From a virus: a stretch of DNA of 48,606 nucleotides. The position numbers and the translations under genes are program-made. The stretch is from IMG/VR virus record IMGVR_UViG_3300023087_000027, positions 1-48,606 of that record; one strand, written 5' to 3'. Shown here in pieces: positions 1 through 48,606 of this stretch. Below the pieces are notes generated by a model. The model was given only the letters and a program-made list of their open reading frames with translations, made no database searches and was not told the origin of the DNA. Position 1 is the stretch's first letter; each line of letters begins with the position of its first letter.

Positions 1-114
1 GGAGTCCAGCATCACATGGATGGGGTGTTGCCCACGAATCGCCTTCGTGAGTGCCGAGAAGGACTTGGTGAATTGGTCGTATGTGCTTGCCGTGAGCCCG
101 AAGAAAATCCGCAT
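1..114 (-). CDS. Partial unknown protein, 3' end beyond window
   Basis: An ATG at 114 opens a frame of 38 codons that runs off the left edge without a stop, so only the N-terminus (MRIFFGLTASTYDQF...) is seen. The start is supported by a TTGATAA box beginning at 145, exactly 31 nt upstream, the spacing used throughout this genome for leaderless genes. A GGAAGGG stretch just before the ATG could also serve as a ribosome site on read-through transcripts. The product is not recognised. It lies directly downstream of the 118-residue gene that ends at 148, and its promoter overlaps the last codons of that gene. Confidence 0.6.
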   Translation of the reverse strand, partial: MRIFFGLTASTYDQFTKSFSALTKAIRGQHPIHVMLDS

Positions 115-138
115 AGCCCTTCCGAGCGTATCTGCGGG

Positions 139-145
139 TTATCAA
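139..145 (-). promoter_or_regulatory. TTGATAA box of the partial left-end gene
   Basis: TTGATAA begins 31 nt before the ATG at 114, matching the leaderless spacing of the other promoters. The GGTGGG that follows class A boxes is absent here (CCCGCAG instead). Confidence 0.45.
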
Positions 146-147
146 GT

Positions 148-504
148 TCACTCAAGGGATTGGAGAACTGCGAGAACCTTGCGAAGTCGCTTCTCGCCCG
201 TTTCGTTTCGCTCGCCAGCGACATTGGAGTGGAACTCAAAAGTGAGGTCAGCGGTTGGAAGCCATTCGCCCTCAATGACACCGCCCATGCTTCCCTTGCC
301 CCATCGGACATATTTTGGGAAGAGGCCGATGAAAGCATCTCGCTGTTCTTCGTAGCGGAAGGTGAGGCCAAAATCAAGCCAATTGGACTCGCCATCAAGA
401 CAGGCTTGGAATCGGTCAATGACTTGCTCAAGCGTGTAGTCATTTAGTCGGCAGTCAAGGGACACTCGCATGGCTTGGGTGATGTCGGCTATTGTTCGGG
501 ACAT
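148..504 (-). CDS. Unknown protein, 118 aa
   Basis: The chosen start is the ATG at 504 (MSRTIADITQAMRVS), 29 nt downstream of a TTGATAAGGGGG box. The protein is soluble, with no membrane segment or cysteine motif. It has a helical N-terminal half, then aromatic and charged stretches around residues 40-75, and a basic C-terminus (EKRLRKVLAVLQSLE). The same frame stays open upstream to about 1050, which would give a 300-residue protein, but that extension is AT-rich, has an odd composition rich in Asn, His, Cys and Phe, and crosses the promoter, so the short form is preferred. No function can be assigned. Confidence 0.65.
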   Translation of the reverse strand: MSRTIADITQAMRVSLDCRLNDYTLEQVIDRFQACLDGESNWLDFGLTFRYEEQRDAFIGLFPKYVRWGKGSMGGVIEGEWLPTADLTFEFHSNVAGERNETGEKRLRKVLAVLQSLE

Positions 505-520
505 GAATCGCCCAGCGAGT

Positions 521-533
521 TCCCCCTTATCAA
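521..533 (-). promoter_or_regulatory. Class B-like promoter of the 118-aa gene
   Basis: CATTGATAAGGGGGA is placed with its TTGATAA start 29 nt before the ATG at 504. The proximal half matches class B (box followed by GGGG). The upstream partner is degenerate (ATATCAACA). Confidence 0.6.
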
Positions 534-587
534 TGTGTTGATATTGCGATGTCTTGAGATTCCGATTTGACCCCAAAATCATGGTCG

Positions 588-601
588 CTAAATGATTGGA
601 A
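588..601 (+). repeat. 14-nt element shared with the 39.6-kb region
   Basis: CTAAATGATTGGAA here is identical to 39605-39618 in the same orientation. Its core AAATGATTGGAA occurs a third time at 39716-39727. Confidence 0.6.
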
Positions 602-710
602 CTGAATCGGCCAAACCATTGAGTCCGATTTTTCAGAATATCAAGAATCCGCATAATTGTTGCAGAAAAAAACCGATGGACTGCGAGCCTATTGAGCCCG
701 ATATTTTGGA

Positions 711-727
711 AAAGAATCAAACGAACA
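711..727 (-). repeat. 17-nt element inverted relative to 39676-39692
   Basis: Read on the minus strand this is TGTTCGTTTGATTCTTT, identical over 17 nt to the plus strand at 39676-39692. Both copies lie in AT-rich control regions. Confidence 0.6.
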
Positions 728-1019
728 CCCCCCTTGCTACACACACACCTTGTCTTGAGCATCCAAAACCGTGTGATGTCGGAGATGTGCATATAAGCAC
801 CCATAGTGTTCTTCCCGATTCCAAAGTGTGTGTGTCCCATACCCCCTCTTCGTTTGTTTAATTGTTTGAAAGAGAATAAAACATTGATACATTTAAGTGG
901 TGGAATGTGCTGGAGGCATGGTGCGGAAGCATTGATATTCCGAAAAACATAGTGATTTTCGGACTTCTCGCTTGAGAGGATAGTCAGCAAGAAACGAAAA
1001 TGGATATGGCTGTCAATAA

Positions 1020-1298
1020 TCATGGGGGAGGGGTCTGTGCGAATGCCCACACGCGTGTCGCTGTGTTGGTTTGACTAACCCTGCGTGTCCCCACAGAAAC
1101 AACATACCCGTCTGCCTCCAGCGCGTTCATCACCATCGCGACCGCGTTGGCGTGTGGCCTGTGCTTGAATGGAATCGCCTCAAGGACATCGTGGATGGTG
1201 AACTCACCGCCCTGCATGGACTCAATCGTGGTCAGCACTCGGTCAATGGAACGAGCCTGTCGCCAGCGTCTTTCACGGGTCTTCGTGAACGAGTTCAT
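1020..1298 (-). CDS. Winged-helix-like DNA-binding protein, 92 aa
   Basis: The ATG at 1298 (MNSFTKTRERRWRQARS) lies inside the last codons of the upstream gene that ends at 1273, so the two overlap by 26 nt and are probably co-translated. After a basic N-terminus the sequence has an alternating helix pattern (SIDRVLTTIESM, FTIHDVLEAIPF, NAVAMVMNALEADG) followed by a likely beta wing (YVVSVGTRRVSQTN), which is the layout of a winged helix-turn-helix domain. A longer start at 1356 (MGAYESS) is possible. The likely role is a small transcription regulator; the target is unknown. Confidence 0.6.
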   Translation of the reverse strand: MNSFTKTRERRWRQARSIDRVLTTIESMQGGEFTIHDVLEAIPFKHRPHANAVAMVMNALEADGYVVSVGTRRVSQTNTATRVWAFAQTPPP

Positions 1299-1620
1299 CA
1301 CCAACCCACCGATATTCCCTGCGACAACGAGCCTCCTTGACGATTCGTACGCGCCCATCTCGGACAAACGCACGAAGGTGCATGGACAACGACTGAACGC
1401 TGGGCGTGTAAGTGTAGCCACCGTTCATGTGGTCGCACAGGGAACTCGCTGTGAAGTCCCCCAGCACACTCATGGACTTGACCATGTGCCGATACAGGTT
1501 CGCTCGCCTCGTCTTGCGTGAAGCGTTCCGAGCCATGCCCAGCCATGCGATGCCCACCATTATCAAGGCGAGCCAGCCCACGCCCCTGCTGGTCGGGAAT
1601 CCCCGAAGGGAGTCCGTCAT
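1273..1620 (-). CDS. Membrane-anchored winged-helix-like protein, 115 aa
   Basis: The start is set at the ATG at 1620 (MTDSLRGF). One hydrophobic segment at about residues 15-30 (WLALIMVGIAWLGMA) looks like a transmembrane helix or signal anchor. It is followed by a basic stretch (ASRKTRRANLYRHMVKS) and a domain with helix-turn-helix spacing (FTASSLCDHMNGGYTYTPSVQ, then SMHLRAFVRDGRVRIV). The next gene, also winged-helix-like, overlaps its end. A membrane-tethered regulator is one reading; no strong promoter or Shine-Dalgarno site is visible, so the exact start is uncertain. Read-through from the gene ending at 1669 is likely. Confidence 0.6.
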   Translation of the reverse strand: MTDSLRGFPTSRGVGWLALIMVGIAWLGMARNASRKTRRANLYRHMVKSMSVLGDFTASSLCDHMNGGYTYTPSVQSLSMHLRAFVRDGRVRIVKEARCRREYRWVGDELVHEDP

Positions 1621-1668
1621 CCCGTGAGGGCTGTCCTGTCCGTCTGCGTGGCTTCCAACGGGTCGCAA

Positions 1669-2220
1669 TCACTCTTGGGTGATGACGACCTTGCTGGCTT
1701 GCTGGCGACCGCTGACAGTTCCAACGGTTTGCATCTCAATTTTCTTGAGAAGGGCTTCTGCTTGAGCGAAGCGGTCGCTGTCAAAGTCAAGGTCAAACAC
1801 GCGAGCCATAGCACCGACTTCTCCGTTCATGAGGGAAGCGATGATGTCATCGGTGATGGTTTCAGCCGACACTTTGTTTTGGCTCATCAAGAGCAAGAGT
1901 GCGAGGGACTTCGTTCCCATCTTCTGCGTGATGATTCCTTCGTGGTTGTTGCCCACGCTGGTGTTGCCTTCAACACGGTATGTTGCACCGTTGTCAAAGG
2001 TGATGGTTGCACCGATGGTGTCCTTGATGGTGTCTTTGGTGTTGCCGAGCATCTCGGTTGCGATGGCGTTGTCGGCCTTCTTCATTTGAGTGGCGACAGC
2101 CCCCAAGAGAGCCCCTGCACCGATGGGTGCATCAACGGAGGGACTGACGAGTTCGCCAGCCTCTCGGTCAAGGACAAGGGTGTTCGTTTTGCTTGCTTCG
2201 TTTCGGGTTTCGGTCTGCAT
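1669..2220 (-). CDS. Unknown protein, 183 aa
   Basis: The start at 2220 (MQTETRNEASKTN) is preceded by a strong Shine-Dalgarno site, AGGAGG, 8-9 nt upstream. The class B promoter sits further away than usual (box start 45 nt before the ATG), which leaves a short leader holding that site. The sequence has a small-residue-rich middle (APIGAGALLGAVATQ), a beta-like segment (TITFDNGATYRVEGNTSV) and a helical C-terminal half. It has no cysteines and no membrane helix. No family is recognised. It probably heads the operon that continues into the two winged-helix-like genes. Confidence 0.75.
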   Translation of the reverse strand: MQTETRNEASKTNTLVLDREAGELVSPSVDAPIGAGALLGAVATQMKKADNAIATEMLGNTKDTIKDTIGATITFDNGATYRVEGNTSVGNNHEGIITQKMGTKSLALLLLMSQNKVSAETITDDIIASLMNGEVGAMARVFDLDFDSDRFAQAEALLKKIEMQTVGTVSGRQQASKVVITQE

Positions 2221-2253
2221 TTTTTGTGCCTCCTTATCCAACCCCAAGAGGTT

Positions 2254-2281
2254 GCCCCTTATCAATGTGTCGTTGTATCAA
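2254..2281 (-). promoter_or_regulatory. Class B promoter with leader and Shine-Dalgarno site
   Basis: Two boxes, TTGATAC starting at 2281 and TTGATAAGGGGC starting at 2265, are 16 nt apart. Unlike most class B promoters, the predicted transcript would have a leader of roughly 15-20 nt that carries AGGAGG. Confidence 0.65.
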
Positions 2282-2345
2282 GATGAAATGGTCATCAATG
2301 CTTGACCAATCATCCAGCGGGAATCGCCCGATTCGGAAAACGGAT

Positions 2346-2936
2346 TCAATCGGATTCGTCTTCGTCTTCGGTATCGGGCTCAATATCAACCGTGTTGAGT
2401 TCCTGTTGCACGACTTCACGGAATTGTTGAAGCGGGTCGTAGCCGACATTGACGACCACTTGGGGAACTGCGTCTTGAGCCCCCGTGAACTTGTCCAGCG
2501 ACTCTTGAGCCTTGATTAGCCCACCAACCATGAACGACACTTGGTTCAGTTTGCCCACGCTGTCAGCCTGTCCATGAGCCGATTCAATGACCGCCTCCAA
2601 TCGCGACAGGGCGCGCTTCCTTCGGGCATACGAATCAATCCGCTGTTGCTCAACATCTTCCATCTCGGCCTTGCTCACGACCATCCAGCGTATCTCGTCT
2701 GCAACCTGCTCGGCTTGCGACATAAGGGAAGTTTTCTGCTGGGGGGCGACGCGAGAGGAAACCAGCGAGTTTTCATTGAGAGTCTTCCAAATCTCCGACT
2801 CGGATTTGCCCTTCACCAAGAGCGTGGCGATGTAGCGAACCAACGCCTCATCGTATGTGGGAACGAGCCCCATCACTTCTGCCTTCTCAACGACTTCCTC
2901 AATGTCTTCCGTGTCCTCATCTGCGAACTCGCTCAT
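2346..2936 (-). CDS. Acidic helical protein, terminase-small-subunit-like layout
   Basis: The preferred start is the ATG at 2936 (MSEFADEDTEDIEEV). A GTG at 2966 overlaps the stop of the preceding 46-aa gene (GTGA) and would add ten residues. Both ends are strongly acidic (C-terminus DTEDEDESD). Between them is a helix-turn-helix-like segment (DEALVRYIATLLVKGKSESEIWKTL), then long helices rich in charged residues and a closing segment (ESLDKFTGAQDAVPQVVVNV). This order resembles small terminase subunits of tailed phages. The resemblance is by layout only and no large terminase is nearby, so the function remains a guess. Confidence 0.65.
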   Translation of the reverse strand: MSEFADEDTEDIEEVVEKAEVMGLVPTYDEALVRYIATLLVKGKSESEIWKTLNENSLVSSRVAPQQKTSLMSQAEQVADEIRWMVVSKAEMEDVEQQRIDSYARRKRALSRLEAVIESAHGQADSVGKLNQVSFMVGGLIKAQESLDKFTGAQDAVPQVVVNVGYDPLQQFREVVQQELNTVDIEPDTEDEDESD

Positions 2937-2962
2937 GCTATTCCCAAAGGCTATGTGGATTT

Positions 2963-3103
2963 TCACTCTTTCGGTATCTCAATGCGATTTGCTCGGTGAT
3001 GTTGAAGCACCCAAATCGCGATGAGAATGGGTGGAATCATGACCCACGCGTACACGGTGAAATAGACTTCTTTCAGCCTGTCAAAAGTGTCCGAGATGCT
3101 CAC
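2963..3103 (-). CDS. Small single-pass membrane protein, 46 aa
   Basis: A GTG at 3103 opens a short frame (MSISDTFDRLKEVYF) that ends at 2963. Residues about 12-34 form one hydrophobic segment containing VYAWVMIPPILIAIWVL, followed by a basic tail (HHRANRIEIPKE). The hydrophobic run with a positively charged end suggests a single membrane helix with the C-terminus on the cytoplasmic side. It lies between a 35-aa zinc protein and the acidic protein, and its stop overlaps a GTG of the next frame. Small membrane proteins of this size often take part in lysis or in contact with host membranes in viruses, but nothing here proves either. Confidence 0.55.
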   Translation of the reverse strand: MSISDTFDRLKEVYFTVYAWVMIPPILIAIWVLQHHRANRIEIPKE

Positions 3104-3115
3104 GATGATGGGTTC

Positions 3116-3223
3116 TCAAAGAGGTTGATTATCCATGCGACAGCCACAGGAACGACAGCGACCATCGGGTGAAAACCACCGCCAAGCACAGCAGACCTCG
3201 CACTTCCTATGCGTGTCTGTCAT
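3116..3223 (-). CDS. Small cysteine-rich zinc-ribbon-like protein, 35 aa
   Basis: The ATG at 3223 follows the stop of the preceding gene by one base (TGAGATG), so translation is probably coupled. The product has a compact CEVCC...CRSCGC pattern (cysteines near residues 8-12 and 23-28), typical of a zinc knuckle or ribbon. It ends MDNQPL. Tiny zinc proteins are common in tailed-virus accessory operons and may bind nucleic acid or protein. The frame is short, so confidence rests on the cysteine pairs and the tight junction. Confidence 0.55.
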   Translation of the reverse strand: MTDTHRKCEVCCAWRWFSPDGRCRSCGCRMDNQPL

Positions 3224-3224
3224 C

Positions 3225-3560
3225 TCACTCAACGCCTTGAATGTCCTCGTATGCCTCAACGATGAGCAAGGCATCTCGCACCTTCTCACGAATCATGTGT
3301 TCCAGCGGAGAGTTCGGGGTCATGCCCTCGTCAATGGTGGCGAGCGTCTGCTCAAGTTCCACCTTCAACGATGGTCGCACGAAGAACTCCAAGTCGGGAT
3401 GGCTCAAGAGTTCCACGCCCTTCGCCCACTCGCTGACTTCGTGTTGAATCCGCCTCCAAGCGACCTCTTCCTCATGCTCTTGGAACATCGCCTCCAGCAC
3501 TTCGGGTGGATAGTCGGTGTCTTGGGTCGGAACGCAGTCTTCAACGGGAATGTCTTCCAT
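3225..3560 (-). CDS. Unknown acidic protein, 111 aa
   Basis: The ATG at 3560 (MEDIPVEDCVPTQ) is 31 nt from the TTGATAACGGTGGGG promoter; the ATG at 3566 (MSMEDIP) is only 25 nt away and fits less well. The protein is acidic and mostly helical, with a tryptophan-containing middle (EVAWRRIQHEVSEWAKGVELL) and no membrane helix. It is the first gene of an operon with the 35-aa zinc protein, the 46-aa membrane protein and the acidic helical protein. No function is recognised. Confidence 0.7.
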   Translation of the reverse strand: MEDIPVEDCVPTQDTDYPPEVLEAMFQEHEEEVAWRRIQHEVSEWAKGVELLSHPDLEFFVRPSLKVELEQTLATIDEGMTPNSPLEHMIREKVRDALLIVEAYEDIQGVE

Positions 3561-3577
3561 GCTCATTGGTCTGCCTC

Positions 3578-3591
3578 CCCACCGTTATCAA
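3578..3591 (-). promoter_or_regulatory. Class A promoter
   Basis: TTGATAACGGTGGG begins 31 nt before the ATG at 3560. It drives the four-gene operon 3560-2346. Confidence 0.75.
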
Positions 3592-3722
3592 ACAACCCCA
3601 ACACCCCACCCGATGTGTCCAAGCATGGACATCACGAACAGCAGTCGCCAGCGGTTGCGAGAACGCAGGGCATCGGCATGGGCTTCCCACACATTCCCAA
3701 AATACGAAGCCTTCAATTTCAA
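3588..3722 (-). CDS. Possible small membrane protein, 44 aa
   Basis: A TTG at 3722 overlaps the stop of the upstream zinc protein (TTTGA) and opens a frame that reads KLKASYFGNVWEAHADAL and then a hydrophobic end (LLFVMSMLGHIGWGVGVV). It stops at 3588, right at the promoter of the next operon. One terminal membrane helix is likely. The competing frame from the ATG at 3726 (MFEIEGF, 61 codons) would run through that promoter and into the next gene, so it is less likely. The TTG start and small size keep confidence moderate. Confidence 0.45.
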   Translation of the reverse strand: MKLKASYFGNVWEAHADALRSRNRWRLLFVMSMLGHIGWGVGVV

Positions 3723-3916
3723 ACATGAACCCCCTTCAATCGCAAGGGCAGAACCGTGTGGGCGTTGCACCTATCACAGCATTGTCCCTGCTGGGTCGGG
3801 TCGCCACTCGGCAAGTCCATGAGGTTGGTCAGCACATGACCACGACCGTTGAAGCATCCCGATGCGAGAGGCTCAAGGCACAGTCGGCATCGCTCGGAGA
3901 AGGATGGTGTTGTCAT
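3719..3916 (-). CDS. Phage-type zinc-ribbon protein, 65 aa
   Basis: The ATG at 3916 overlaps the stop of the preceding gene (ATGA). The protein has one CxxC pair near the N-terminus (CRLCLEPLASG) and a second at the end (QCCDRCNAHTVLPLRL). The CCDxCN-x-V-x-P-x-RL ending is a pattern often seen in short conserved proteins of tailed viruses that fold as a zinc ribbon. The function of that group is unknown. The middle contains an FNGRGHVLTNLMDLPSG loop. Confidence 0.7.
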   Translation of the reverse strand: MTTPSFSERCRLCLEPLASGCFNGRGHVLTNLMDLPSGDPTQQGQCCDRCNAHTVLPLRLKGVHV

Positions 3917-4464
3917 TCGTCTTCACCAATCCCTGCGTCTGCAACGGCTTCGTTGAGCCTTCGGAATGCGAAGTCTTGGAACATTCGGAACTGCTTCGTC
4001 TTGGCGAAGGATTTGATGTCGCAACCCTTCTCCCTGCACCAAACCTCGTTGAAGAACGCGTACACCGATTCGTTGGTGTGCGTGGTCAAGTCGGTCGCCA
4101 AGATTTCAGCAACCGCACCATCGGCCAATGCAAGTGCATCACGACGCATGGCGTGGGCGCGTCGGAGGTTTTCATCAATCTCACGCAAGCGGTTCTTCTC
4201 ATCCTCAACCAAACGCTCTCGGTTGCTCGCTCGCCAATAGGTGATGCTGTTCCTGTTGAAGTTCGCTCGCACACCAACGCCACTCCACGACATTCGGTAT
4301 CGCGGGCTGGCTGGGTCAAGGAAGACTTGCTTCACGAAGTCATCTCGGTAGTTCACGAAGCCCTCTTCGGACTCCAGCACCACGCCATTCAGTTCTGCAT
4401 CCTCAAGAATCTCTTGAGCCATGTTGTAGTGAATCAGTTTGGCTTGAGGTGATGGGAAGGACAT
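3913..4464 (-). CDS. Unknown protein with central coiled coil, 183 aa
   Basis: The ATG at 4464 overlaps the stop of the upstream gene (TGATG) and has a good Shine-Dalgarno site (AGGAGGG) 6-7 nt upstream. Residues about 80-115 (ERLVEDEKNRLREIDENL...) are strongly helical and probably form a coiled coil. The rest is mixed, with an aromatic region before it (YRMSWSGVGVRANFNRNSITYW) and an acidic end. No membrane helix or metal motif is seen apart from two scattered cysteines (WCREKGCD). The family is not recognised. Confidence 0.75.
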   Translation of the reverse strand: MSFPSPQAKLIHYNMAQEILEDAELNGVVLESEEGFVNYRDDFVKQVFLDPASPRYRMSWSGVGVRANFNRNSITYWRASNRERLVEDEKNRLREIDENLRRAHAMRRDALALADGAVAEILATDLTTHTNESVYAFFNEVWCREKGCDIKSFAKTKQFRMFQDFAFRRLNEAVADAGIGEDE

Positions 4465-4913
4465 CAAGCATCCCTCCTGTGAGCCGAGTGGCTGACCGTG
4501 ATGGAATGCAAGGAATCAACAAAGGCTTTTGCATCCTCCAGCGACACGAAAAGGAACGGGTGAGAGCGTGGCGACTTCAACAGTTCGGGCGCGTATGACA
4601 GCACATGGTCGTGGTGCATCGTGTCGTCGTCTTGAATCACAGCGAATGTTCCCGTTTGGGTGCGGTCAGCGTGTCGTGCGATGACGAAGCATTCCACCCT
4701 TGAACCCTGCAACAACCCATGAAAGAGAGCCTGTCCACGAAAGCAGACTGCGAATCCGTCAAACCATTCCGTTGGGTCTTGGTTCTTCATTGGGTATGCG
4801 GTCATCTCCACGATGGACAGGTCAAGTTCAAAACGGCTTGCACCCGCTTTGACCCATCGCTTGCTTTTGCCTCTCCCTGTTTTTGTCCAATATGATGTCG
4901 TTTTCGTTTCCAT
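4464..4913 (-). CDS. Unknown protein, 149 aa
   Basis: The ATG at 4913 (METKTTSYWTKTGRG) is preceded by GGAGA at a spacing of 7 nt and lies about 60 nt from a class B double box, so this transcript probably has a leader. A second in-frame ATG at 4982 (METLINS) is upstream of the box, so it is unlikely. The N-terminus is basic and the middle has beta-like segments (WFDGFAVCFRGQALFHGL, CFVIARHADRT). The end contains FVSLEDAKAFVDSL, similar in form to FVSLANAKEFV in the protein at 10772-11212, so the two may be distant relatives. No function is assigned. Confidence 0.7.
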   Translation of the reverse strand: METKTTSYWTKTGRGKSKRWVKAGASRFELDLSIVEMTAYPMKNQDPTEWFDGFAVCFRGQALFHGLLQGSRVECFVIARHADRTQTGTFAVIQDDDTMHHDHVLSYAPELLKSPRSHPFLFVSLEDAKAFVDSLHSITVSHSAHRRDA

Positions 4914-4966
4914 TGTATCATCTCCGCCCGTTTCGGTCGGGCTTATTCCGCCCAGCACATGAGAGT

Positions 4967-4990
4967 TTATCAAGGTTTCCATTGTATCAA
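4967..4990 (-). promoter_or_regulatory. Class B double-box promoter
   Basis: TTGATAC starts at 4990 and TTGATAA at 4973, 17 nt apart. The distal box overlaps the stop codon of the methyltransferase. The GGG after the proximal box is missing (ACTCTC), and the transcript would carry a leader of about 30 nt. Confidence 0.55.
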
Positions 4991-6423
4991 TTGAACCAAT
5001 CATCAAAAGTTTGGGTGTCCACCGAAGCCTCGCCTTCTGCAAGGTCGTAGCCAACGATTGACTTGACACGGTTCGGGATGAGTTTGGCGTATTCGCTATT
5101 GACTTCAATAAGCACAGCATCTCGCTGATTCTTGACCGCCACTCCAGCCGTAGTTCCACTTCCGCCAAACGGGTCAAGCACGACCGCTGGTTTGGTTTCG
5201 TCAGTTTCACAAACGCAAGCCTTCTCCCAGCCATAGACTGTGGGCTCGTTCTCGCCTTTGATTCCACTCTTGAACTTCACATTGGTCATCTGCTCATCGT
5301 ATCGGTCGTCAAGGTCAAACAGTTCCTTGACGGTCGGCCATTCGTCAGCAGACGGGTATGAATGCGAATCGCCCATCTCAAACCAATGATGTGGGGCTCT
5401 TGACTCCAGCCGTTCCTCCACTTCCTTGATGGTCAAGCCAGCCCTCTTCCTCGCATCGTTGAGATAGGTCGCCAGCACCTTCGGTGGAGGCAAGTCCCTA
5501 AACTCAACCACAGCACTTCTGCCGTGTCCAAGTTCCTTGACCGTGTATGGAACATCATCCCCTTCGGGTGTCATCATCAAGTCATGCACTTCCTCGTCAG
5601 TCAAGGCTCGGTCTTTAACGACCCTCTCGTAGCCCTGTCCACATTCTGCACAGCACTTGGTTGGCGTGGTCAAGACGCATGGTTCAATCAGTTCGGGTGG
5701 GAACACAGCGAAGTGAGCCCCAGCGTATGCCTTCGTATTGACAGTCCACACGCTTCGTTTGTTGCGAGTCTTGAACACGATTCCCAGCGACCGTTCCCTC
5801 ATGTCGTTGTCGTTCCTGTCGTGGTTGATTCCGTTTGTCCGACCGCCACAGGCGTAGTTCGTGCGTTTGGAGTCTGCAACGGGCTCTTGGATGGCGATGT
5901 GGTCAAAGAAATAGTGGCGAGATTTGGACAGGAGGAAGACATATTCGTGAGCCTTCACGCACCTGTCCTTCGCTGGTTCGGGCATCGGGTTGTTCTTCGC
6001 CCAAACGATGTCCTGTCGCAAGAACCAACCATCCTCTTGGAGAGCAATCGCCAGCCGATGTGGAACGAGCATCAAGTCCTTCGGCTTGAATCGTGGGTCA
6101 TCCTTCTTGCCGTATCGCGGTTGTCCTTCCTTCCAGCCACCTTTGTTGTAGTCGCCTCCAGCACCCCCGCTTCCGTTGTATGAATCACCGATGTTCAGCC
6201 ACAGCACTCCGTCATCCCGAAGCACCCTGCGAACCTCACGCATCACCTCAACCATTTTGGCGATGTAGTCATCCAGCGATTCCTCGTTCCCAATCTGCTC
6301 GTCTGTGCCGTAGTCCCTCAACATGAAATACGGAGGGGAGGTGATGCACGAATGGAATCGCCCACCCTCCATCGCTTTGAGTTCGGTGAGGCAGTCGCCA
6401 AGAACGACTTCGTATGAGGCCAT
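4987..6423 (-). CDS. Orphan DNA methyltransferase, class beta
   Basis: This is an S-adenosylmethionine-dependent DNA methyltransferase that modifies adenine N6 or cytosine N4. The catalytic TSPPY motif is at residues 28-32 and the cofactor-binding DPFGGSGTT motif is near residues 416-424; this order (motif IV before motif I) defines class beta. Between them lie the usual helices (GVLWLNIGDSY), a CxxC zinc site (CCAECG) paired with CVC near residue 406, and a helix-turn-helix-like insert (ARKRAGLTIKEVEERL). The start at 6423 (MASYEVVLGD) is 30 nt from a class A promoter. No restriction enzyme gene is adjacent, so it probably protects viral DNA or alters gene control. The 478-residue length is long for the family because of the insert. 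Confidence 0.9.
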   Translation of the reverse strand: MASYEVVLGDCLTELKAMEGGRFHSCITSPPYFMLRDYGTDEQIGNEESLDDYIAKMVEVMREVRRVLRDDGVLWLNIGDSYNGSGGAGGDYNKGGWKEGQPRYGKKDDPRFKPKDLMLVPHRLAIALQEDGWFLRQDIVWAKNNPMPEPAKDRCVKAHEYVFLLSKSRHYFFDHIAIQEPVADSKRTNYACGGRTNGINHDRNDNDMRERSLGIVFKTRNKRSVWTVNTKAYAGAHFAVFPPELIEPCVLTTPTKCCAECGQGYERVVKDRALTDEEVHDLMMTPEGDDVPYTVKELGHGRSAVVEFRDLPPPKVLATYLNDARKRAGLTIKEVEERLESRAPHHWFEMGDSHSYPSADEWPTVKELFDLDDRYDEQMTNVKFKSGIKGENEPTVYGWEKACVCETDETKPAVVLDPFGGSGTTAGVAVKNQRDAVLIEVNSEYAKLIPNRVKSIVGYDLAEGEASVDTQTFDDWFN

Positions 6424-6439
6424 GCGTGGAACGGGCTGT

Positions 6440-6453
6440 CCCACCGTTATCAA
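6440..6453 (-). promoter_or_regulatory. Class A promoter of the methyltransferase
   Basis: TTGATAACGGTGGG begins 30 nt before the ATG at 6423. It fixes the start of the methyltransferase. Confidence 0.8.
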
Positions 6454-6701
6454 GACAAGCCCATTCGCTCTCGTTCCAATGCCTTCCACTTGAGATAGCA
6501 TTGACCACAGGACTTCTCCTTGAGTCTGCGAGTGCATTTGGTGTTCTGCTGGGTGATTGGCTTGAGGCAGATTTGACACACGCATTGGTCGTATTGATTC
6601 ATGATGTATGCTGTCGGATTCTTCCCACTCGCAACCCACCTGCACTTAGGTGGAAGAGTGATGTCGGAAGCCATGATGAGAGTCGTTGAGCCCTGTGTCA
6701 T
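6450..6701 (-). CDS. Zinc-finger-like protein, 83 aa
   Basis: The ATG at 6701 overlaps the stop of the 49-aa gene upstream (ATGA), which favours it over a second ATG at 6674. Four or five cysteines form a zinc-binding pattern in the C-terminal half: CVCQICLKPI, then C near residue 59, then CGQCYLKW. The tail is basic (KALERERMGLS). The fold is probably a treble clef or zinc ribbon with nucleic-acid binding. No named family is recognised. Confidence 0.65.
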   Translation of the reverse strand: MTQGSTTLIMASDITLPPKCRWVASGKNPTAYIMNQYDQCVCQICLKPITQQNTKCTRRLKEKSCGQCYLKWKALERERMGLS

Positions 6702-6847
6702 ATACCTGTCGGGAAGCCCATGAACTCTTCATCGGCAATCAACAGTTCACACGCTTCGGTGGCGACATAATGGAATCGCACACCACGCTCTCGGAACACT
6801 CGCTCAATCGTTTTGTCAGTCTGTATCTCGTATAGCAGTTCGGCCAT
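6698..6847 (-). CDS. Small unknown protein, 49 aa
   Basis: The ATG at 6847 opens MAELLYEIQTDKTIERVFRE and ends FMGFPTGI before a TGA that overlaps the ATG of the next gene. The sequence looks like a compact alpha-beta protein (a helix, then VRFHYVATEACELLIAD). A TTATCAAT word begins 29 nt upstream and could act as TATA box. The 4-nt overlap with the zinc-finger gene and a sensible composition support it as real despite its size. The function is unknown. Confidence 0.6.
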   Translation of the reverse strand: MAELLYEIQTDKTIERVFRERGVRFHYVATEACELLIADEEFMGFPTGI

Positions 6848-6918
6848 GAGCGACCGCAACCCGAATCAATTGATAAGCGTTTCCATTGATACGCCAGCGA
6901 TGGTGGCGATTCCTCGCA

Positions 6919-9654
6919 TCACGACAGCAAGCCGAAGTTCTTGAGAGCCGTGATGATTTCACCGATGGACTGCTCAATCGCGATGAACCGAGCATCAAGT
7001 TCAGCGTCAAAGGTTGGGTCGGCTGACGGAGGCATCGGTGGTGGTGGAGGTGCTGGGGCTGTGTACGCGCCCGTGTGGTCAAAGAATGAGGCAGACTGCT
7101 GGCTGACCGCTGTTGCCCCCAAGAAGCCAATCTGCTTCGCCCCTGTTGCCGAGTTCGCATCCCGCTTGAGTTCCAGCAGTTTGTCGTTGGCTGACACCAA
7201 TTGCGTTGCGAGCGAGCCGAAGGCGATGTCCAATTGACCGCCATCACGCTGGCCGACAGACCATAAGGGACTGTCAATTGTGCTTGCGGAGGGTGGTGAT
7301 GTGTTGTCGTTTTGAATGTGAAGGTGGCCGTATTTGTTCATCCGAAGGTTGCCTTCGTCTGCTTGAACACGGAAGGGGAAGTCGCCCGCCCCGACCACAT
7401 GGAGTGGGTTGTCGGGTGCTGTTGTTCCAATCCCAACATCGCCATCCGAGGCAATCGTTAAGCGAGCCTCCACGCCCGAACCATCCCCTGCATTGTTTGT
7501 GCAAAGGTGAATGTCTTTGTTGTAGTTCCCGTTAGCAATCAACAGGTCATTTTGAGCCGAACCCGATACGACAGGCGTTGCTCGGTCAAGGGCAAGATAA
7601 GCCGAATAATTCGGGCTAAATGTCCCGCCATTCGCCTCCACATCACGCAGGTTGAACATCGGCAATTTTGCATCGGTGTCTGCTGAAACGAGAATGCGAG
7701 CGTTGTCGGGGGTTGCTGATGAACCCGATTTGACTTCAAGCAAATGGTCGGATGACCCTGTTGATGACGGGTCTTCAACCAGCAGATTCCCTTTGACATG
7801 AAGCGTTTCGCTTGGCGAGTTTGTCCCAACGCCCAATCGGTTGTTCGCATCATCCCAAAGCAAGTTCGCATCATCGCTGGCGAATCCACCAGCACCATCG
7901 TTGAACTGTATTGAGCCCAATACGCCCGCTGGTGTTCCACCGCTACCTGCGGGCAAATCAACCCAAGACAAAGTTCCAGCACCATCGGTTTGGAGGATTT
8001 GTCCCGTAGCACCATCAACGCGTGGGGCTGTTCCAGCGAAAGTGAGAATCTCCTTCGTTTGACCCCAGCCGTCTTGCACATCTTCCTCGCCACTACGGAA
8101 GAATAGCGGAACTTCATCCACAGACTGCCCACCCGAAGACGCAGACGACCATATTTGATATGCCCGATAATTGTCCGACCAGCCCTTCATCGTGATGACT
8201 GCATCCCAAGAGTTTGGTGAACCTGTGATGTCGTCTGTGAAATCAAATGACACGGTTTTGTCGGGGAACTCGTTGGGGTGAACATCGCCATCATAGCGTG
8301 AATCCCGAATCCGAAGTTCGTTCACACCGCCCTCAATTCCAGCGTTCCCGAATTGGTCAGCGTGTTTCACACCGTAGCCTTTTATCCAATTCTTGACTGC
8401 TGTGAAGGTGATTTTTCGGTTCGTGCCGTTAGCCCCGTCATCAAGCAGAAGAAGGTCGGCATCAGCGATTGCCGTGTTCGCTGGGAGGGCTGAAATGTCA
8501 ATCGTGTTGCCGTCAGCCCCATCAGTTCCATCAGCCCCATCTGCCCCATCTGCCCCCGCTGGAATCGCGAAGTCCAGCACGACCGCTGTGGGCGTTCCCG
8601 AATTGCTGACTGTCGCAGACGACCCAGCCACACCTGTGCTGACTGTCCCGATTGTGATGGTTGGGGTTGCCCCATCAGCACCATCAGCACCAGCCGAGCC
8701 TGTTGCACCCGTAGCACCTGTCGCGCCCGTGTCGCCTCTTGGGATGGTGAAATCCAAGACGACCGCTGACGATGTTCCGCTGTTCACAACGGTCGCAGAA
8801 CTCCCCGCTGACCCTGTGCTGACTGTTCCAACAGCCACAGTCGGTGAAACCCCGTCTGCCCCATCTGCCCCATCTGCACCATCAACCCCGTTTGTTCCAT
8901 TCGTTCCATTCGTGCCGTCTGCACCTCTCGGAATCGTGAAGTCAAAGACAGCGGAACTCGCAGTTCCCGAATTGACAACCGTTGCTGACGAACCTGCTGA
9001 CCCTGTGGACACCGTTCCGACTGCGATGGTTGCCGATATGCCGTCTGCACCATCAGCCCCGTCTGCCCCGTCTGCACCAGCAGAACCCGTTGCACCTGTC
9101 GCACCTGTCGCACCTGTCGCACCCGTAGCCCCTGCTGGAATCGTGAAGTCCAGCACCACAGCAGATGAAGTCCCGCTGTTGCTGACCGTTGCACTTGACC
9201 CAGCCGAGCCCGTTGAAACTGTCCCGATTGTGATGGTCGCTGGCGAACCGTCTGCACCGTCTTGTCCGTCAGCACCGTTAGTCCCATTCGCACCATCGCT
9301 TCCGTTTGCACCCGACGCGCCCGTGTCGCCTCTCGGAATGTTGAGGTTGAGTTTGCGAGTTCCATCGGTCGCTGTCGTGATGGTCGCTGACGCACCAGCA
9401 GAAGCCGAAACGGTGTTCACATTCCCAATCTCCAAGTCGGCTGTTCCTGTGCCTGTGGCGGTCGTTGTAGTGGTCGTTGTCGTGGTTGTACGCGGGTCGC
9501 GGAACTCGTCATCAAGGTCGCCCAAGACGATGGGGACACCGCCCGATTGCTGTTGCACCAGCCGAGCGAGTTCCCTGTATGTCGTGTTCTTTCGCACCAC
9601 GACATCGGGCGCGTTGGTCGCCAACCAATCTCGGAGTTCTTGCTCGCGACCCAT
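6919..9654 (-). CDS. Collagen-like tail fibre protein, 911 aa
   Basis: This is a virion fibre. The ATG at 9654 overlaps the upstream stop (TGATG). An N-terminal helical region (residues 1-55) is followed by a run of ten threonines (56-65), then four close and one divergent copies of a beta module (GTVSTGSAGSSATV...LDFTIP) alternating with collagen-like Gly-X-Y blocks (GATGATGATG, GADGADGADG) at residues 78-383. Next come segments of the fibre type (RLGVGTNSPSETLHVKG and GDVGIGTTAPDNPLHVVG), which phage tail proteins use in trimeric beta structures. The end is a proline-rich hinge (APAPPPPPMPP) and a helical segment (RFIAIEQSIGEIITALKNF) that could trimerise. It probably binds host cells. Confidence 0.88.
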   Translation of the reverse strand: MGREQELRDWLATNAPDVVVRKNTTYRELARLVQQQSGGVPIVLGDLDDEFRDPRTTTTTTTTTTATGTGTADLEIGNVNTVSASAGASATITTATDGTRKLNLNIPRGDTGASGANGSDGANGTNGADGQDGADGSPATITIGTVSTGSAGSSATVSNSGTSSAVVLDFTIPAGATGATGATGATGATGSAGADGADGADGADGISATIAVGTVSTGSAGSSATVVNSGTASSAVFDFTIPRGADGTNGTNGTNGVDGADGADGADGVSPTVAVGTVSTGSAGSSATVVNSGTSSAVVLDFTIPRGDTGATGATGATGSAGADGADGATPTITIGTVSTGVAGSSATVSNSGTPTAVVLDFAIPAGADGADGADGTDGADGNTIDISALPANTAIADADLLLLDDGANGTNRKITFTAVKNWIKGYGVKHADQFGNAGIEGGVNELRIRDSRYDGDVHPNEFPDKTVSFDFTDDITGSPNSWDAVITMKGWSDNYRAYQIWSSASSGGQSVDEVPLFFRSGEEDVQDGWGQTKEILTFAGTAPRVDGATGQILQTDGAGTLSWVDLPAGSGGTPAGVLGSIQFNDGAGGFASDDANLLWDDANNRLGVGTNSPSETLHVKGNLLVEDPSSTGSSDHLLEVKSGSSATPDNARILVSADTDAKLPMFNLRDVEANGGTFSPNYSAYLALDRATPVVSGSAQNDLLIANGNYNKDIHLCTNNAGDGSGVEARLTIASDGDVGIGTTAPDNPLHVVGAGDFPFRVQADEGNLRMNKYGHLHIQNDNTSPPSASTIDSPLWSVGQRDGGQLDIAFGSLATQLVSANDKLLELKRDANSATGAKQIGFLGATAVSQQSASFFDHTGAYTAPAPPPPPMPPSADPTFDAELDARFIAIEQSIGEIITALKNFGLLS
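8508..9423 (-). repeat. Beta-module plus collagen repeats in the fibre gene
   Basis: Four close copies and one divergent copy of a roughly 50-60 codon unit lie in tandem. Each unit has a GTVSTG-type beta part and a Gly-X-Y part of variable length. Such arrays recombine easily, so copy number may differ between relatives. Confidence 0.8.
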
Positions 9655-9941
9655 CACTTCACTTCCCAAACTTCCCAGCGTTCACCCGAACCAGCCGTGA
9701 ACTCCATCAACGGCTTATCGGTTTCAATATCCTCGTTGCGTGGCGATGTCAGTTTGAACATGAAATCCATCGGGTCGGGACAGCCATCTGCCTTGATTTG
9801 AAATGGAACGAGGTCGCCATTTTGAACCAGCCAATCGTTGCCCTGCTCAATCATTGAGCCAACGGCTTTGAGTCGTTCATTGAATACGAGCATGACGACC
9901 GAATCGTTGAGAAGTTTGACCTTAGATGCCCATGCAATCAA
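9654..9941 (-). CDS. Unknown structural-operon protein, 95 aa
   Basis: A TTG at 9941 overlaps the stop of the upstream gene (TTGA) and has GGGAGGA 6 nt before it, so it is preferred to a second TTG at 9947. The product (IAWASKVKLLNDSVVMLVF...) looks beta-rich, with FMFKLTSPRNEDIETDKPLMEF and a tryptophan-rich end (GERWEVWEVK). It lies directly before the fibre gene with a TGATG overlap, so a role in fibre attachment, assembly or chaperoning is possible but unproven. Confidence 0.65.
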   Translation of the reverse strand: MIAWASKVKLLNDSVVMLVFNERLKAVGSMIEQGNDWLVQNGDLVPFQIKADGCPDPMDFMFKLTSPRNEDIETDKPLMEFTAGSGERWEVWEVK

Positions 9942-10282
9942 GTCCAATCCTCCCTCAATTCTTTGTTGAATGCGTTCATGTTCATGTCGCTCAAATCCAA
10001 GTCATCCAGCGAGATGTGGATGGCTTCATCGGGCTCATGCGACATGAGCATTGACCACAGCGATTCCACCATTTGAAGTGGATTGAAATTGCACCCAGCA
10101 CCGATGCGAACCTTCCCAGCACCTTCAACACCAACGAAGGTGAATGCCCATGTGGTGTTGCCTGTGGTGATGCTGATGACCTTCTCATCGTTGTCGCACC
10201 GATGTGCGTGAAGTTCCATCCCTTTGCTTCCAGCCACGACCCATTTGAGTTCGGGCTTCATCTCCGCTTCCTCCGCTGACAT
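9938..10282 (-). CDS. Unknown protein, 114 aa
   Basis: The ATG at 10282 (MSAEEAEMKPELKW) heads the fibre operon. An AGATTAACC word about 30 nt upstream may be its TATA box. The sequence alternates short beta segments (KWVVAGSKGMELHAH, KVISITTGNTTWAFTFVGV) and then has an acidic helical end (LDDLDLSDMNMNAFNKELREDWT). It is a soluble protein of unknown function, perhaps related to virion assembly because of its neighbours. Confidence 0.65.
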   Translation of the reverse strand: MSAEEAEMKPELKWVVAGSKGMELHAHRCDNDEKVISITTGNTTWAFTFVGVEGAGKVRIGAGCNFNPLQMVESLWSMLMSHEPDEAIHISLDDLDLSDMNMNAFNKELREDWT

Positions 10283-10304
10283 GACATGGAATCAACCCTC
10301 TCGG

Positions 10305-10475
10305 TTAATCTCGGTTTGGGCGATTTGCTTTGTCCCAGCAAGCGCGACACTTCGCACACACGCTGGTGGATTTGTCGTCAAGGTTGGTGAGAACCTCATC
10401 AACCCATTCGCCATCGTGGATGATTGCTTCTTCTGTGGAACGACCACACATCGTTGATGTGCCGATGCCTTGCAT
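10305..10475 (-). CDS. Small zinc-binding protein, 56 aa
   Basis: The ATG at 10475 (MQGIGTSTMCGRSTEEA) starts a protein whose end has a CxxC-x2-C group (VCAKCRACWDKANRP), with another cysteine near residue 10, enough for one zinc ion. A longer form from the ATG at 10544 would overlap the upstream gene by 31 nt. No clear promoter precedes the short start, though a GGGTGGGG stretch lies near 10500. The function is unknown. It is transcribed toward the fibre operon. Confidence 0.55.
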   Translation of the reverse strand: MQGIGTSTMCGRSTEEAIIHDGEWVDEVLTNLDDKSTSVCAKCRACWDKANRPNRD

Positions 10476-10513
10476 CAAGTGAAGGCGACCTGTTCGCCCC
10501 CCACCCGCTACGC

Positions 10514-10714
10514 TTACGAGCGAGATGGAATGGAGGGCTTCCAATTTCCCGAATCAGCCTCCGCGATTTGAACTACGCTGACGCTGATGGGATTGGTTCG
10601 CTTCTCCTTGCATTTTTCATACGCCATCTTGAGTGCGTTGCTCACATTCCCACTTGCTTCTTCGGAGATGACTCCAGCATCCCCCAAGTCCACTACGACC
10701 TTGAATCTCGTCAT
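10514..10714 (-). CDS. Small unknown protein, 66 aa
   Basis: The ATG at 10714 (MTRFKVVVDLGDAGVISEEA) is 31 nt from a class A promoter with a small hairpin between box and start. The sequence suggests a beta-alpha-beta fold: a strand (FKVVVDL), a helix (NVSNALKMAYEKCKEKR) and a strand (PISVSVVQIAEA). The tail is polar. No family is recognised. Confidence 0.65.
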   Translation of the reverse strand: MTRFKVVVDLGDAGVISEEASGNVSNALKMAYEKCKEKRTNPISVSVVQIAEADSGNWKPSIPSRS

Positions 10715-10731
10715 GGAGAGGGCTCTTGCCC

Positions 10732-10745
10732 CCCACCCTTATCAA
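10732..10745 (-). promoter_or_regulatory. Class A promoter with hairpin
   Basis: TTGATAAGGGTGGG begins 31 nt before the ATG at 10714. GGGC and GCCC at 10720-10731 can pair between box and start. Confidence 0.75.
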
Positions 10746-10771
10746 AGACCCAGCAGGGTCGCATGGTGGGC

Positions 10772-11212
10772 TCAACAAACGCGTGAACCCTCAAAGACGA
10801 CTTCGTGCTGGACAACAACGGTCGTGTGGATTTTGGCGATGGTTGGAACGAACTCCTTCGCATTGGCGAGGGACACGAATCCTGTGGGCAGGGAGAATCC
10901 ACGCTCGTTGAACAGGGTGCAATCCTCTCCGTGAGTCAGCCAGCGACCGCCCGTTTTGCTGGGTCGTTGATGAGTGCTGTCGCCACATAGAGAGCATGAG
11001 TTCCAGCCGTAAGGTTGCGACATCACCTTGATTGACCAAAGGACTCCATCCTCATCTCGCTGGATAGCGACTCGGAAGGATTCGCTGATGTTGGTGATGT
11101 GATATGGGTTGCTGTTCAATCCCAACGAATCGTCATTCGTGCGACCCGTGTGATATTTGGTCTTCTTGTGCAATCCTGTTCGGCTCATCTCGGTATGCGT
11201 GTGTGTCGGCAT
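10772..11212 (-). CDS. Unknown protein, 146 aa
   Basis: The ATG at 11212 (MPTHTHTEMSRTGLHKKT) is exactly 30 nt from the proximal box of a class B promoter; a second ATG at 11188 is less well placed. The N-terminus is rich in His, Thr and Lys. The middle has a possible metal pair (CSLCGDSTHQ), and the C-terminal part has GFVSLANAKEFVPTIAKI, which resembles FVSLEDAKAFVDSL in the protein at 4464-4913. Both genes have class B promoters and may belong to one divergent accessory family. The function is unknown. Confidence 0.65.
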   Translation of the reverse strand: MPTHTHTEMSRTGLHKKTKYHTGRTNDDSLGLNSNPYHITNISESFRVAIQRDEDGVLWSIKVMSQPYGWNSCSLCGDSTHQRPSKTGGRWLTHGEDCTLFNERGFSLPTGFVSLANAKEFVPTIAKIHTTVVVQHEVVFEGSRVC

Positions 11213-11235
11213 GATTATCCCCAGCACACGACACC

Positions 11236-11259
11236 TTATCAATGTTTGGATTTTATCAA
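11236..11259 (-). promoter_or_regulatory. Class B double-box promoter
   Basis: TTGATAA starts at 11259 and TTGATAAGGTG at 11242, 17 nt apart; the proximal box is 30 nt before the ATG at 11212. Further upstream (11281-11297) AAGTGGTAGCATATAAAAC looks like a partial class C element. Confidence 0.7.
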
Positions 11260-11415
11260 CATTTGGTGGCTATCAATAAGTTTTATATGCTACCACTTTG
11301 TCTGCGTTGGGCAACCGCGCCCGAAGCCGAGCCGTCATCGGTTTTGGTCGCGATTTGCACGAATCCGATTCGCCTTGCTCACGCTGATATTGAACTCAAT
11401 AAAATCTCAAAATCC

Positions 11416-11436
11416 AAGCCCTGCGGAAGAGGGCTT
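11416..11436 (-). terminator. Hairpin terminator candidate after the regulator gene
   Basis: On the minus strand AAGCCCT and AGGGCTT form a 7-bp stem with a 7-nt loop, followed by a T-rich stretch (GATTTTGAGATTTTATT). It lies 10 nt after the stop at 11447, which fits a terminator for the operon that starts at the VWA gene. Confidence 0.55.
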
Positions 11437-11446
11437 ATCACGAAAG

Positions 11447-11926
11447 TCAAACTTCGTCTGCGGAGGAATCGGGCAAACCGTTGGCTTCCATGTCAGCACG
11501 AATCAAGTTCTCAACCGCACGACCAGCACTCACACCAGCCTCACGCCATGCCTTGATGTACGCGACGCAATCATCGGGAAGGTTCACCGTGATTTGCTTG
11601 AGTCGCTTGGTGGGTTTGTTGATGACACCGAGTTCCTCATCGGCTTCATCCAGCGTTTCGTATGTTGCACGATACGCCTTTCGGAATCGCTCGTTCCCAT
11701 GATGGCTGACACCGTTTCGGGACAGCACGACCATCTCAACGCCATTCAGTTCTTTGACCACTTGGTTCATCACAAACGCCATCTGCTTCGGAGTCTTCCG
11801 ATAGTTTTCGGGCAGTTCGGGGTCAGCGTTCACTCGCTCGCTGACCTGTGCTGGTGTCAATTCTTCTTCATTCAGCAACGCCTTCACGATGCTTCGCTTC
11901 AAACTCTTGGGGATTTTCTTCGCCAT
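11447..11926 (-). CDS. Putative wHTH-RHH transcription regulator, 159 aa
   Basis: The N-terminal half looks like a winged helix: helices in SLKRSIVKALLNEEELTP and PAQVSERVNADPEL, a recognition-type helix (KQMAFVMNQVVKEL) and a possible wing (EMVVLSRNGVSHHG). The C-terminal half has ribbon-helix-helix spacing: a strand (LKQITVNLPDD), a helix (CVAYIKAWREAG) and a second helix (AGRAVENLIRADMEAN). It is probably a DNA-binding regulator that could act on viral promoters. The ATG at 11926 is preceded by GTGAT; a GTG at 11935 overlaps the upstream stop and is the alternative start. It is the last gene of the VWA operon. Confidence 0.65.
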   Translation of the reverse strand: MAKKIPKSLKRSIVKALLNEEELTPAQVSERVNADPELPENYRKTPKQMAFVMNQVVKELNGVEMVVLSRNGVSHHGNERFRKAYRATYETLDEADEELGVINKPTKRLKQITVNLPDDCVAYIKAWREAGVSAGRAVENLIRADMEANGLPDSSADEV

Positions 11927-11931
11927 GTCAA

Positions 11932-13230
11932 TCACTTCGCAATTTCATTTTCAGTCCCACCTTTTTGACCGTTTTGGTTGCCGAGAAGGTGGGTGAATTG
12001 GAGGGTGCTTTCGCACGAATCGTGTGGGCATGGAAGCGATGAGAGGGTGTTCCCAGCAGGGAGTTTCATCAGCACCCTGCCGTTGCATCCAGCACAGCGA
12101 ATCTCGTCATGGAAGACGGGGTATTGGGGGAATGCTCGGTCAATGAGGATGGGCTTTCGCTTATCCTTCCAAGACGGGATGAAGTCCCCCACTCGCTCTT
12201 GCACGACAGGCGTTTCGGTGTTTTCCTCCGCCAGCGCGTTCACGGCTGACAGGTGCTTCAACAGCATGGCTGACGATTGGAGATAGCCAGCATTGTTGAT
12301 GTAGTCATTGAGTCGCTCTCCATCCGAGCGAATGAAGCCGTTGAGCGTCTTCTCCAACGCCATGATGCGAATGTCAGTCCAAGCCGTTTCCTGTGGGTGT
12401 TGTGGCTGATAGTTTTGGCGAAGCCAGCGGAACACATCAAACGATATATCGGGGCGAATAAGGGGCTTCCCAGCGTTCACTCCTGTGCGAATCGGGTCAG
12501 CGATGTTGCCCACGACCGAGAAGCGATTCGTGTTCAACATGGCGACCTTCCCAACGAGATACGGTTCATGGTCGGGGAGTGGAATCAGCACCATCGGCAC
12601 ATCAATTGCATTGATGTGGCCGTATTGGTCGGTGGGCATAGTCCGAAGGCTCTTGATGCGATTGCCGACCCACGAATACGCACCACTACGGTCGTCATTG
12701 AATGCTGTGTTGGCTTCAACGAGATATTGAAACTCGGAGAACACGGGGAAGGGAGTTCCCCACCCCTGCCTCACAACGAAGACGGGACAGCCGAAGTCAA
12801 ACGGATATTGGTTAGCCTCACCCAAATTGGTTGGGTCGCTGAATGAAGGGGCGTTGGGATAGCCTCGCTGACTGTCAGCCTCAAGCATCTGCTGTGGTGA
12901 AGTGAAGGTCAGTTCACAGTCCGTGTTCTCAACCCGACCCTTTGCTTCTCGGACATCATCGTATGTGTCATCCACGACCTTGACAGCCCGACCAAAATCC
13001 TCCAGCGTGATTTCACCATCGGGTCGTGCGGTTCGTTGGTCAGTCATCAGTCGGGTCATCTCGGTGAAAGCCCCCATCTGTACGCGATGGGACAGCGATG
13101 CTTGCGTGGCTCTCCAATGAGAATCATCCACATTCCAGCCCAGCAGACTTGAGTGAACGCCTCCGAACAGGGAATGCTCGGTGGAGTTCTCATCGTCATC
13201 GCCAATCGGAATCAACACTTTTCGCTTCAT
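11932..13230 (-). CDS. Unknown 432-aa protein with C-terminal zinc site
   Basis: The gene follows the VWA gene by a few bases, with GAGGTGAG as Shine-Dalgarno site; ATGs at 13233 and 13230 are both possible. The protein starts MKRKVLIPIGDDDEN. It has a helical part (AFTEMTRLMTDQRTARPDG), a long middle with FGCPVFVVRQGWGTPFPVF and PMVLIPLPDHEPYLVGK, and a zinc site near the end (CAGCNGRVLM...LPCPHDSC). No enzyme motif is recognised. Its tight link to the VWA protein suggests that it is a substrate, partner or adaptor of the MoxR-VWA pair. Confidence 0.75.
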   Translation of the reverse strand: MKRKVLIPIGDDDENSTEHSLFGGVHSSLLGWNVDDSHWRATQASLSHRVQMGAFTEMTRLMTDQRTARPDGEITLEDFGRAVKVVDDTYDDVREAKGRVENTDCELTFTSPQQMLEADSQRGYPNAPSFSDPTNLGEANQYPFDFGCPVFVVRQGWGTPFPVFSEFQYLVEANTAFNDDRSGAYSWVGNRIKSLRTMPTDQYGHINAIDVPMVLIPLPDHEPYLVGKVAMLNTNRFSVVGNIADPIRTGVNAGKPLIRPDISFDVFRWLRQNYQPQHPQETAWTDIRIMALEKTLNGFIRSDGERLNDYINNAGYLQSSAMLLKHLSAVNALAEENTETPVVQERVGDFIPSWKDKRKPILIDRAFPQYPVFHDEIRCAGCNGRVLMKLPAGNTLSSLPCPHDSCESTLQFTHLLGNQNGQKGGTENEIAK

Positions 13231-13239
13231 CATCTCACC

Positions 13240-15444
13240 TCATCGCATGGCGCGAACCATTTGCTTGAACACAGGCAACACAGCCTTCGCCAAGTCGCTT
13301 GCATCACAGGATGCGGAGTGAGGATAGAACTTGCTGGTGTCCATGCCGTCAATGCCGATGGAGAACAGACCGACTTCCTTTGGTGCTTCTGCAACGACCT
13401 TGAGCAAGTGTTCTTCCTCGTTCATGTCGGCTGGGTGAGCCCCACTTGGTTGTCCATCGGAGATGACGAACAGCACCTTCTTGCCGTTGAATTGCATCAA
13501 GCGGTTCAAGCACCACTCAACAGCGTAGCCATCACCGTTGGATGAACCCGTGAACGGCATAGCGATTGCCGACTTGCTGAATTGGTTGATGGGGGACATC
13601 ATTGGCTTGCGAACACGGATGGTGGTGTCGGAGAAGGAAGAGTGGAAGTCCACGACTTCAACATTCCAGCCGATTGAATCCATCACTTCGGTCAAGACCA
13701 CGCCAGCCTCCGAAGCCATCTGTGCGCGGTGTCCACTCATTGAACCGCTTGCGTCAATGAGGATGAGTGCGTTCACCTGTGCATCGGACTCTTCGTTTCG
13801 CTTGCGGAAGACACGGTTGCTGGTTTGGCTGTATGAGAGTCTGCGAGAGTCAATGCGACCCTTCTTGGTTGCTCGTTCCCACTTGCCCTGTGGGTCTTTC
13901 AAGAGCCTCTTCATTTGGTTGCTCATGGTGGTGATTTGGGCTCGGTTCTGTCCCTTGACCACATCGTAGTGAATGTTGTATGTAGCGATGTTGCGTTCTT
14001 CATATTCAGCCATGAACTCGGAAGCACCGATGACTTTGACGAGGCTGTATCGGTCATTCTCATCGTATGAGCCTTCAATGTCTGCGGAACTGACTGCATC
14101 CAATTCGCCAGCCTCCTGTGCTTCGGACTTGAGTGCTTCAAGTTCTTCGGCTTCAAGGAGGTCTTGGAGTTCAACACCCAAGTCGTCATCGTATGGGGTT
14201 TCGCCTTCATGCTCGCCACCTTCATCGGAGTTCTGTGGAGTGCCGTCTTGAGCATCGCCCTCTTGAGCGTCAGCGTCAGCGTCAGCATCGGAAGGAGAGC
14301 CGTTGTCGCAATCGGAATCGGAGTCGCCATCGGTGTCCATGTCCATGTTGATGTCCATGCCTTCACCATCGCTTCCCTCGCCCTCAATCTCGCCTTCAAT
14401 GTCGCCATCCTCGTCTTCAACGAAGGAATCGCCAGCACCAGCGTCATCGCCAGCATCGCTGTTTTGGCCGTTCTCGCCCTCTCCAGCGTCTTCCTCGCCT
14501 TCGGTGGTGTCTTGACCCTCCCCAGCGTTTTCTTCGCTCTCCTGTGCGTTCTGTGCGTCTTCCTGTGCCTTCTTGGACTCTTGAGCCATTTTCTCGGCCT
14601 GTTCCTTGAGTTCCTTGAATCGTTGGCGAGGTGCTTCTTCCACCTTCGCCTCTCGCTTCTTCTGCTCTTGAGCCATGCGTTCAATCTCTTCGGGGCTCAT
14701 GTCATCCATCATCATGCCTTCACCGTCTTCGCCCTGTGGGATGCCCGTCATGTCGTCATCACCAGCGGTTGCTGGGAAGTGTTCACGGAACACGGCCAAG
14801 ACCTTCTTGGCTGACTTGATGACCGAATCGGTCGTTGGTTGGCTGATAGCATTGACCATGTGAGTGCGAACCTCATCCATGTAGTCGCAGACCAATGGGG
14901 AGTGAGGGAAGAAGTGTGCTTCACGGCTGATGGCTTCGGTCATCATGGCTACGATGGAAGCACGACCAGCGTTGGACTCGTCAATGGTTTTGGTTGCCCA
15001 CATCTCACGGTGCTTGACCATGAAAATCTCTTGGGTTGCGTCAAGACGCTTCCCGCTTCCAGCGAAGTCCTGTGCGAGCAAGTGGTTCACACGGGCATCC
15101 TCAAGAATGTTCACGAAGTCGTGAAGCAAGCGGTCTTCCTCGCCAGCCTTGATTTTGTCGCCAACACGCTTCCATGCACCGAAGTCGGTGTAGCGGAGAT
15201 GACCCGCCGCCTCATGTGCGAGGATGGCTTCTTGCATCATCAAGTTCTGTCGTGGGTCTTCGCTCATGGTTTCGGGAATCCACACTCGTTGTCCGTCTGT
15301 GCAAGCACGACCCTGTGGACACAGGATGACTTGCTTGACAGGCGTTCCAACCTTCTCCAATTCGCCCGATAGCACACGGGCTACACGGGTCAAGGTTCGG
15401 ACACGGGCTTGGGCTCGTAGTCGTGGCGATATTGCTCGGCTCAT
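13240..15444 (-). CDS. CobT-like VWA protein with HExxxH motif, 734 aa
   Basis: The C-terminal third is a von Willebrand A domain with a complete metal-ion-dependent adhesion site: DASGSMSG near residue 565, a TGSSNGDG loop, and VISDGQPSG. The N-terminal third carries HEAAGH (residues 77-82) in the context AILAHEAAGHLRYTDF, as in CobT-like and other VWA proteins with a metalloprotease-like motif. Between them is a helical EK-rich part and a very acidic linker (about residues 308-425, rich in Asp, Glu, Gly and Ser). VWA proteins of this type act with a MoxR/CobS ATPase to remodel or load metal into a target, and a MoxR gene lies at 16649-17818. The start at 15444 (MSRAISPRLR) is 29 nt from a class C TATA box. 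Confidence 0.85.
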   Translation of the reverse strand: MSRAISPRLRAQARVRTLTRVARVLSGELEKVGTPVKQVILCPQGRACTDGQRVWIPETMSEDPRQNLMMQEAILAHEAAGHLRYTDFGAWKRVGDKIKAGEEDRLLHDFVNILEDARVNHLLAQDFAGSGKRLDATQEIFMVKHREMWATKTIDESNAGRASIVAMMTEAISREAHFFPHSPLVCDYMDEVRTHMVNAISQPTTDSVIKSAKKVLAVFREHFPATAGDDDMTGIPQGEDGEGMMMDDMSPEEIERMAQEQKKREAKVEEAPRQRFKELKEQAEKMAQESKKAQEDAQNAQESEENAGEGQDTTEGEEDAGEGENGQNSDAGDDAGAGDSFVEDEDGDIEGEIEGEGSDGEGMDINMDMDTDGDSDSDCDNGSPSDADADADAQEGDAQDGTPQNSDEGGEHEGETPYDDDLGVELQDLLEAEELEALKSEAQEAGELDAVSSADIEGSYDENDRYSLVKVIGASEFMAEYEERNIATYNIHYDVVKGQNRAQITTMSNQMKRLLKDPQGKWERATKKGRIDSRRLSYSQTSNRVFRKRNEESDAQVNALILIDASGSMSGHRAQMASEAGVVLTEVMDSIGWNVEVVDFHSSFSDTTIRVRKPMMSPINQFSKSAIAMPFTGSSNGDGYAVEWCLNRLMQFNGKKVLFVISDGQPSGAHPADMNEEEHLLKVVAEAPKEVGLFSIGIDGMDTSKFYPHSASCDASDLAKAVLPVFKQMVRAMR

Positions 15445-15465
15445 ACCCCTCCCAGCCCGTTGCAC

Positions 15466-15502
15466 CATATAAACACTTCCACTTATGGAACTGAACCATT
15501 GA
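15466..15502 (-). promoter_or_regulatory. Class C promoter of the VWA gene
   Basis: On the minus strand TCAATGGTT, then TAAGTGGAAG, then TTTATATG precede the ATG at 15444, with the TATA part starting 29 nt upstream. The block aligns without gaps to the MoxR promoter at 30 of 38 positions (15466-15503 against 17890-17927). Confidence 0.7.
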
Positions 15503-15510
15503 TGGTTGAG

Positions 15511-16380
15511 TCATTTGTTGAGGAATCGGGTTTGGGCTTGACGCTGACGGAATGGCGGTCGGTTCTGCGTTTGGGTTCGCATCGTGGAGATGTATGCTCG
15601 GCTTATCGGACTCAATAGGTCGGCTGACCAAGACTTGCTGTGCAAATCCATCGCCTTCAACACAACATCGGGGTCGCACCCGTTGAACTCGGCACATGAA
15701 ATCACAGCGAGTGGATGGGATGAGAATGATTCGCCACCATCTCCAGCGAGCAACGCCACGACTTCATCGTGTCCGTGTCGGCTGGGCTTCCAATCTCCAA
15801 TCTCGTCTTGGAATCCAACGGGCGTGGTTCGGAGAAGGTGTTCAGCCTGTCGCCATGTGGATGCGTTGGATGCAATCCAATCCAAGTGGGCTGGGTCGGA
15901 ATCGTCAGCAATCCCCGTGAGATACGCTGTGAGGTCGCTGTGCGAAGGATTCGGAAGGTGATGCACCAATGCACCCCTGCGATAATTCCACGCCACAGAC
16001 GACACGCTGGGCGCGATAATGACCAACGGGAATGCCTTGCTTCCAATCGGCTCGGCAACCTCCTTCCATTCCTTCTTCCCCAGCAGGTCGGCATCCTCAA
16101 GGATGACAGCCCTGCGTTGTCCAAAGAAAGTCGGCATCCTCGCATCGCTGAACAGACGCTTCAAGTCCGAAGCCGTACGCGATTCACCGCCCTCGCTGGA
16201 GATGACATCAAATCCGTTCGCGGTCGCGTAGTGCTTCACAACGGTCGTCTTCCCCACGCCAGCATCGCCCACCACGATGAGTGGGTATTGCGATGGCTTG
16301 CCGTGTTGGAATGCCTCAAACCATGCTTTGATGGGCGAGAAGTTCCTCTTCGCACCAATCAACATCAGTCGTTCATCCAT
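15511..16380 (-). CDS. rfcL: RFC large-subunit-like AAA+ ATPase, 289 aa
   Basis: Walker A is GDAGVGKTT at residues 38-46 and Walker B is AVILEDADLL near 90-99. In between is a serine-containing region (SSEGGESRTASDLKRLF) in the style of clamp loaders. The later part has an RFC-like helical lid (LTAYLTGIADDSDPAHLDWIASNAS) and ends with a basic, glutamine- and arginine-rich tail (NRPPFRQRQAQTRFLNK) that could bind PCNA. Archaeal clamp loaders contain one large and four small subunits, and the small one is at 21435-22472. At 289 residues it is shorter than cellular RfcL, as expected for a viral version. The start at 16380 overlaps the preceding small gene. A different AAA+ role is possible because it sits within the MoxR-VWA region. 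Confidence 0.65.
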   Translation of the reverse strand: MDERLMLIGAKRNFSPIKAWFEAFQHGKPSQYPLIVVGDAGVGKTTVVKHYATANGFDVISSEGGESRTASDLKRLFSDARMPTFFGQRRAVILEDADLLGKKEWKEVAEPIGSKAFPLVIIAPSVSSVAWNYRRGALVHHLPNPSHSDLTAYLTGIADDSDPAHLDWIASNASTWRQAEHLLRTTPVGFQDEIGDWKPSRHGHDEVVALLAGDGGESFSSHPLAVISCAEFNGCDPDVVLKAMDLHSKSWSADLLSPISRAYISTMRTQTQNRPPFRQRQAQTRFLNK

Positions 16381-16526
16381 CGGGTCAGTCGTGCGTTGTT
16401 TTCCTTCGGAGAAGGTCGCAACATCTCACCGAATCCGTCAATGATTCGCTCAAGGCGTTCCACTTTGGATTGGAGTTCACGGATTTGGTCGGCTTGCTTG
16501 CTGATGAGGTCTTCAACGGAGGACAT
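16365..16526 (-). CDS. Small coiled-coil protein, 53 aa
   Basis: The ATG at 16526 (MSSVEDLISKQADQIREL) is 30 nt from a class A promoter. Residues 5-33 show heptad spacing of hydrophobic residues (LISKQADQIRELQSKVERLE) and probably form a coiled coil. The C-terminus is basic (NNARLTRWMND) and overlaps the start of the RFC-large-like gene. It could be a small oligomerisation or adaptor protein for that ATPase; this is inference from position only. Confidence 0.65.
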   Translation of the reverse strand: MSSVEDLISKQADQIRELQSKVERLERIIDGFGEMLRPSPKENNARLTRWMND

Positions 16527-16542
16527 GGGCTGGAGTTCAGCC

Positions 16543-16556
16543 CCCACCGTTATCAA
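16543..16556 (-). promoter_or_regulatory. Class A promoter
   Basis: TTGATAACGGTGGG begins 30 nt before the ATG at 16526. GGGCTG and CAGCCC (16527-16543) form a 6-bp hairpin between box and start. Confidence 0.75.
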
Positions 16557-16577
16557 GCACAGGGATGGACAGGGTGT

Positions 16578-16637
16578 GGGCTGGGGGGCAGAAACACCCC
16601 GCTGGGAGAACCCCCCAGCCCGACCCAATCTCCCAGC
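16578..16637 (-). terminator. GC-rich interleaved stems after the MoxR gene
   Basis: Two perfect inverted pairs interleave. GGGCTGGGGGG (minus, 16621-16611) pairs with CCCCCCAGCCC (16588-16578) over 11 bp, and GCTGGGA (16637-16631) pairs with TCCCAGC (16607-16601) over 7 bp. The order a-b-a'-b' permits an H-type pseudoknot or two competing hairpins. The element starts 12 nt after the MoxR stop and precedes the next promoter, so transcription termination or protection of the mRNA end is the simplest role. No U-tract follows. Confidence 0.5.
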
Positions 16638-16648
16638 GTGTGTGAGCC

Positions 16649-17818
16649 TCAATAATCGCTCAAGCGAGCGCGAGCCACAGCCTTGATTTCATCAATCTCA
16701 TGGGGCTGATAGCGACCAAGCATCACGAACTCAACCATCTCGGTCATGTTGAAGTCAAGGCTGGCTTCCATCATCGCAACCAGCATACGAGTGCTGGTGT
16801 CGGACTCAAGAGTGCCTTCCTTCTTCATTCGGCGGAGGTCGTTGGAGAAGGACACCAATTGGCGAGCGAGGGCGATGTTGTTCACGCCCGACTGCTGACA
16901 GATGACCTTGATTTCCTTCTCTTCGGGAAGGTAGTCCACCTTCATGTTGAGGTCAAAGCGGTCAAGGGTTGCTTGGTTGATGTCCTGTCCACCCGAATAC
17001 CCATCAAGCGGGTTCATGGTGGCGAAGGTGCGGAAGTCAGCGTGAGCCGACACGACTTCGTTGTTGTTGTCCGTCAAGAGCAATTGTCCCGAATCACCGA
17101 CAGCGTTCCATGCGGTCATGATTTCGGGTCGTGCGGAACGGAACTCGTCAAAGATGAGAAGGCAACCGTATCGCATGGCGATTGGAAGCATCCCGTCAAT
17201 CCAAGTCATCTCACCGTTCTTGAGCGTGTTGTAGCCGATGAAGGACTCTTCGGTGAAGCCTTCGGAACAGTTCACACGAAGGACAGGCATACCGACTTCG
17301 GAAGCGAAGGCACGAATGCCCATCGTCTTCCCACAGCCCTTTGCACCGTCAATGGCGACATTCCAGCCGTTCTTGAATGCAACAGCAAACAGACGCATCT
17401 CGTTGCGGTCGGACTCTTCGTATTGGAGAGTTCCGCGTGGGATGATGTATTGCTGGAGGAAGTCGGGATAGTCCGATGGCGAGCGTCGTGGAACGCCATA
17501 GAAGCATCCTTCATCCGTGTTGAAGTCTTGGCTGGTGTCGCGCTGAACGAAGTTCGTTTGAAGGGTGCTGGTGTTGCCGTTCATCATGTCTTCTGCAAGG
17601 CTCACAGTCCACACCATTTTGTCAGCACCGATGGACACACGGGTGATTCCCGCTGATTCCATTCGCTTGCTGTTGAAAGCATTGGACTTCAAGGAAGCGA
17701 TGGTGGTTGAACCCCCTTCGCTCTCGGTCAGTCGTAGCACTTCCTCAAGGTATCGTTCTTCGCTCAATCGGCCACCGTTGATTTCAACGGCATCTCGCAT
17801 ATTCTCAATCATTCCCAT
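16649..17818 (-). CDS. MoxR/CobS-like AAA+ ATPase, 389 aa
   Basis: This is an ATP-dependent remodelling ATPase of the MoxR group. Walker A is GAKGCGKT near residue 157, Walker B is LLIFDEF, sensor 1 is in TFATMNP and the arginine finger in ATLDRFDL; a substrate-loop region FIGYNTLKNGEMTW lies between, as in CobS and MoxR proteins. The N-terminal 130 residues are extra and helical, with NTSTLQTNFVQRD. The start at 17818 (MGMIENMRDAV) has AGGAG 9 nt upstream; ATGs at 17827 and 17812 are less well spaced. MoxR ATPases work with VWA proteins, and the VWA gene is two genes downstream with a nearly identical promoter. Confidence 0.85.
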   Translation of the reverse strand: MGMIENMRDAVEINGGRLSEERYLEEVLRLTESEGGSTTIASLKSNAFNSKRMESAGITRVSIGADKMVWTVSLAEDMMNGNTSTLQTNFVQRDTSQDFNTDEGCFYGVPRRSPSDYPDFLQQYIIPRGTLQYEESDRNEMRLFAVAFKNGWNVAIDGAKGCGKTMGIRAFASEVGMPVLRVNCSEGFTEESFIGYNTLKNGEMTWIDGMLPIAMRYGCLLIFDEFRSARPEIMTAWNAVGDSGQLLLTDNNNEVVSAHADFRTFATMNPLDGYSGGQDINQATLDRFDLNMKVDYLPEEKEIKVICQQSGVNNIALARQLVSFSNDLRRMKKEGTLESDTSTRMLVAMMEASLDFNMTEMVEFVMLGRYQPHEIDEIKAVARARLSDY

Positions 17819-17889
17819 ATTTTTCATCTCCTGTGTTTCGGTTTGGGTGTCGGCTCGTAGTCCGACAAACCATTGTGATACAGCGGTTG

Positions 17890-17927
17890 CATATATACCT
17901 TTCCACTTACAAATCTCAACCATTGAT
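17890..17927 (-). promoter_or_regulatory. Class C promoter of the MoxR gene
   Basis: The minus strand reads TCAATGGTT, TAAGTGGAAAGG, TATATATG. It matches the VWA promoter at 30 of 38 aligned positions. Here the TATA part is about 80 nt before the chosen ATG, so a leader of about 50 nt with a Shine-Dalgarno site is predicted. Confidence 0.65.
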
Positions 17928-17937
17928 ATTTGAGTGG

Positions 17938-18399
17938 TCATGATTCAAAGTGGACATCGTTGATGTGGAGATAGGTCAGCAAGTGGCGGTCAGTCCACGC
18001 TTGAAGCCCTGTTCGCTTCTCGTATCGCGACAGCCTCCGAAGCACCCGTTCCTTGATTCGCTGGCGTTCTTCCTCGCCCCAGCCATTCCATTCTCGGACA
18101 CGCTTCTCCACCAGCCGAACCAGCACATACGCCAATTGGGGTTCATCACCTTCCCACACGGCTTGATACAGCCTGTCAGCGAACTTGGTGGGGTCGGGGT
18201 CATTCAGCATCAAAGCGAATGCTTCGGCTTCCTGTTCCCACAGGGCTTCTTCCCTGCGAAGTTCACGACCAGCGAGGTTCTTATGGACACCGAGCCCTCC
18301 GAGATGCTCGCTGAATATCGCTCGCACTTGATAGTGGCTCAAGCCACAGTTCGTGCGGAGAATCCTCCACGCCTTCGTGTAGTCGCTGGGGCGCGTCAT
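17938..18399 (-). CDS. Unknown protein behind PolB, 153 aa
   Basis: The ATG at 18399 overlaps the PolB stop (ATGA), so the two genes are co-transcribed and probably coupled. The protein (MTRPSDYTKAWRILRTNC) is helical, with a helix-turn-helix-like start (AWRILRTNCGLSHYQVRAIF), an acidic middle, and a basic segment rich in Glu and Arg (ERQRIKERVLRRLSRYEKR). The end is DRHLLTYLHINDVHFES. It may be a polymerase accessory factor, judged by position only. Confidence 0.7.
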   Translation of the reverse strand: MTRPSDYTKAWRILRTNCGLSHYQVRAIFSEHLGGLGVHKNLAGRELRREEALWEQEAEAFALMLNDPDPTKFADRLYQAVWEGDEPQLAYVLVRLVEKRVREWNGWGEEERQRIKERVLRRLSRYEKRTGLQAWTDRHLLTYLHINDVHFES

Positions 18400-21089
18400 T
18401 TGAACCAATCACCCATTGAGGTCTTGCCGATGCCGAGAATCGCCTGTTCCCACGATGTCCCCATCGCCCCCAATATCTGCGAGAACGAGTTTGAATCGTT
18501 GAAGAACTTCGTGATGCTTGCCTTCCTGTCCACGACTACGCCAAGACTTGCTGGGTCATCTCCCCACTCCACAGCAACGACACGGTTTGAGGGCGTTCCA
18601 GCGGGTGTGTTGGATGCGATGAACAACATCGGCTTATCGCCCAAAGCGAATTGAGTTCCGAGATTGGTGTTTGTCCACATCGCTGATTTGTGAGCCATCG
18701 TTCCTTCTTTCTTGATTCCCATTGGCTGACCGAAGTTCAACGCTGGAGTCTTGGTTTCATCCAGCATATTGGCTTCAATATCGCGGATAATTGAGTTCAA
18801 TTCGGTCTTGGAACACCCGTTGAGGATGCTGTCAAAAATGGCTTGCTGTGCGTCTTTTACGATTTGAGGGGAGGAACTTCTTCGCATCTCCACGCCACGA
18901 TAGCCCTTCTTCCCGTTGAAGTCCATGTACGCGTATCGCTTCTTGACTCCCCATTGAAAATAGCGAGAATAATAGGCATCGGGCTTGACCTTGAAGAACT
19001 CGTTTCGTGGGATGCCGATGGTCGTCTGCACGAACTCATGGAACGAATCGTTGAGCATCACCGTCAGCATATTGCCGATGGAATAGATGTCCTGTTCGGT
19101 GAATGGTCGGATGGCCTGTTCAGCCTCGTCATGATTCTCTATGCACATTTTACACGAATCGGTGTCTTGATACAGCACACGGAAGCGGAGTTCCAGCCAC
19201 CCGCCCGACTCGGACTCCGATACACGGGGGGCTGACGGTTTATCAATGTTATGGGGTATCAATGGTTCGGGGAACACTCCGTCATCGTGAAACCACATGG
19301 TTGTCTTCTCAATCATCTGTTTGTTCCAATCGTTGTGTAGCCTCGCAATCTCGGTGATGTCCGAGCCGATTTCGGGGTCGGTCATGCGGAACGGTCGTTG
19401 GGCTGTCTTCTCGGTTCTGCCCGAACCCAGCACACCATACCAAGAGTTCATGTTCTCCTTCATGACCCGTTGCTTTTTGTTGAGTTTGTCAGCAAGAGCG
19501 TGGTCGCCTTTGTCTTCGGCTTCGCTCATGTTGGCTCGCAGAATCTCACGCTCGCTGGCGAGTCTGCGAAGGAACGCGGGCATCAGTCCCTCAATGTCCT
19601 GTCGGTAAATGCGACCCGCTGGAGTGCGAGCCACAGGGAATGGGAAGCCATCGGGATAGTCTTCCTCACGAACCTTCGTGGACAGGTCTGCGTTGCATGA
19701 GATGATGACGCTGGGGTATTCCATTGAGTTATCCAATTCAATAGCGTTCCTCCAAATGCCCGATGGTGCTTCCATCACGAATCCACCTTGCTCAATCCCT
19801 TCGCCCGTCAATCGCGCCCTCACGGTGTCCAGCGAGGGCATCACGACCTTGCGTTCTTTGAGCAGGTGTCCCATCATGTCCTCAATGAGCATCATGTTGC
19901 TGTGAGCGTGGTGAATCGTGGAATTGTGAAACGCCACCTTCGCTTGATAAAACGCCACCAAGTCCAGCGTGTCCATGCAACGATGAGCCACCACATTGTC
20001 CCAAATGTTGTAAATGACCAGCATCAGCGGGTCGCTGTCCATCATCTCCTTGATTGAGGTGCGTGGAACTTTGCCGTAGCCCAGCGTGGTCGCCCCCATC
20101 CATCCAAGACTCGCTTGCCCCGTAGTCGCCGCCGAGCCTTGAACTTGCTCGGCATACACCTTTTTCGTGTCAAACGGAGGCATCAATCCACGCCTCTTTC
20201 GGAACAGTTTCGGATAGGTCGCCCACACGGGTGGACTGCCCATGTGAAGCCGTTCCATGTTGTTGCGTTGGATTCGGCAACGGTTTCGGAGATACGGTAT
20301 GTCGTAGTCAATGATGTTCTGCCCAGCGATGAGGTCGGGGTCGTAGTGTTCAAGCCTGTGATGAAACCACCACAGCAATCCAGCCTCTCGCTCGTCATCG
20401 TCATCGCCTTCAATGTTGAAGACTTTGATGCGGTCGGAGTTCAGCGGTGGAATGTCGTTCTCATGCTCAACAACGCTGTGCAACGCCTCTTGGCTGGATA
20501 AGAACCGCTTGACCTGTCGCTCGCTCGTATGGCGAATTGTCGCACATTCGTGGGTATCTGTGCGTTGGTCATAGATGGCGATGGACACCACGCGTTCGGG
20601 CGTGTTCTCGGTGTCCAGCGAATCAGCGGTTTCAATGTCAAAATAAAGCGGATTGAGTTTGAAGTTCGCTGGGTCTTCATCGCTGGGGCGAATGTGAATC
20701 GGGCGAATCTGTGGCTGGTGCAGAACATCGGTATTGACTTCAATAACCGCAGTCCAATCGTAAATCCAGCGAACCAAATTGGCGAAGGGAACATCGGCGC
20801 AATACGATGGGAACAGAACCTCACGAATCTCACGGAGTTCCGATGGAAGTTTGGCTCGCACTTCCCACAGGGGCGCGCCCTCAATGGAGGTGTAGTCGGA
20901 TGCCTTGAACTTGATTCCCTTCGGCAGACGCAGTTTGCTGGGGTCTTTTTCAGTCCAAAAGCGAGGCACACAGCCTCCAACATTCAGCACCAACGAGTCG
21001 CCATCCAGCGACTTCACCCGTAGCCTAACCGTCAAATCGCGGTCTTCGTGATATTCCACAGCGACAATTAAGAACGGTTTCCACGCCAT
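18396..21089 (-). CDS. polB: Family B DNA polymerase, 897 aa
   Basis: This is the replicative DNA polymerase with 3'-5' exonuclease. Exonuclease motif I is FDIET (Asp151, Glu153), motif II is in GQNIIDYDIPYL and motif III in YNIWDN. Polymerase motif A is LDNSMEYPSVI near residue 450, motif B is KENMNSWYG near 545, motif C is QDTDS near 642, and the KKRY motif is at VKKRYAYMD. All key residues are present and no intein interrupts them. The start at 21089 (MAWKPFLIVAV) is 31 nt from a class A box (CTGATAAGGGTGGG), which argues against the earlier ATG at 21101. A loop between motifs B and C is rich in Pro, Ser and Glu. It works with the clamp and clamp loader encoded nearby. Confidence 0.96.
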   Translation of the reverse strand: MAWKPFLIVAVEYHEDRDLTVRLRVKSLDGDSLVLNVGGCVPRFWTEKDPSKLRLPKGIKFKASDYTSIEGAPLWEVRAKLPSELREIREVLFPSYCADVPFANLVRWIYDWTAVIEVNTDVLHQPQIRPIHIRPSDEDPANFKLNPLYFDIETADSLDTENTPERVVSIAIYDQRTDTHECATIRHTSERQVKRFLSSQEALHSVVEHENDIPPLNSDRIKVFNIEGDDDDEREAGLLWWFHHRLEHYDPDLIAGQNIIDYDIPYLRNRCRIQRNNMERLHMGSPPVWATYPKLFRKRRGLMPPFDTKKVYAEQVQGSAATTGQASLGWMGATTLGYGKVPRTSIKEMMDSDPLMLVIYNIWDNVVAHRCMDTLDLVAFYQAKVAFHNSTIHHAHSNMMLIEDMMGHLLKERKVVMPSLDTVRARLTGEGIEQGGFVMEAPSGIWRNAIELDNSMEYPSVIISCNADLSTKVREEDYPDGFPFPVARTPAGRIYRQDIEGLMPAFLRRLASEREILRANMSEAEDKGDHALADKLNKKQRVMKENMNSWYGVLGSGRTEKTAQRPFRMTDPEIGSDITEIARLHNDWNKQMIEKTTMWFHDDGVFPEPLIPHNIDKPSAPRVSESESGGWLELRFRVLYQDTDSCKMCIENHDEAEQAIRPFTEQDIYSIGNMLTVMLNDSFHEFVQTTIGIPRNEFFKVKPDAYYSRYFQWGVKKRYAYMDFNGKKGYRGVEMRRSSSPQIVKDAQQAIFDSILNGCSKTELNSIIRDIEANMLDETKTPALNFGQPMGIKKEGTMAHKSAMWTNTNLGTQFALGDKPMLFIASNTPAGTPSNRVVAVEWGDDPASLGVVVDRKASITKFFNDSNSFSQILGAMGTSWEQAILGIGKTSMGDWFK
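19241..19263 (-). promoter_or_regulatory. Class B-like double box inside PolB
   Basis: TTGATAC starting at 19263 and TTGATAA starting at 19247 are 16 nt apart, exactly as in true class B promoters, yet they lie within the PolB coding sequence between motifs B and C. No ATG sits 30 nt downstream, so function is uncertain. Confidence 0.3.
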
Positions 21090-21445
21090 CGTTTCCACCA
21101 ATTGTCCCCACCCTTATCAGCAAGACGCTTCTCCTTGACCGACACCTTGACTTCACGCTCGTTGAGTTCCTTCCGCTTGGCTTTGAGTTCCTCACGAATC
21201 GCCTCGCATTCCGCCTCAATGTGTCGGATGCGTATGCACGATGCACCGAGATACAGGGCGAGGTCAAGCATCTCTTCCAGCCCCATCTCAACCCATGAGT
21301 TCTCCTTCGTTCCCCATTCCCGTGTGTCGTCATGGACATTGATTCCATGCCCGTATGTCTTGAGCCCGATGTCCAGCCGTTCACGGATGAGGGCGAGGAT
21401 TTCATCGTTGTCGCCAGCGATGCGGTCGTTGTCCTTAGCCACCAT
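21068..21445 (-). CDS. MazG-like / phage NTP-hydrolase-like protein, 125 aa
   Basis: The ATG at 21445 overlaps the end of the RFC small-subunit gene, and the gene's own end overlaps the PolB start. The N-terminal part (LIRERLDIGLKTYGHG) followed by WVEMGLEEMLDLALYLGASCIRI resembles all-alpha MazG-type nucleotide pyrophosphohydrolase-like proteins of tailed phages, in which paired acidic residues (EEMLD) bind magnesium. The C-terminus is a charged coiled coil (EAIREELKAKRKELNEREVKV...). If correct, it would clear or shape the nucleotide pool for replication. The assignment is by pattern only; the full set of metal-binding residues was not confirmed. Confidence 0.55.
   Translation of the reverse strand: MVAKDNDRIAGDNDEILALIRERLDIGLKTYGHGINVHDDTREWGTKENSWVEMGLEEMLDLALYLGASCIRIRHIEAECEAIREELKAKRKELNEREVKVSVKEKRLADKGGDNWWKRWRGNRS
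21107..21120 (-). promoter_or_regulatory. Class A promoter of PolB
   Basis: CTGATAAGGGTGGG begins 31 nt before the PolB ATG at 21089 and lies inside the end of the MazG-like gene. Confidence 0.7.
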
Positions 21446-22472
21446 GACCCTCACCGATTTTCCTCAACCATGACTTGACTACAAGAATGTCGTCTTGAGC
21501 GATGGATGCGTGATACAGGGCATCCCCTATTGAGCCGAATATCTGCCTCTTGACAGCCACAGGCATTCGCTCGTCTTCCGAAGTGGATTTGAACACGGAT
21601 TCCAAAATATCCGTTCCGCTGAAACCTCGTTCCGCCAACGATTCAACCTGTTTGTCAATCCGCTGACACAGTTTGGCGTATTGCTCAACATCATCGGTCT
21701 GCCCCAATTGAAAAGCGGTCGCCAGCAATCGCGTACGAGCCTTCGGGCTCATCTCGGCAATCACATCTCGGACATCATCAACGGTCGCCTCATCGGGAAC
21801 ACGGGTCGTTGCGAACAGCGTGTTGAGAGCCTTCCTCATAGAGCCGTTGCACATCTCGGCAATCAGTTCCACAGCCTCATCGGTGATGGTCAGTTTTTCA
21901 CGCCCCACGACACGCTGGAGAGCCTCCTTTGTAGTCGCTGGGGGTATCGGTCGGAATCGGGTGTCGGAGAACGCACAGCGGTCTTTAATCGGGTCTATGA
22001 TGCGGTGCGGATAATTGCACGACAGGATGAATCGCGTGGTCTTGGCGTATTGTTCCATGATTCGCCTCAACGCGCCCTGTGCATCGGGTGTCAATTGGTC
22101 GCATTCGTCAAGGAACACGACATTGAACGGGATGCTTCGGACTTCCCCGTTGGGTGCTTTGTATGAGCCAATCACGCCTCGCCTTGCGAACTCCTTGACT
22201 TTGGTTCTCACGACCGAGATGCTTCGCTCATCGCTGGCGTTCATCTCCACGAAGTTCGCATCCCAATCATCACCGAACATCGTCTTCATCAACGCCATCG
22301 CCAGCGAGGTCTTGCCCGTTCCAGCCTTGCCGATGAACATGAGATGTGGGAATCCACCATCGCCACCCTGCTGGTGAAGAATGTCCACCATGTACGCGAG
22401 TCGCTTCGTGATGTGTGGTTGTCCAATCACATCATCCAGCGTGGCTGGTCTGTATGATTCTGCCCACAGCAT
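21435..22472 (-). CDS. rfcS: Clamp loader small subunit (RFC-S), 345 aa
   Basis: This ATPase loads the PCNA clamp on primed DNA. The N-terminus (LWAESYRPATLDDVIGQ) is the classic RFC-box start. Walker A is GKAGTGKTS near residues 48-56, Walker B is VVFLDECDQ near 117, sensor 1 is in FILSCNY, and the arginine-finger SRC motif is replaced by DRC (IKDRCAF). Sensor 2 is in GSMRKALNTL. Length matches archaeal RfcS. The start at 22472 is 31 nt from a class A promoter (TTCATAACGGTGGGG). It is followed by the MazG-like gene and PolB. Confidence 0.94.
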   Translation of the reverse strand: MLWAESYRPATLDDVIGQPHITKRLAYMVDILHQQGGDGGFPHLMFIGKAGTGKTSLAMALMKTMFGDDWDANFVEMNASDERSISVVRTKVKEFARRGVIGSYKAPNGEVRSIPFNVVFLDECDQLTPDAQGALRRIMEQYAKTTRFILSCNYPHRIIDPIKDRCAFSDTRFRPIPPATTKEALQRVVGREKLTITDEAVELIAEMCNGSMRKALNTLFATTRVPDEATVDDVRDVIAEMSPKARTRLLATAFQLGQTDDVEQYAKLCQRIDKQVESLAERGFSGTDILESVFKSTSEDERMPVAVKRQIFGSIGDALYHASIAQDDILVVKSWLRKIGEGHGG

Positions 22473-22489
22473 GAACAGGGCTGGGTCGC

Positions 22490-22503
22490 CCCACCGTTAT
22501 GAA
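22490..22503 (-). promoter_or_regulatory. Class A promoter of rfcS
   Basis: TTCATAACGGTGGG begins 31 nt before the ATG at 22472. Confidence 0.78.
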
Positions 22504-22510
22504 GACAGGC

Positions 22511-22900
22511 TCAAAACCAAGCCACTTGGTCAGCATTCATGCGGGCTTGGATGCCCGCTTGGAACGCCTTGACGCACATGGCTTTGGAAGGGAATCGGAT
22601 GCCCGTGATTGAGCGAGTGCCGATTGCGTTCCACGACTGTGGGTTGCATCCGTTCACGATTGCTCGGTGGGCTTGCTCGTAGCCAGCGGTGTATGCTTCT
22701 GCGACTTCCTCAACGGTTGCCGAGAAGGACAATTCGTGGGTCTTGGCGAAGGTGCTGGTTGGCGAAGGTGCGGTTTCAGCACGAACACGGGCTTGATAGT
22801 CCATGTATGCTTCTGCAACATCGGCTGGTAAAACAGCGTTGGTCGTGAAAACAACGGTCGTGTCGTCTGCGTATTGGTTGGTGGTCGCTGGTGCGGTCAT
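22511..22900 (-). CDS. Unknown protein, 129 aa
   Basis: The ATG at 22900 (MTAPATTNQYADDTTVVF) is 29 nt from a class B promoter. After a polar N-terminus the sequence is helical (ADVAEAYMDYQARVRAET; VEEVAEAYTAGYEQAHRAIVNG) and ends with a possible small domain (ITGIRFPSKAMCVKAFQAGIQARM). The two VAEAY helices may be an internal repeat. No family is recognised. Stand-alone transcription and a class B promoter group it with the accessory genes. Confidence 0.7.
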   Translation of the reverse strand: MTAPATTNQYADDTTVVFTTNAVLPADVAEAYMDYQARVRAETAPSPTSTFAKTHELSFSATVEEVAEAYTAGYEQAHRAIVNGCNPQSWNAIGTRSITGIRFPSKAMCVKAFQAGIQARMNADQVAWF

Positions 22901-22917
22901 GAACAGACGAAGGAGTT

Positions 22918-22945
22918 CCCCCTTATCAATGCTTCGTCATATCAA
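22918..22945 (-). promoter_or_regulatory. Class B double-box promoter
   Basis: TTGATAT starts at 22945 and TTGATAAGGGGG at 22929, 16 nt apart; the proximal box is 29 nt before the ATG at 22900. Confidence 0.75.
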
Positions 22946-23343
22946 GACGAATCTTCCTCAATAAATCGCCTTGTCCACTCTTCCGATTCTCGCTTCAAGC
23001 GGGCTGACTGAATTGCATCCAATCCTTCCACATGGAGTTCCTTGAACGGAGAGTCGGCTTGACGCTCGTTCTCGCACTCAACGCATCGGTGTTCCGATTC
23101 CTTGCCGTGTCGTTCAGCACCCATCCTCTCCAGCCGTGAACGCCATGCGTTCCTTGAGTCCTTGCGTGGATAAGCCACGATGATTTTGCATGGCTTGTCG
23201 TGAATCTCGCACTTGCCCCTGTGGATTTGATGACAGGTCTTCGGTTTGTTCGGGAACTCACGCTTCTTCGGGGTCGCCTTGACCTTCTCGGTCTTGGCTG
23301 GTTTGAATCGCTTGCGTTGCTTCTTGCCTGTGTCTTCGGCCAT
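22942..23343 (-). CDS. Basic Cys/His-rich protein, 133 aa
   Basis: The gene starts at the ATG at 23343 (MAEDTGKKQRKRF), overlapping the stop of the glycosyltransferase (TGATG); an ATG one codon earlier is equally possible. The first 35 residues are lysine- and arginine-rich. Then follow CHQIHRGKCEIHDKPCKII and HRCVECEN, which give enough Cys and His ligands for one or two zinc ions; this is the layout of a small HNH-like or zinc-finger protein. No catalytic HNH triad is certain. The end is charged and helical. Confidence 0.6.
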   Translation of the reverse strand: MAEDTGKKQRKRFKPAKTEKVKATPKKREFPNKPKTCHQIHRGKCEIHDKPCKIIVAYPRKDSRNAWRSRLERMGAERHGKESEHRCVECENERQADSPFKELHVEGLDAIQSARLKRESEEWTRRFIEEDSS

Positions 23344-24641
23344 CATTCCATCCCCAGCGGTTTTTGTCGGTCAATCGTTGCTTCAATGAGGTCGTGGAAT
23401 TGCTGGGCGATGATGTCCCATGTCATATTCGCCTCAATAAATTGGCGAGCCTTCTTGCCTTTGGCCTTGCGACCTTTGACATCATGGTGAGCATCTGCAA
23501 TCGCATCAGCGAGTGCTTCAACATCAACCAAGCCCATGTTCACGCCCCACTTCGCACCCGTGATGGTGGTCGCAAGTGGAACGAGCCAGCCCCTCTCGTC
23601 ATCCTCGCCAATCAGTTCGGGCGCGGTTGAGTTATCGGGGAGGATGATTGGAACGCCACAGGACATGGCTTCCACCGATGGAATCCCGAATCCTTCGCCT
23701 CCTGTTGCGAGGACATGGACATCGGACAGGCCATAGAGCGTGGAGAGGTCTTCACGGCTCAATCCATGAAGCGGATTAGCACTCATGTCGGAGAAGCGAA
23801 CATGGCTCTCCAAGCCCTTCTGCTTGACCAATTCGGGCAAGTTCCAGCCACCAAGACTCATGTTGTCAGTCGGGTCGCCACAATGGATGATGAGTCCAGC
23901 GTTGGCTTTGGGATTGCGTTCAATGAAGAGTTTGAAGGCATCCAGCAGACGAGGGATTTGCTTCCTGTTCCCGTTGCGACCAACGGACAGGAACACGGTG
24001 TCCCAAGTGATTCCCAATGCCTGTCGTGCTGATTCCTTCTCGGCAAGGCTTCGTGGTCGGAAGACCTTCTCATCCACGCCATGATGGATTCTCGGCAGTT
24101 CTGCGTTGTTGTAGCGGTCAAGGTCGTCTAAGAGCATCTCCTTCGGTGCTGTGCCGTTCTCGCTGTTGTATTCGGCCACGAAGTCTTGGAAGACCTGCTT
24201 GCCGTAGTCAGCCATGAAGAGTGGAGTGTGGACATTCCCCAAGATTTTCGCCCAAGCGTACGCGATTGGGAAGCCGTCAATCGGGGTATAGGCGATGTAT
24301 GGAATGCGCGCCCTGTTCGTTGAAAGGACAGCATGACCGATGAACCAGCAATCAATCAAAGACAGATACAGGTCGGGCTTGAGTTCGGCCAAGTGCATAT
24401 CCAAGACCGTTGGGGAGTTCGGGTCAGCGGGATTCAGCGGGTCGCCACCGAATCGGTTGAGCCCAGCGTGAACGAGTGTCCAGCCATCGGGGTGGGGGAA
24501 TGGTTCTCCGTTGTAGTCCCAGCCCATCACGAACACTTCATGCCCGTGTGTCTTGATGAGTCTGCTGATGATTTCACGGCTGACAACACCGTAGCCTGTC
24601 GGTCGTGTGGGTTGTTCCGAGCCCCAAAGGATTCTCGCCAT
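23343..24641 (-). CDS. Glycosyltransferase family 4-like, 432 aa
   Basis: This is a GT-B fold glycosyltransferase. The N-terminus (ARILWGSEQPTRPTGYGVV) carries the glycine loop that holds the acceptor side. The C-terminal domain starts at VFLSVGRNGNRKQIPRLLDAF and includes the nucleotide-sugar site with the E-x7-E motif in EGFGIPSVEAMSCGVPI near residue 315. The start at 24641 (MARILWGSEQ) is 30 nt from a class A box, which trims a spurious N-terminal extension of the frame. Viral GT4 enzymes may glycosylate virion proteins, modified DNA bases or host surface sugars. With the methyltransferase in the same promoter class, DNA or virion modification is plausible. Confidence 0.88.
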   Translation of the reverse strand: MARILWGSEQPTRPTGYGVVSREIISRLIKTHGHEVFVMGWDYNGEPFPHPDGWTLVHAGLNRFGGDPLNPADPNSPTVLDMHLAELKPDLYLSLIDCWFIGHAVLSTNRARIPYIAYTPIDGFPIAYAWAKILGNVHTPLFMADYGKQVFQDFVAEYNSENGTAPKEMLLDDLDRYNNAELPRIHHGVDEKVFRPRSLAEKESARQALGITWDTVFLSVGRNGNRKQIPRLLDAFKLFIERNPKANAGLIIHCGDPTDNMSLGGWNLPELVKQKGLESHVRFSDMSANPLHGLSREDLSTLYGLSDVHVLATGGEGFGIPSVEAMSCGVPIILPDNSTAPELIGEDDERGWLVPLATTITGAKWGVNMGLVDVEALADAIADAHHDVKGRKAKGKKARQFIEANMTWDIIAQQFHDLIEATIDRQKPLGME

Positions 24642-24645
24642 GCTC

Positions 24646-24671
24646 GGTGGGTCGTGTCCCACCTTTATGAA
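24646..24671 (-). promoter_or_regulatory. Class A promoter with hairpin
   Basis: TTCATAAAGGTGGG begins 30 nt before the ATG at 24641. GGTGGG and CCCACC (24646-24663) form a 6-bp stem with a 6-nt loop between box and start. Confidence 0.75.
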
Positions 24672-24675
24672 CAGT

Positions 24676-25077
24676 TCAGCAGATGAGGGTGAGGTCTTCT
24701 GCGCGTGTGGCGTTGGTGTATGTGTCGGTTGCTCGGTCAATCGGCTTTGCCCAAAACTCCGAGCCGATGAACACGGTGTCGTTCTCATCAACATAAAAGT
24801 GGGTTTCGGTGAGAGCCGAGAAGTCTGCGAGGGTCTTGATGCCCTTCTTGACATCGGAAGGAGTTCGCCACAGGTCAATGCGAGAGGTGGCGATTCCGCT
24901 GACTGCGGATTTTCCACGAACACCTTTGCCGATGACTCCGATGACATAGGAGTTCCAATCCCATTCGCCACCAAGACGGAGTTCGTATGTTGGCTGGCGA
25001 GAGGAATCCACGCCCTTCTTGATGACAAGGCGGGTATCTGCGGTTGGGACAGGGAGTGTTCCGATGTATTGGCTCAT
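24676..25077 (-). CDS. Unknown protein, 133 aa
   Basis: The ATG at 25077 (MSQYIGTLPVPTADTRLV) is 31 nt from a TTGATATAGGG box. The sequence looks beta-rich (TYELRLGGEWDWNSYVIGVIG; THFYVDENDTVFIGSEFW) with a short basic middle (SRIDLWRTPSDVKKG). It has one cysteine, at the very end. No function is recognised. It is a single-gene unit with a class B-type box. Confidence 0.7.
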   Translation of the reverse strand: MSQYIGTLPVPTADTRLVIKKGVDSSRQPTYELRLGGEWDWNSYVIGVIGKGVRGKSAVSGIATSRIDLWRTPSDVKKGIKTLADFSALTETHFYVDENDTVFIGSEFWAKPIDRATDTYTNATRAEDLTLIC

Positions 25078-25097
25078 GGTGTCAAGACGGTCGGCTT

Positions 25098-25108
25098 CCC
25101 TATATCAA
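25098..25108 (-). promoter_or_regulatory. Class B-like promoter, distal box degenerate
   Basis: TTGATATAGGG begins 31 nt before the ATG at 25077 and is preceded by the GCA seen in many class B sites. The distal partner is not clear (TGAACAAA). Confidence 0.6.
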
Positions 25109-25116
25109 TGCTTTGT

Positions 25117-25980
25117 TCATTTTGCATGAAAAACCGAGTGTATGCGTTCAGCAAGCACCTTGCCGACACCATCCACTTCCATCAAATCCTCAACGCTGGC
25201 CTGTGTCAATTCCGCCAGCGTCTTGAACTTCGCCACCAATTTTCTTCGGGTGGATGCCCCGACCTTCGGCAACCCCTCAATCAACGCATCGCGATACGCC
25301 TGTGGCTTCGCTTTGCTGGGGCGAGCCACGAATAGCCTGTGGTTGTCATCCTCAATTTTGTCCACGATTCGCTCAATGAGGTCGCTTGCATCGTATTTGT
25401 CGGGCATGAATATGGGTGGATAGCCGACAGCACACAGGCTGGCGATGTAGCCCAGCAGGGTGCGAATGCTCATGCCTTTCTTCCCAGCCTCCACCTTGAT
25501 GTCTTCCCAATCCTTCGTGATGACGAGGAACGAGTGTTCGGCTTCCTCACGCATCGCACTCAATTGTCGCAGTCTGCGTTGGTCAAAGAGTGATGGAAGA
25601 AGGTCGTCTTCCTTGCGTTCAATGCTGACCTTGCGACTCGCCATGTCCCCGCTTCCCGTGTTGAGATGCACGATTTCAAACCCAAGTTCAGCGAGGTATT
25701 GACGCATCAGCCAATGTTCACGGTGGTCAATCCGTTTCAGTTTTTCAAGGTCTTCAACCAGCAAAGCCAGCGACAATTCCTTGACGGATTCCAAGCCAAA
25801 CCGCATATTCGGTTTGGACTCCATATTGGGTTCAATATCCGCTGGAGTCAATCCCTCCGATTCCAGCCAAATCCGAATCAGCGACAGCCTCTCGGCACGA
25901 TTGCCCGATTGGACTCTTCGTTGCACTTCGTCATCATCTGCGAGCAAATCCTTCTTCCTGTGTACGCGTTCTTTAGCCAT
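25117..25980 (-). CDS. XPF/Hef-type ERCC4 nuclease, 287 aa
   Basis: This is a structure-specific DNA endonuclease. The ERCC4 catalytic motif is present as SIERKEDDLLPSLFDQRRLRQL (ERKxxxD near residues 119-125), preceded by GSGD with the upstream acidic residue. The C-terminus has a tandem helix-hairpin-helix domain (EGLPKVGASTRRKLVAKF and MEVDGVGKVLAERI). The helicase domain of cellular Hef is absent, as in the short archaeal XPF form. Start at 25980 overlaps the primase stop (TGATG). XPF proteins bind PCNA and cut branched DNA, and this gene shares an operon with the PCNA-like clamp, so it probably resolves replication or recombination intermediates. Confidence 0.88.
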   Translation of the reverse strand: MAKERVHRKKDLLADDDEVQRRVQSGNRAERLSLIRIWLESEGLTPADIEPNMESKPNMRFGLESVKELSLALLVEDLEKLKRIDHREHWLMRQYLAELGFEIVHLNTGSGDMASRKVSIERKEDDLLPSLFDQRRLRQLSAMREEAEHSFLVITKDWEDIKVEAGKKGMSIRTLLGYIASLCAVGYPPIFMPDKYDASDLIERIVDKIEDDNHRLFVARPSKAKPQAYRDALIEGLPKVGASTRRKLVAKFKTLAELTQASVEDLMEVDGVGKVLAERIHSVFHAK

Positions 25981-27155
25981 CACTTCTTCCTCCATCTGCG
26001 TTGCTTTTGGGGCATTTGGAACTCTTCAAAGAATGCCTCCGAGTCCACGAACTTGGGGCAGACTTCACCGACACAGCAACCATCACGCTTGAGCGTTGAG
26101 CAGTTCGCTGGGGTGGTCATCCTCTCGTTGTCAAAAATGCTCGCCATTTGGAAGGCGCGGTATTCGTGGTTGTGTAAATCCACATAGCCAACCTTCGTTC
26201 CGAGTTCCATCCATATCGCCTCAAAGCCCTGCTGATTCAAGCCGATGCTCTTGGCGAACATACAGGCGTGAACCCTCGCTTTGTGTGAGGGGTTTCTTCG
26301 CTTGAGTTCGTTCACCACGCCCATGCACTTGAAGTCAAGGCTGGCGATGAACCGAGCCGTTGATTCCTCCGCATCGGTGAACCCGAAGTCAGCGTCAATC
26401 ATTGGTTTGATTCTCGTTTCGGGCGCGTGGAGTTCCACGCCAATGCGGTCAATGAATTGCTTCAATGTCAGCACATCGCCCTCAATCGTGGGCATGAAAA
26501 ATCTCGGTCGGTATGACGAGCGTTCAATCTCGCTGTGGTCTGCTGTCGCCAGCGTATTGACTTCAATAGGTGTCGCATAACGACCGCTGACAGTTCCGAA
26601 TCGGTTCACATGGCGAGTGAACGGGAATCGGCACAGTCGCTTTGGGTCGCCCATCGTCTGTGCGTCAAGGGTGTTCAATCCCAGCGAGGTCTTGAGATGG
26701 GCTTGGACTTGGTGAACAATTTCACGGAGAGCCTCACTTGACCCATCTCGGTGGTCAAACTTGAATCGTGTTGGAATGTGCTTGATGTGGAGGTGATACC
26801 CCTTAGCACCGCTATATTGCACCCAATGAGCCACCTTGATGCTGGTCAAAAACTCGGACAACCGCTGGACATCAGCGAATGCGTTTTCGGGCTTGGTGTC
26901 ATGGTCAAAGTCAAAGAAGGTCAAGCCATAGATGATGGACTTGGGGACTTGCCTTCCACCAGCCTCGTATTGCAGGTTCTCGTAGCCCTGTGTGGAGATG
27001 AAGCACGACTTCTGCCCATCCCACTTGCTGAACCGCTGGAAGACGCTCTCGCTCGCCAGCACGAACTCCTGTCGTGGATTGCCGATGGAACGGGGACAAT
27101 GGCCGAATCCGAGATGCTCGCACAGTTCGTCAAACTGCTGAACTGACGGAAGCAT
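25980..27155 (-). CDS. Archaeal-type primase, PriS-PriL-like fusion, 391 aa
   Basis: This enzyme makes primers for the polymerase. The PriS-like catalytic part has FFDFDHDT (Asp82, Asp84) and SGAKGYHLHI (115-124), the metal and nucleotide motifs of archaeo-eukaryotic primases, then RLCRFPFTRH. The last 120 residues resemble the iron-sulfur domain of PriL: HACMFAKSIGLNQQGFEAIW near 296 and NCSTLKRDGCCVGEVC near 353-368 supply four or more cysteines for a 4Fe-4S cluster. Cellular archaea encode the two parts separately. The ATG at 27155 has GAGG upstream. It follows a 74-aa gene and the clamp and precedes the XPF nuclease. Confidence 0.88.
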   Translation of the reverse strand: MLPSVQQFDELCEHLGFGHCPRSIGNPRQEFVLASESVFQRFSKWDGQKSCFISTQGYENLQYEAGGRQVPKSIIYGLTFFDFDHDTKPENAFADVQRLSEFLTSIKVAHWVQYSGAKGYHLHIKHIPTRFKFDHRDGSSEALREIVHQVQAHLKTSLGLNTLDAQTMGDPKRLCRFPFTRHVNRFGTVSGRYATPIEVNTLATADHSEIERSSYRPRFFMPTIEGDVLTLKQFIDRIGVELHAPETRIKPMIDADFGFTDAEESTARFIASLDFKCMGVVNELKRRNPSHKARVHACMFAKSIGLNQQGFEAIWMELGTKVGYVDLHNHEYRAFQMASIFDNERMTTPANCSTLKRDGCCVGEVCPKFVDSEAFFEEFQMPQKQRRWRKK

Positions 27156-27165
27156 ACAGCCTCAC

Positions 27166-27390
27166 TCACTCATCTCCGATGACACCGTTGAGGTCTTGAA
27201 CCAAGTCCTTCAAATCGTTCTTGACTCGTTCAGCGTATGCCTTCGCCACTTGGTCTTTGGTGATTCCAGCGTGGGCAAGCAAGAGGTCAATGCTGATGAC
27301 GGTTTGAATCCGCGCTCTCGTTTCCTCGTCAATGCCCAGCATCTCTTCTGCTTCGTTCAAATTGAATCGGTTGGCGTTTGGGTCGTGCAT
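27166..27390 (-). CDS. Small helical protein in the clamp operon, 74 aa
   Basis: The ATG at 27390 (MHDPNANRFNLNEAEEM) lies two bases after the clamp stop and has GGAGG 7 nt upstream. The protein is acidic and helical, with TRARIQTVISIDLLLAHAG and DQVAKAYAERVKNDLKDLVQ. The ITKDQVAKAY part has helix-turn-helix spacing. It may be an accessory factor of primase or clamp, judged by position alone. Confidence 0.7.
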   Translation of the reverse strand: MHDPNANRFNLNEAEEMLGIDEETRARIQTVISIDLLLAHAGITKDQVAKAYAERVKNDLKDLVQDLNGVIGDE

Positions 27391-27392
27391 GG

Positions 27393-28202
27393 TCAAGCCT
27401 CCCTCGTTGCTTCGGTGCTGACGACCGTAGTGGTCGCACCTTCCAAGACAGCGAACCCACCGTCTTTGTGTTTGTGAATCGTGATGAGGTCGCCATCCAA
27501 GACGGACAGAATCGTGGAGAGGTTGTTCGTGAAGCAGACTTCCACAGGTTCACCCGTGAGAGTCGCCACGATTGGAGAGGCTGAACGATTGGTCTTCGCG
27601 CCCCAATGACCCGATTGACATTCGGACTTCTTGGCGTTGAACGAGAACACAGCATACGGGGCTTTCGCCACCTTCATGTCGGTGATGCCCCGATTCAGTT
27701 CGCTTCGGGTCAATTGCACCACGCTGGTTGCTGGCTGGTTGTCAAACATCGGGAATAGACGCTCTCCTTTGTCGTTCACGGGCAGAACCCAATGGTCGGG
27801 GACAATGTTGCAGTCGTCTTCATCGCTGGCGTGATACACCGCCTGTGAGCCGTCTTTTGAGCGAATCGTGATTGGCTTCCCTGCGTCAGTCTGTACGCGA
27901 ACCGTGTGTCCACCGAACTTGGCCGACAGCAGTTCCGAGAATGACTTGGGCTCAACCAGCAAGACGCATGGCTCATCAACGGTCAAGCCGTCAATATCGC
28001 GATTGGACACCAACGCTTGAATCGTCTTGGCGTTGTCGTGAGTCCACACGCTGACACCATCCTCCGTGAGCAGAACACGCACAGGTGATTGGGTGCTTCC
28101 ATCCATCACCAAAGTGGTCATCAATTCGGAGAACTGTCCAGCATCAAACTGTGCTTTGACGGTTCGGGACACATCGCTGTTCGGAGTCAATTCCTCGCTC
28201 AT
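27393..28202 (-). CDS. pcn: PCNA-like sliding clamp, 269 aa
   Basis: The clamp tethers the polymerase to DNA. The sequence follows the two-domain PCNA pattern: a start with FSELMTTLVMDG, then VRVLLTEDGVSVWTHDNAKTI, EPCVLLVEPKSFSELLSAKF and a second half ending with VEVCFTNNLSTILSVLDGD and FAVLEGATTTVV. Length is close to archaeal PCNA (about 250). It has diverged in its middle, so the call rests on the overall pattern, its place next to primase and XPF, and the presence of both clamp-loader subunits. The start at 28202 (MSEELTPNSD) is 30 nt from a class A promoter. Confidence 0.75.
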   Translation of the reverse strand: MSEELTPNSDVSRTVKAQFDAGQFSELMTTLVMDGSTQSPVRVLLTEDGVSVWTHDNAKTIQALVSNRDIDGLTVDEPCVLLVEPKSFSELLSAKFGGHTVRVQTDAGKPITIRSKDGSQAVYHASDEDDCNIVPDHWVLPVNDKGERLFPMFDNQPATSVVQLTRSELNRGITDMKVAKAPYAVFSFNAKKSECQSGHWGAKTNRSASPIVATLTGEPVEVCFTNNLSTILSVLDGDLITIHKHKDGGFAVLEGATTTVVSTEATREA

Positions 28203-28203
28203 A

Positions 28204-28232
28204 GGGGGGCTTTCGCCCCCCACCGTTATCAA
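28204..28232 (-). promoter_or_regulatory. Class A promoter with strong hairpin
   Basis: TTGATAACGGTGGG begins 30 nt before the clamp ATG. GGGGGGC and GCCCCCC (28204-28221) form a 7-bp stem with a 4-nt loop just before the ATG, so the same DNA may end the upstream transcript. Confidence 0.78.
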
Positions 28233-28242
28233 GGGGCTGTCC

Positions 28243-28788
28243 TCAACAGGCCAATTCAGCGTTCCACTTGGGGTGGCTCATCCAACGGACTGATTCCATC
28301 CAATCGGGTGAAGGGGTTTCGTCAAAGAGGTTGTCCCATTCGTGTTGGGATTGGGCTTCGTATTGCTCACGGCTCACACCGAAGGAAGCAAGACGCTCAT
28401 CAACACGGGGTCGGTTGAATGCTCGCTGGATTGCGTGTTCTGCATCCCAAGCGAACTTGCGTTCCATGTCTTCCAACATCTCATCCGATTCGTTGGACAG
28501 GAATTGGAAGAAGACTTCTTCCACTTGGCGAGCAACGGTGTCTGCGAACACTTCGTCTTCCAAGACTGCGATGGTTCTTTCAGCCCATTCGGTGAATGCT
28601 TCCATGTCTTCAATCTCAAAGAGGTTGGCTTCATCGTAGCCACGACCATCTCCGCTTCCATGATTGTAGCATCCCTGTGGGAATGCCGTTGCATAGAGCG
28701 TGTCGTGGTCAATCCAAAAGGTTGCACCTTCAACGAGGTCGCGGTTCATCATTTGTGTCAGCATCGTGGTTAGACTTTGGGCGGTCAT
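28243..28788 (-). CDS. Unknown acidic protein, 181 aa
   Basis: The ATG at 28788 (MTAQSLTTMLTQMMNRD) is 30 nt from a class B double box. The protein is acidic and helical after a short beta part (GATFWIDHDTLYATAFPQG), with EAFTEWAERTIAVLEDEVF and ESDEMLEDMERKFAWDAEHA. Two cysteines are far apart. The family is not recognised. The downstream end abuts the clamp promoter hairpin. Confidence 0.7.
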   Translation of the reverse strand: MTAQSLTTMLTQMMNRDLVEGATFWIDHDTLYATAFPQGCYNHGSGDGRGYDEANLFEIEDMEAFTEWAERTIAVLEDEVFADTVARQVEEVFFQFLSNESDEMLEDMERKFAWDAEHAIQRAFNRPRVDERLASFGVSREQYEAQSQHEWDNLFDETPSPDWMESVRWMSHPKWNAELAC

Positions 28789-28810
28789 GTCCCTTCGCAC
28801 GACACGGGTG

Positions 28811-28834
28811 TATATCAATGTGTCGGAATATCAA
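28811..28834 (-). promoter_or_regulatory. Class B double-box promoter
   Basis: TTGATAT starts at 28834 and TTGATATA at 28818, 16 nt apart; the proximal box is 30 nt before the ATG at 28788. Confidence 0.78.
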
Positions 28835-28941
28835 TGGTTTCAGCGAACTTGTTGTTCAGCACCCCTGCTTATCGGGCTCAATACGCAACAGCATGGGAAT
28901 CCGAATCGGTTTGAGATTCCAAAAATCTGTCAAACTTGACA

Positions 28942-29286
28942 TCAATCAAAGGCATCGGGATAGGCCAGCCAAGTGGATTGTTGATACGATGAGCGACCGT
29001 CAAGGGTTTGCACCTTGACCCTGCCTTGCTCGGAGAAGAGGTATGGTTTGTTCGCCAAGTGGTTGGTGAGTGCGTTCATGGAGAACGGCTGATTCGGCAG
29101 ATGACACACTTCGGTTGATGACAGGGGAGTTCCATCGGGGAAGGTCGCACCCGCCTTTATCATCGCCTTCCACAGACGCTTGATGTTGCGACCGTCATGA
29201 CGACCAAGACGACCCTTTCGCCTCGTTCCGTATTTGCTGGAAGGAACGAGTTCGTCATCGTTTGTTTCGTCTTCGGGCTCGCCCAT
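28942..29286 (-). CDS. Putative winged-helix protein, 114 aa
   Basis: The ATG at 29286 (MGEPEDETNDDELVP) follows a CTCATAA box at 32 nt. The acidic N-terminus leads into a basic stretch (KYGTRRKGRLGRHDGRN) and then a helix-rich domain (IKRLWKAMIKAGATF; STEVCHLPNQPFSMNALTNHL) ending in a beta hairpin (GRVKVQTLDGRSSYQQSTWL), which fits a winged helix. It may bind DNA as a regulator or replication factor. It lies downstream of the RecB-like nuclease gene, beyond a hairpin. Confidence 0.6.
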   Translation of the reverse strand: MGEPEDETNDDELVPSSKYGTRRKGRLGRHDGRNIKRLWKAMIKAGATFPDGTPLSSTEVCHLPNQPFSMNALTNHLANKPYLFSEQGRVKVQTLDGRSSYQQSTWLAYPDAFD

Positions 29287-29311
29287 TGTGATGGAGGCTG
29301 GTCATGAAGGT

Positions 29312-29318
29312 TTATGAG
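29312..29318 (-). promoter_or_regulatory. TATA-like box of the winged-helix gene
   Basis: CTCATAAACC begins 32 nt before the ATG at 29286. It resembles the TTGATAAACC in front of the RecB-like gene and lacks GGTGGG. Confidence 0.45.
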
Positions 29319-29322
29319 CCCT

Positions 29323-29340
29323 CTCCCTCAAAGCAGGGAG
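29323..29340 (-). terminator. Hairpin just after the RecB-like gene
   Basis: CTCCCT and AGGGAG form a 6-bp stem with a 6-nt loop, starting 3 nt after the stop at 29344. No clear T-tract follows. Confidence 0.45.
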
Positions 29341-29343
29341 GTT

Positions 29344-30531
29344 TCACTCTTTGAACTTGTCAGCCTTCTTCACCGTGAATGCGTTGTATGGCTTCTTGAT
29401 TGCCGAATCCTTGATGGCTTGAGCCGTGTCTTCGGGCAGAATCGGCAACACTTTGTCCACCGCTGTCTTGGTGAGCGACACCATTTGTCCAAACACCGCT
29501 GGAGGAACGAGCCGTTGCACTTCCGATGGAATGAACTCGGTTCGCTCACGCTGGTTGAAGGACACTTCCCAGCCTTGCGTTTGAATCGTTTCGGAGATGT
29601 TGAGTGGGTCAAGTCGCCCCTTGAAGTCGTCTTCAATGGACTTGCGTACGCGATTGAGGATTCCCTGCCCAGCCTTGACTTTGGCGAGAGCATCCAACGC
29701 TTCGTCATCCGAGCCGAACTCATGTTCCACCAAGTCAAATGCACCTTTGTGAATCAAGTCTTGAGCCGATGGGCAGATGGAGGTGTATGCACACCAGCGA
29801 CACGAATCACCGATGGATGGGATGCCTTCTGTGAGCGATTCAATCATGTTGAATTGGGTCTTGAGCCAGCCCTTGAAGTTCTCAATTTTTTTGTCAGTCC
29901 ACACGGTTGAAACCACGCCAAACCGAAGCATCTCAAACGAGAACAGCAGGGGTTTGTCGGGGAAGTTCTCCTTCGCCCACGACAGATAAATCCCTGCTTG
30001 CACATCGTTGTCAGCCTCGTCTTGCGTCTTCGGGGCGCGATTGGATTTGTAGTCCACCAATTCAATCGTGCCGTCTTTGTGTTCAACGATGAGGTCAATG
30101 AAACCGAAAATCGGCACACCGTTGTCAAGGACATACGGTGCATCGTGGCGACCCATTTGTTGCTCGGTGGCGACAACACGAATCGGCATTTTGCCTCGCC
30201 TGTCAAACCATCGCTTCAAGAGGTTCTTGCCGTCTTCATACATCTCGTATTCCAATGCGAACTGTGGCTTGGATGCCCACTCGTCATAGAGTTTCATCAG
30301 CCGACCGAACTTCGGTGCTGGGACTTTGCCGTTTTCATCGGGCATACGCCAATCCTCCAACGCACCGTGAACCACATTCCCCATTCTCGCCGCCTGTGTT
30401 TTTGACGGTGAGTTAGCGAGTTTCTTCAAGGTGCGCGGAGTGTCGCTCTTGGGGTCGTAGTGTTGCTCGTACGCGAACGAGCAGTCCTTCGCCATTTTGA
30501 GCCGTGTTGCCGAGAGATACGGGGCTTTCAT
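29344..30531 (-). CDS. RecB/Cas4-like Fe-S nuclease, 395 aa
   Basis: This is a PD-(D/E)XK exonuclease with an iron-sulfur staple. The nuclease motifs are FGFIDLIVEHKDG (Asp) and ELVDYKSNRA (D-x-K near residue 158). One cysteine lies near the N-terminus (AKDCSFAYEQHY) and three lie after the nuclease core (CRWCAYTSIC), the arrangement that binds a 4Fe-4S cluster in Cas4, AddB and related viral exonucleases. The start at 30531 (MKAPYLSATRL) is 30 nt from a TTGATAA box. It follows the RecA-like gene, and the pair resembles phage recombination modules in which an exonuclease makes single strands for a recombinase. Confidence 0.88.
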   Translation of the reverse strand: MKAPYLSATRLKMAKDCSFAYEQHYDPKSDTPRTLKKLANSPSKTQAARMGNVVHGALEDWRMPDENGKVPAPKFGRLMKLYDEWASKPQFALEYEMYEDGKNLLKRWFDRRGKMPIRVVATEQQMGRHDAPYVLDNGVPIFGFIDLIVEHKDGTIELVDYKSNRAPKTQDEADNDVQAGIYLSWAKENFPDKPLLFSFEMLRFGVVSTVWTDKKIENFKGWLKTQFNMIESLTEGIPSIGDSCRWCAYTSICPSAQDLIHKGAFDLVEHEFGSDDEALDALAKVKAGQGILNRVRKSIEDDFKGRLDPLNISETIQTQGWEVSFNQRERTEFIPSEVQRLVPPAVFGQMVSLTKTAVDKVLPILPEDTAQAIKDSAIKKPYNAFTVKKADKFKE

Positions 30532-30554
30532 GTTGCACTCACCACGCTGTTGGT

Positions 30555-30561
30555 TTATCAA
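30555..30561 (-). promoter_or_regulatory. TTGATAA box of the RecB-like gene
   Basis: TTGATAAACC begins 30 nt before the ATG at 30531 and overlaps the stop of the RecA-like gene. It lacks the GGTGGG of class A. Confidence 0.6.
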
Positions 30562-31451
30562 GCAGACGACTTTTCAACCGCTTGTGCGAATCGTTCTTGC
30601 GTTGGGTTGTCCAACAGGAATGGCTTGCATGAACGGGACTTCTTGACCATCACTTGATGACGCACTTGCAGTTCGCCAGCCTTGATTCGTTGCTGGCTGG
30701 AGAACTCAAGAATCCAATCAAAGAGTGGGTCGGTCATGTCGGGTCGCCCAGCAGACACGGTTATCTCCTTCGCATCGTTTGTTCCGAAGCCTTCGGTTCG
30801 TGTCTTCATGAGGGTCGTGCCGATGAAGTGAGCCCCACACATCTCCGCGCCCATCTTGAGTCGCTCGTATGGTGTGGAGAACAGTTTGTTGATGACTTTG
30901 TATGAGTGCATCTGCCCCTCTTCAAAGGTCGGAAGGGTCTTCTTGCCTTCTCGGAGTGCCTGTTGCTGACGGGACAGAAGCAAGTCTGCCTCGGTCATGC
31001 CGTGAACGGATTCAGCGTAGTGGTTGCGACAGCCCATGTAAAATGCACCCTCGTTCTCCAAGACGACCATGCGAACACCATCGGGGTGTTCCTCTTTGTG
31101 TTGCATCATCAAGTCAAGGAACGCCAGCACCATGTCATTGACATCATCGGGGCGAGAGCAGACCTTTCGCAGAATGCGAGGTCGTAGTTCCGCTGGAACG
31201 ATGGAATCGCGAGCGATGAGGTCGGCTTGACCTTCAAGGTCGCAGTCAATGATGCACAGAAGGGCTTCTTCGGGCTTGAGCCCACTCGCCATGTCCGTGA
31301 ACATCGTGAGGTAAAAGTGGGTCTTCCCAGCACCGCTGAAACCTTGCAGTTTCATGTGCTTGGTTCGGTTGTTCACCATGCTGACACCCGTATCGCACGA
31401 AGCGATGAGGTCTGCGTAGTTTGCCTTCTTCTTGGTTGCTGATTTCGCCAT
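30558..31451 (-). CDS. RecA-like P-loop ATPase (Sak4-type), 297 aa
   Basis: Walker A is GFSGAGKTH (residues 37-45) and Walker B is VRMVVLENEG. A compact RecA-fold core with no extra N-terminal domain fits Sak4-type viral recombinases or RadA-like proteins, which form filaments for single-strand annealing or strand exchange. The end is basic and has KPFLLDNPTQERFAQAV. The start at 31451 (MAKSATKKKANYA) is 30 nt from a class A promoter. The gene lies between an ssDNA-binding candidate and an exonuclease, which supports a role in recombination-dependent replication or repair. Confidence 0.8.
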   Translation of the reverse strand: MAKSATKKKANYADLIASCDTGVSMVNNRTKHMKLQGFSGAGKTHFYLTMFTDMASGLKPEEALLCIIDCDLEGQADLIARDSIVPAELRPRILRKVCSRPDDVNDMVLAFLDLMMQHKEEHPDGVRMVVLENEGAFYMGCRNHYAESVHGMTEADLLLSRQQQALREGKKTLPTFEEGQMHSYKVINKLFSTPYERLKMGAEMCGAHFIGTTLMKTRTEGFGTNDAKEITVSAGRPDMTDPLFDWILEFSSQQRIKAGELQVRHQVMVKKSRSCKPFLLDNPTQERFAQAVEKSSA

Positions 31452-31467
31452 GTCAATCACCTATTGT

Positions 31468-31481
31468 CCCACCCTTATCAA
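31468..31481 (-). promoter_or_regulatory. Class A promoter of the RecA-like gene
   Basis: TTGATAAGGGTGGG begins 30 nt before the ATG at 31451. A GGTGAT word near the ATG could guide ribosomes on read-through mRNA. Confidence 0.78.
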
Positions 31482-31514
31482 AGGGCTGGAATTGGAATGG
31501 TGGGGTGGTCGGTC

Positions 31515-32726
31515 TTATTCCCAATCTCCCCACTCGTCATCGCCTTCGGAGTCGCCATCAACCCAGCCTTCGTCAGCAGATGCCGATTCCGAGCCGTTGG
31601 AGGTGTCTTCCTCGCCTTCTTCCTCATCGGAGGTGTCATCGGAGGGTTCAGCCGTTTCTTCGCTCACAGGGGCTTCCTGTGGAGTTTCTTCGGCATCGTC
31701 ATCATCCTCGTCATCGTCAAGGGAGATTGCGTTCTTGAAATACGAAGAGGCATCATCCTCTTTGTCGTCTTTGGAACTGACTTCGGGCTGTGGTGGTGCA
31801 ACGAGAATCACAGGGATTGCGACAGCGATGTTGGCCGACAGTCCCCACTCGCCTTGCACCTTCGTGGTGATGAGAGCGAGGATTTTGCTGTATTTGCCGA
31901 AGCGGGTCGCGATTTCGGGTGAACAGATGCAGTTCAACAGGAGGTTCTCGCCCGATTCAATCGCTTCCAGCGTCATCGTGGAGTCATCCTTCAAGAGCAT
32001 CTTCCCAAATTGGTTGCCCGACTTGGAGTTTTGAACACCGCTGAATGACACGGTTGCCTCAACCAAACGGTAGTCGGTGCGACCCCGTGAGATGTCGTCT
32101 TCCAAGTCAGCGATGGGGCTGACTTCGTATGTGTCCTTGAGCAGTTCAATGGCGGATTCGTGGTCGTAGTCTTCGGGCTTGAATGCCGTCAAACCAGCCA
32201 GCGGTCGCAGGTCAAGGGTGGAATTGTTGAGGTTCTTGCATGACACCGAAGCGACATACACACCGTCAGCCTCAACATCATCACCGATGGAAGCGTCAGC
32301 ATCCCACAGGGACATGGAGAACATGGCGGAGTCCATGACTTCATCACCGTCTTCCATGACCACTTGGCCGAAGATGTTGCAGACTTGGCGTGGGTTGCCC
32401 GAAGCAACGCCAACCGTGTTGTGCGAGATGTCCCACACTTTCATGTGAGCCGTGTATCGCTTCTGTCGGAGAATGCTGGTGAGGTCGGTGAGAACGATGT
32501 CCGTGATGAATGCTTGACCAATCTCGGACTTCAAGCCACCGAGCGAATCAAGGGTTTCTTTCAACGATGGGTCGGTTGCTTTTGCTTTGAACATAGCAAC
32601 CACGCTGGAGTCATCCGAGAAGATGCCGTTCGCGATTCCTCGCTCAATGAACGGCTTCAATCGCTTGGATGCGATAGGGGGGAGGTTCGTCTTCGTGCTG
32701 GTCTTGGAGGTCTTATTGCTCGCCAT
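31515..32726 (-). CDS. ssDNA-binding (OB/RPA-like) candidate, 403 aa
   Basis: The protein has a helical N-terminus, then beta-rich parts that suggest OB folds (AHMKVWDISHNTVGVASGNPRQVCN; MFSMSLWDADASIG; YRLVEATVSFSGVQNSK). The last 90 residues are a long acidic tail ending DDEWGDWE. An acidic tail closed by aromatic residues is how bacterial and phage SSB proteins recruit partners. Placement between the replication ATPase and the RecA-like gene fits a single-strand-binding role. The start at 32726 (MASNKTSKTSTK) is 31 nt from a class A promoter; an ATG at 32741 is too close to the box. The OB folds are inferred and not certain. Confidence 0.6.
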   Translation of the reverse strand: MASNKTSKTSTKTNLPPIASKRLKPFIERGIANGIFSDDSSVVAMFKAKATDPSLKETLDSLGGLKSEIGQAFITDIVLTDLTSILRQKRYTAHMKVWDISHNTVGVASGNPRQVCNIFGQVVMEDGDEVMDSAMFSMSLWDADASIGDDVEADGVYVASVSCKNLNNSTLDLRPLAGLTAFKPEDYDHESAIELLKDTYEVSPIADLEDDISRGRTDYRLVEATVSFSGVQNSKSGNQFGKMLLKDDSTMTLEAIESGENLLLNCICSPEIATRFGKYSKILALITTKVQGEWGLSANIAVAIPVILVAPPQPEVSSKDDKEDDASSYFKNAISLDDDEDDDDAEETPQEAPVSEETAEPSDDTSDEEEGEEDTSNGSESASADEGWVDGDSEGDDEWGDWE

Positions 32727-32737
32727 GTCATCACCGT

Positions 32738-34768
32738 TCATTCCCCACCCTTATCAAAGGAGTCGCCATCATCAAGGTGTGAGAGGTGGGCATTAGCCAG
32801 CGATTCCCAAGCGTCATCATCCTCGCTGTCTAACGAAAATGTTCGCACAGCCTCCTTGACCTTCTCACGAACTTCACGCTTCTTTTGGAGTTCAGCGGTT
32901 GCAGAATCCTGTCCTTTGTTGAGCCATCCACATCGGGTGTTGAAGAGGTCATCACGGAACTTGGTTTCGCCAACGATGTCGTAAATCATGCTGGACTCGC
33001 GCCCCTCCGTGAGATAGTGAGGAAGAATCAGCCCCGACCAAATCGGTGCTTGGGCTTTGGAGGGACAGCCGATTCGCTGGAGAAGTTTCGGGTCTTGCTT
33101 ATTGGGGCGAATACGAGCCTGTGGTGGATTGCTGGTTTCCAGCACATCGCTGAACTCCTTCATCAAATCGGGAATCGCCCTGCGAGCAGACTCAACGAAG
33201 AGTGGTGCGAGTGCGTGGGTTTCCATCAAGCCCGTACGCGTCTTGACGATTGCCCATGTCTTGCGACCGCCTCCACGACCGCCTCCACGCCTCTTGACTT
33301 CAATTAGGCCAGCATCCTCCAGCGTGGGCAAATGCTTCTGCTGGAGGGCGTTCTTGGACACGGAGAAGGCGTGAATGTGCAACCATTGGAGAATGTTGTC
33401 TTCGGACAGCGAGCGTGTGCTGGCTTCCATCTCTTGCATTTGGCGGAACACCATCCACGAATCATCGGGAACACCCGACAGGCTGGCTCGGAGAACGAGG
33501 TCGCACAGCAACAGCCCAATCACATTGTCTTCCACCGAAGCCAGCAGGTATTCGTCTTCCCCGATGGTTTGAATCGGTCGTTGTTGCTGGTGGATGAGAG
33601 CCACCGCATCAATGATGGACAGGACTTTGTGAATATCACGCTGGTGCTGTGCGTTCCGAGATGGGAAGAACTCGGCCATCAACGGTGCGAAAATGTTGCG
33701 AACTTTGTGTTGCTTGAGGTTGAGCATGGATGCTTGAAGCAGTTTCAAGTCGGGGTGGATTTGAAGCAGTTCGGGGCGCGCCTTCGCCAGCAGGGAATTG
33801 GACACCACAGCCTCCACTTTGTCGGGTGTCGTATCGGGTGTCATCAGCAATTGCCGTGTGATTTGTTCAGCCTCGCTGGGATTGCGTGTGGTCAGCGTGA
33901 TGAACGATGGGCGACCACGAATGATGAAGTCCCGTGTTTCAATCTCGCCCGTCAGTTCGTTCTTGATTGGGGTCTTCCAAACGAGTTCGTCATCATCGCC
34001 CGACATCAGCGGTTTCATTCGCTTGATGAATGAGAACGATTCATCCTTCTCCAAGATGACGATGCAACGGTTGTGAACATTCACGATGAAATGACCCTCA
34101 TCGCTGACTTCATCGTAGTCGTATTTGAGTGCCTCTTTGGATGCACCAGCCAAGACCATGACCATTGACTTGGGCATCCCGTTTCGTGCTGTGAGCGTCA
34201 TGTATGTCTTCCCGCTGGAAGACGCACCAATCATCTCAAGGTTGAGTGGGTTGTCCGTCTTGCACGACATGAAAACGAGGAAGGTCAAGAGCAGGTTCGC
34301 ATCATCACCGACAAACGGGGTCGGGCGCGATTGGTGGAGAATCTCGTTGATTCGGTCAAGCAGATTCGGTTGCTGGAGGAACAGGTTCATCGTATCGGAC
34401 TCAATAACACCGAAGGAGGAAGGCAAGCCCTCGTATTCGCTCGCCTCTCGTTCAATTTTGTCAGCAACGGGCGCGGGGATGAAGTTCCCATCACGAAGGC
34501 AGATACCGACTTGAAGCATCGCTGTCTTGAAGTCATCCTTCTCCGAATCGGGAATGCCCACCGCTTTGGACAGGCGACTGATGGAGTGCTGGCTCAACAG
34601 GTTGAACTTGCCCAGCGGTTTGTCATCAAAGTCCACCGTGAAGTCCATGCGACCCTTCCCAGCGGAGAGGAAGGTCATGTTGATGTTGCGACCACAGACG
34701 GTCGCCTCGTATCGCTGTGCCGATGTCGCTGACTGTCGGACTTCAATGGGTGCTTCGCTCTCACTCAT
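32738..34768 (-). CDS. P-loop replication ATPase, probable helicase, 676 aa
   Basis: The core ATPase has Walker A in MIGASSSGKTYM near residue 180 and Walker B in CIVILEKDES, followed by a sensor region (FITLTTRNPSEAEQITRQLL) with candidate arginine fingers. The C-terminal third has a winged-helix-like region (ALQQKHLPTLEDAGLIEVKRR) and a glycine-arginine loop (GGGRGGGR). This order is seen in plasmid and viral replication ATPases that act as helicases. It does not carry the usual MCM motifs. The start at 34768 (MSESEAPIEV) is 31 nt from a class A promoter. The following ssDNA-binding and RecA-like genes support a replication role. Confidence 0.7.
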   Translation of the reverse strand: MSESEAPIEVRQSATSAQRYEATVCGRNINMTFLSAGKGRMDFTVDFDDKPLGKFNLLSQHSISRLSKAVGIPDSEKDDFKTAMLQVGICLRDGNFIPAPVADKIEREASEYEGLPSSFGVIESDTMNLFLQQPNLLDRINEILHQSRPTPFVGDDANLLLTFLVFMSCKTDNPLNLEMIGASSSGKTYMTLTARNGMPKSMVMVLAGASKEALKYDYDEVSDEGHFIVNVHNRCIVILEKDESFSFIKRMKPLMSGDDDELVWKTPIKNELTGEIETRDFIIRGRPSFITLTTRNPSEAEQITRQLLMTPDTTPDKVEAVVSNSLLAKARPELLQIHPDLKLLQASMLNLKQHKVRNIFAPLMAEFFPSRNAQHQRDIHKVLSIIDAVALIHQQQRPIQTIGEDEYLLASVEDNVIGLLLCDLVLRASLSGVPDDSWMVFRQMQEMEASTRSLSEDNILQWLHIHAFSVSKNALQQKHLPTLEDAGLIEVKRRGGGRGGGRKTWAIVKTRTGLMETHALAPLFVESARRAIPDLMKEFSDVLETSNPPQARIRPNKQDPKLLQRIGCPSKAQAPIWSGLILPHYLTEGRESSMIYDIVGETKFRDDLFNTRCGWLNKGQDSATAELQKKREVREKVKEAVRTFSLDSEDDDAWESLANAHLSHLDDGDSFDKGGE
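32744..32757 (-). promoter_or_regulatory. Class A promoter of the ssDNA-binding candidate
   Basis: TTGATAAGGGTGGG begins 31 nt before the ATG at 32726. Confidence 0.78.
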
Positions 34769-34771
34769 GGC

Positions 34772-34799
34772 TGGTGGGGAGTCGCCCCACCATTATGAA
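34772..34799 (-). promoter_or_regulatory. Class A promoter with 8-bp hairpin
   Basis: TTCATAATGGTGGG begins 31 nt before the ATG at 34768. TGGTGGGG and CCCCACCA (34772-34792) form a perfect 8-bp stem with a 5-nt loop between box and start. Confidence 0.78.
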
Positions 34800-34811
34800 G
34801 TCGGTGTGGGC

Positions 34812-35192
34812 TCAAGCCATGTTGTAGTGCTTGCGAACACAATTGCACACGGCTTCTTTGTCCATGAATCCGATTGCTTCTTCTGCGGTCATGTTCTCGC
34901 TGATGATGTCTTGGAAGTGTTCGTGTGCAATCTCGGCAACGGTCATGCCGTGAAACACATAGTCCACATTCCCTTCACGCTGACAGCGAGGGGCAGTTCC
35001 TCGGCGTTCCATTTTGACGGCTCGGCAAGAGCGAGCGTGGATTTTGACCGTTCCGCTTTGGAACACATGACCAACGATGTGCTTGTCGTGAGCGACAATT
35101 TTGTGTTCCTTGTTCTTCCAAACGAAGTGGTCAAGTCCCTTGTGGGTGATGAGGTCAAGGTAGTGTCCGTCATGGTTTTGTGCTTGGGTCAT
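34812..35192 (-). CDS. Unknown His-rich protein, 126 aa
   Basis: The ATG at 35192 (MTQAQNHDGHYLDLI) is 30 nt from a class B double box. The sequence is rich in histidine and charged residues (HKIVAHDKHIVGHVF; VKIHARSCRAVKMERR), with cysteines near residues 55, 70 and 118. The C-terminal part is helical (MTVAEIAHEHFQDIISENM; EEAIGFMDKEAVCNCVRK). A zinc site is possible. No family is recognised. Confidence 0.7.
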   Translation of the reverse strand: MTQAQNHDGHYLDLITHKGLDHFVWKNKEHKIVAHDKHIVGHVFQSGTVKIHARSCRAVKMERRGTAPRCQREGNVDYVFHGMTVAEIAHEHFQDIISENMTAEEAIGFMDKEAVCNCVRKHYNMA

Positions 35193-35210
35193 GGTCAATG
35201 GTAGCAAGCG

Positions 35211-35240
35211 GGGGTATATCAATGCTTTGCAGAATATCAA
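35211..35240 (-). promoter_or_regulatory. Class B double-box promoter
   Basis: TTGATAT starts at 35240 and TTGATATACC at 35222, 18 nt apart; the proximal box is 30 nt before the ATG at 35192. Confidence 0.78.
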
Positions 35241-35256
35241 TGGTTTTGACCACTTT

Positions 35257-35520
35257 TCACTCCGATTCGGATGAGCCAGCGATGTCCAAGAAACCGATTT
35301 CACGCATTGACCAATGAGCCGAACAGCCTTGATGACAGATGACATGGTTGGGATAGGACTCTATTGGCTTCAATACGAAGGCAACGATGTGCTGACCCTG
35401 TTCACCGCACTTCCGACAGGTTTGGTTTTGGATGACTTGGATGACTTCCTTGACCGCGCCCGTTGAGCCATCCAATGCTGGTGCAACGACATGGCTGGGA
35501 TAGTGGGGTTCTCGTTCCAT
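35257..35520 (-). CDS. Small zinc-binding protein, 87 aa
   Basis: The ATG at 35520 (MEREPHYPSHVVAPALDG) lies five bases after the stop of the upstream gene. A CxxC pair (NQTCRKCGEQGQH) in the middle and a CxxxC pair (HVICHQGCSAHW) later could bind one zinc ion. The end is acidic. It is probably co-transcribed with the 363-aa zinc protein. The function is unknown. Confidence 0.65.
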   Translation of the reverse strand: MEREPHYPSHVVAPALDGSTGAVKEVIQVIQNQTCRKCGEQGQHIVAFVLKPIESYPNHVICHQGCSAHWSMREIGFLDIAGSSESE

Positions 35521-35525
35521 GATGC

Positions 35526-36617
35526 TCACACCTTCTTCAAGAGCCTGTCCACGACCTGCTGTTGCTTGCTGGACAGCGAGCGACCCGTAGCGATGCGAGG
35601 AATCACAGAAGCCACGAAGGACTGTTCCCACTCGTTGAGCGAGCCGTCATCAAGACGGGCTTGGAGTTTGACTGCGACAGGAGGCAGGTCATCGCTGTTG
35701 ATGTTGGTGCGAGCCTTGCACTCCTGTGTGAATCGGAGATAGCCACCGACCAACGAATCCTTGCCCGATGTGCTGATTTTGGTTGCTACACGGCTCACCA
35801 TGTCCCGTTCCCAGCGGTTGAGTTCCAAGTCCTTGACGGATTCTCGCCACTCGTCAGCCTCACGGTTGAATTGGTTTCGCTTCTCGTTGATTTGAGCGAG
35901 GAACGCCTTCTTGCGTTCAATGTCAGCCTCAAGGTTAGCGTGTCGCTGGAGAGCGACTAATTCGTTCCTTCGTTCCCATGCTTGCATCTCCTGTTCAGCG
36001 TTGAGGCAGAAGTCTTCCCACGCCTTCATGGTCTTCGCACCCAAATAGCCGTGTGTAGCCAGCCTCTTGACGACTGTGCGGTATAGCGATGCGTGTGGCG
36101 ACCACTTGCGTGTCATGAACGGCTTCCAGCGTTGAAGGTCAGCAAGTGCCGTTGGGAATCGCGTGGCGAAGTCAGCCCGAAGGAACTCCTTCTTGGCTTC
36201 GGTCATCTCGGACTTCAAGAACTCCTTCTTTTCTTCATCCGACAGCACACGACCGAGCGAATCACGAATCTCAATGTAGCGATACACGCACACATTCCCG
36301 ATGAGGATTTGGTCGCCTGTGTCGTCATTCTTGAGTTTGCAGTTCTCCTTGATGGATGCACCGCACAGTTCGCAATTGTCGGTGTGTCCATACACCGAGC
36401 CCTCGTAGTTCCAATCCTTGCTGAACTCGGAATACGGGCGAATCGCGCCCGTGTCGGACACGATGCGTGAGATTTTGGCGAGGTTCACAACGATTCGCTT
36501 CTCGTACGCGGAGGCTGTGCCTTCGGAGAGTGCGTCATACAGTTCGGAGGGCATCTCGCCCTTCGCCTCTTGCTTCTTCCAGCGGATTGCCTGTCGTCTT
36601 AGGATTTCATTCGTCAT
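35526..36617 (-). CDS. Phage-type zinc protein with helical repeats, 363 aa
   Basis: The ATG at 36617 directly follows the upstream stop (TGAATG). A zinc-ribbon part at about residues 80-115 (NCELCGASIKENCKLKN...GDQILIGNVCVYRYIEI) has the form often seen in tailed-phage proteins of unknown role, where a CxxC pair is followed by a TG-x-x-x-x-IG-x-x-C loop. The middle is a long helix or coiled coil (ANLEADIERKKAFLAQINEKR). The end has two similar units (LNRWERDMVSRVATKIS and LNEWEQSFVASVIPRIA) plus a SSKQQQVVDRLL helix. A nucleic-acid-binding role is likely but not shown. Confidence 0.75.
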   Translation of the reverse strand: MTNEILRRQAIRWKKQEAKGEMPSELYDALSEGTASAYEKRIVVNLAKISRIVSDTGAIRPYSEFSKDWNYEGSVYGHTDNCELCGASIKENCKLKNDDTGDQILIGNVCVYRYIEIRDSLGRVLSDEEKKEFLKSEMTEAKKEFLRADFATRFPTALADLQRWKPFMTRKWSPHASLYRTVVKRLATHGYLGAKTMKAWEDFCLNAEQEMQAWERRNELVALQRHANLEADIERKKAFLAQINEKRNQFNREADEWRESVKDLELNRWERDMVSRVATKISTSGKDSLVGGYLRFTQECKARTNINSDDLPPVAVKLQARLDDGSLNEWEQSFVASVIPRIATGRSLSSKQQQVVDRLLKKV

Positions 36618-36627
36618 TCAGTTCATC
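36613..36627 (-). repeat. Repeated stop-start junction, copy 1
   Basis: GATGAACTGAATGAC at this gene junction is identical to 36913-36927, 300 nt away. Each copy holds the end of one gene (Met-Asn-stop) and the ATG of the next. Confidence 0.6.
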
Positions 36628-36917
36628 CCCCGATTGATAACAAAGTCAATGGCCTTAGCCATGTGGTTGGCGTAGTCGGATTCATAGAGCGATTTGCTCA
36701 TGTCGTTGAAGTGGTTGAGTTCAACCAAACCATCCTCACGGATGACAACGGTTGCACACCAATCGGTGTAGTGGGAATCGCTCTCGTTGAAAATGCAAAC
36801 ACGGGCGTGTCCCTGTGCCTTCAAATCCTTCGCTCGCTTGGTTGCTTGCACGATGCTGTCAAACCTCTCAAGGTTCTCGTCGCAGTCGCCGTATTCAATG
36901 TAAATCGGTGCGGTCAT
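36618..36917 (-). CDS. Unknown protein, 99 aa
   Basis: The ATG at 36917 directly follows the stop of the coiled-coil gene. The protein starts MTAPIYIEYGDCDENLER, has a helix (SIVQATKRAKDLKAQG), a beta part (ARVCIFNESDSHYTDWCATVVIREDG) and ends FVINRGMN. The alternation suggests a small alpha-beta fold. The Met-Asn-stop ending and following ATG are identical to the junction upstream. No family is recognised. Confidence 0.7.
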   Translation of the reverse strand: MTAPIYIEYGDCDENLERFDSIVQATKRAKDLKAQGHARVCIFNESDSHYTDWCATVVIREDGLVELNHFNDMSKSLYESDYANHMAKAIDFVINRGMN

Positions 36918-36927
36918 TCAGTTCATC
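36913..36927 (-). repeat. Repeated stop-start junction, copy 2
   Basis: This copy matches 36613-36627 over 15 nt and couples the 59-aa gene to the 99-aa gene. Confidence 0.6.
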
Positions 36928-37097
36928 TCCTTTTGTTTCTTCAACAGCATCTCAAATGGGGATGCGGTCAAGCGGTCGTATTCGGCTTCAAGTTTCGTGA
37001 TTTTCTTGCAGATGGAGTGTGCTTGACTGCGGGTGCAAGTGTCAAGTTTCTTCTGCAAGGTCAAAATCTCTTCCATGATTGCGTCTGCTCGGAACAT
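36918..37097 (-). CDS. Small coiled-coil protein, 59 aa
   Basis: The ATG at 37097 (MFRADAIMEEILTLQKKL) is chosen because a GAGGCGA site lies 6-8 nt upstream; the class B box is then 42 nt away and leaves a short leader. An upstream ATG at 37121 would be only 18 nt from the box. The whole protein is helical with heptad spacing (EILTLQKKLDTCTRSQ; CKKITKLEAEYDRL). It is first in an operon with the 99-aa, 363-aa and 87-aa proteins. Confidence 0.65.
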   Translation of the reverse strand: MFRADAIMEEILTLQKKLDTCTRSQAHSICKKITKLEAEYDRLTASPFEMLLKKQKEMN

Positions 37098-37127
37098 ATT
37101 GGTTCGCCTCAACCCTCCCATGCAAAA

Positions 37128-37155
37128 CCCCCTTATCAATGCTTCGCTGTATCAA
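37128..37155 (-). promoter_or_regulatory. Class B double-box promoter
   Basis: TTGATAC starts at 37155 and TTGATAAGGGGG at 37139, 16 nt apart. It drives the four-gene operon 37097-35257. Confidence 0.72.
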
Positions 37156-37157
37156 TG

Positions 37158-38909
37158 TCATTTCAAGTGTCTTTTCAACCATGACGGTGCATCCTGTTTG
37201 GCGTTGTGAAACCACGCAGGGAATAGGTGAGCATTCGTGTTGAAATATCGCTGGAACGACCCATCCAAGATGAACAGGTGGCCGACATCATCGGGCGTTC
37301 TGTTGATTCTCCCTGCCCCTTGAATCAGTCGCAGGGCGACTTGGAGGTTGAACCAATTTTGACACGGCTGGTTGCATCCCCAGCGGTTTGAACACAGATT
37401 CCCGCTGTATTTGTTCGGAGGCATATACGGACACGCTGGTGTGCCTTCGTGTTCCCTTCGCCATTGGTGTTCATCCTGTTCCATTCGCTGTGCGATTTGA
37501 GGGTCGGGCGTGAACGGGAACGGGACTTTGGAGATGACCAGCCATTCCGCCAGCCGACCTTTGAAGTCAAAGCCCTCGCCCACATAGGTGGAGATAAGCA
37601 CCAAGTCATCTCGCTTGGATGAAAAGAACTCGTCAAGGGCGTGTTGTCGCCCGATTCCGTTGCTGTCGTGGGTGATGATGCGGTCGCCCAATCCTCTCGC
37701 TTGCAGACCCTCCACGATGGTCTTGCGAATGGCGTGGGTGTGAGGGAGGATGACTCCCCGCTTGTTCGGGAATCGTTCCATGATGGCGGAGATGGCTTTG
37801 ATTTGACGAGGCAGGGACTTCTCCCTTCGGCTGTATGACATCTCCCCGCAGGGCGCGACATACACATTGAAGTTCTCCTTCGGGAAGGGTGATTGCGTGA
37901 TTTTCACATACAGCGTTTTGTGATTCTCCAGCCCCAGCGACTTGAGGTATGTGTCAATGTCCAAGATGGTGGCTGACAGCAGAATCCGCTTTCGCGATAT
38001 TGCTTCCAATCGGTCGGGCGCGATTTTGTTCACTCGGACAGGTTTCGCCACCATCCGTTGCTTGCCTCGTTTGTCCGTATCGGACTCAATAACCACATCG
38101 TTTGGATTCTCCAACAGTTCCAGCAAGGTCGCGCATTTGTCAATGATGGTTCGCATCGCATCAATCACATTCTCGTCTTTGTCCGATTCAGCCTTCTCCA
38201 ATGTTCCCATCGCGCCCTCCAAGAGTTTGCTGACCGAATCCTTCCAATCGGCTGGGTGATAGTGCATGGGGAACGGATAGCGCGCCCCGAAGACGCTGGT
38301 GAAGTCAGCGTGGTTGATGACGACTTCCATCAAGTCCATGAAGAACGGTTCTAATTGGTGAGCCTCGTCAATGATGGCGAAGTCCCGCTGGTCAAATGTC
38401 CCATCGGGCGATTGAATCACACGGAACAGATACGATGGATTGGACAGCGTGAGCCTCGCATCCCTCGCCTCAAACTTCTGTGCATAATACGGGCAGGGGT
38501 CGGCTTCCTTCGCATGAACGCACTTCTGCTTGCTCTTGGCCGAATAGCAGGGCGCGTTGGTTGCTGTGCCTTCACGCACCCAGCATGGAAAGTTCCCACG
38601 ACCACGAACCTCTTTGAGAACCGAGCCGTAGTCCCGTTTATATTGGTCGGTCAGTCCGAGCGATGGGGACAGCAAATATGCTGACTGAAATCGTGCTTGC
38701 ACCGTCATCGCAATCGCTGACTTGCCGATTCCTGTCGGTGCTTCAATCACCACATTGTCAAAGTCATCGTTGTCCAACGCCCACCACACGACCGAGAGGG
38801 CATCGTCTTGATACCTTCGTGGCGAGGGCAGGGGGAAGTGAGGTCGGATTTTTTCCCACTCATTCGGCAAGGTCGCCTTGCTCGGAATGTTGATTTGCAC
38901 GACCGCCAT
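37158..38909 (-). CDS. XPD/DinG-type Fe-S DNA helicase, 583 aa
   Basis: This superfamily 2 helicase unwinds DNA 5' to 3'. Motif I is IEAPTGIGKSAIA near residue 57 and motif II is AIIDEAHQL. Motif VI is IQGAGRINRTPDD near the end. Four cysteines between motifs I and II (FPCWVREGT, APCYSAKSKQKC, DPCPYY; about residues 109-140) form the 4Fe-4S site of the XPD family. A second cysteine group (ACPYMPPNKYSGNLCSNRWGCNQPC) near residue 500 is extra and may bind another metal. The start at 38909 (MAVVQINIPSK) is 30 nt from a class A promoter. It may act in replication start, repair or recombination. Confidence 0.93.
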   Translation of the reverse strand: MAVVQINIPSKATLPNEWEKIRPHFPLPSPRRYQDDALSVVWWALDNDDFDNVVIEAPTGIGKSAIAMTVQARFQSAYLLSPSLGLTDQYKRDYGSVLKEVRGRGNFPCWVREGTATNAPCYSAKSKQKCVHAKEADPCPYYAQKFEARDARLTLSNPSYLFRVIQSPDGTFDQRDFAIIDEAHQLEPFFMDLMEVVINHADFTSVFGARYPFPMHYHPADWKDSVSKLLEGAMGTLEKAESDKDENVIDAMRTIIDKCATLLELLENPNDVVIESDTDKRGKQRMVAKPVRVNKIAPDRLEAISRKRILLSATILDIDTYLKSLGLENHKTLYVKITQSPFPKENFNVYVAPCGEMSYSRREKSLPRQIKAISAIMERFPNKRGVILPHTHAIRKTIVEGLQARGLGDRIITHDSNGIGRQHALDEFFSSKRDDLVLISTYVGEGFDFKGRLAEWLVISKVPFPFTPDPQIAQRMEQDEHQWRREHEGTPACPYMPPNKYSGNLCSNRWGCNQPCQNWFNLQVALRLIQGAGRINRTPDDVGHLFILDGSFQRYFNTNAHLFPAWFHNAKQDAPSWLKRHLK

Positions 38910-38912
38910 GTG

Positions 38913-39197
38913 TCAGCGAGGTTCGCCCACCGTTATCAAACAGCCATCTGCGTATTGGTCAAGGGGGAACGGGTGTGGCGTAAAGCCGTAGCCGTGAGTC
39001 TTTGGTCTGCGAGGCACACGGAGGTTTCGGCTCTTGAGTCGGATTCCTTCCTCGTTCGCGGTCGCAGATGCGTGTTGGGCAGTTCGGATTCGGTCGTTGT
39101 CCTTTCGGAAGACCCGCCCCTCAACCTTTCGCCACCATCGGTGGAACTTCGCATCATTTCCATTTTCCCTTCCGTGATACCTGTGCGTCTTGCCCAT
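38913..39197 (-). CDS. Basic unknown protein, 94 aa
   Basis: The ATG at 39197 (MGKTHRYHGRENGNDAK) has AAGGAG at a spacing of 8 nt. The protein is strongly basic (HRWWRKVEGRVFRKDNDRIR; LKSRNLRVPRRPKTHG) and ends DQYADGCLITVGEPR, where the last codons are also the class A promoter of the helicase gene. It probably binds nucleic acid. A competing frame from 39214 overlaps the upstream stop but has a Ser/Thr/Arg-rich, shadow-like composition. Confidence 0.6.
   Translation of the reverse strand: MGKTHRYHGRENGNDAKFHRWWRKVEGRVFRKDNDRIRTAQHASATANEEGIRLKSRNLRVPRRPKTHGYGFTPHPFPLDQYADGCLITVGEPR
38926..38939 (-). promoter_or_regulatory. Class A promoter of the XPD-like helicase
   Basis: TTGATAACGGTGGG begins 30 nt before the ATG at 38909 and lies in the last codons of the 94-aa gene. 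Confidence 0.78.
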
Positions 39198-39210
39198 GTT
39201 CTCATCTCCT

Positions 39211-39555
39211 TCATTCAATTCCGTATGCCGTTGGGTCGGTTGTCCAACCGCTTGGTGTCCAAAGAGGATAATCGTCATTGAGGTGATATTCCACCATTGA
39301 CTTCGCCATCATGATTGCATGGCTTCGTGTTGGTCGGTGCTGGTGGCGTTCTTTGGGCATGATGTCCATTTCATCGCCTATCGTGATGAGGTTGCCCTTG
39401 AGGTCATAGATTTCAACGACAAAAGTGTGGTATTGGTCTTTGAGGGTGTAGTGGTGAACGCAGTCAGCGAACTTGATGCGACCATACGACACATCACCCT
39501 TCGGGGTTTTGGTCGTAGTCGTGTGATACGACTTCTCACCGTGTTGGCTGGTCAT
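39211..39555 (-). CDS. Unknown protein, 114 aa
   Basis: The ATG at 39555 (MTSQHGEKSYHTTTTK) is 29 nt from a class B promoter. The protein is rich in His and Thr at the start, then beta-like (CVHHYTLKDQYHTFVVEIYDLKG; NLITIGDEMDIM), then has a helix (SHAIMMAKSMVEYHL) and ends WTTDPTAYGIE. It is the first leftward gene from the divergent control region. No family is recognised. Confidence 0.68.
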   Translation of the reverse strand: MTSQHGEKSYHTTTTKTPKGDVSYGRIKFADCVHHYTLKDQYHTFVVEIYDLKGNLITIGDEMDIMPKERHQHRPTRSHAIMMAKSMVEYHLNDDYPLWTPSGWTTDPTAYGIE

Positions 39556-39577
39556 GCCCTGCCCAGCACACACTACC

Positions 39578-39600
39578 TTATCAATGCTTTGCTTCATCAA
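39578..39600 (-). promoter_or_regulatory. Class B double-box promoter, leftward
   Basis: TTGATGA starts at 39600 and TTGATAAGG at 39584, 16 nt apart; the proximal box is 29 nt before the ATG at 39555. Confidence 0.65.
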
Positions 39601-39604
39601 TGTC

Positions 39605-39618
39605 CTAAATGATTGGAA
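39605..39618 (+). repeat. 14-nt element, copy of 588-601
   Basis: CTAAATGATTGGAA is repeated exactly from the left intergenic region. Its core AAATGATTGGAA recurs at 39716-39727, just before the rightward TATA box. Confidence 0.6.
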
Positions 39619-39675
39619 TTGCACCTTCCTTAGAACACACACATATTGACCAAAGTGTATGTCTTTCAGCACCCC

Positions 39676-39692
39676 TGTTCGTTTGATTCTTT
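39676..39692 (+). repeat. 17-nt element, inverted copy of 711-727
   Basis: TGTTCGTTTGATTCTTT matches the minus strand at 711-727 over 17 nt. Confidence 0.6.
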
Positions 39693-39697
39693 GGGGT

Positions 39698-39716
39698 TGT
39701 GTGCCGAAGGCACACA
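39698..39716. other. Perfect hairpin in the divergent region
   Basis: TGTGTGCC and GGCACACA form a perfect 8-bp stem with loop GAA. It lies between two divergent genes, so it is not a terminator. An operator or an origin-associated structure is possible. Confidence 0.6.
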
Positions 39717-39723
39717 AATGATT

Positions 39724-39733
39724 GGAATAAAAA
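39724..39733 (+). promoter_or_regulatory. TATA-like box of the hub gene
   Basis: GGAATAAAAA lies 27-29 nt before the ATG at 39753 and directly follows AAATGATT. It differs from classes A, B and C, which may reflect late expression. Confidence 0.55.
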
Positions 39734-39752
39734 CACTTCGTTCATTGATACG

Positions 39753-41675
39753 ATGTCGGAATCTCAAGTCAATGCTCGCAATATCAAGTCAATGCCCTGC
39801 TCGGAATCTCAACAGTCCCCATCATTCGTCAGCCAATTAAACCGAATGCGTAGTGGGTTGGGTATGGACAGCCAAACGGAACGCTTCCACAGGCTTGTGA
39901 GAGCCCCTGCTGACGCTCAAATCGTCATCAACCCTTCCCAACCCCTGCTGGATGAGATTGAACGGCTTGGAAGCGACCCAAGACGACCGAGAACGGCAAT
40001 CGCTCGGTGGGTGTCAAAGACATGGCTGGAGAACACTCACGAAGCCATACGCAACGAGCCAGCACCAACGCTGGATGCGTTCCACTACGAGAAGGAAGTC
40101 ATGGAACGGCCATCGCATTATCCGACCGATTGGGGCATTGATTTCATCCCGCACCCGACCGACCTTGACGATGGTTGGGAACTTGACCGCCTATCCACCG
40201 CTTGCTACACTTCTTTGACCACACCACGACCGTTTGACCCACACTTGCATGGCGACCTGTCGGCAGAAACGCTGGGCTTCGGGTATCACTACCTGTCCGA
40301 ATCGGGCTTCCCCGACAAATACGACATCGTGAACAGGCGTGGAGGTGGAGGTCGTGGTGGATTCGCCATGACCACAGGTGCAACGGAGGGCGCGTACCCG
40401 ACTTCCATTCTGCCCCAGCCAACATTCAATCTCGGTCGTCTTGGCTTCTCCGATGGAGGCTGGAATCCCGAAGGGCTTCAATGGACAAACCGACCAAAGC
40501 GAATGAGCCTCACGGGTCTTCGCAACGGATGGGCTCACAAGGTATTCTTCGCTCGCTCTCGGAGGGTCATGAATCGCAACCTGTATGGTCGGCTGGCGAG
40601 GGATGAAGCGACTCCACGCGCCCCTGTGGTCGTCATCAACGGCATGACGAACTTGCAGGGCGTGAAGTCCGTGTCGTTCACCCAATCCATGAACGCCCCA
40701 GCACGAATGAACATTGACATCAACAACACAGCAGGGCGAAGGTCGGGGACAATCCGAGAAGGTGATGTTGTCCAAGTGTATGCTTCGCCACGACATTGGG
40801 CAAATCCACCGCTGGTGTTCACAGGATTCGTTTCGGAGGTTATTGAGTCCAATACGAGTTTGGAACTCATCGCTTTGGATTCGCTCGGCTATCTCACACG
40901 GGAAGTGTTGGACTCTCCTGTTGGGTATTATGAGTCGGACTCGGCAACCGTCATCAAAGACATCATCAGCAATTCGGCATACACACCGCCAATCGGTCGC
41001 ATCCTCAACGAGTCGTTTGTGATTCTTCCAGCCGACATGGACTTCGTGGGGAAGACGCGATTGAACGCGATTCAGTCCATCCTGTCCATCATCAATTCAA
41101 CACCGAACTTGGTCGTGTTGAAGGCCGATTCTCACGGGTATCTCGTCATGGAACGACTGCGTGAGGTGGATGATGCAACGGTTGTCCCGCTGGTCGCTGG
41201 AAGGATTCCACGCACCGCTGTCCCACAGGACTTCTATCCAACGATGATTCAGCGTGAAGAGGGTGATACCCACCGCTTCAATGTGGTCAAGGTCAAGAAC
41301 GACAGCAAGGGCATCTCCGTGTCCGTTCCAGCAATCGGCTCGGCGCGATACCCAACCAAGCCCGTTGAGCGTGTGGTTCGTGAGGATTTCATCGCAGACG
41401 AGCATCAAGCCATATTGGTCGGTGAAACCATGCTGGCTTCGCAGGGCGCGTCGCTTGCTCGCTGGGTCGTTGAGGGAATCCCCGAAAGGCTGGACATCTC
41501 GGTTGGTGATGTGATGGAGTTCGCATCCCGTGATGCTGGCCTGTCGGGTCGCCACAGGGTCTTTGATGTCAAGTGGACAATGGACACCAACGGAACGGAG
41601 ATGAGCCTGTCAGTCGGGCGACAAGCACCCGACCCACTTGCTACACTACGAGTCGCCGCTGGGCTGTCCAATTGA
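39753..41675 (+). CDS. Baseplate-hub-like tail protein, 640 aa
   Basis: This is the only clear plus-strand gene. The C-terminal 350 residues follow the pattern of phage tail hub proteins (gpD, XkdQ and gp27-like): VKSVSFTQSMNAPARMNIDINN, then a domain with IREGDVVQVYASP and VFTGFVSEVIE, then ELIALDSLGYLTREVLD, and a last domain with LDISVGDVMEFASRDAG and HRVFDVKWTMD. Such proteins form the ring at the tip of the tail. The N-terminal 290 residues are unusual, with a Gly-rich loop (GGGGRGGFAMTTG). The ATG at 39753 (MSESQVNARNIK) fits a leaderless start. It converges on the 166-aa gene with only 4 nt between stops. Confidence 0.72.
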   Translation: MSESQVNARNIKSMPCSESQQSPSFVSQLNRMRSGLGMDSQTERFHRLVRAPADAQIVINPSQPLLDEIERLGSDPRRPRTAIARWVSKTWLENTHEAIRNEPAPTLDAFHYEKEVMERPSHYPTDWGIDFIPHPTDLDDGWELDRLSTACYTSLTTPRPFDPHLHGDLSAETLGFGYHYLSESGFPDKYDIVNRRGGGGRGGFAMTTGATEGAYPTSILPQPTFNLGRLGFSDGGWNPEGLQWTNRPKRMSLTGLRNGWAHKVFFARSRRVMNRNLYGRLARDEATPRAPVVVINGMTNLQGVKSVSFTQSMNAPARMNIDINNTAGRRSGTIREGDVVQVYASPRHWANPPLVFTGFVSEVIESNTSLELIALDSLGYLTREVLDSPVGYYESDSATVIKDIISNSAYTPPIGRILNESFVILPADMDFVGKTRLNAIQSILSIINSTPNLVVLKADSHGYLVMERLREVDDATVVPLVAGRIPRTAVPQDFYPTMIQREEGDTHRFNVVKVKNDSKGISVSVPAIGSARYPTKPVERVVREDFIADEHQAILVGETMLASQGASLARWVVEGIPERLDISVGDVMEFASRDAGLSGRHRVFDVKWTMDTNGTEMSLSVGRQAPDPLATLRVAAGLSN

Positions 41676-41679
41676 GGAC

Positions 41680-42180
41680 TCACCAAATGTGGTCGCCAGC
41701 ACCGCTGACGGTTTTCCAGCCACAGCCATCCACGATGTAAAAGTCGCTGACGGTTTCGCCTTCGTAGCCTGTCCACACGACTTCATACACATCGCCAACG
41801 GAGGTTGAGCGAGCGTTGGAAGAAGCGTTGAGCATCTGCACGAAGACTTCGGTGTGGCCTTCGCATGAGATGTCGCTCATGGAGTCAGCCTGTGTCCAAT
41901 CGGACTCAATGTGGTTGGTGCGGAAGAAGACATGGCTGAACACAGGCATGGCGGAGATTGCATCGCCTTCTCCGTATGTGCCGATGGCGAAAGTTCCGAC
42001 TTCGGTGAAGTCGTTGTCAAGGTCAATTTTGTCGCCAGCGTTCACGAAGAACGAAGGCTCGTTTCGCTGGTGAACCACAACGGCACATGAGCCGTCAAGG
42101 TAAGGCAGGTCTTCTTCGGTCTTCAAGTGGTCATCGTGGACAAACTTGACGGGTCGGGCTTGGGTTTGTGCGGATTGCAT
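41680..42180 (-). CDS. Unknown protein, 166 aa
   Basis: The ATG at 42180 (MQSAQTQARPVKFVHDD) is 31 nt from a class B promoter. The protein is acidic and beta-rich (CAVVVHQRNEPSFFVNAG; VGTFAIGTYGEGDAIS; VYEVVWTGYEGETVSDFYIVDG) with no membrane helix. It lies between two structural genes, so a virion role is possible, yet its promoter type groups it with the accessory genes. The stop faces that of the hub gene. Confidence 0.7.
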   Translation of the reverse strand: MQSAQTQARPVKFVHDDHLKTEEDLPYLDGSCAVVVHQRNEPSFFVNAGDKIDLDNDFTEVGTFAIGTYGEGDAISAMPVFSHVFFRTNHIESDWTQADSMSDISCEGHTEVFVQMLNASSNARSTSVGDVYEVVWTGYEGETVSDFYIVDGCGWKTVSGAGDHIW

Positions 42181-42200
42181 GATACGAGATGAAAGGCATC

Positions 42201-42229
42201 CCCTATATCAATGCTTTGCTAAATCTCAA
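42201..42229 (-). promoter_or_regulatory. Class B double-box promoter
   Basis: TTGAGAT starts at 42229 and TTGATATAGGGG at 42211, 18 nt apart; the proximal box is 31 nt before the ATG at 42180. Confidence 0.7.
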
Positions 42230-42241
42230 TGGTTTTGGTGA

Positions 42242-45200
42242 TTATTCACCATTCGGGAAGCCCTGCAAGCCCATGCCGACTGTCCCAATATCACCCGCTG
42301 GACTCATACCTGCCCCGCCGAGATTCGGCAGATACAACGAGGAAGCGTAGTGCGGAGTGCGATACCACGACATCTCGTTGGTCTTCCATGTCAAGTCAAT
42401 CTCCGAAGCATCGTAGCCCCAAAACCGTTGATAGCGGATTTGAGGGTATAGGTGAGGGAAGTCTTCCTGTCCAGCAATCGTTTGGGCAGAACCAACGGGC
42501 TGGAAGCCCAGCGTTGCATCGTATCGCAAGGATGGGACTGACAGCCATCGGAGATTGATTGAGCGAATCACACGGTCGTCAGCACTCACATCGTCATCAA
42601 ACTCGTATGATGGAAACCAAATGTGCATCAAGTGGGTGTGGGTGTTCGTGGTGCTGTTGGTGTAAATCGGATTCCTTCCTCCACCGTATCGCCCTGTCCA
42701 ATCCATGCTTCCCGACACCGAAGCGTAGCCTCCTGTGTAAAGCGTGTTGCCCGAACCCGTCAGCGGAGTTCCAGCCCATTGGAGAGGATGCACAGCCGAT
42801 TCAATCGCGAGGTCTTGGTCGCGGAAGGTCGCACCAACGCGCCCTTCGTCTTGACCCGTCATGGTGAAACGCATGACGAGGTGATATTCACCCTTCCCAT
42901 TGGTCGTGAGCGTGGGCTCTTGGAGATAGGTGTCCACATACCGCAGTTCAGTCGTTCCATCGTATTGAGGGGCTTTGAACAGCGTTCTCGTATCTCCGAG
43001 TCCATCGGTCGCTGTATATTGTTCAGCAAATGGAATCCGTGTGTTGAACTTATTGATGAGCGTGTGGCGACTTGCCCATGTTTGACCATTCACGCTGTCC
43101 CTGTCGTCTTTGATGCCGACCGTGATTGCTCGGTCGTTTTCGTCAATGATGGAATCGTAGTGTGAGATGTTTTTGCTCGCCATCGTGTTTTTGGAATTGG
43201 GTGGAAGTCCGAGAACATGACAGCACTTGCCCGTATTGAACTGAATACGCCCCCCAACACCAACCTCACCGATGTTCGCGTACACCGCAGTCTTGTTTCG
43301 TGTTCCGCTATGAATGGATGACCCCGCCCAACCCAAGAAAAAGACGACAGGAACATCATCGGAACGAAGGCAAACTTTCGGATGGGATGCTACGCTGACG
43401 ATGTGATTTGAGTTCGCTGGGTTGTTCATTTCATCGTCTGTGGTGTCCGTTGATGGTCGGCTGACACATGACCATAGCGTGTCGTTGGAATCCCCGTATG
43501 TTGATTCAAATGATGGGGTTGGGAATGATGCCTCGTCAGCCTCCTTCATCGTGTAAAACACGCTCACGGGGTTGGTGCTTGCTGGAGATGTCCAACCGCT
43601 GACTTGCGTTTCAACCGTTGGGCGAGCCACAGTCAAGTGCAATCGGTCTTTGGAATCGCAGACGAGTGATGGCTGGCGGAAGTCGTATATCGTTCCCGAT
43701 GGGGTGAACGCATCAACCGAACTGTTGATGAGAACGGGCGTGTGAACTGTCCAATCCCAATCATACACGGGTTCGGGGTTGGAAGCAATTTGCACTCGGT
43801 CTGCTTTGTGATAATAGAGCGAATGGGCGCGATGTGAGCCTTCGTCTTCGGGGTTGAGATGATATTCAAGAACTGCGTGAATCGTGCCTTTGGAATCGCT
43901 ACAAAACGATGCACCGCAGACTCGGTGTATGGTTTCGCCACCATAAACGGTTGCGATGCTGGAGAACTTCGCACCGCACTCGTCAGCACCAGCACCCGTC
44001 TGCGTGTCGGGTGCTGTTGTCGTAGCCCTCCTTGACCAAAACAGGTCGCTGTGCAACGGCTTCTTCATGTGAGCCCATGTCGGTTGGTTGGCGTAGCCAC
44101 TCACAATGGAACGCTTGATGATGAAATGGTGGAGTGTGCCTTCGGGTGTTCGTATCACTCGCTGACCCTTGCCCATTCCAAACGGAGTGCTTCCCCTCGC
44201 CATCGTGAACCCCGTGAGTCCACCACCGTTTGCCTCGTTCACCTCACCAAGCCAAGTTTCAGTCATGGCGAGGTCGTTTGTTCCACCGCCAGCGGGATTG
44301 TTGTCGTATTGTCCGACACCTTGAGCCGACACGATTGCCCCCGAATCCCAATATGCCTTCGCTGTTTGACTGACATGAACATCAACGCTGGAGAGCAATT
44401 GCTCGCTGGTCGCCAGCACATCAAGGTCGTGCATCTCGGATGCTCTCGCCAACATGACGGGCGCGTAGCGATTTGTTTCAATCATGGCGAGGTCGTAGTC
44501 GTTGTTTGGAAGAATCGGCATCGCACCAGCGTGGAAGTGGTCGGTCGGATGGTCTGTCCAATACGCTTCAAGCCCTATTGAGCCCGATACGATTGCACCC
44601 TTGATTCGCTGATTGAACAGGCTGATTCCGCTGACATTCGCAGAAGTCGTGTGCATCGGTGAGTCCCACAGATTTGTTCGGAGATACCATTGACCCAGCG
44701 GGTTTTGACTTGCTTCGGATGGTGATGCACCACCGAGTTCAAAGCCCGATTCAAACAACGAAGCCCCAATCAAGTGCTGATAATCGGTGCGATGGAATGG
44801 CGTTTCCATCTCCAAGTCAATCTGCCCGTTGCCCCCTGCTCTCGCTCGCACATGGACTTCGGGGGGAATCAGCAAGTGGAGAGGAACATCGTAGCCAAGT
44901 CCAGCGTGAACCTGCTTGAACACCCTGTCCACACGATATGGGTGATGGGTTGCCGAGAGGCCGTAGTGAAGCGAGCCGTGATGCGACCACGATGAGAACG
45001 AGCCCAGCATGGTGCTTCGCCCAGCGTTTGACCAAGCGATTGTCGGTGAGAATGTTTCACCCGTGTCCATCACCAAATCTCCGAACTCAAGCACTCCTTC
45101 GTTGAAAACCTGTGCTGGAAGGAACGATGGAGTGTCTTCAAACTTGCGAATCATGAGGTCGCCCGATGATGTCAAAGCACCGCCATGTGGGATATACATT

Positions 45201-48200
45201 CCATCAACCAAAGGGTCATACAGGGCTGGTGGGGATTTGACCGTTGAAACGAGGTCTGCGACCGTAGTGCCGACAACGGGGATATTCTCGGCCACATTGA
45301 CCCCGCCCACAGTCCAAGAAAGGATGATGGCTGGAAGGGTGATGCCTGTGAGGTCATACACGACCGCTGAATACGGATTGTAGTCGCCACCTGTCGCATC
45401 GTAGTTTTGGTTGTCGCCCATGTTCTTCCAAGCATGAGGTGTCGTGGAATCGCGGAAGAACGCTGTTCCATCACCGTATGAAATTGGGTCATACAGGTCT
45501 GCTGGGAACGACCAACCCGACCACCCAAGTTCTTGGAATGGATTCGCCCCAGCACCAAAGTCAGCAAATCCAATCGTAGTCGGAACGAATCGGGTATATT
45601 TGAGGAAGTCGTATCGGTTGCGATACCACTCATCCACAGGGCTCAACCTGCCCATCAAATCGGGCAAGGATGGGTGTGGTGCTGACATGGTTGCTGGCTG
45701 ACGGAATGGAAGGCCGTGATGAATGTTCAAGTCGGAATCAAGCCAAGCCAAAGAGCGAGGCAAGTTCGCATGACTCATGCGACATTCGGGGTATGAGCCA
45801 TAGGTCATTGGGATGGCTCGCTGACCCGACTCATCAAACCAATATGCGATTCTTGCACCACTCCACCATGTATCTTCGTGTGTCCATGTTTGGATGGCGA
45901 GTTCTTGCGTGGATTCATCGCCCACAGGAACGAGTTCCCACTTGAGAGCGAAGCCCACGCGACCGCGAGCGACCTGTCCGTTGTCATTGGCTGGTGCATC
46001 GGAGAAGGCGAGGATGAGCGACCTTGCTGATGTGTCAGCGATGAGTTTGTTCCATGTTGGGTATTGGCTGAAATTGTCGCCCGATGGTTGCACTCCTGTC
46101 CCAGCCGACAACGCCTGTGGGTCGCCACTCCCCTCCATCTCATCTCCGCTGGTTGGGTCAATGTGGAAACCCGAATCGGCAGACGCGCCCAGCGATGTGA
46201 TTGGAACGCATTGACCATCCGAATAAACATAGCCAACGGGACACGAACCGATGCTCAAATCGGGGTTCGCTGGATAGCCAATATCAGCAGACGGGAACTC
46301 GCTGACATCTTCAATGTAGTCCCTATGAACCATCGCCATCAGCATCCTTCCATCATCCATGATGCGAAGGCTGGAACAATGCACAGTCGGGTGAAGGATG
46401 ACTTCTGTTCCATCGCTCTCCGAGTGCTTCGGGTGTCGCATGGATGACTTTTCTTCCTTGCCGAGATACCGCATGAGTTCCAATTGGGGAATCACCCAAT
46501 CGTGAACTTCCCAAGCCGAATCAGCGAGAAGTCGTTCATCGGTGATGGTGAACCCTGTCTTATATTGAGCCGAATAAGTGGTCGTTCCACTCACCGCAGA
46601 AGCATTCGTTCCGAGTGCATCCCGAATCGGATTGTCGCTCGGTGATGTGTTTTTGGTGGATGGGTGATACGGGTCTTTCTTCGGAGAATAGCGGAACACC
46701 ATCAGTTCACAGCCTTGAGGCATGGCTGGGTCATGGCTTCCATTTGGAACGATTTGGCCGTTGCCCCACAGCCCAAAATACGGCTTGCCGTCTTTGGTCG
46801 TTTCAACAGCGAAGTCGGTTGCGTCAATGATGTCAGCACCCACGAAGAGTTCGCCACCATACACATCAGCATCCCACAGATGAGATACGCCCCCTCGCTG
46901 ATAAAATCCGCCCGATTGGATGGCTGAACACAGTTTGGGAACACGCACCCATTGGCGTGATGCGAGAGGTCGGAATGGAGTGATTTGATGCAATCCCCAG
47001 CCCATTGACACCTTCCCATCCACCGACATTTTTCGGTGGCGAGGCATGACTGAAAATGGACAGTCTGCTGAAATCGCATCATACCCTGCTGGAAGGTCGG
47101 CTGGGTCAAGGTAAATCTGTTCCAGCGTATCGGGATTGATACGCACGATTCCGTGATAAATGGTGCAAGGCAGGTTGCTCAAGTCCATGTTGGCGTGGAG
47201 TCGGTTTGGATTCGGGTCGTTCCGAGAGGTTGGGTCGCCAACCGAATCGTTGCTCACGCTGGTGTCGGATTTGACGACCAATTCACTTCGGTCTGCGACT
47301 GAAACCAGCACATGATAGTCCACGATTGGCTTGCGGAATGTGATGGGTTGAGCCGATGGATGAGTGGCTGTTTTCAATTCCCCGACTGACACTTGGACAT
47401 TGGTGTAGCCGATGACCTGTGGAATGATTTGCACTTTGGTCGGTATTGAGTCCGATAGCCAACCCGAACTCAAGGTCTGTGTCCCAGCCCAAGAATCGCC
47501 AGCCTTCGCTGTGTCGCCAAACAGTCGGTCGGTTGCTTGGTGTTGCTGTCGGAACACGCCCGAACCAGCGTTGATTTCACTCTCGCCAGCACCCAGCGGA
47601 AGCACCTGCGTTGCATCCGTGTTGTAGTGGGTATCTCGCCTCGTTGAGAAGACGGTGCGGTTTGCATCGCTGGTGGAGAACGACCCGCTTCCTGTTCGGT
47701 GTGCGGAGGTCGTGATTGCATCGGTCATGACATCAACGCTCGTTCCATCGCTTCCGTATCGGTATGGGGCGAATGGAGTCAGTCCATACCCGCCCTGTTT
47801 GTTTGGGTCGCCATTCCTTCGCACAGTCGTTCCCGAATGGACTTGAATGTTCAGTCCAGCATAGGTCATGTCATCGGTGAAACTGACCGCCCCTTGCGTC
47901 TGTGAGGGGTCGGAGTTCTTGGAGATGGAGAAGAAGGCTGTGGCCGTGATAACGCCCTCGTAGCCAATCAAACCGCACGAATCGGCAACGGTGTGGTTGC
48001 CCAAATCAACGCGCCCCAGCGTCATGTTGTCTTCATCGCTGGGCGAGGCAGTTCCATCGGAGAAGCGGTCGGCCACCAAAATGGATTGAATCGTTTCAAC
48101 AGATGTCAGCAGATTCACGGAATCTGCGTCTTCGGATATTGACACCGATACGGGCGAACCATCGGGGCTGGAGATTGAAGTTCCCGAAGCGAGAATCGGT

Positions 48201-48606
48201 TGGCGAACTCCGAGATTCAAGTTCCAATGGGATGAGAAGAGTTTGTCATCGTCTTGGACTGCGATGCCCATGCTGGAAGCCCCCGTTTGAGCGATGGGTG
48301 CTGAACCCAGCGTGGTGAGGAATGTGGCGTTGTGAGCATCGCCCCACGACACACCCATAGCGTTGCTGGGCAAGTCTGCCTTAGCGTAGTGTGTGATTGC
48401 CTCCACACGCCCTCCCTGTGTGAACGCTGGGACTTCGCAATTGAATGTCCCACTTCCCGCATAAGCACCCCAGCCCATGTCAATTGAACCCACCACATCG
48501 TCATCGGTCGTCTTGGTCTGTTGGAATGTGTGATTTGCTGGTCTTCCGCTTGCGTATCGCCTTCTTTCGTACGCGGTGAACCGACCCACCTCCGAGAGTG
48601 AAAGGC
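42242..48606 (-). CDS. Giant virion protein with Asp-box-like repeats, 5' truncated
   Basis: More than 2100 codons are open to the right edge without an upstream stop, so the N-terminus is missing; a GTG at 48589 lacks a proper start signal. The protein is rich in Gly, Ser, Thr, Asp and aromatic residues, with few lysines, as in extracellular beta-structured proteins. Several motifs of the form S/D-x-x-G-x-x-H-x-x occur (DSKGTIHAVLEYHL, DSKDRLHLTVARPT, TPEGTLHHFIIKRS, TNGKGEYHLVMRF), resembling BNR or Asp-box repeats of sialidase-like beta propellers. No signal peptide can be judged. It is probably a tail or host-recognition protein. Its size exceeds that of any other gene here several-fold. 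Confidence 0.8.
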   Translation of the reverse strand, partial: LSLSEVGRFTAYERRRYASGRPANHTFQQTKTTDDDVVGSIDMGWGAYAGSGTFNCEVPAFTQGGRVEAITHYAKADLPSNAMGVSWGDAHNATFLTTLGSAPIAQTGASSMGIAVQDDDKLFSSHWNLNLGVRQPILASGTSISSPDGSPVSVSISEDADSVNLLTSVETIQSILVADRFSDGTASPSDEDNMTLGRVDLGNHTVADSCGLIGYEGVITATAFFSISKNSDPSQTQGAVSFTDDMTYAGLNIQVHSGTTVRRNGDPNKQGGYGLTPFAPYRYGSDGTSVDVMTDAITTSAHRTGSGSFSTSDANRTVFSTRRDTHYNTDATQVLPLGAGESEINAGSGVFRQQHQATDRLFGDTAKAGDSWAGTQTLSSGWLSDSIPTKVQIIPQVIGYTNVQVSVGELKTATHPSAQPITFRKPIVDYHVLVSVADRSELVVKSDTSVSNDSVGDPTSRNDPNPNRLHANMDLSNLPCTIYHGIVRINPDTLEQIYLDPADLPAGYDAISADCPFSVMPRHRKMSVDGKVSMGWGLHQITPFRPLASRQWVRVPKLCSAIQSGGFYQRGGVSHLWDADVYGGELFVGADIIDATDFAVETTKDGKPYFGLWGNGQIVPNGSHDPAMPQGCELMVFRYSPKKDPYHPSTKNTSPSDNPIRDALGTNASAVSGTTTYSAQYKTGFTITDERLLADSAWEVHDWVIPQLELMRYLGKEEKSSMRHPKHSESDGTEVILHPTVHCSSLRIMDDGRMLMAMVHRDYIEDVSEFPSADIGYPANPDLSIGSCPVGYVYSDGQCVPITSLGASADSGFHIDPTSGDEMEGSGDPQALSAGTGVQPSGDNFSQYPTWNKLIADTSARSLILAFSDAPANDNGQVARGRVGFALKWELVPVGDESTQELAIQTWTHEDTWWSGARIAYWFDESGQRAIPMTYGSYPECRMSHANLPRSLAWLDSDLNIHHGLPFRQPATMSAPHPSLPDLMGRLSPVDEWYRNRYDFLKYTRFVPTTIGFADFGAGANPFQELGWSGWSFPADLYDPISYGDGTAFFRDSTTPHAWKNMGDNQNYDATGGDYNPYSAVVYDLTGITLPAIILSWTVGGVNVAENIPVVGTTVADLVSTVKSPPALYDPLVDGMYIPHGGALTSSGDLMIRKFEDTPSFLPAQVFNEGVLEFGDLVMDTGETFSPTIAWSNAGRSTMLGSFSSWSHHGSLHYGLSATHHPYRVDRVFKQVHAGLGYDVPLHLLIPPEVHVRARAGGNGQIDLEMETPFHRTDYQHLIGASLFESGFELGGASPSEASQNPLGQWYLRTNLWDSPMHTTSANVSGISLFNQRIKGAIVSGSIGLEAYWTDHPTDHFHAGAMPILPNNDYDLAMIETNRYAPVMLARASEMHDLDVLATSEQLLSSVDVHVSQTAKAYWDSGAIVSAQGVGQYDNNPAGGGTNDLAMTETWLGEVNEANGGGLTGFTMARGSTPFGMGKGQRVIRTPEGTLHHFIIKRSIVSGYANQPTWAHMKKPLHSDLFWSRRATTTAPDTQTGAGADECGAKFSSIATVYGGETIHRVCGASFCSDSKGTIHAVLEYHLNPEDEGSHRAHSLYYHKADRVQIASNPEPVYDWDWTVHTPVLINSSVDAFTPSGTIYDFRQPSLVCDSKDRLHLTVARPTVETQVSGWTSPASTNPVSVFYTMKEADEASFPTPSFESTYGDSNDTLWSCVSRPSTDTTDDEMNNPANSNHIVSVASHPKVCLRSDDVPVVFFLGWAGSSIHSGTRNKTAVYANIGEVGVGGRIQFNTGKCCHVLGLPPNSKNTMASKNISHYDSIIDENDRAITVGIKDDRDSVNGQTWASRHTLINKFNTRIPFAEQYTATDGLGDTRTLFKAPQYDGTTELRYVDTYLQEPTLTTNGKGEYHLVMRFTMTGQDEGRVGATFRDQDLAIESAVHPLQWAGTPLTGSGNTLYTGGYASVSGSMDWTGRYGGGRNPIYTNSTTNTHTHLMHIWFPSYEFDDDVSADDRVIRSINLRWLSVPSLRYDATLGFQPVGSAQTIAGQEDFPHLYPQIRYQRFWGYDASEIDLTWKTNEMSWYRTPHYASSLYLPNLGGAGMSPAGDIGTVGMGLQGFPNGE

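Follow-up and report, generated by a model that had tools for sequence, protein, structure and literature searches.

The AT-rich gap at positions 505–1019 of the window (by which we mean the whole 48.6-kb stretch of DNA analysed, the virus contig IMGVR_UViG_3300023087_000027) carries an element that, judging from comparison with its relatives, is real, conserved, non-coding and structured, and we give somewhat better than even chances to the gap being where a lineage of ~80-kb marine tailed viruses has its replication origin. Origin function is suggested by the architecture of the element, its conservation and its melting behaviour: as is looked for in an origin, it is non-coding, conserved across the lineage and adjoined by easily melted DNA.

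The window covers part of a tailed-virus genome of ~80 kb whose replication module is of archaeal type. The near-identical contig G001 (78.3 kb) contains all of it at 99.98% identity (window position p equals oriented G001 position p + 2651), and the relatives G005, G017 and G021 measure 80.6–81.7 kb; because of exact terminal repeats in G017 (91 bp) and G021 (123 bp) and of ends in G005 that overlap over 169 bp at 94.7% identity, these three look complete and circularly permuted. Tailed-virus genes are present (portal, HK97-type capsid, prohead protease and terminase), together with a replication set comprising PolB, the small and large subunits of a clamp loader, an ERCC4/HHH nuclease, a DinG/XPD-like helicase and, with weak matches, a primase-like protein; the matches that cover PolB best are to haloarchaeal tailed viruses. 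Because this PolB, clamp loader, primase-like protein, ERCC4-type nuclease and helicase are encoded, a replication origin is to be expected in these genomes. The lineage consists of marine tailed viruses whose hosts are probably archaea; the analogy of magroviruses (PMC10768690, PMC12999244) makes Poseidoniales (marine group II) a likely host, and a search for PolB among cellular genomes, meant to link virus and host, returned no match. Like the tailed viruses of the Magrovirales and of Poseidoniales, these viruses are marine and tailed and encode PolB, a clamp loader, a primase-like protein and a helicase, whereas Magrovirales, by published description, have 90–110 kb and opposed modules and the present lineage has ~80 kb, nearly all genes on one strand and no MCM over the cut-off (PMC10768690, PMC12999244, PMC13108676). 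Elsewhere in the window, a CobT-like protein (PHROG 17276; 13240–15468, minus strand) lies near a CbbQ/AAA_5-type AAA+ ATPase (16649–17941, minus), a CobS/CobT-like pair in an archaeal-type virus; a group 1 glycosyltransferase matching the GT4-conflict family (23343–25028, minus) is close to the clamp-loader gene; and a long tail-fibre-like protein (6919–9669, minus) has internal DNA repeats at 8.5–9.3 kb and collagen-like/minor-tail matches.

The base composition of the gap is as unusual as the sequence-only reading of this DNA had claimed, with a GC content of 42.7% compared to 53.7% for the whole window. The lowest-GC 515-bp window overall lies at 506–1020, making 505–1019 essentially the minimum, and the second lowest region of that length is 39352–39866. 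Both elements that had been noticed as common to the gap and to the region at 39.6 kb are real, namely a 17-nt inverted match (711–727 and 39676–39692; ~0.003 expected by chance if estimated simply from 4^17) and a direct match of 14 nt, CTAAATGATTGGAA, for which ~0.2 are expected by chance, making it weak alone. The homology of the two regions goes further than these words: a covariance model built from copies of the gap element alone finds the diverged copy at 39.6 kb (copy B; Table 1). The conserved element runs ~14 nt past the right edge first given for the gap, to the G-tract. Compared by BLASTN with 50,697 phage records, the gap gave no match.

A minus frame does stay open through the whole gap, as had also been pointed out: it is stop-free for 171 codons inside the gap (ORF 148–1050), with P = 0.005 in dinucleotide shuffles, which is unusual but not extreme. 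This openness could mean that the 148–504 gene has a degraded or variable extension at its N terminus, a reading to which we attach very little credence. Four relatives have stops in each minus frame of their homologous gap, on which ground a coding gap was rejected; the extra codons have no protein or family match, and a promoter-like motif, CATTGATAAGG, is positioned for ATG 504. The degraded or variable gene suggested earlier was thus not sustained. Since this copy of CATTGATAAGG stands 20 nt before ATG 504, the gene is 148–504; its 118-aa product has no family match and was found only in G001. At most copies of CATTGATAAGG in G001, G005, G021 and G022 the distance to the ATG is 20–22 nt, as would be expected in archaea for a TATA-type element serving a leaderless mRNA, and the motif is apparently a leaderless-mRNA promoter used across the virus lineage. 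G001 has it at nine further sites besides the one in the gap.

Table 1. Features of the gap, its flanks and the 39.6-kb region (window coordinates)
Feature	Position	Strand	Remarks
Downstream gene, 118 aa, function unassigned	148..504	-	start is ATG 504; motif 20 nt upstream
Promoter-like motif CATTGATAAGG of the ATG 504 gene	525..535	-	leaderless archaeal-type spacing
14-nt repeat CTAAATGATTGGAA	588..601	+	second copy 39605-39618; AATGATTGGAA variants recur near relatives' elements
Outer stem 5' arm GAATCAAACGAA	714..725	+	pairs with 849-859; 94.5% of cells paired, 5 species
C-run, 5' side of internal loop	728..733	+	G-run on minus strand; kept in 5/5 close relatives
Inner stem 5' arm ACACACACAC	739..748	+	conserved family-wide
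Inner stem 3' arm GTGTGTGTGT	826..835	+	conserved family-wide
C-run, 3' side of internal loop	842..846	+	
AT-rich least-stable tract, candidate DNA unwinding element	846..905	strand-neutral	nearest-neighbour stability
Outer stem 3' arm TTCGTTTGTTT	849..859	+	nearly invariant
Conserved block CATTGATATTCCGAAAAACATAGTGATTTTC	930..960	strand-neutral	full block in 3/5 aligned species; AAAAA(C/A)ATA core in 5/5
G-tract GGGGGAGGGG, far edge of element	1024..1033	+	G-tract in place in the other 4 close relatives; also in G016, G019
Diverged second copy B	39609..39689	+	covariance model, local E 8e-4; upstream of helicase gene in relatives
GC-rich hairpin TTGTGTGCC-GAA-GGCACACAA beside copy B	39697..39717	strand-neutral	same place, other sequence in relatives

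The element in the gap (copy A) reads, on the plus strand, as a GAATCAAACGAA arm, a C-run, (AC)n, a variable loop, (GT)n, CCCATACCCC, TTCGTTTGTTTAATT, the AT-rich tract, a CATTGATATTC...AAAAACATAGTG block and the G-tract, with the arms making up an outer stem and an inner (AC)n/(GT)n stem separated by C-rich internal loops. Five close species (the window/G001, G005, G021, G022 and G023) carry it between the P0004 gene and the terminase module, with ~95% of their pair cells occupied by standard pairs. Where only one side of a stem has changed among them, the plus strand can in most cases still pair through G-U; this strand also folds better than its complement, and both observations would suit a structured non-coding plus-strand RNA, transcribed against the direction of the genes. 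We nonetheless consider such an RNA unlikely, given that no covariation in the stems exceeded shuffled controls in the five close sequences (a small set), that both strands fold about equally in distant relatives, as expected of a DNA palindrome, and that an Rfam search with the element gave no match. A small protein without family match is encoded at 1020–1358 (minus strand), its 3' end overlapping the G-tract of the element, and has no counterpart at the same place in G005.

The covariance model R1, built from the five close sequences, found sites in distant relatives showing 51–55% PolB identity (G016, E 0.006; G017, 0.0095; G019, 0.024; weaker in G006, G018 and G020), those of G016 and G018 falling within the longest and second-longest ORF-free runs of their genomes. 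By motif scan, one site was present in each of the twelve species-level genomes whose contigs reach the region, and no copy was detected in the incomplete contigs G007 and G011. The core in distant relatives is ACACACACACCTT-CCCCC-TTGTGTGTGTGTCCCCCC followed by almost pure A+T and then, in G016 and G019, by GGGTAGGGGTGGGGGG, and the outer stem is rebuilt from other sequence (for example, TAAATTAATT/AATTAATTTA in G016). Folding z-scores of the stem-loop were about -3 to -5.5 in G016, G017, G018, G019 and L063, with outer stems unrelated in sequence; such different outer stems support pairing, be it in RNA or in DNA. Matches of two core patterns among 2.9 million viral contigs were confined to members of the lineage, and the first pattern was absent from 85,000 cellular genomes; as the patterns were derived from lineage members, these searches are informative only as absence elsewhere. 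Gene neighbourhoods of the element are rearranged across the lineage: in G016, G018 and G019 it has PolB/RFC nearby, together with some of the same small-gene block, and in G020 it is turned round with respect to PolB.

Quantitatively, the case for an unwinding element is strongest in the melting rank. By nearest-neighbour stability, the AT tract beside the stem-loop is the least stable 60-bp window in nine of 11 contigs, and the second least stable in G001 and G017.

R1 also found copy B, in four species (the window, G005, G021 and G022). In close relatives A precedes the structural module and B the helicase/replication module, and their separation, 46–54% of the genome in three near-complete genomes, may be a by-product of module size. 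This placement speaks for the main rival to an origin, transcription control, in which A would be terminator and insulator of the upstream tail-fibre/P0004 unit and would provide operators and a promoter for the late terminase–capsid–tail unit, with B acting likewise for the replication unit. We regard this as possible, though on balance not what we expect: the CATTGATAAGG motif at the left edge and the T-rich stretches that flank the element on the coding strand are consistent with it, but the three distant relatives with the element near PolB/RFC keep the structure without its heading the terminase module, the helicase gene of distant relatives is without copy B, and a promoter requires neither the lowest duplex stability nor a G-tract or a 100-bp two-tier stem-loop. 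GC-rich hairpins with differing stems occur at the same place beside A and B (Table 1 for the window; 30793–30815 in G005, which is 10793–10815 in L019), followed by TAATGATT-like sequence. As intrinsic terminators these hairpins were rejected, since no T-run follows them and copy A of the window has none. The main plus-strand gene of the window (39699–41675, 658 aa) has its G005 homologue at 39847–41658 on the minus strand, and the 39699–41675 segment is therefore inverted.

AT-rich intergenic hairpins can serve transcription or packaging as well, which counts against reading the element as an origin. A packaging (pac) site for the terminase strikes us as quite improbable, however: the element does stand upstream of the terminase module in close relatives, and the contigs look circularly permuted, but it is ~5 kb from terL in G005, G021 and G022 and not before terL in G016 and G018, and terS was not identified.

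If the element is an origin, an initiator, virus-encoded or from the host, would recognise or extrude the stem-loop, whereupon the AT tract would melt and the replication proteins of the virus (PolB, clamp loader, primase, helicase) would be loaded there; copy B, which precedes the helicase gene, may act as a secondary origin or control site. The sequence-only reading had seen a possible origin or control region in the gap, and this is supported by conserved non-coding structure that adjoins the least stable DNA in almost all of the contigs tested, but not by GC skew. The plot that it proposed, over near-complete genomes, has no extreme at the gap, and skew in G001, G005, G021 and G017 has none at A or B, the detrended extremes of the first three lying elsewhere, a weak test in a lytic virus whose genes are nearly one-sided; a skew switch at the site is not a strictly defining feature of origins.

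Archaeal origins are described as having recognition repeats on either side of an AT-rich unwinding element (PMC5333045), for which repeats the full ORB consensus is CTTCCAGTGGAAACGAAAGGGGT (PMC4153887). Like an archaeal oriC (ORB, Orc1/Cdc6), the virus element is intergenic and has a candidate AT-rich unwinding tract beside inverted sequence elements, and the 3' half of the ORB consensus is resembled by its minus-strand words AAACRAA-N0-3-GGGGT, which among the genomes examined are confined to copies A and B. Unlike archaeal ORB origins, A and B do not show the full consensus with its TTCCAGTGGAA dyad, the best full-consensus sites in a scan falling outside both copies. Nor, in the six viruses tested, was an orc1/cdc6 gene found adjoining the element, and neither Cdc6_C (Orc1/Cdc6) nor MCM had a match over the cut-off in them. 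The initiator of the element was not identified, because Orc1/Cdc6 and MCM stayed below the cut-off and A and B depart from the ORB consensus. Some plasmids and DNA viruses have stem-loop/AT-rich origins with an initiator of their own. The virus element is comparable in that its palindrome could extrude as a cruciform, lies beside easily melted DNA and is single copy family-wide, and differs in that no initiator gene was identified in these viruses. To our knowledge, no described origin matches a two-tier (AC)n/(GT)n stem with C-rich internal loops, and a literature search on archaeal tailed viruses yielded no description of a replication origin. The G-runs of the stem-loop are on the gene-coding strand in both A and B. 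It is conceivable, if doubtful, that the element represents a new type of viral origin, at which a G-rich transcript or a G-quadruplex/R-loop would prime synthesis at the two-tier stem-loop without an Orc1-type initiator, the second copy lying about half a genome away in the three near-complete genomes.

A structure present once per genome throughout the lineage, at the genome's melting minimum, offers a concrete candidate site for the start of replication in uncultured viruses. Moreover, the element assists the search for the missing initiator and is a marker by which members of the lineage can be recognised and oriented in metagenomes.
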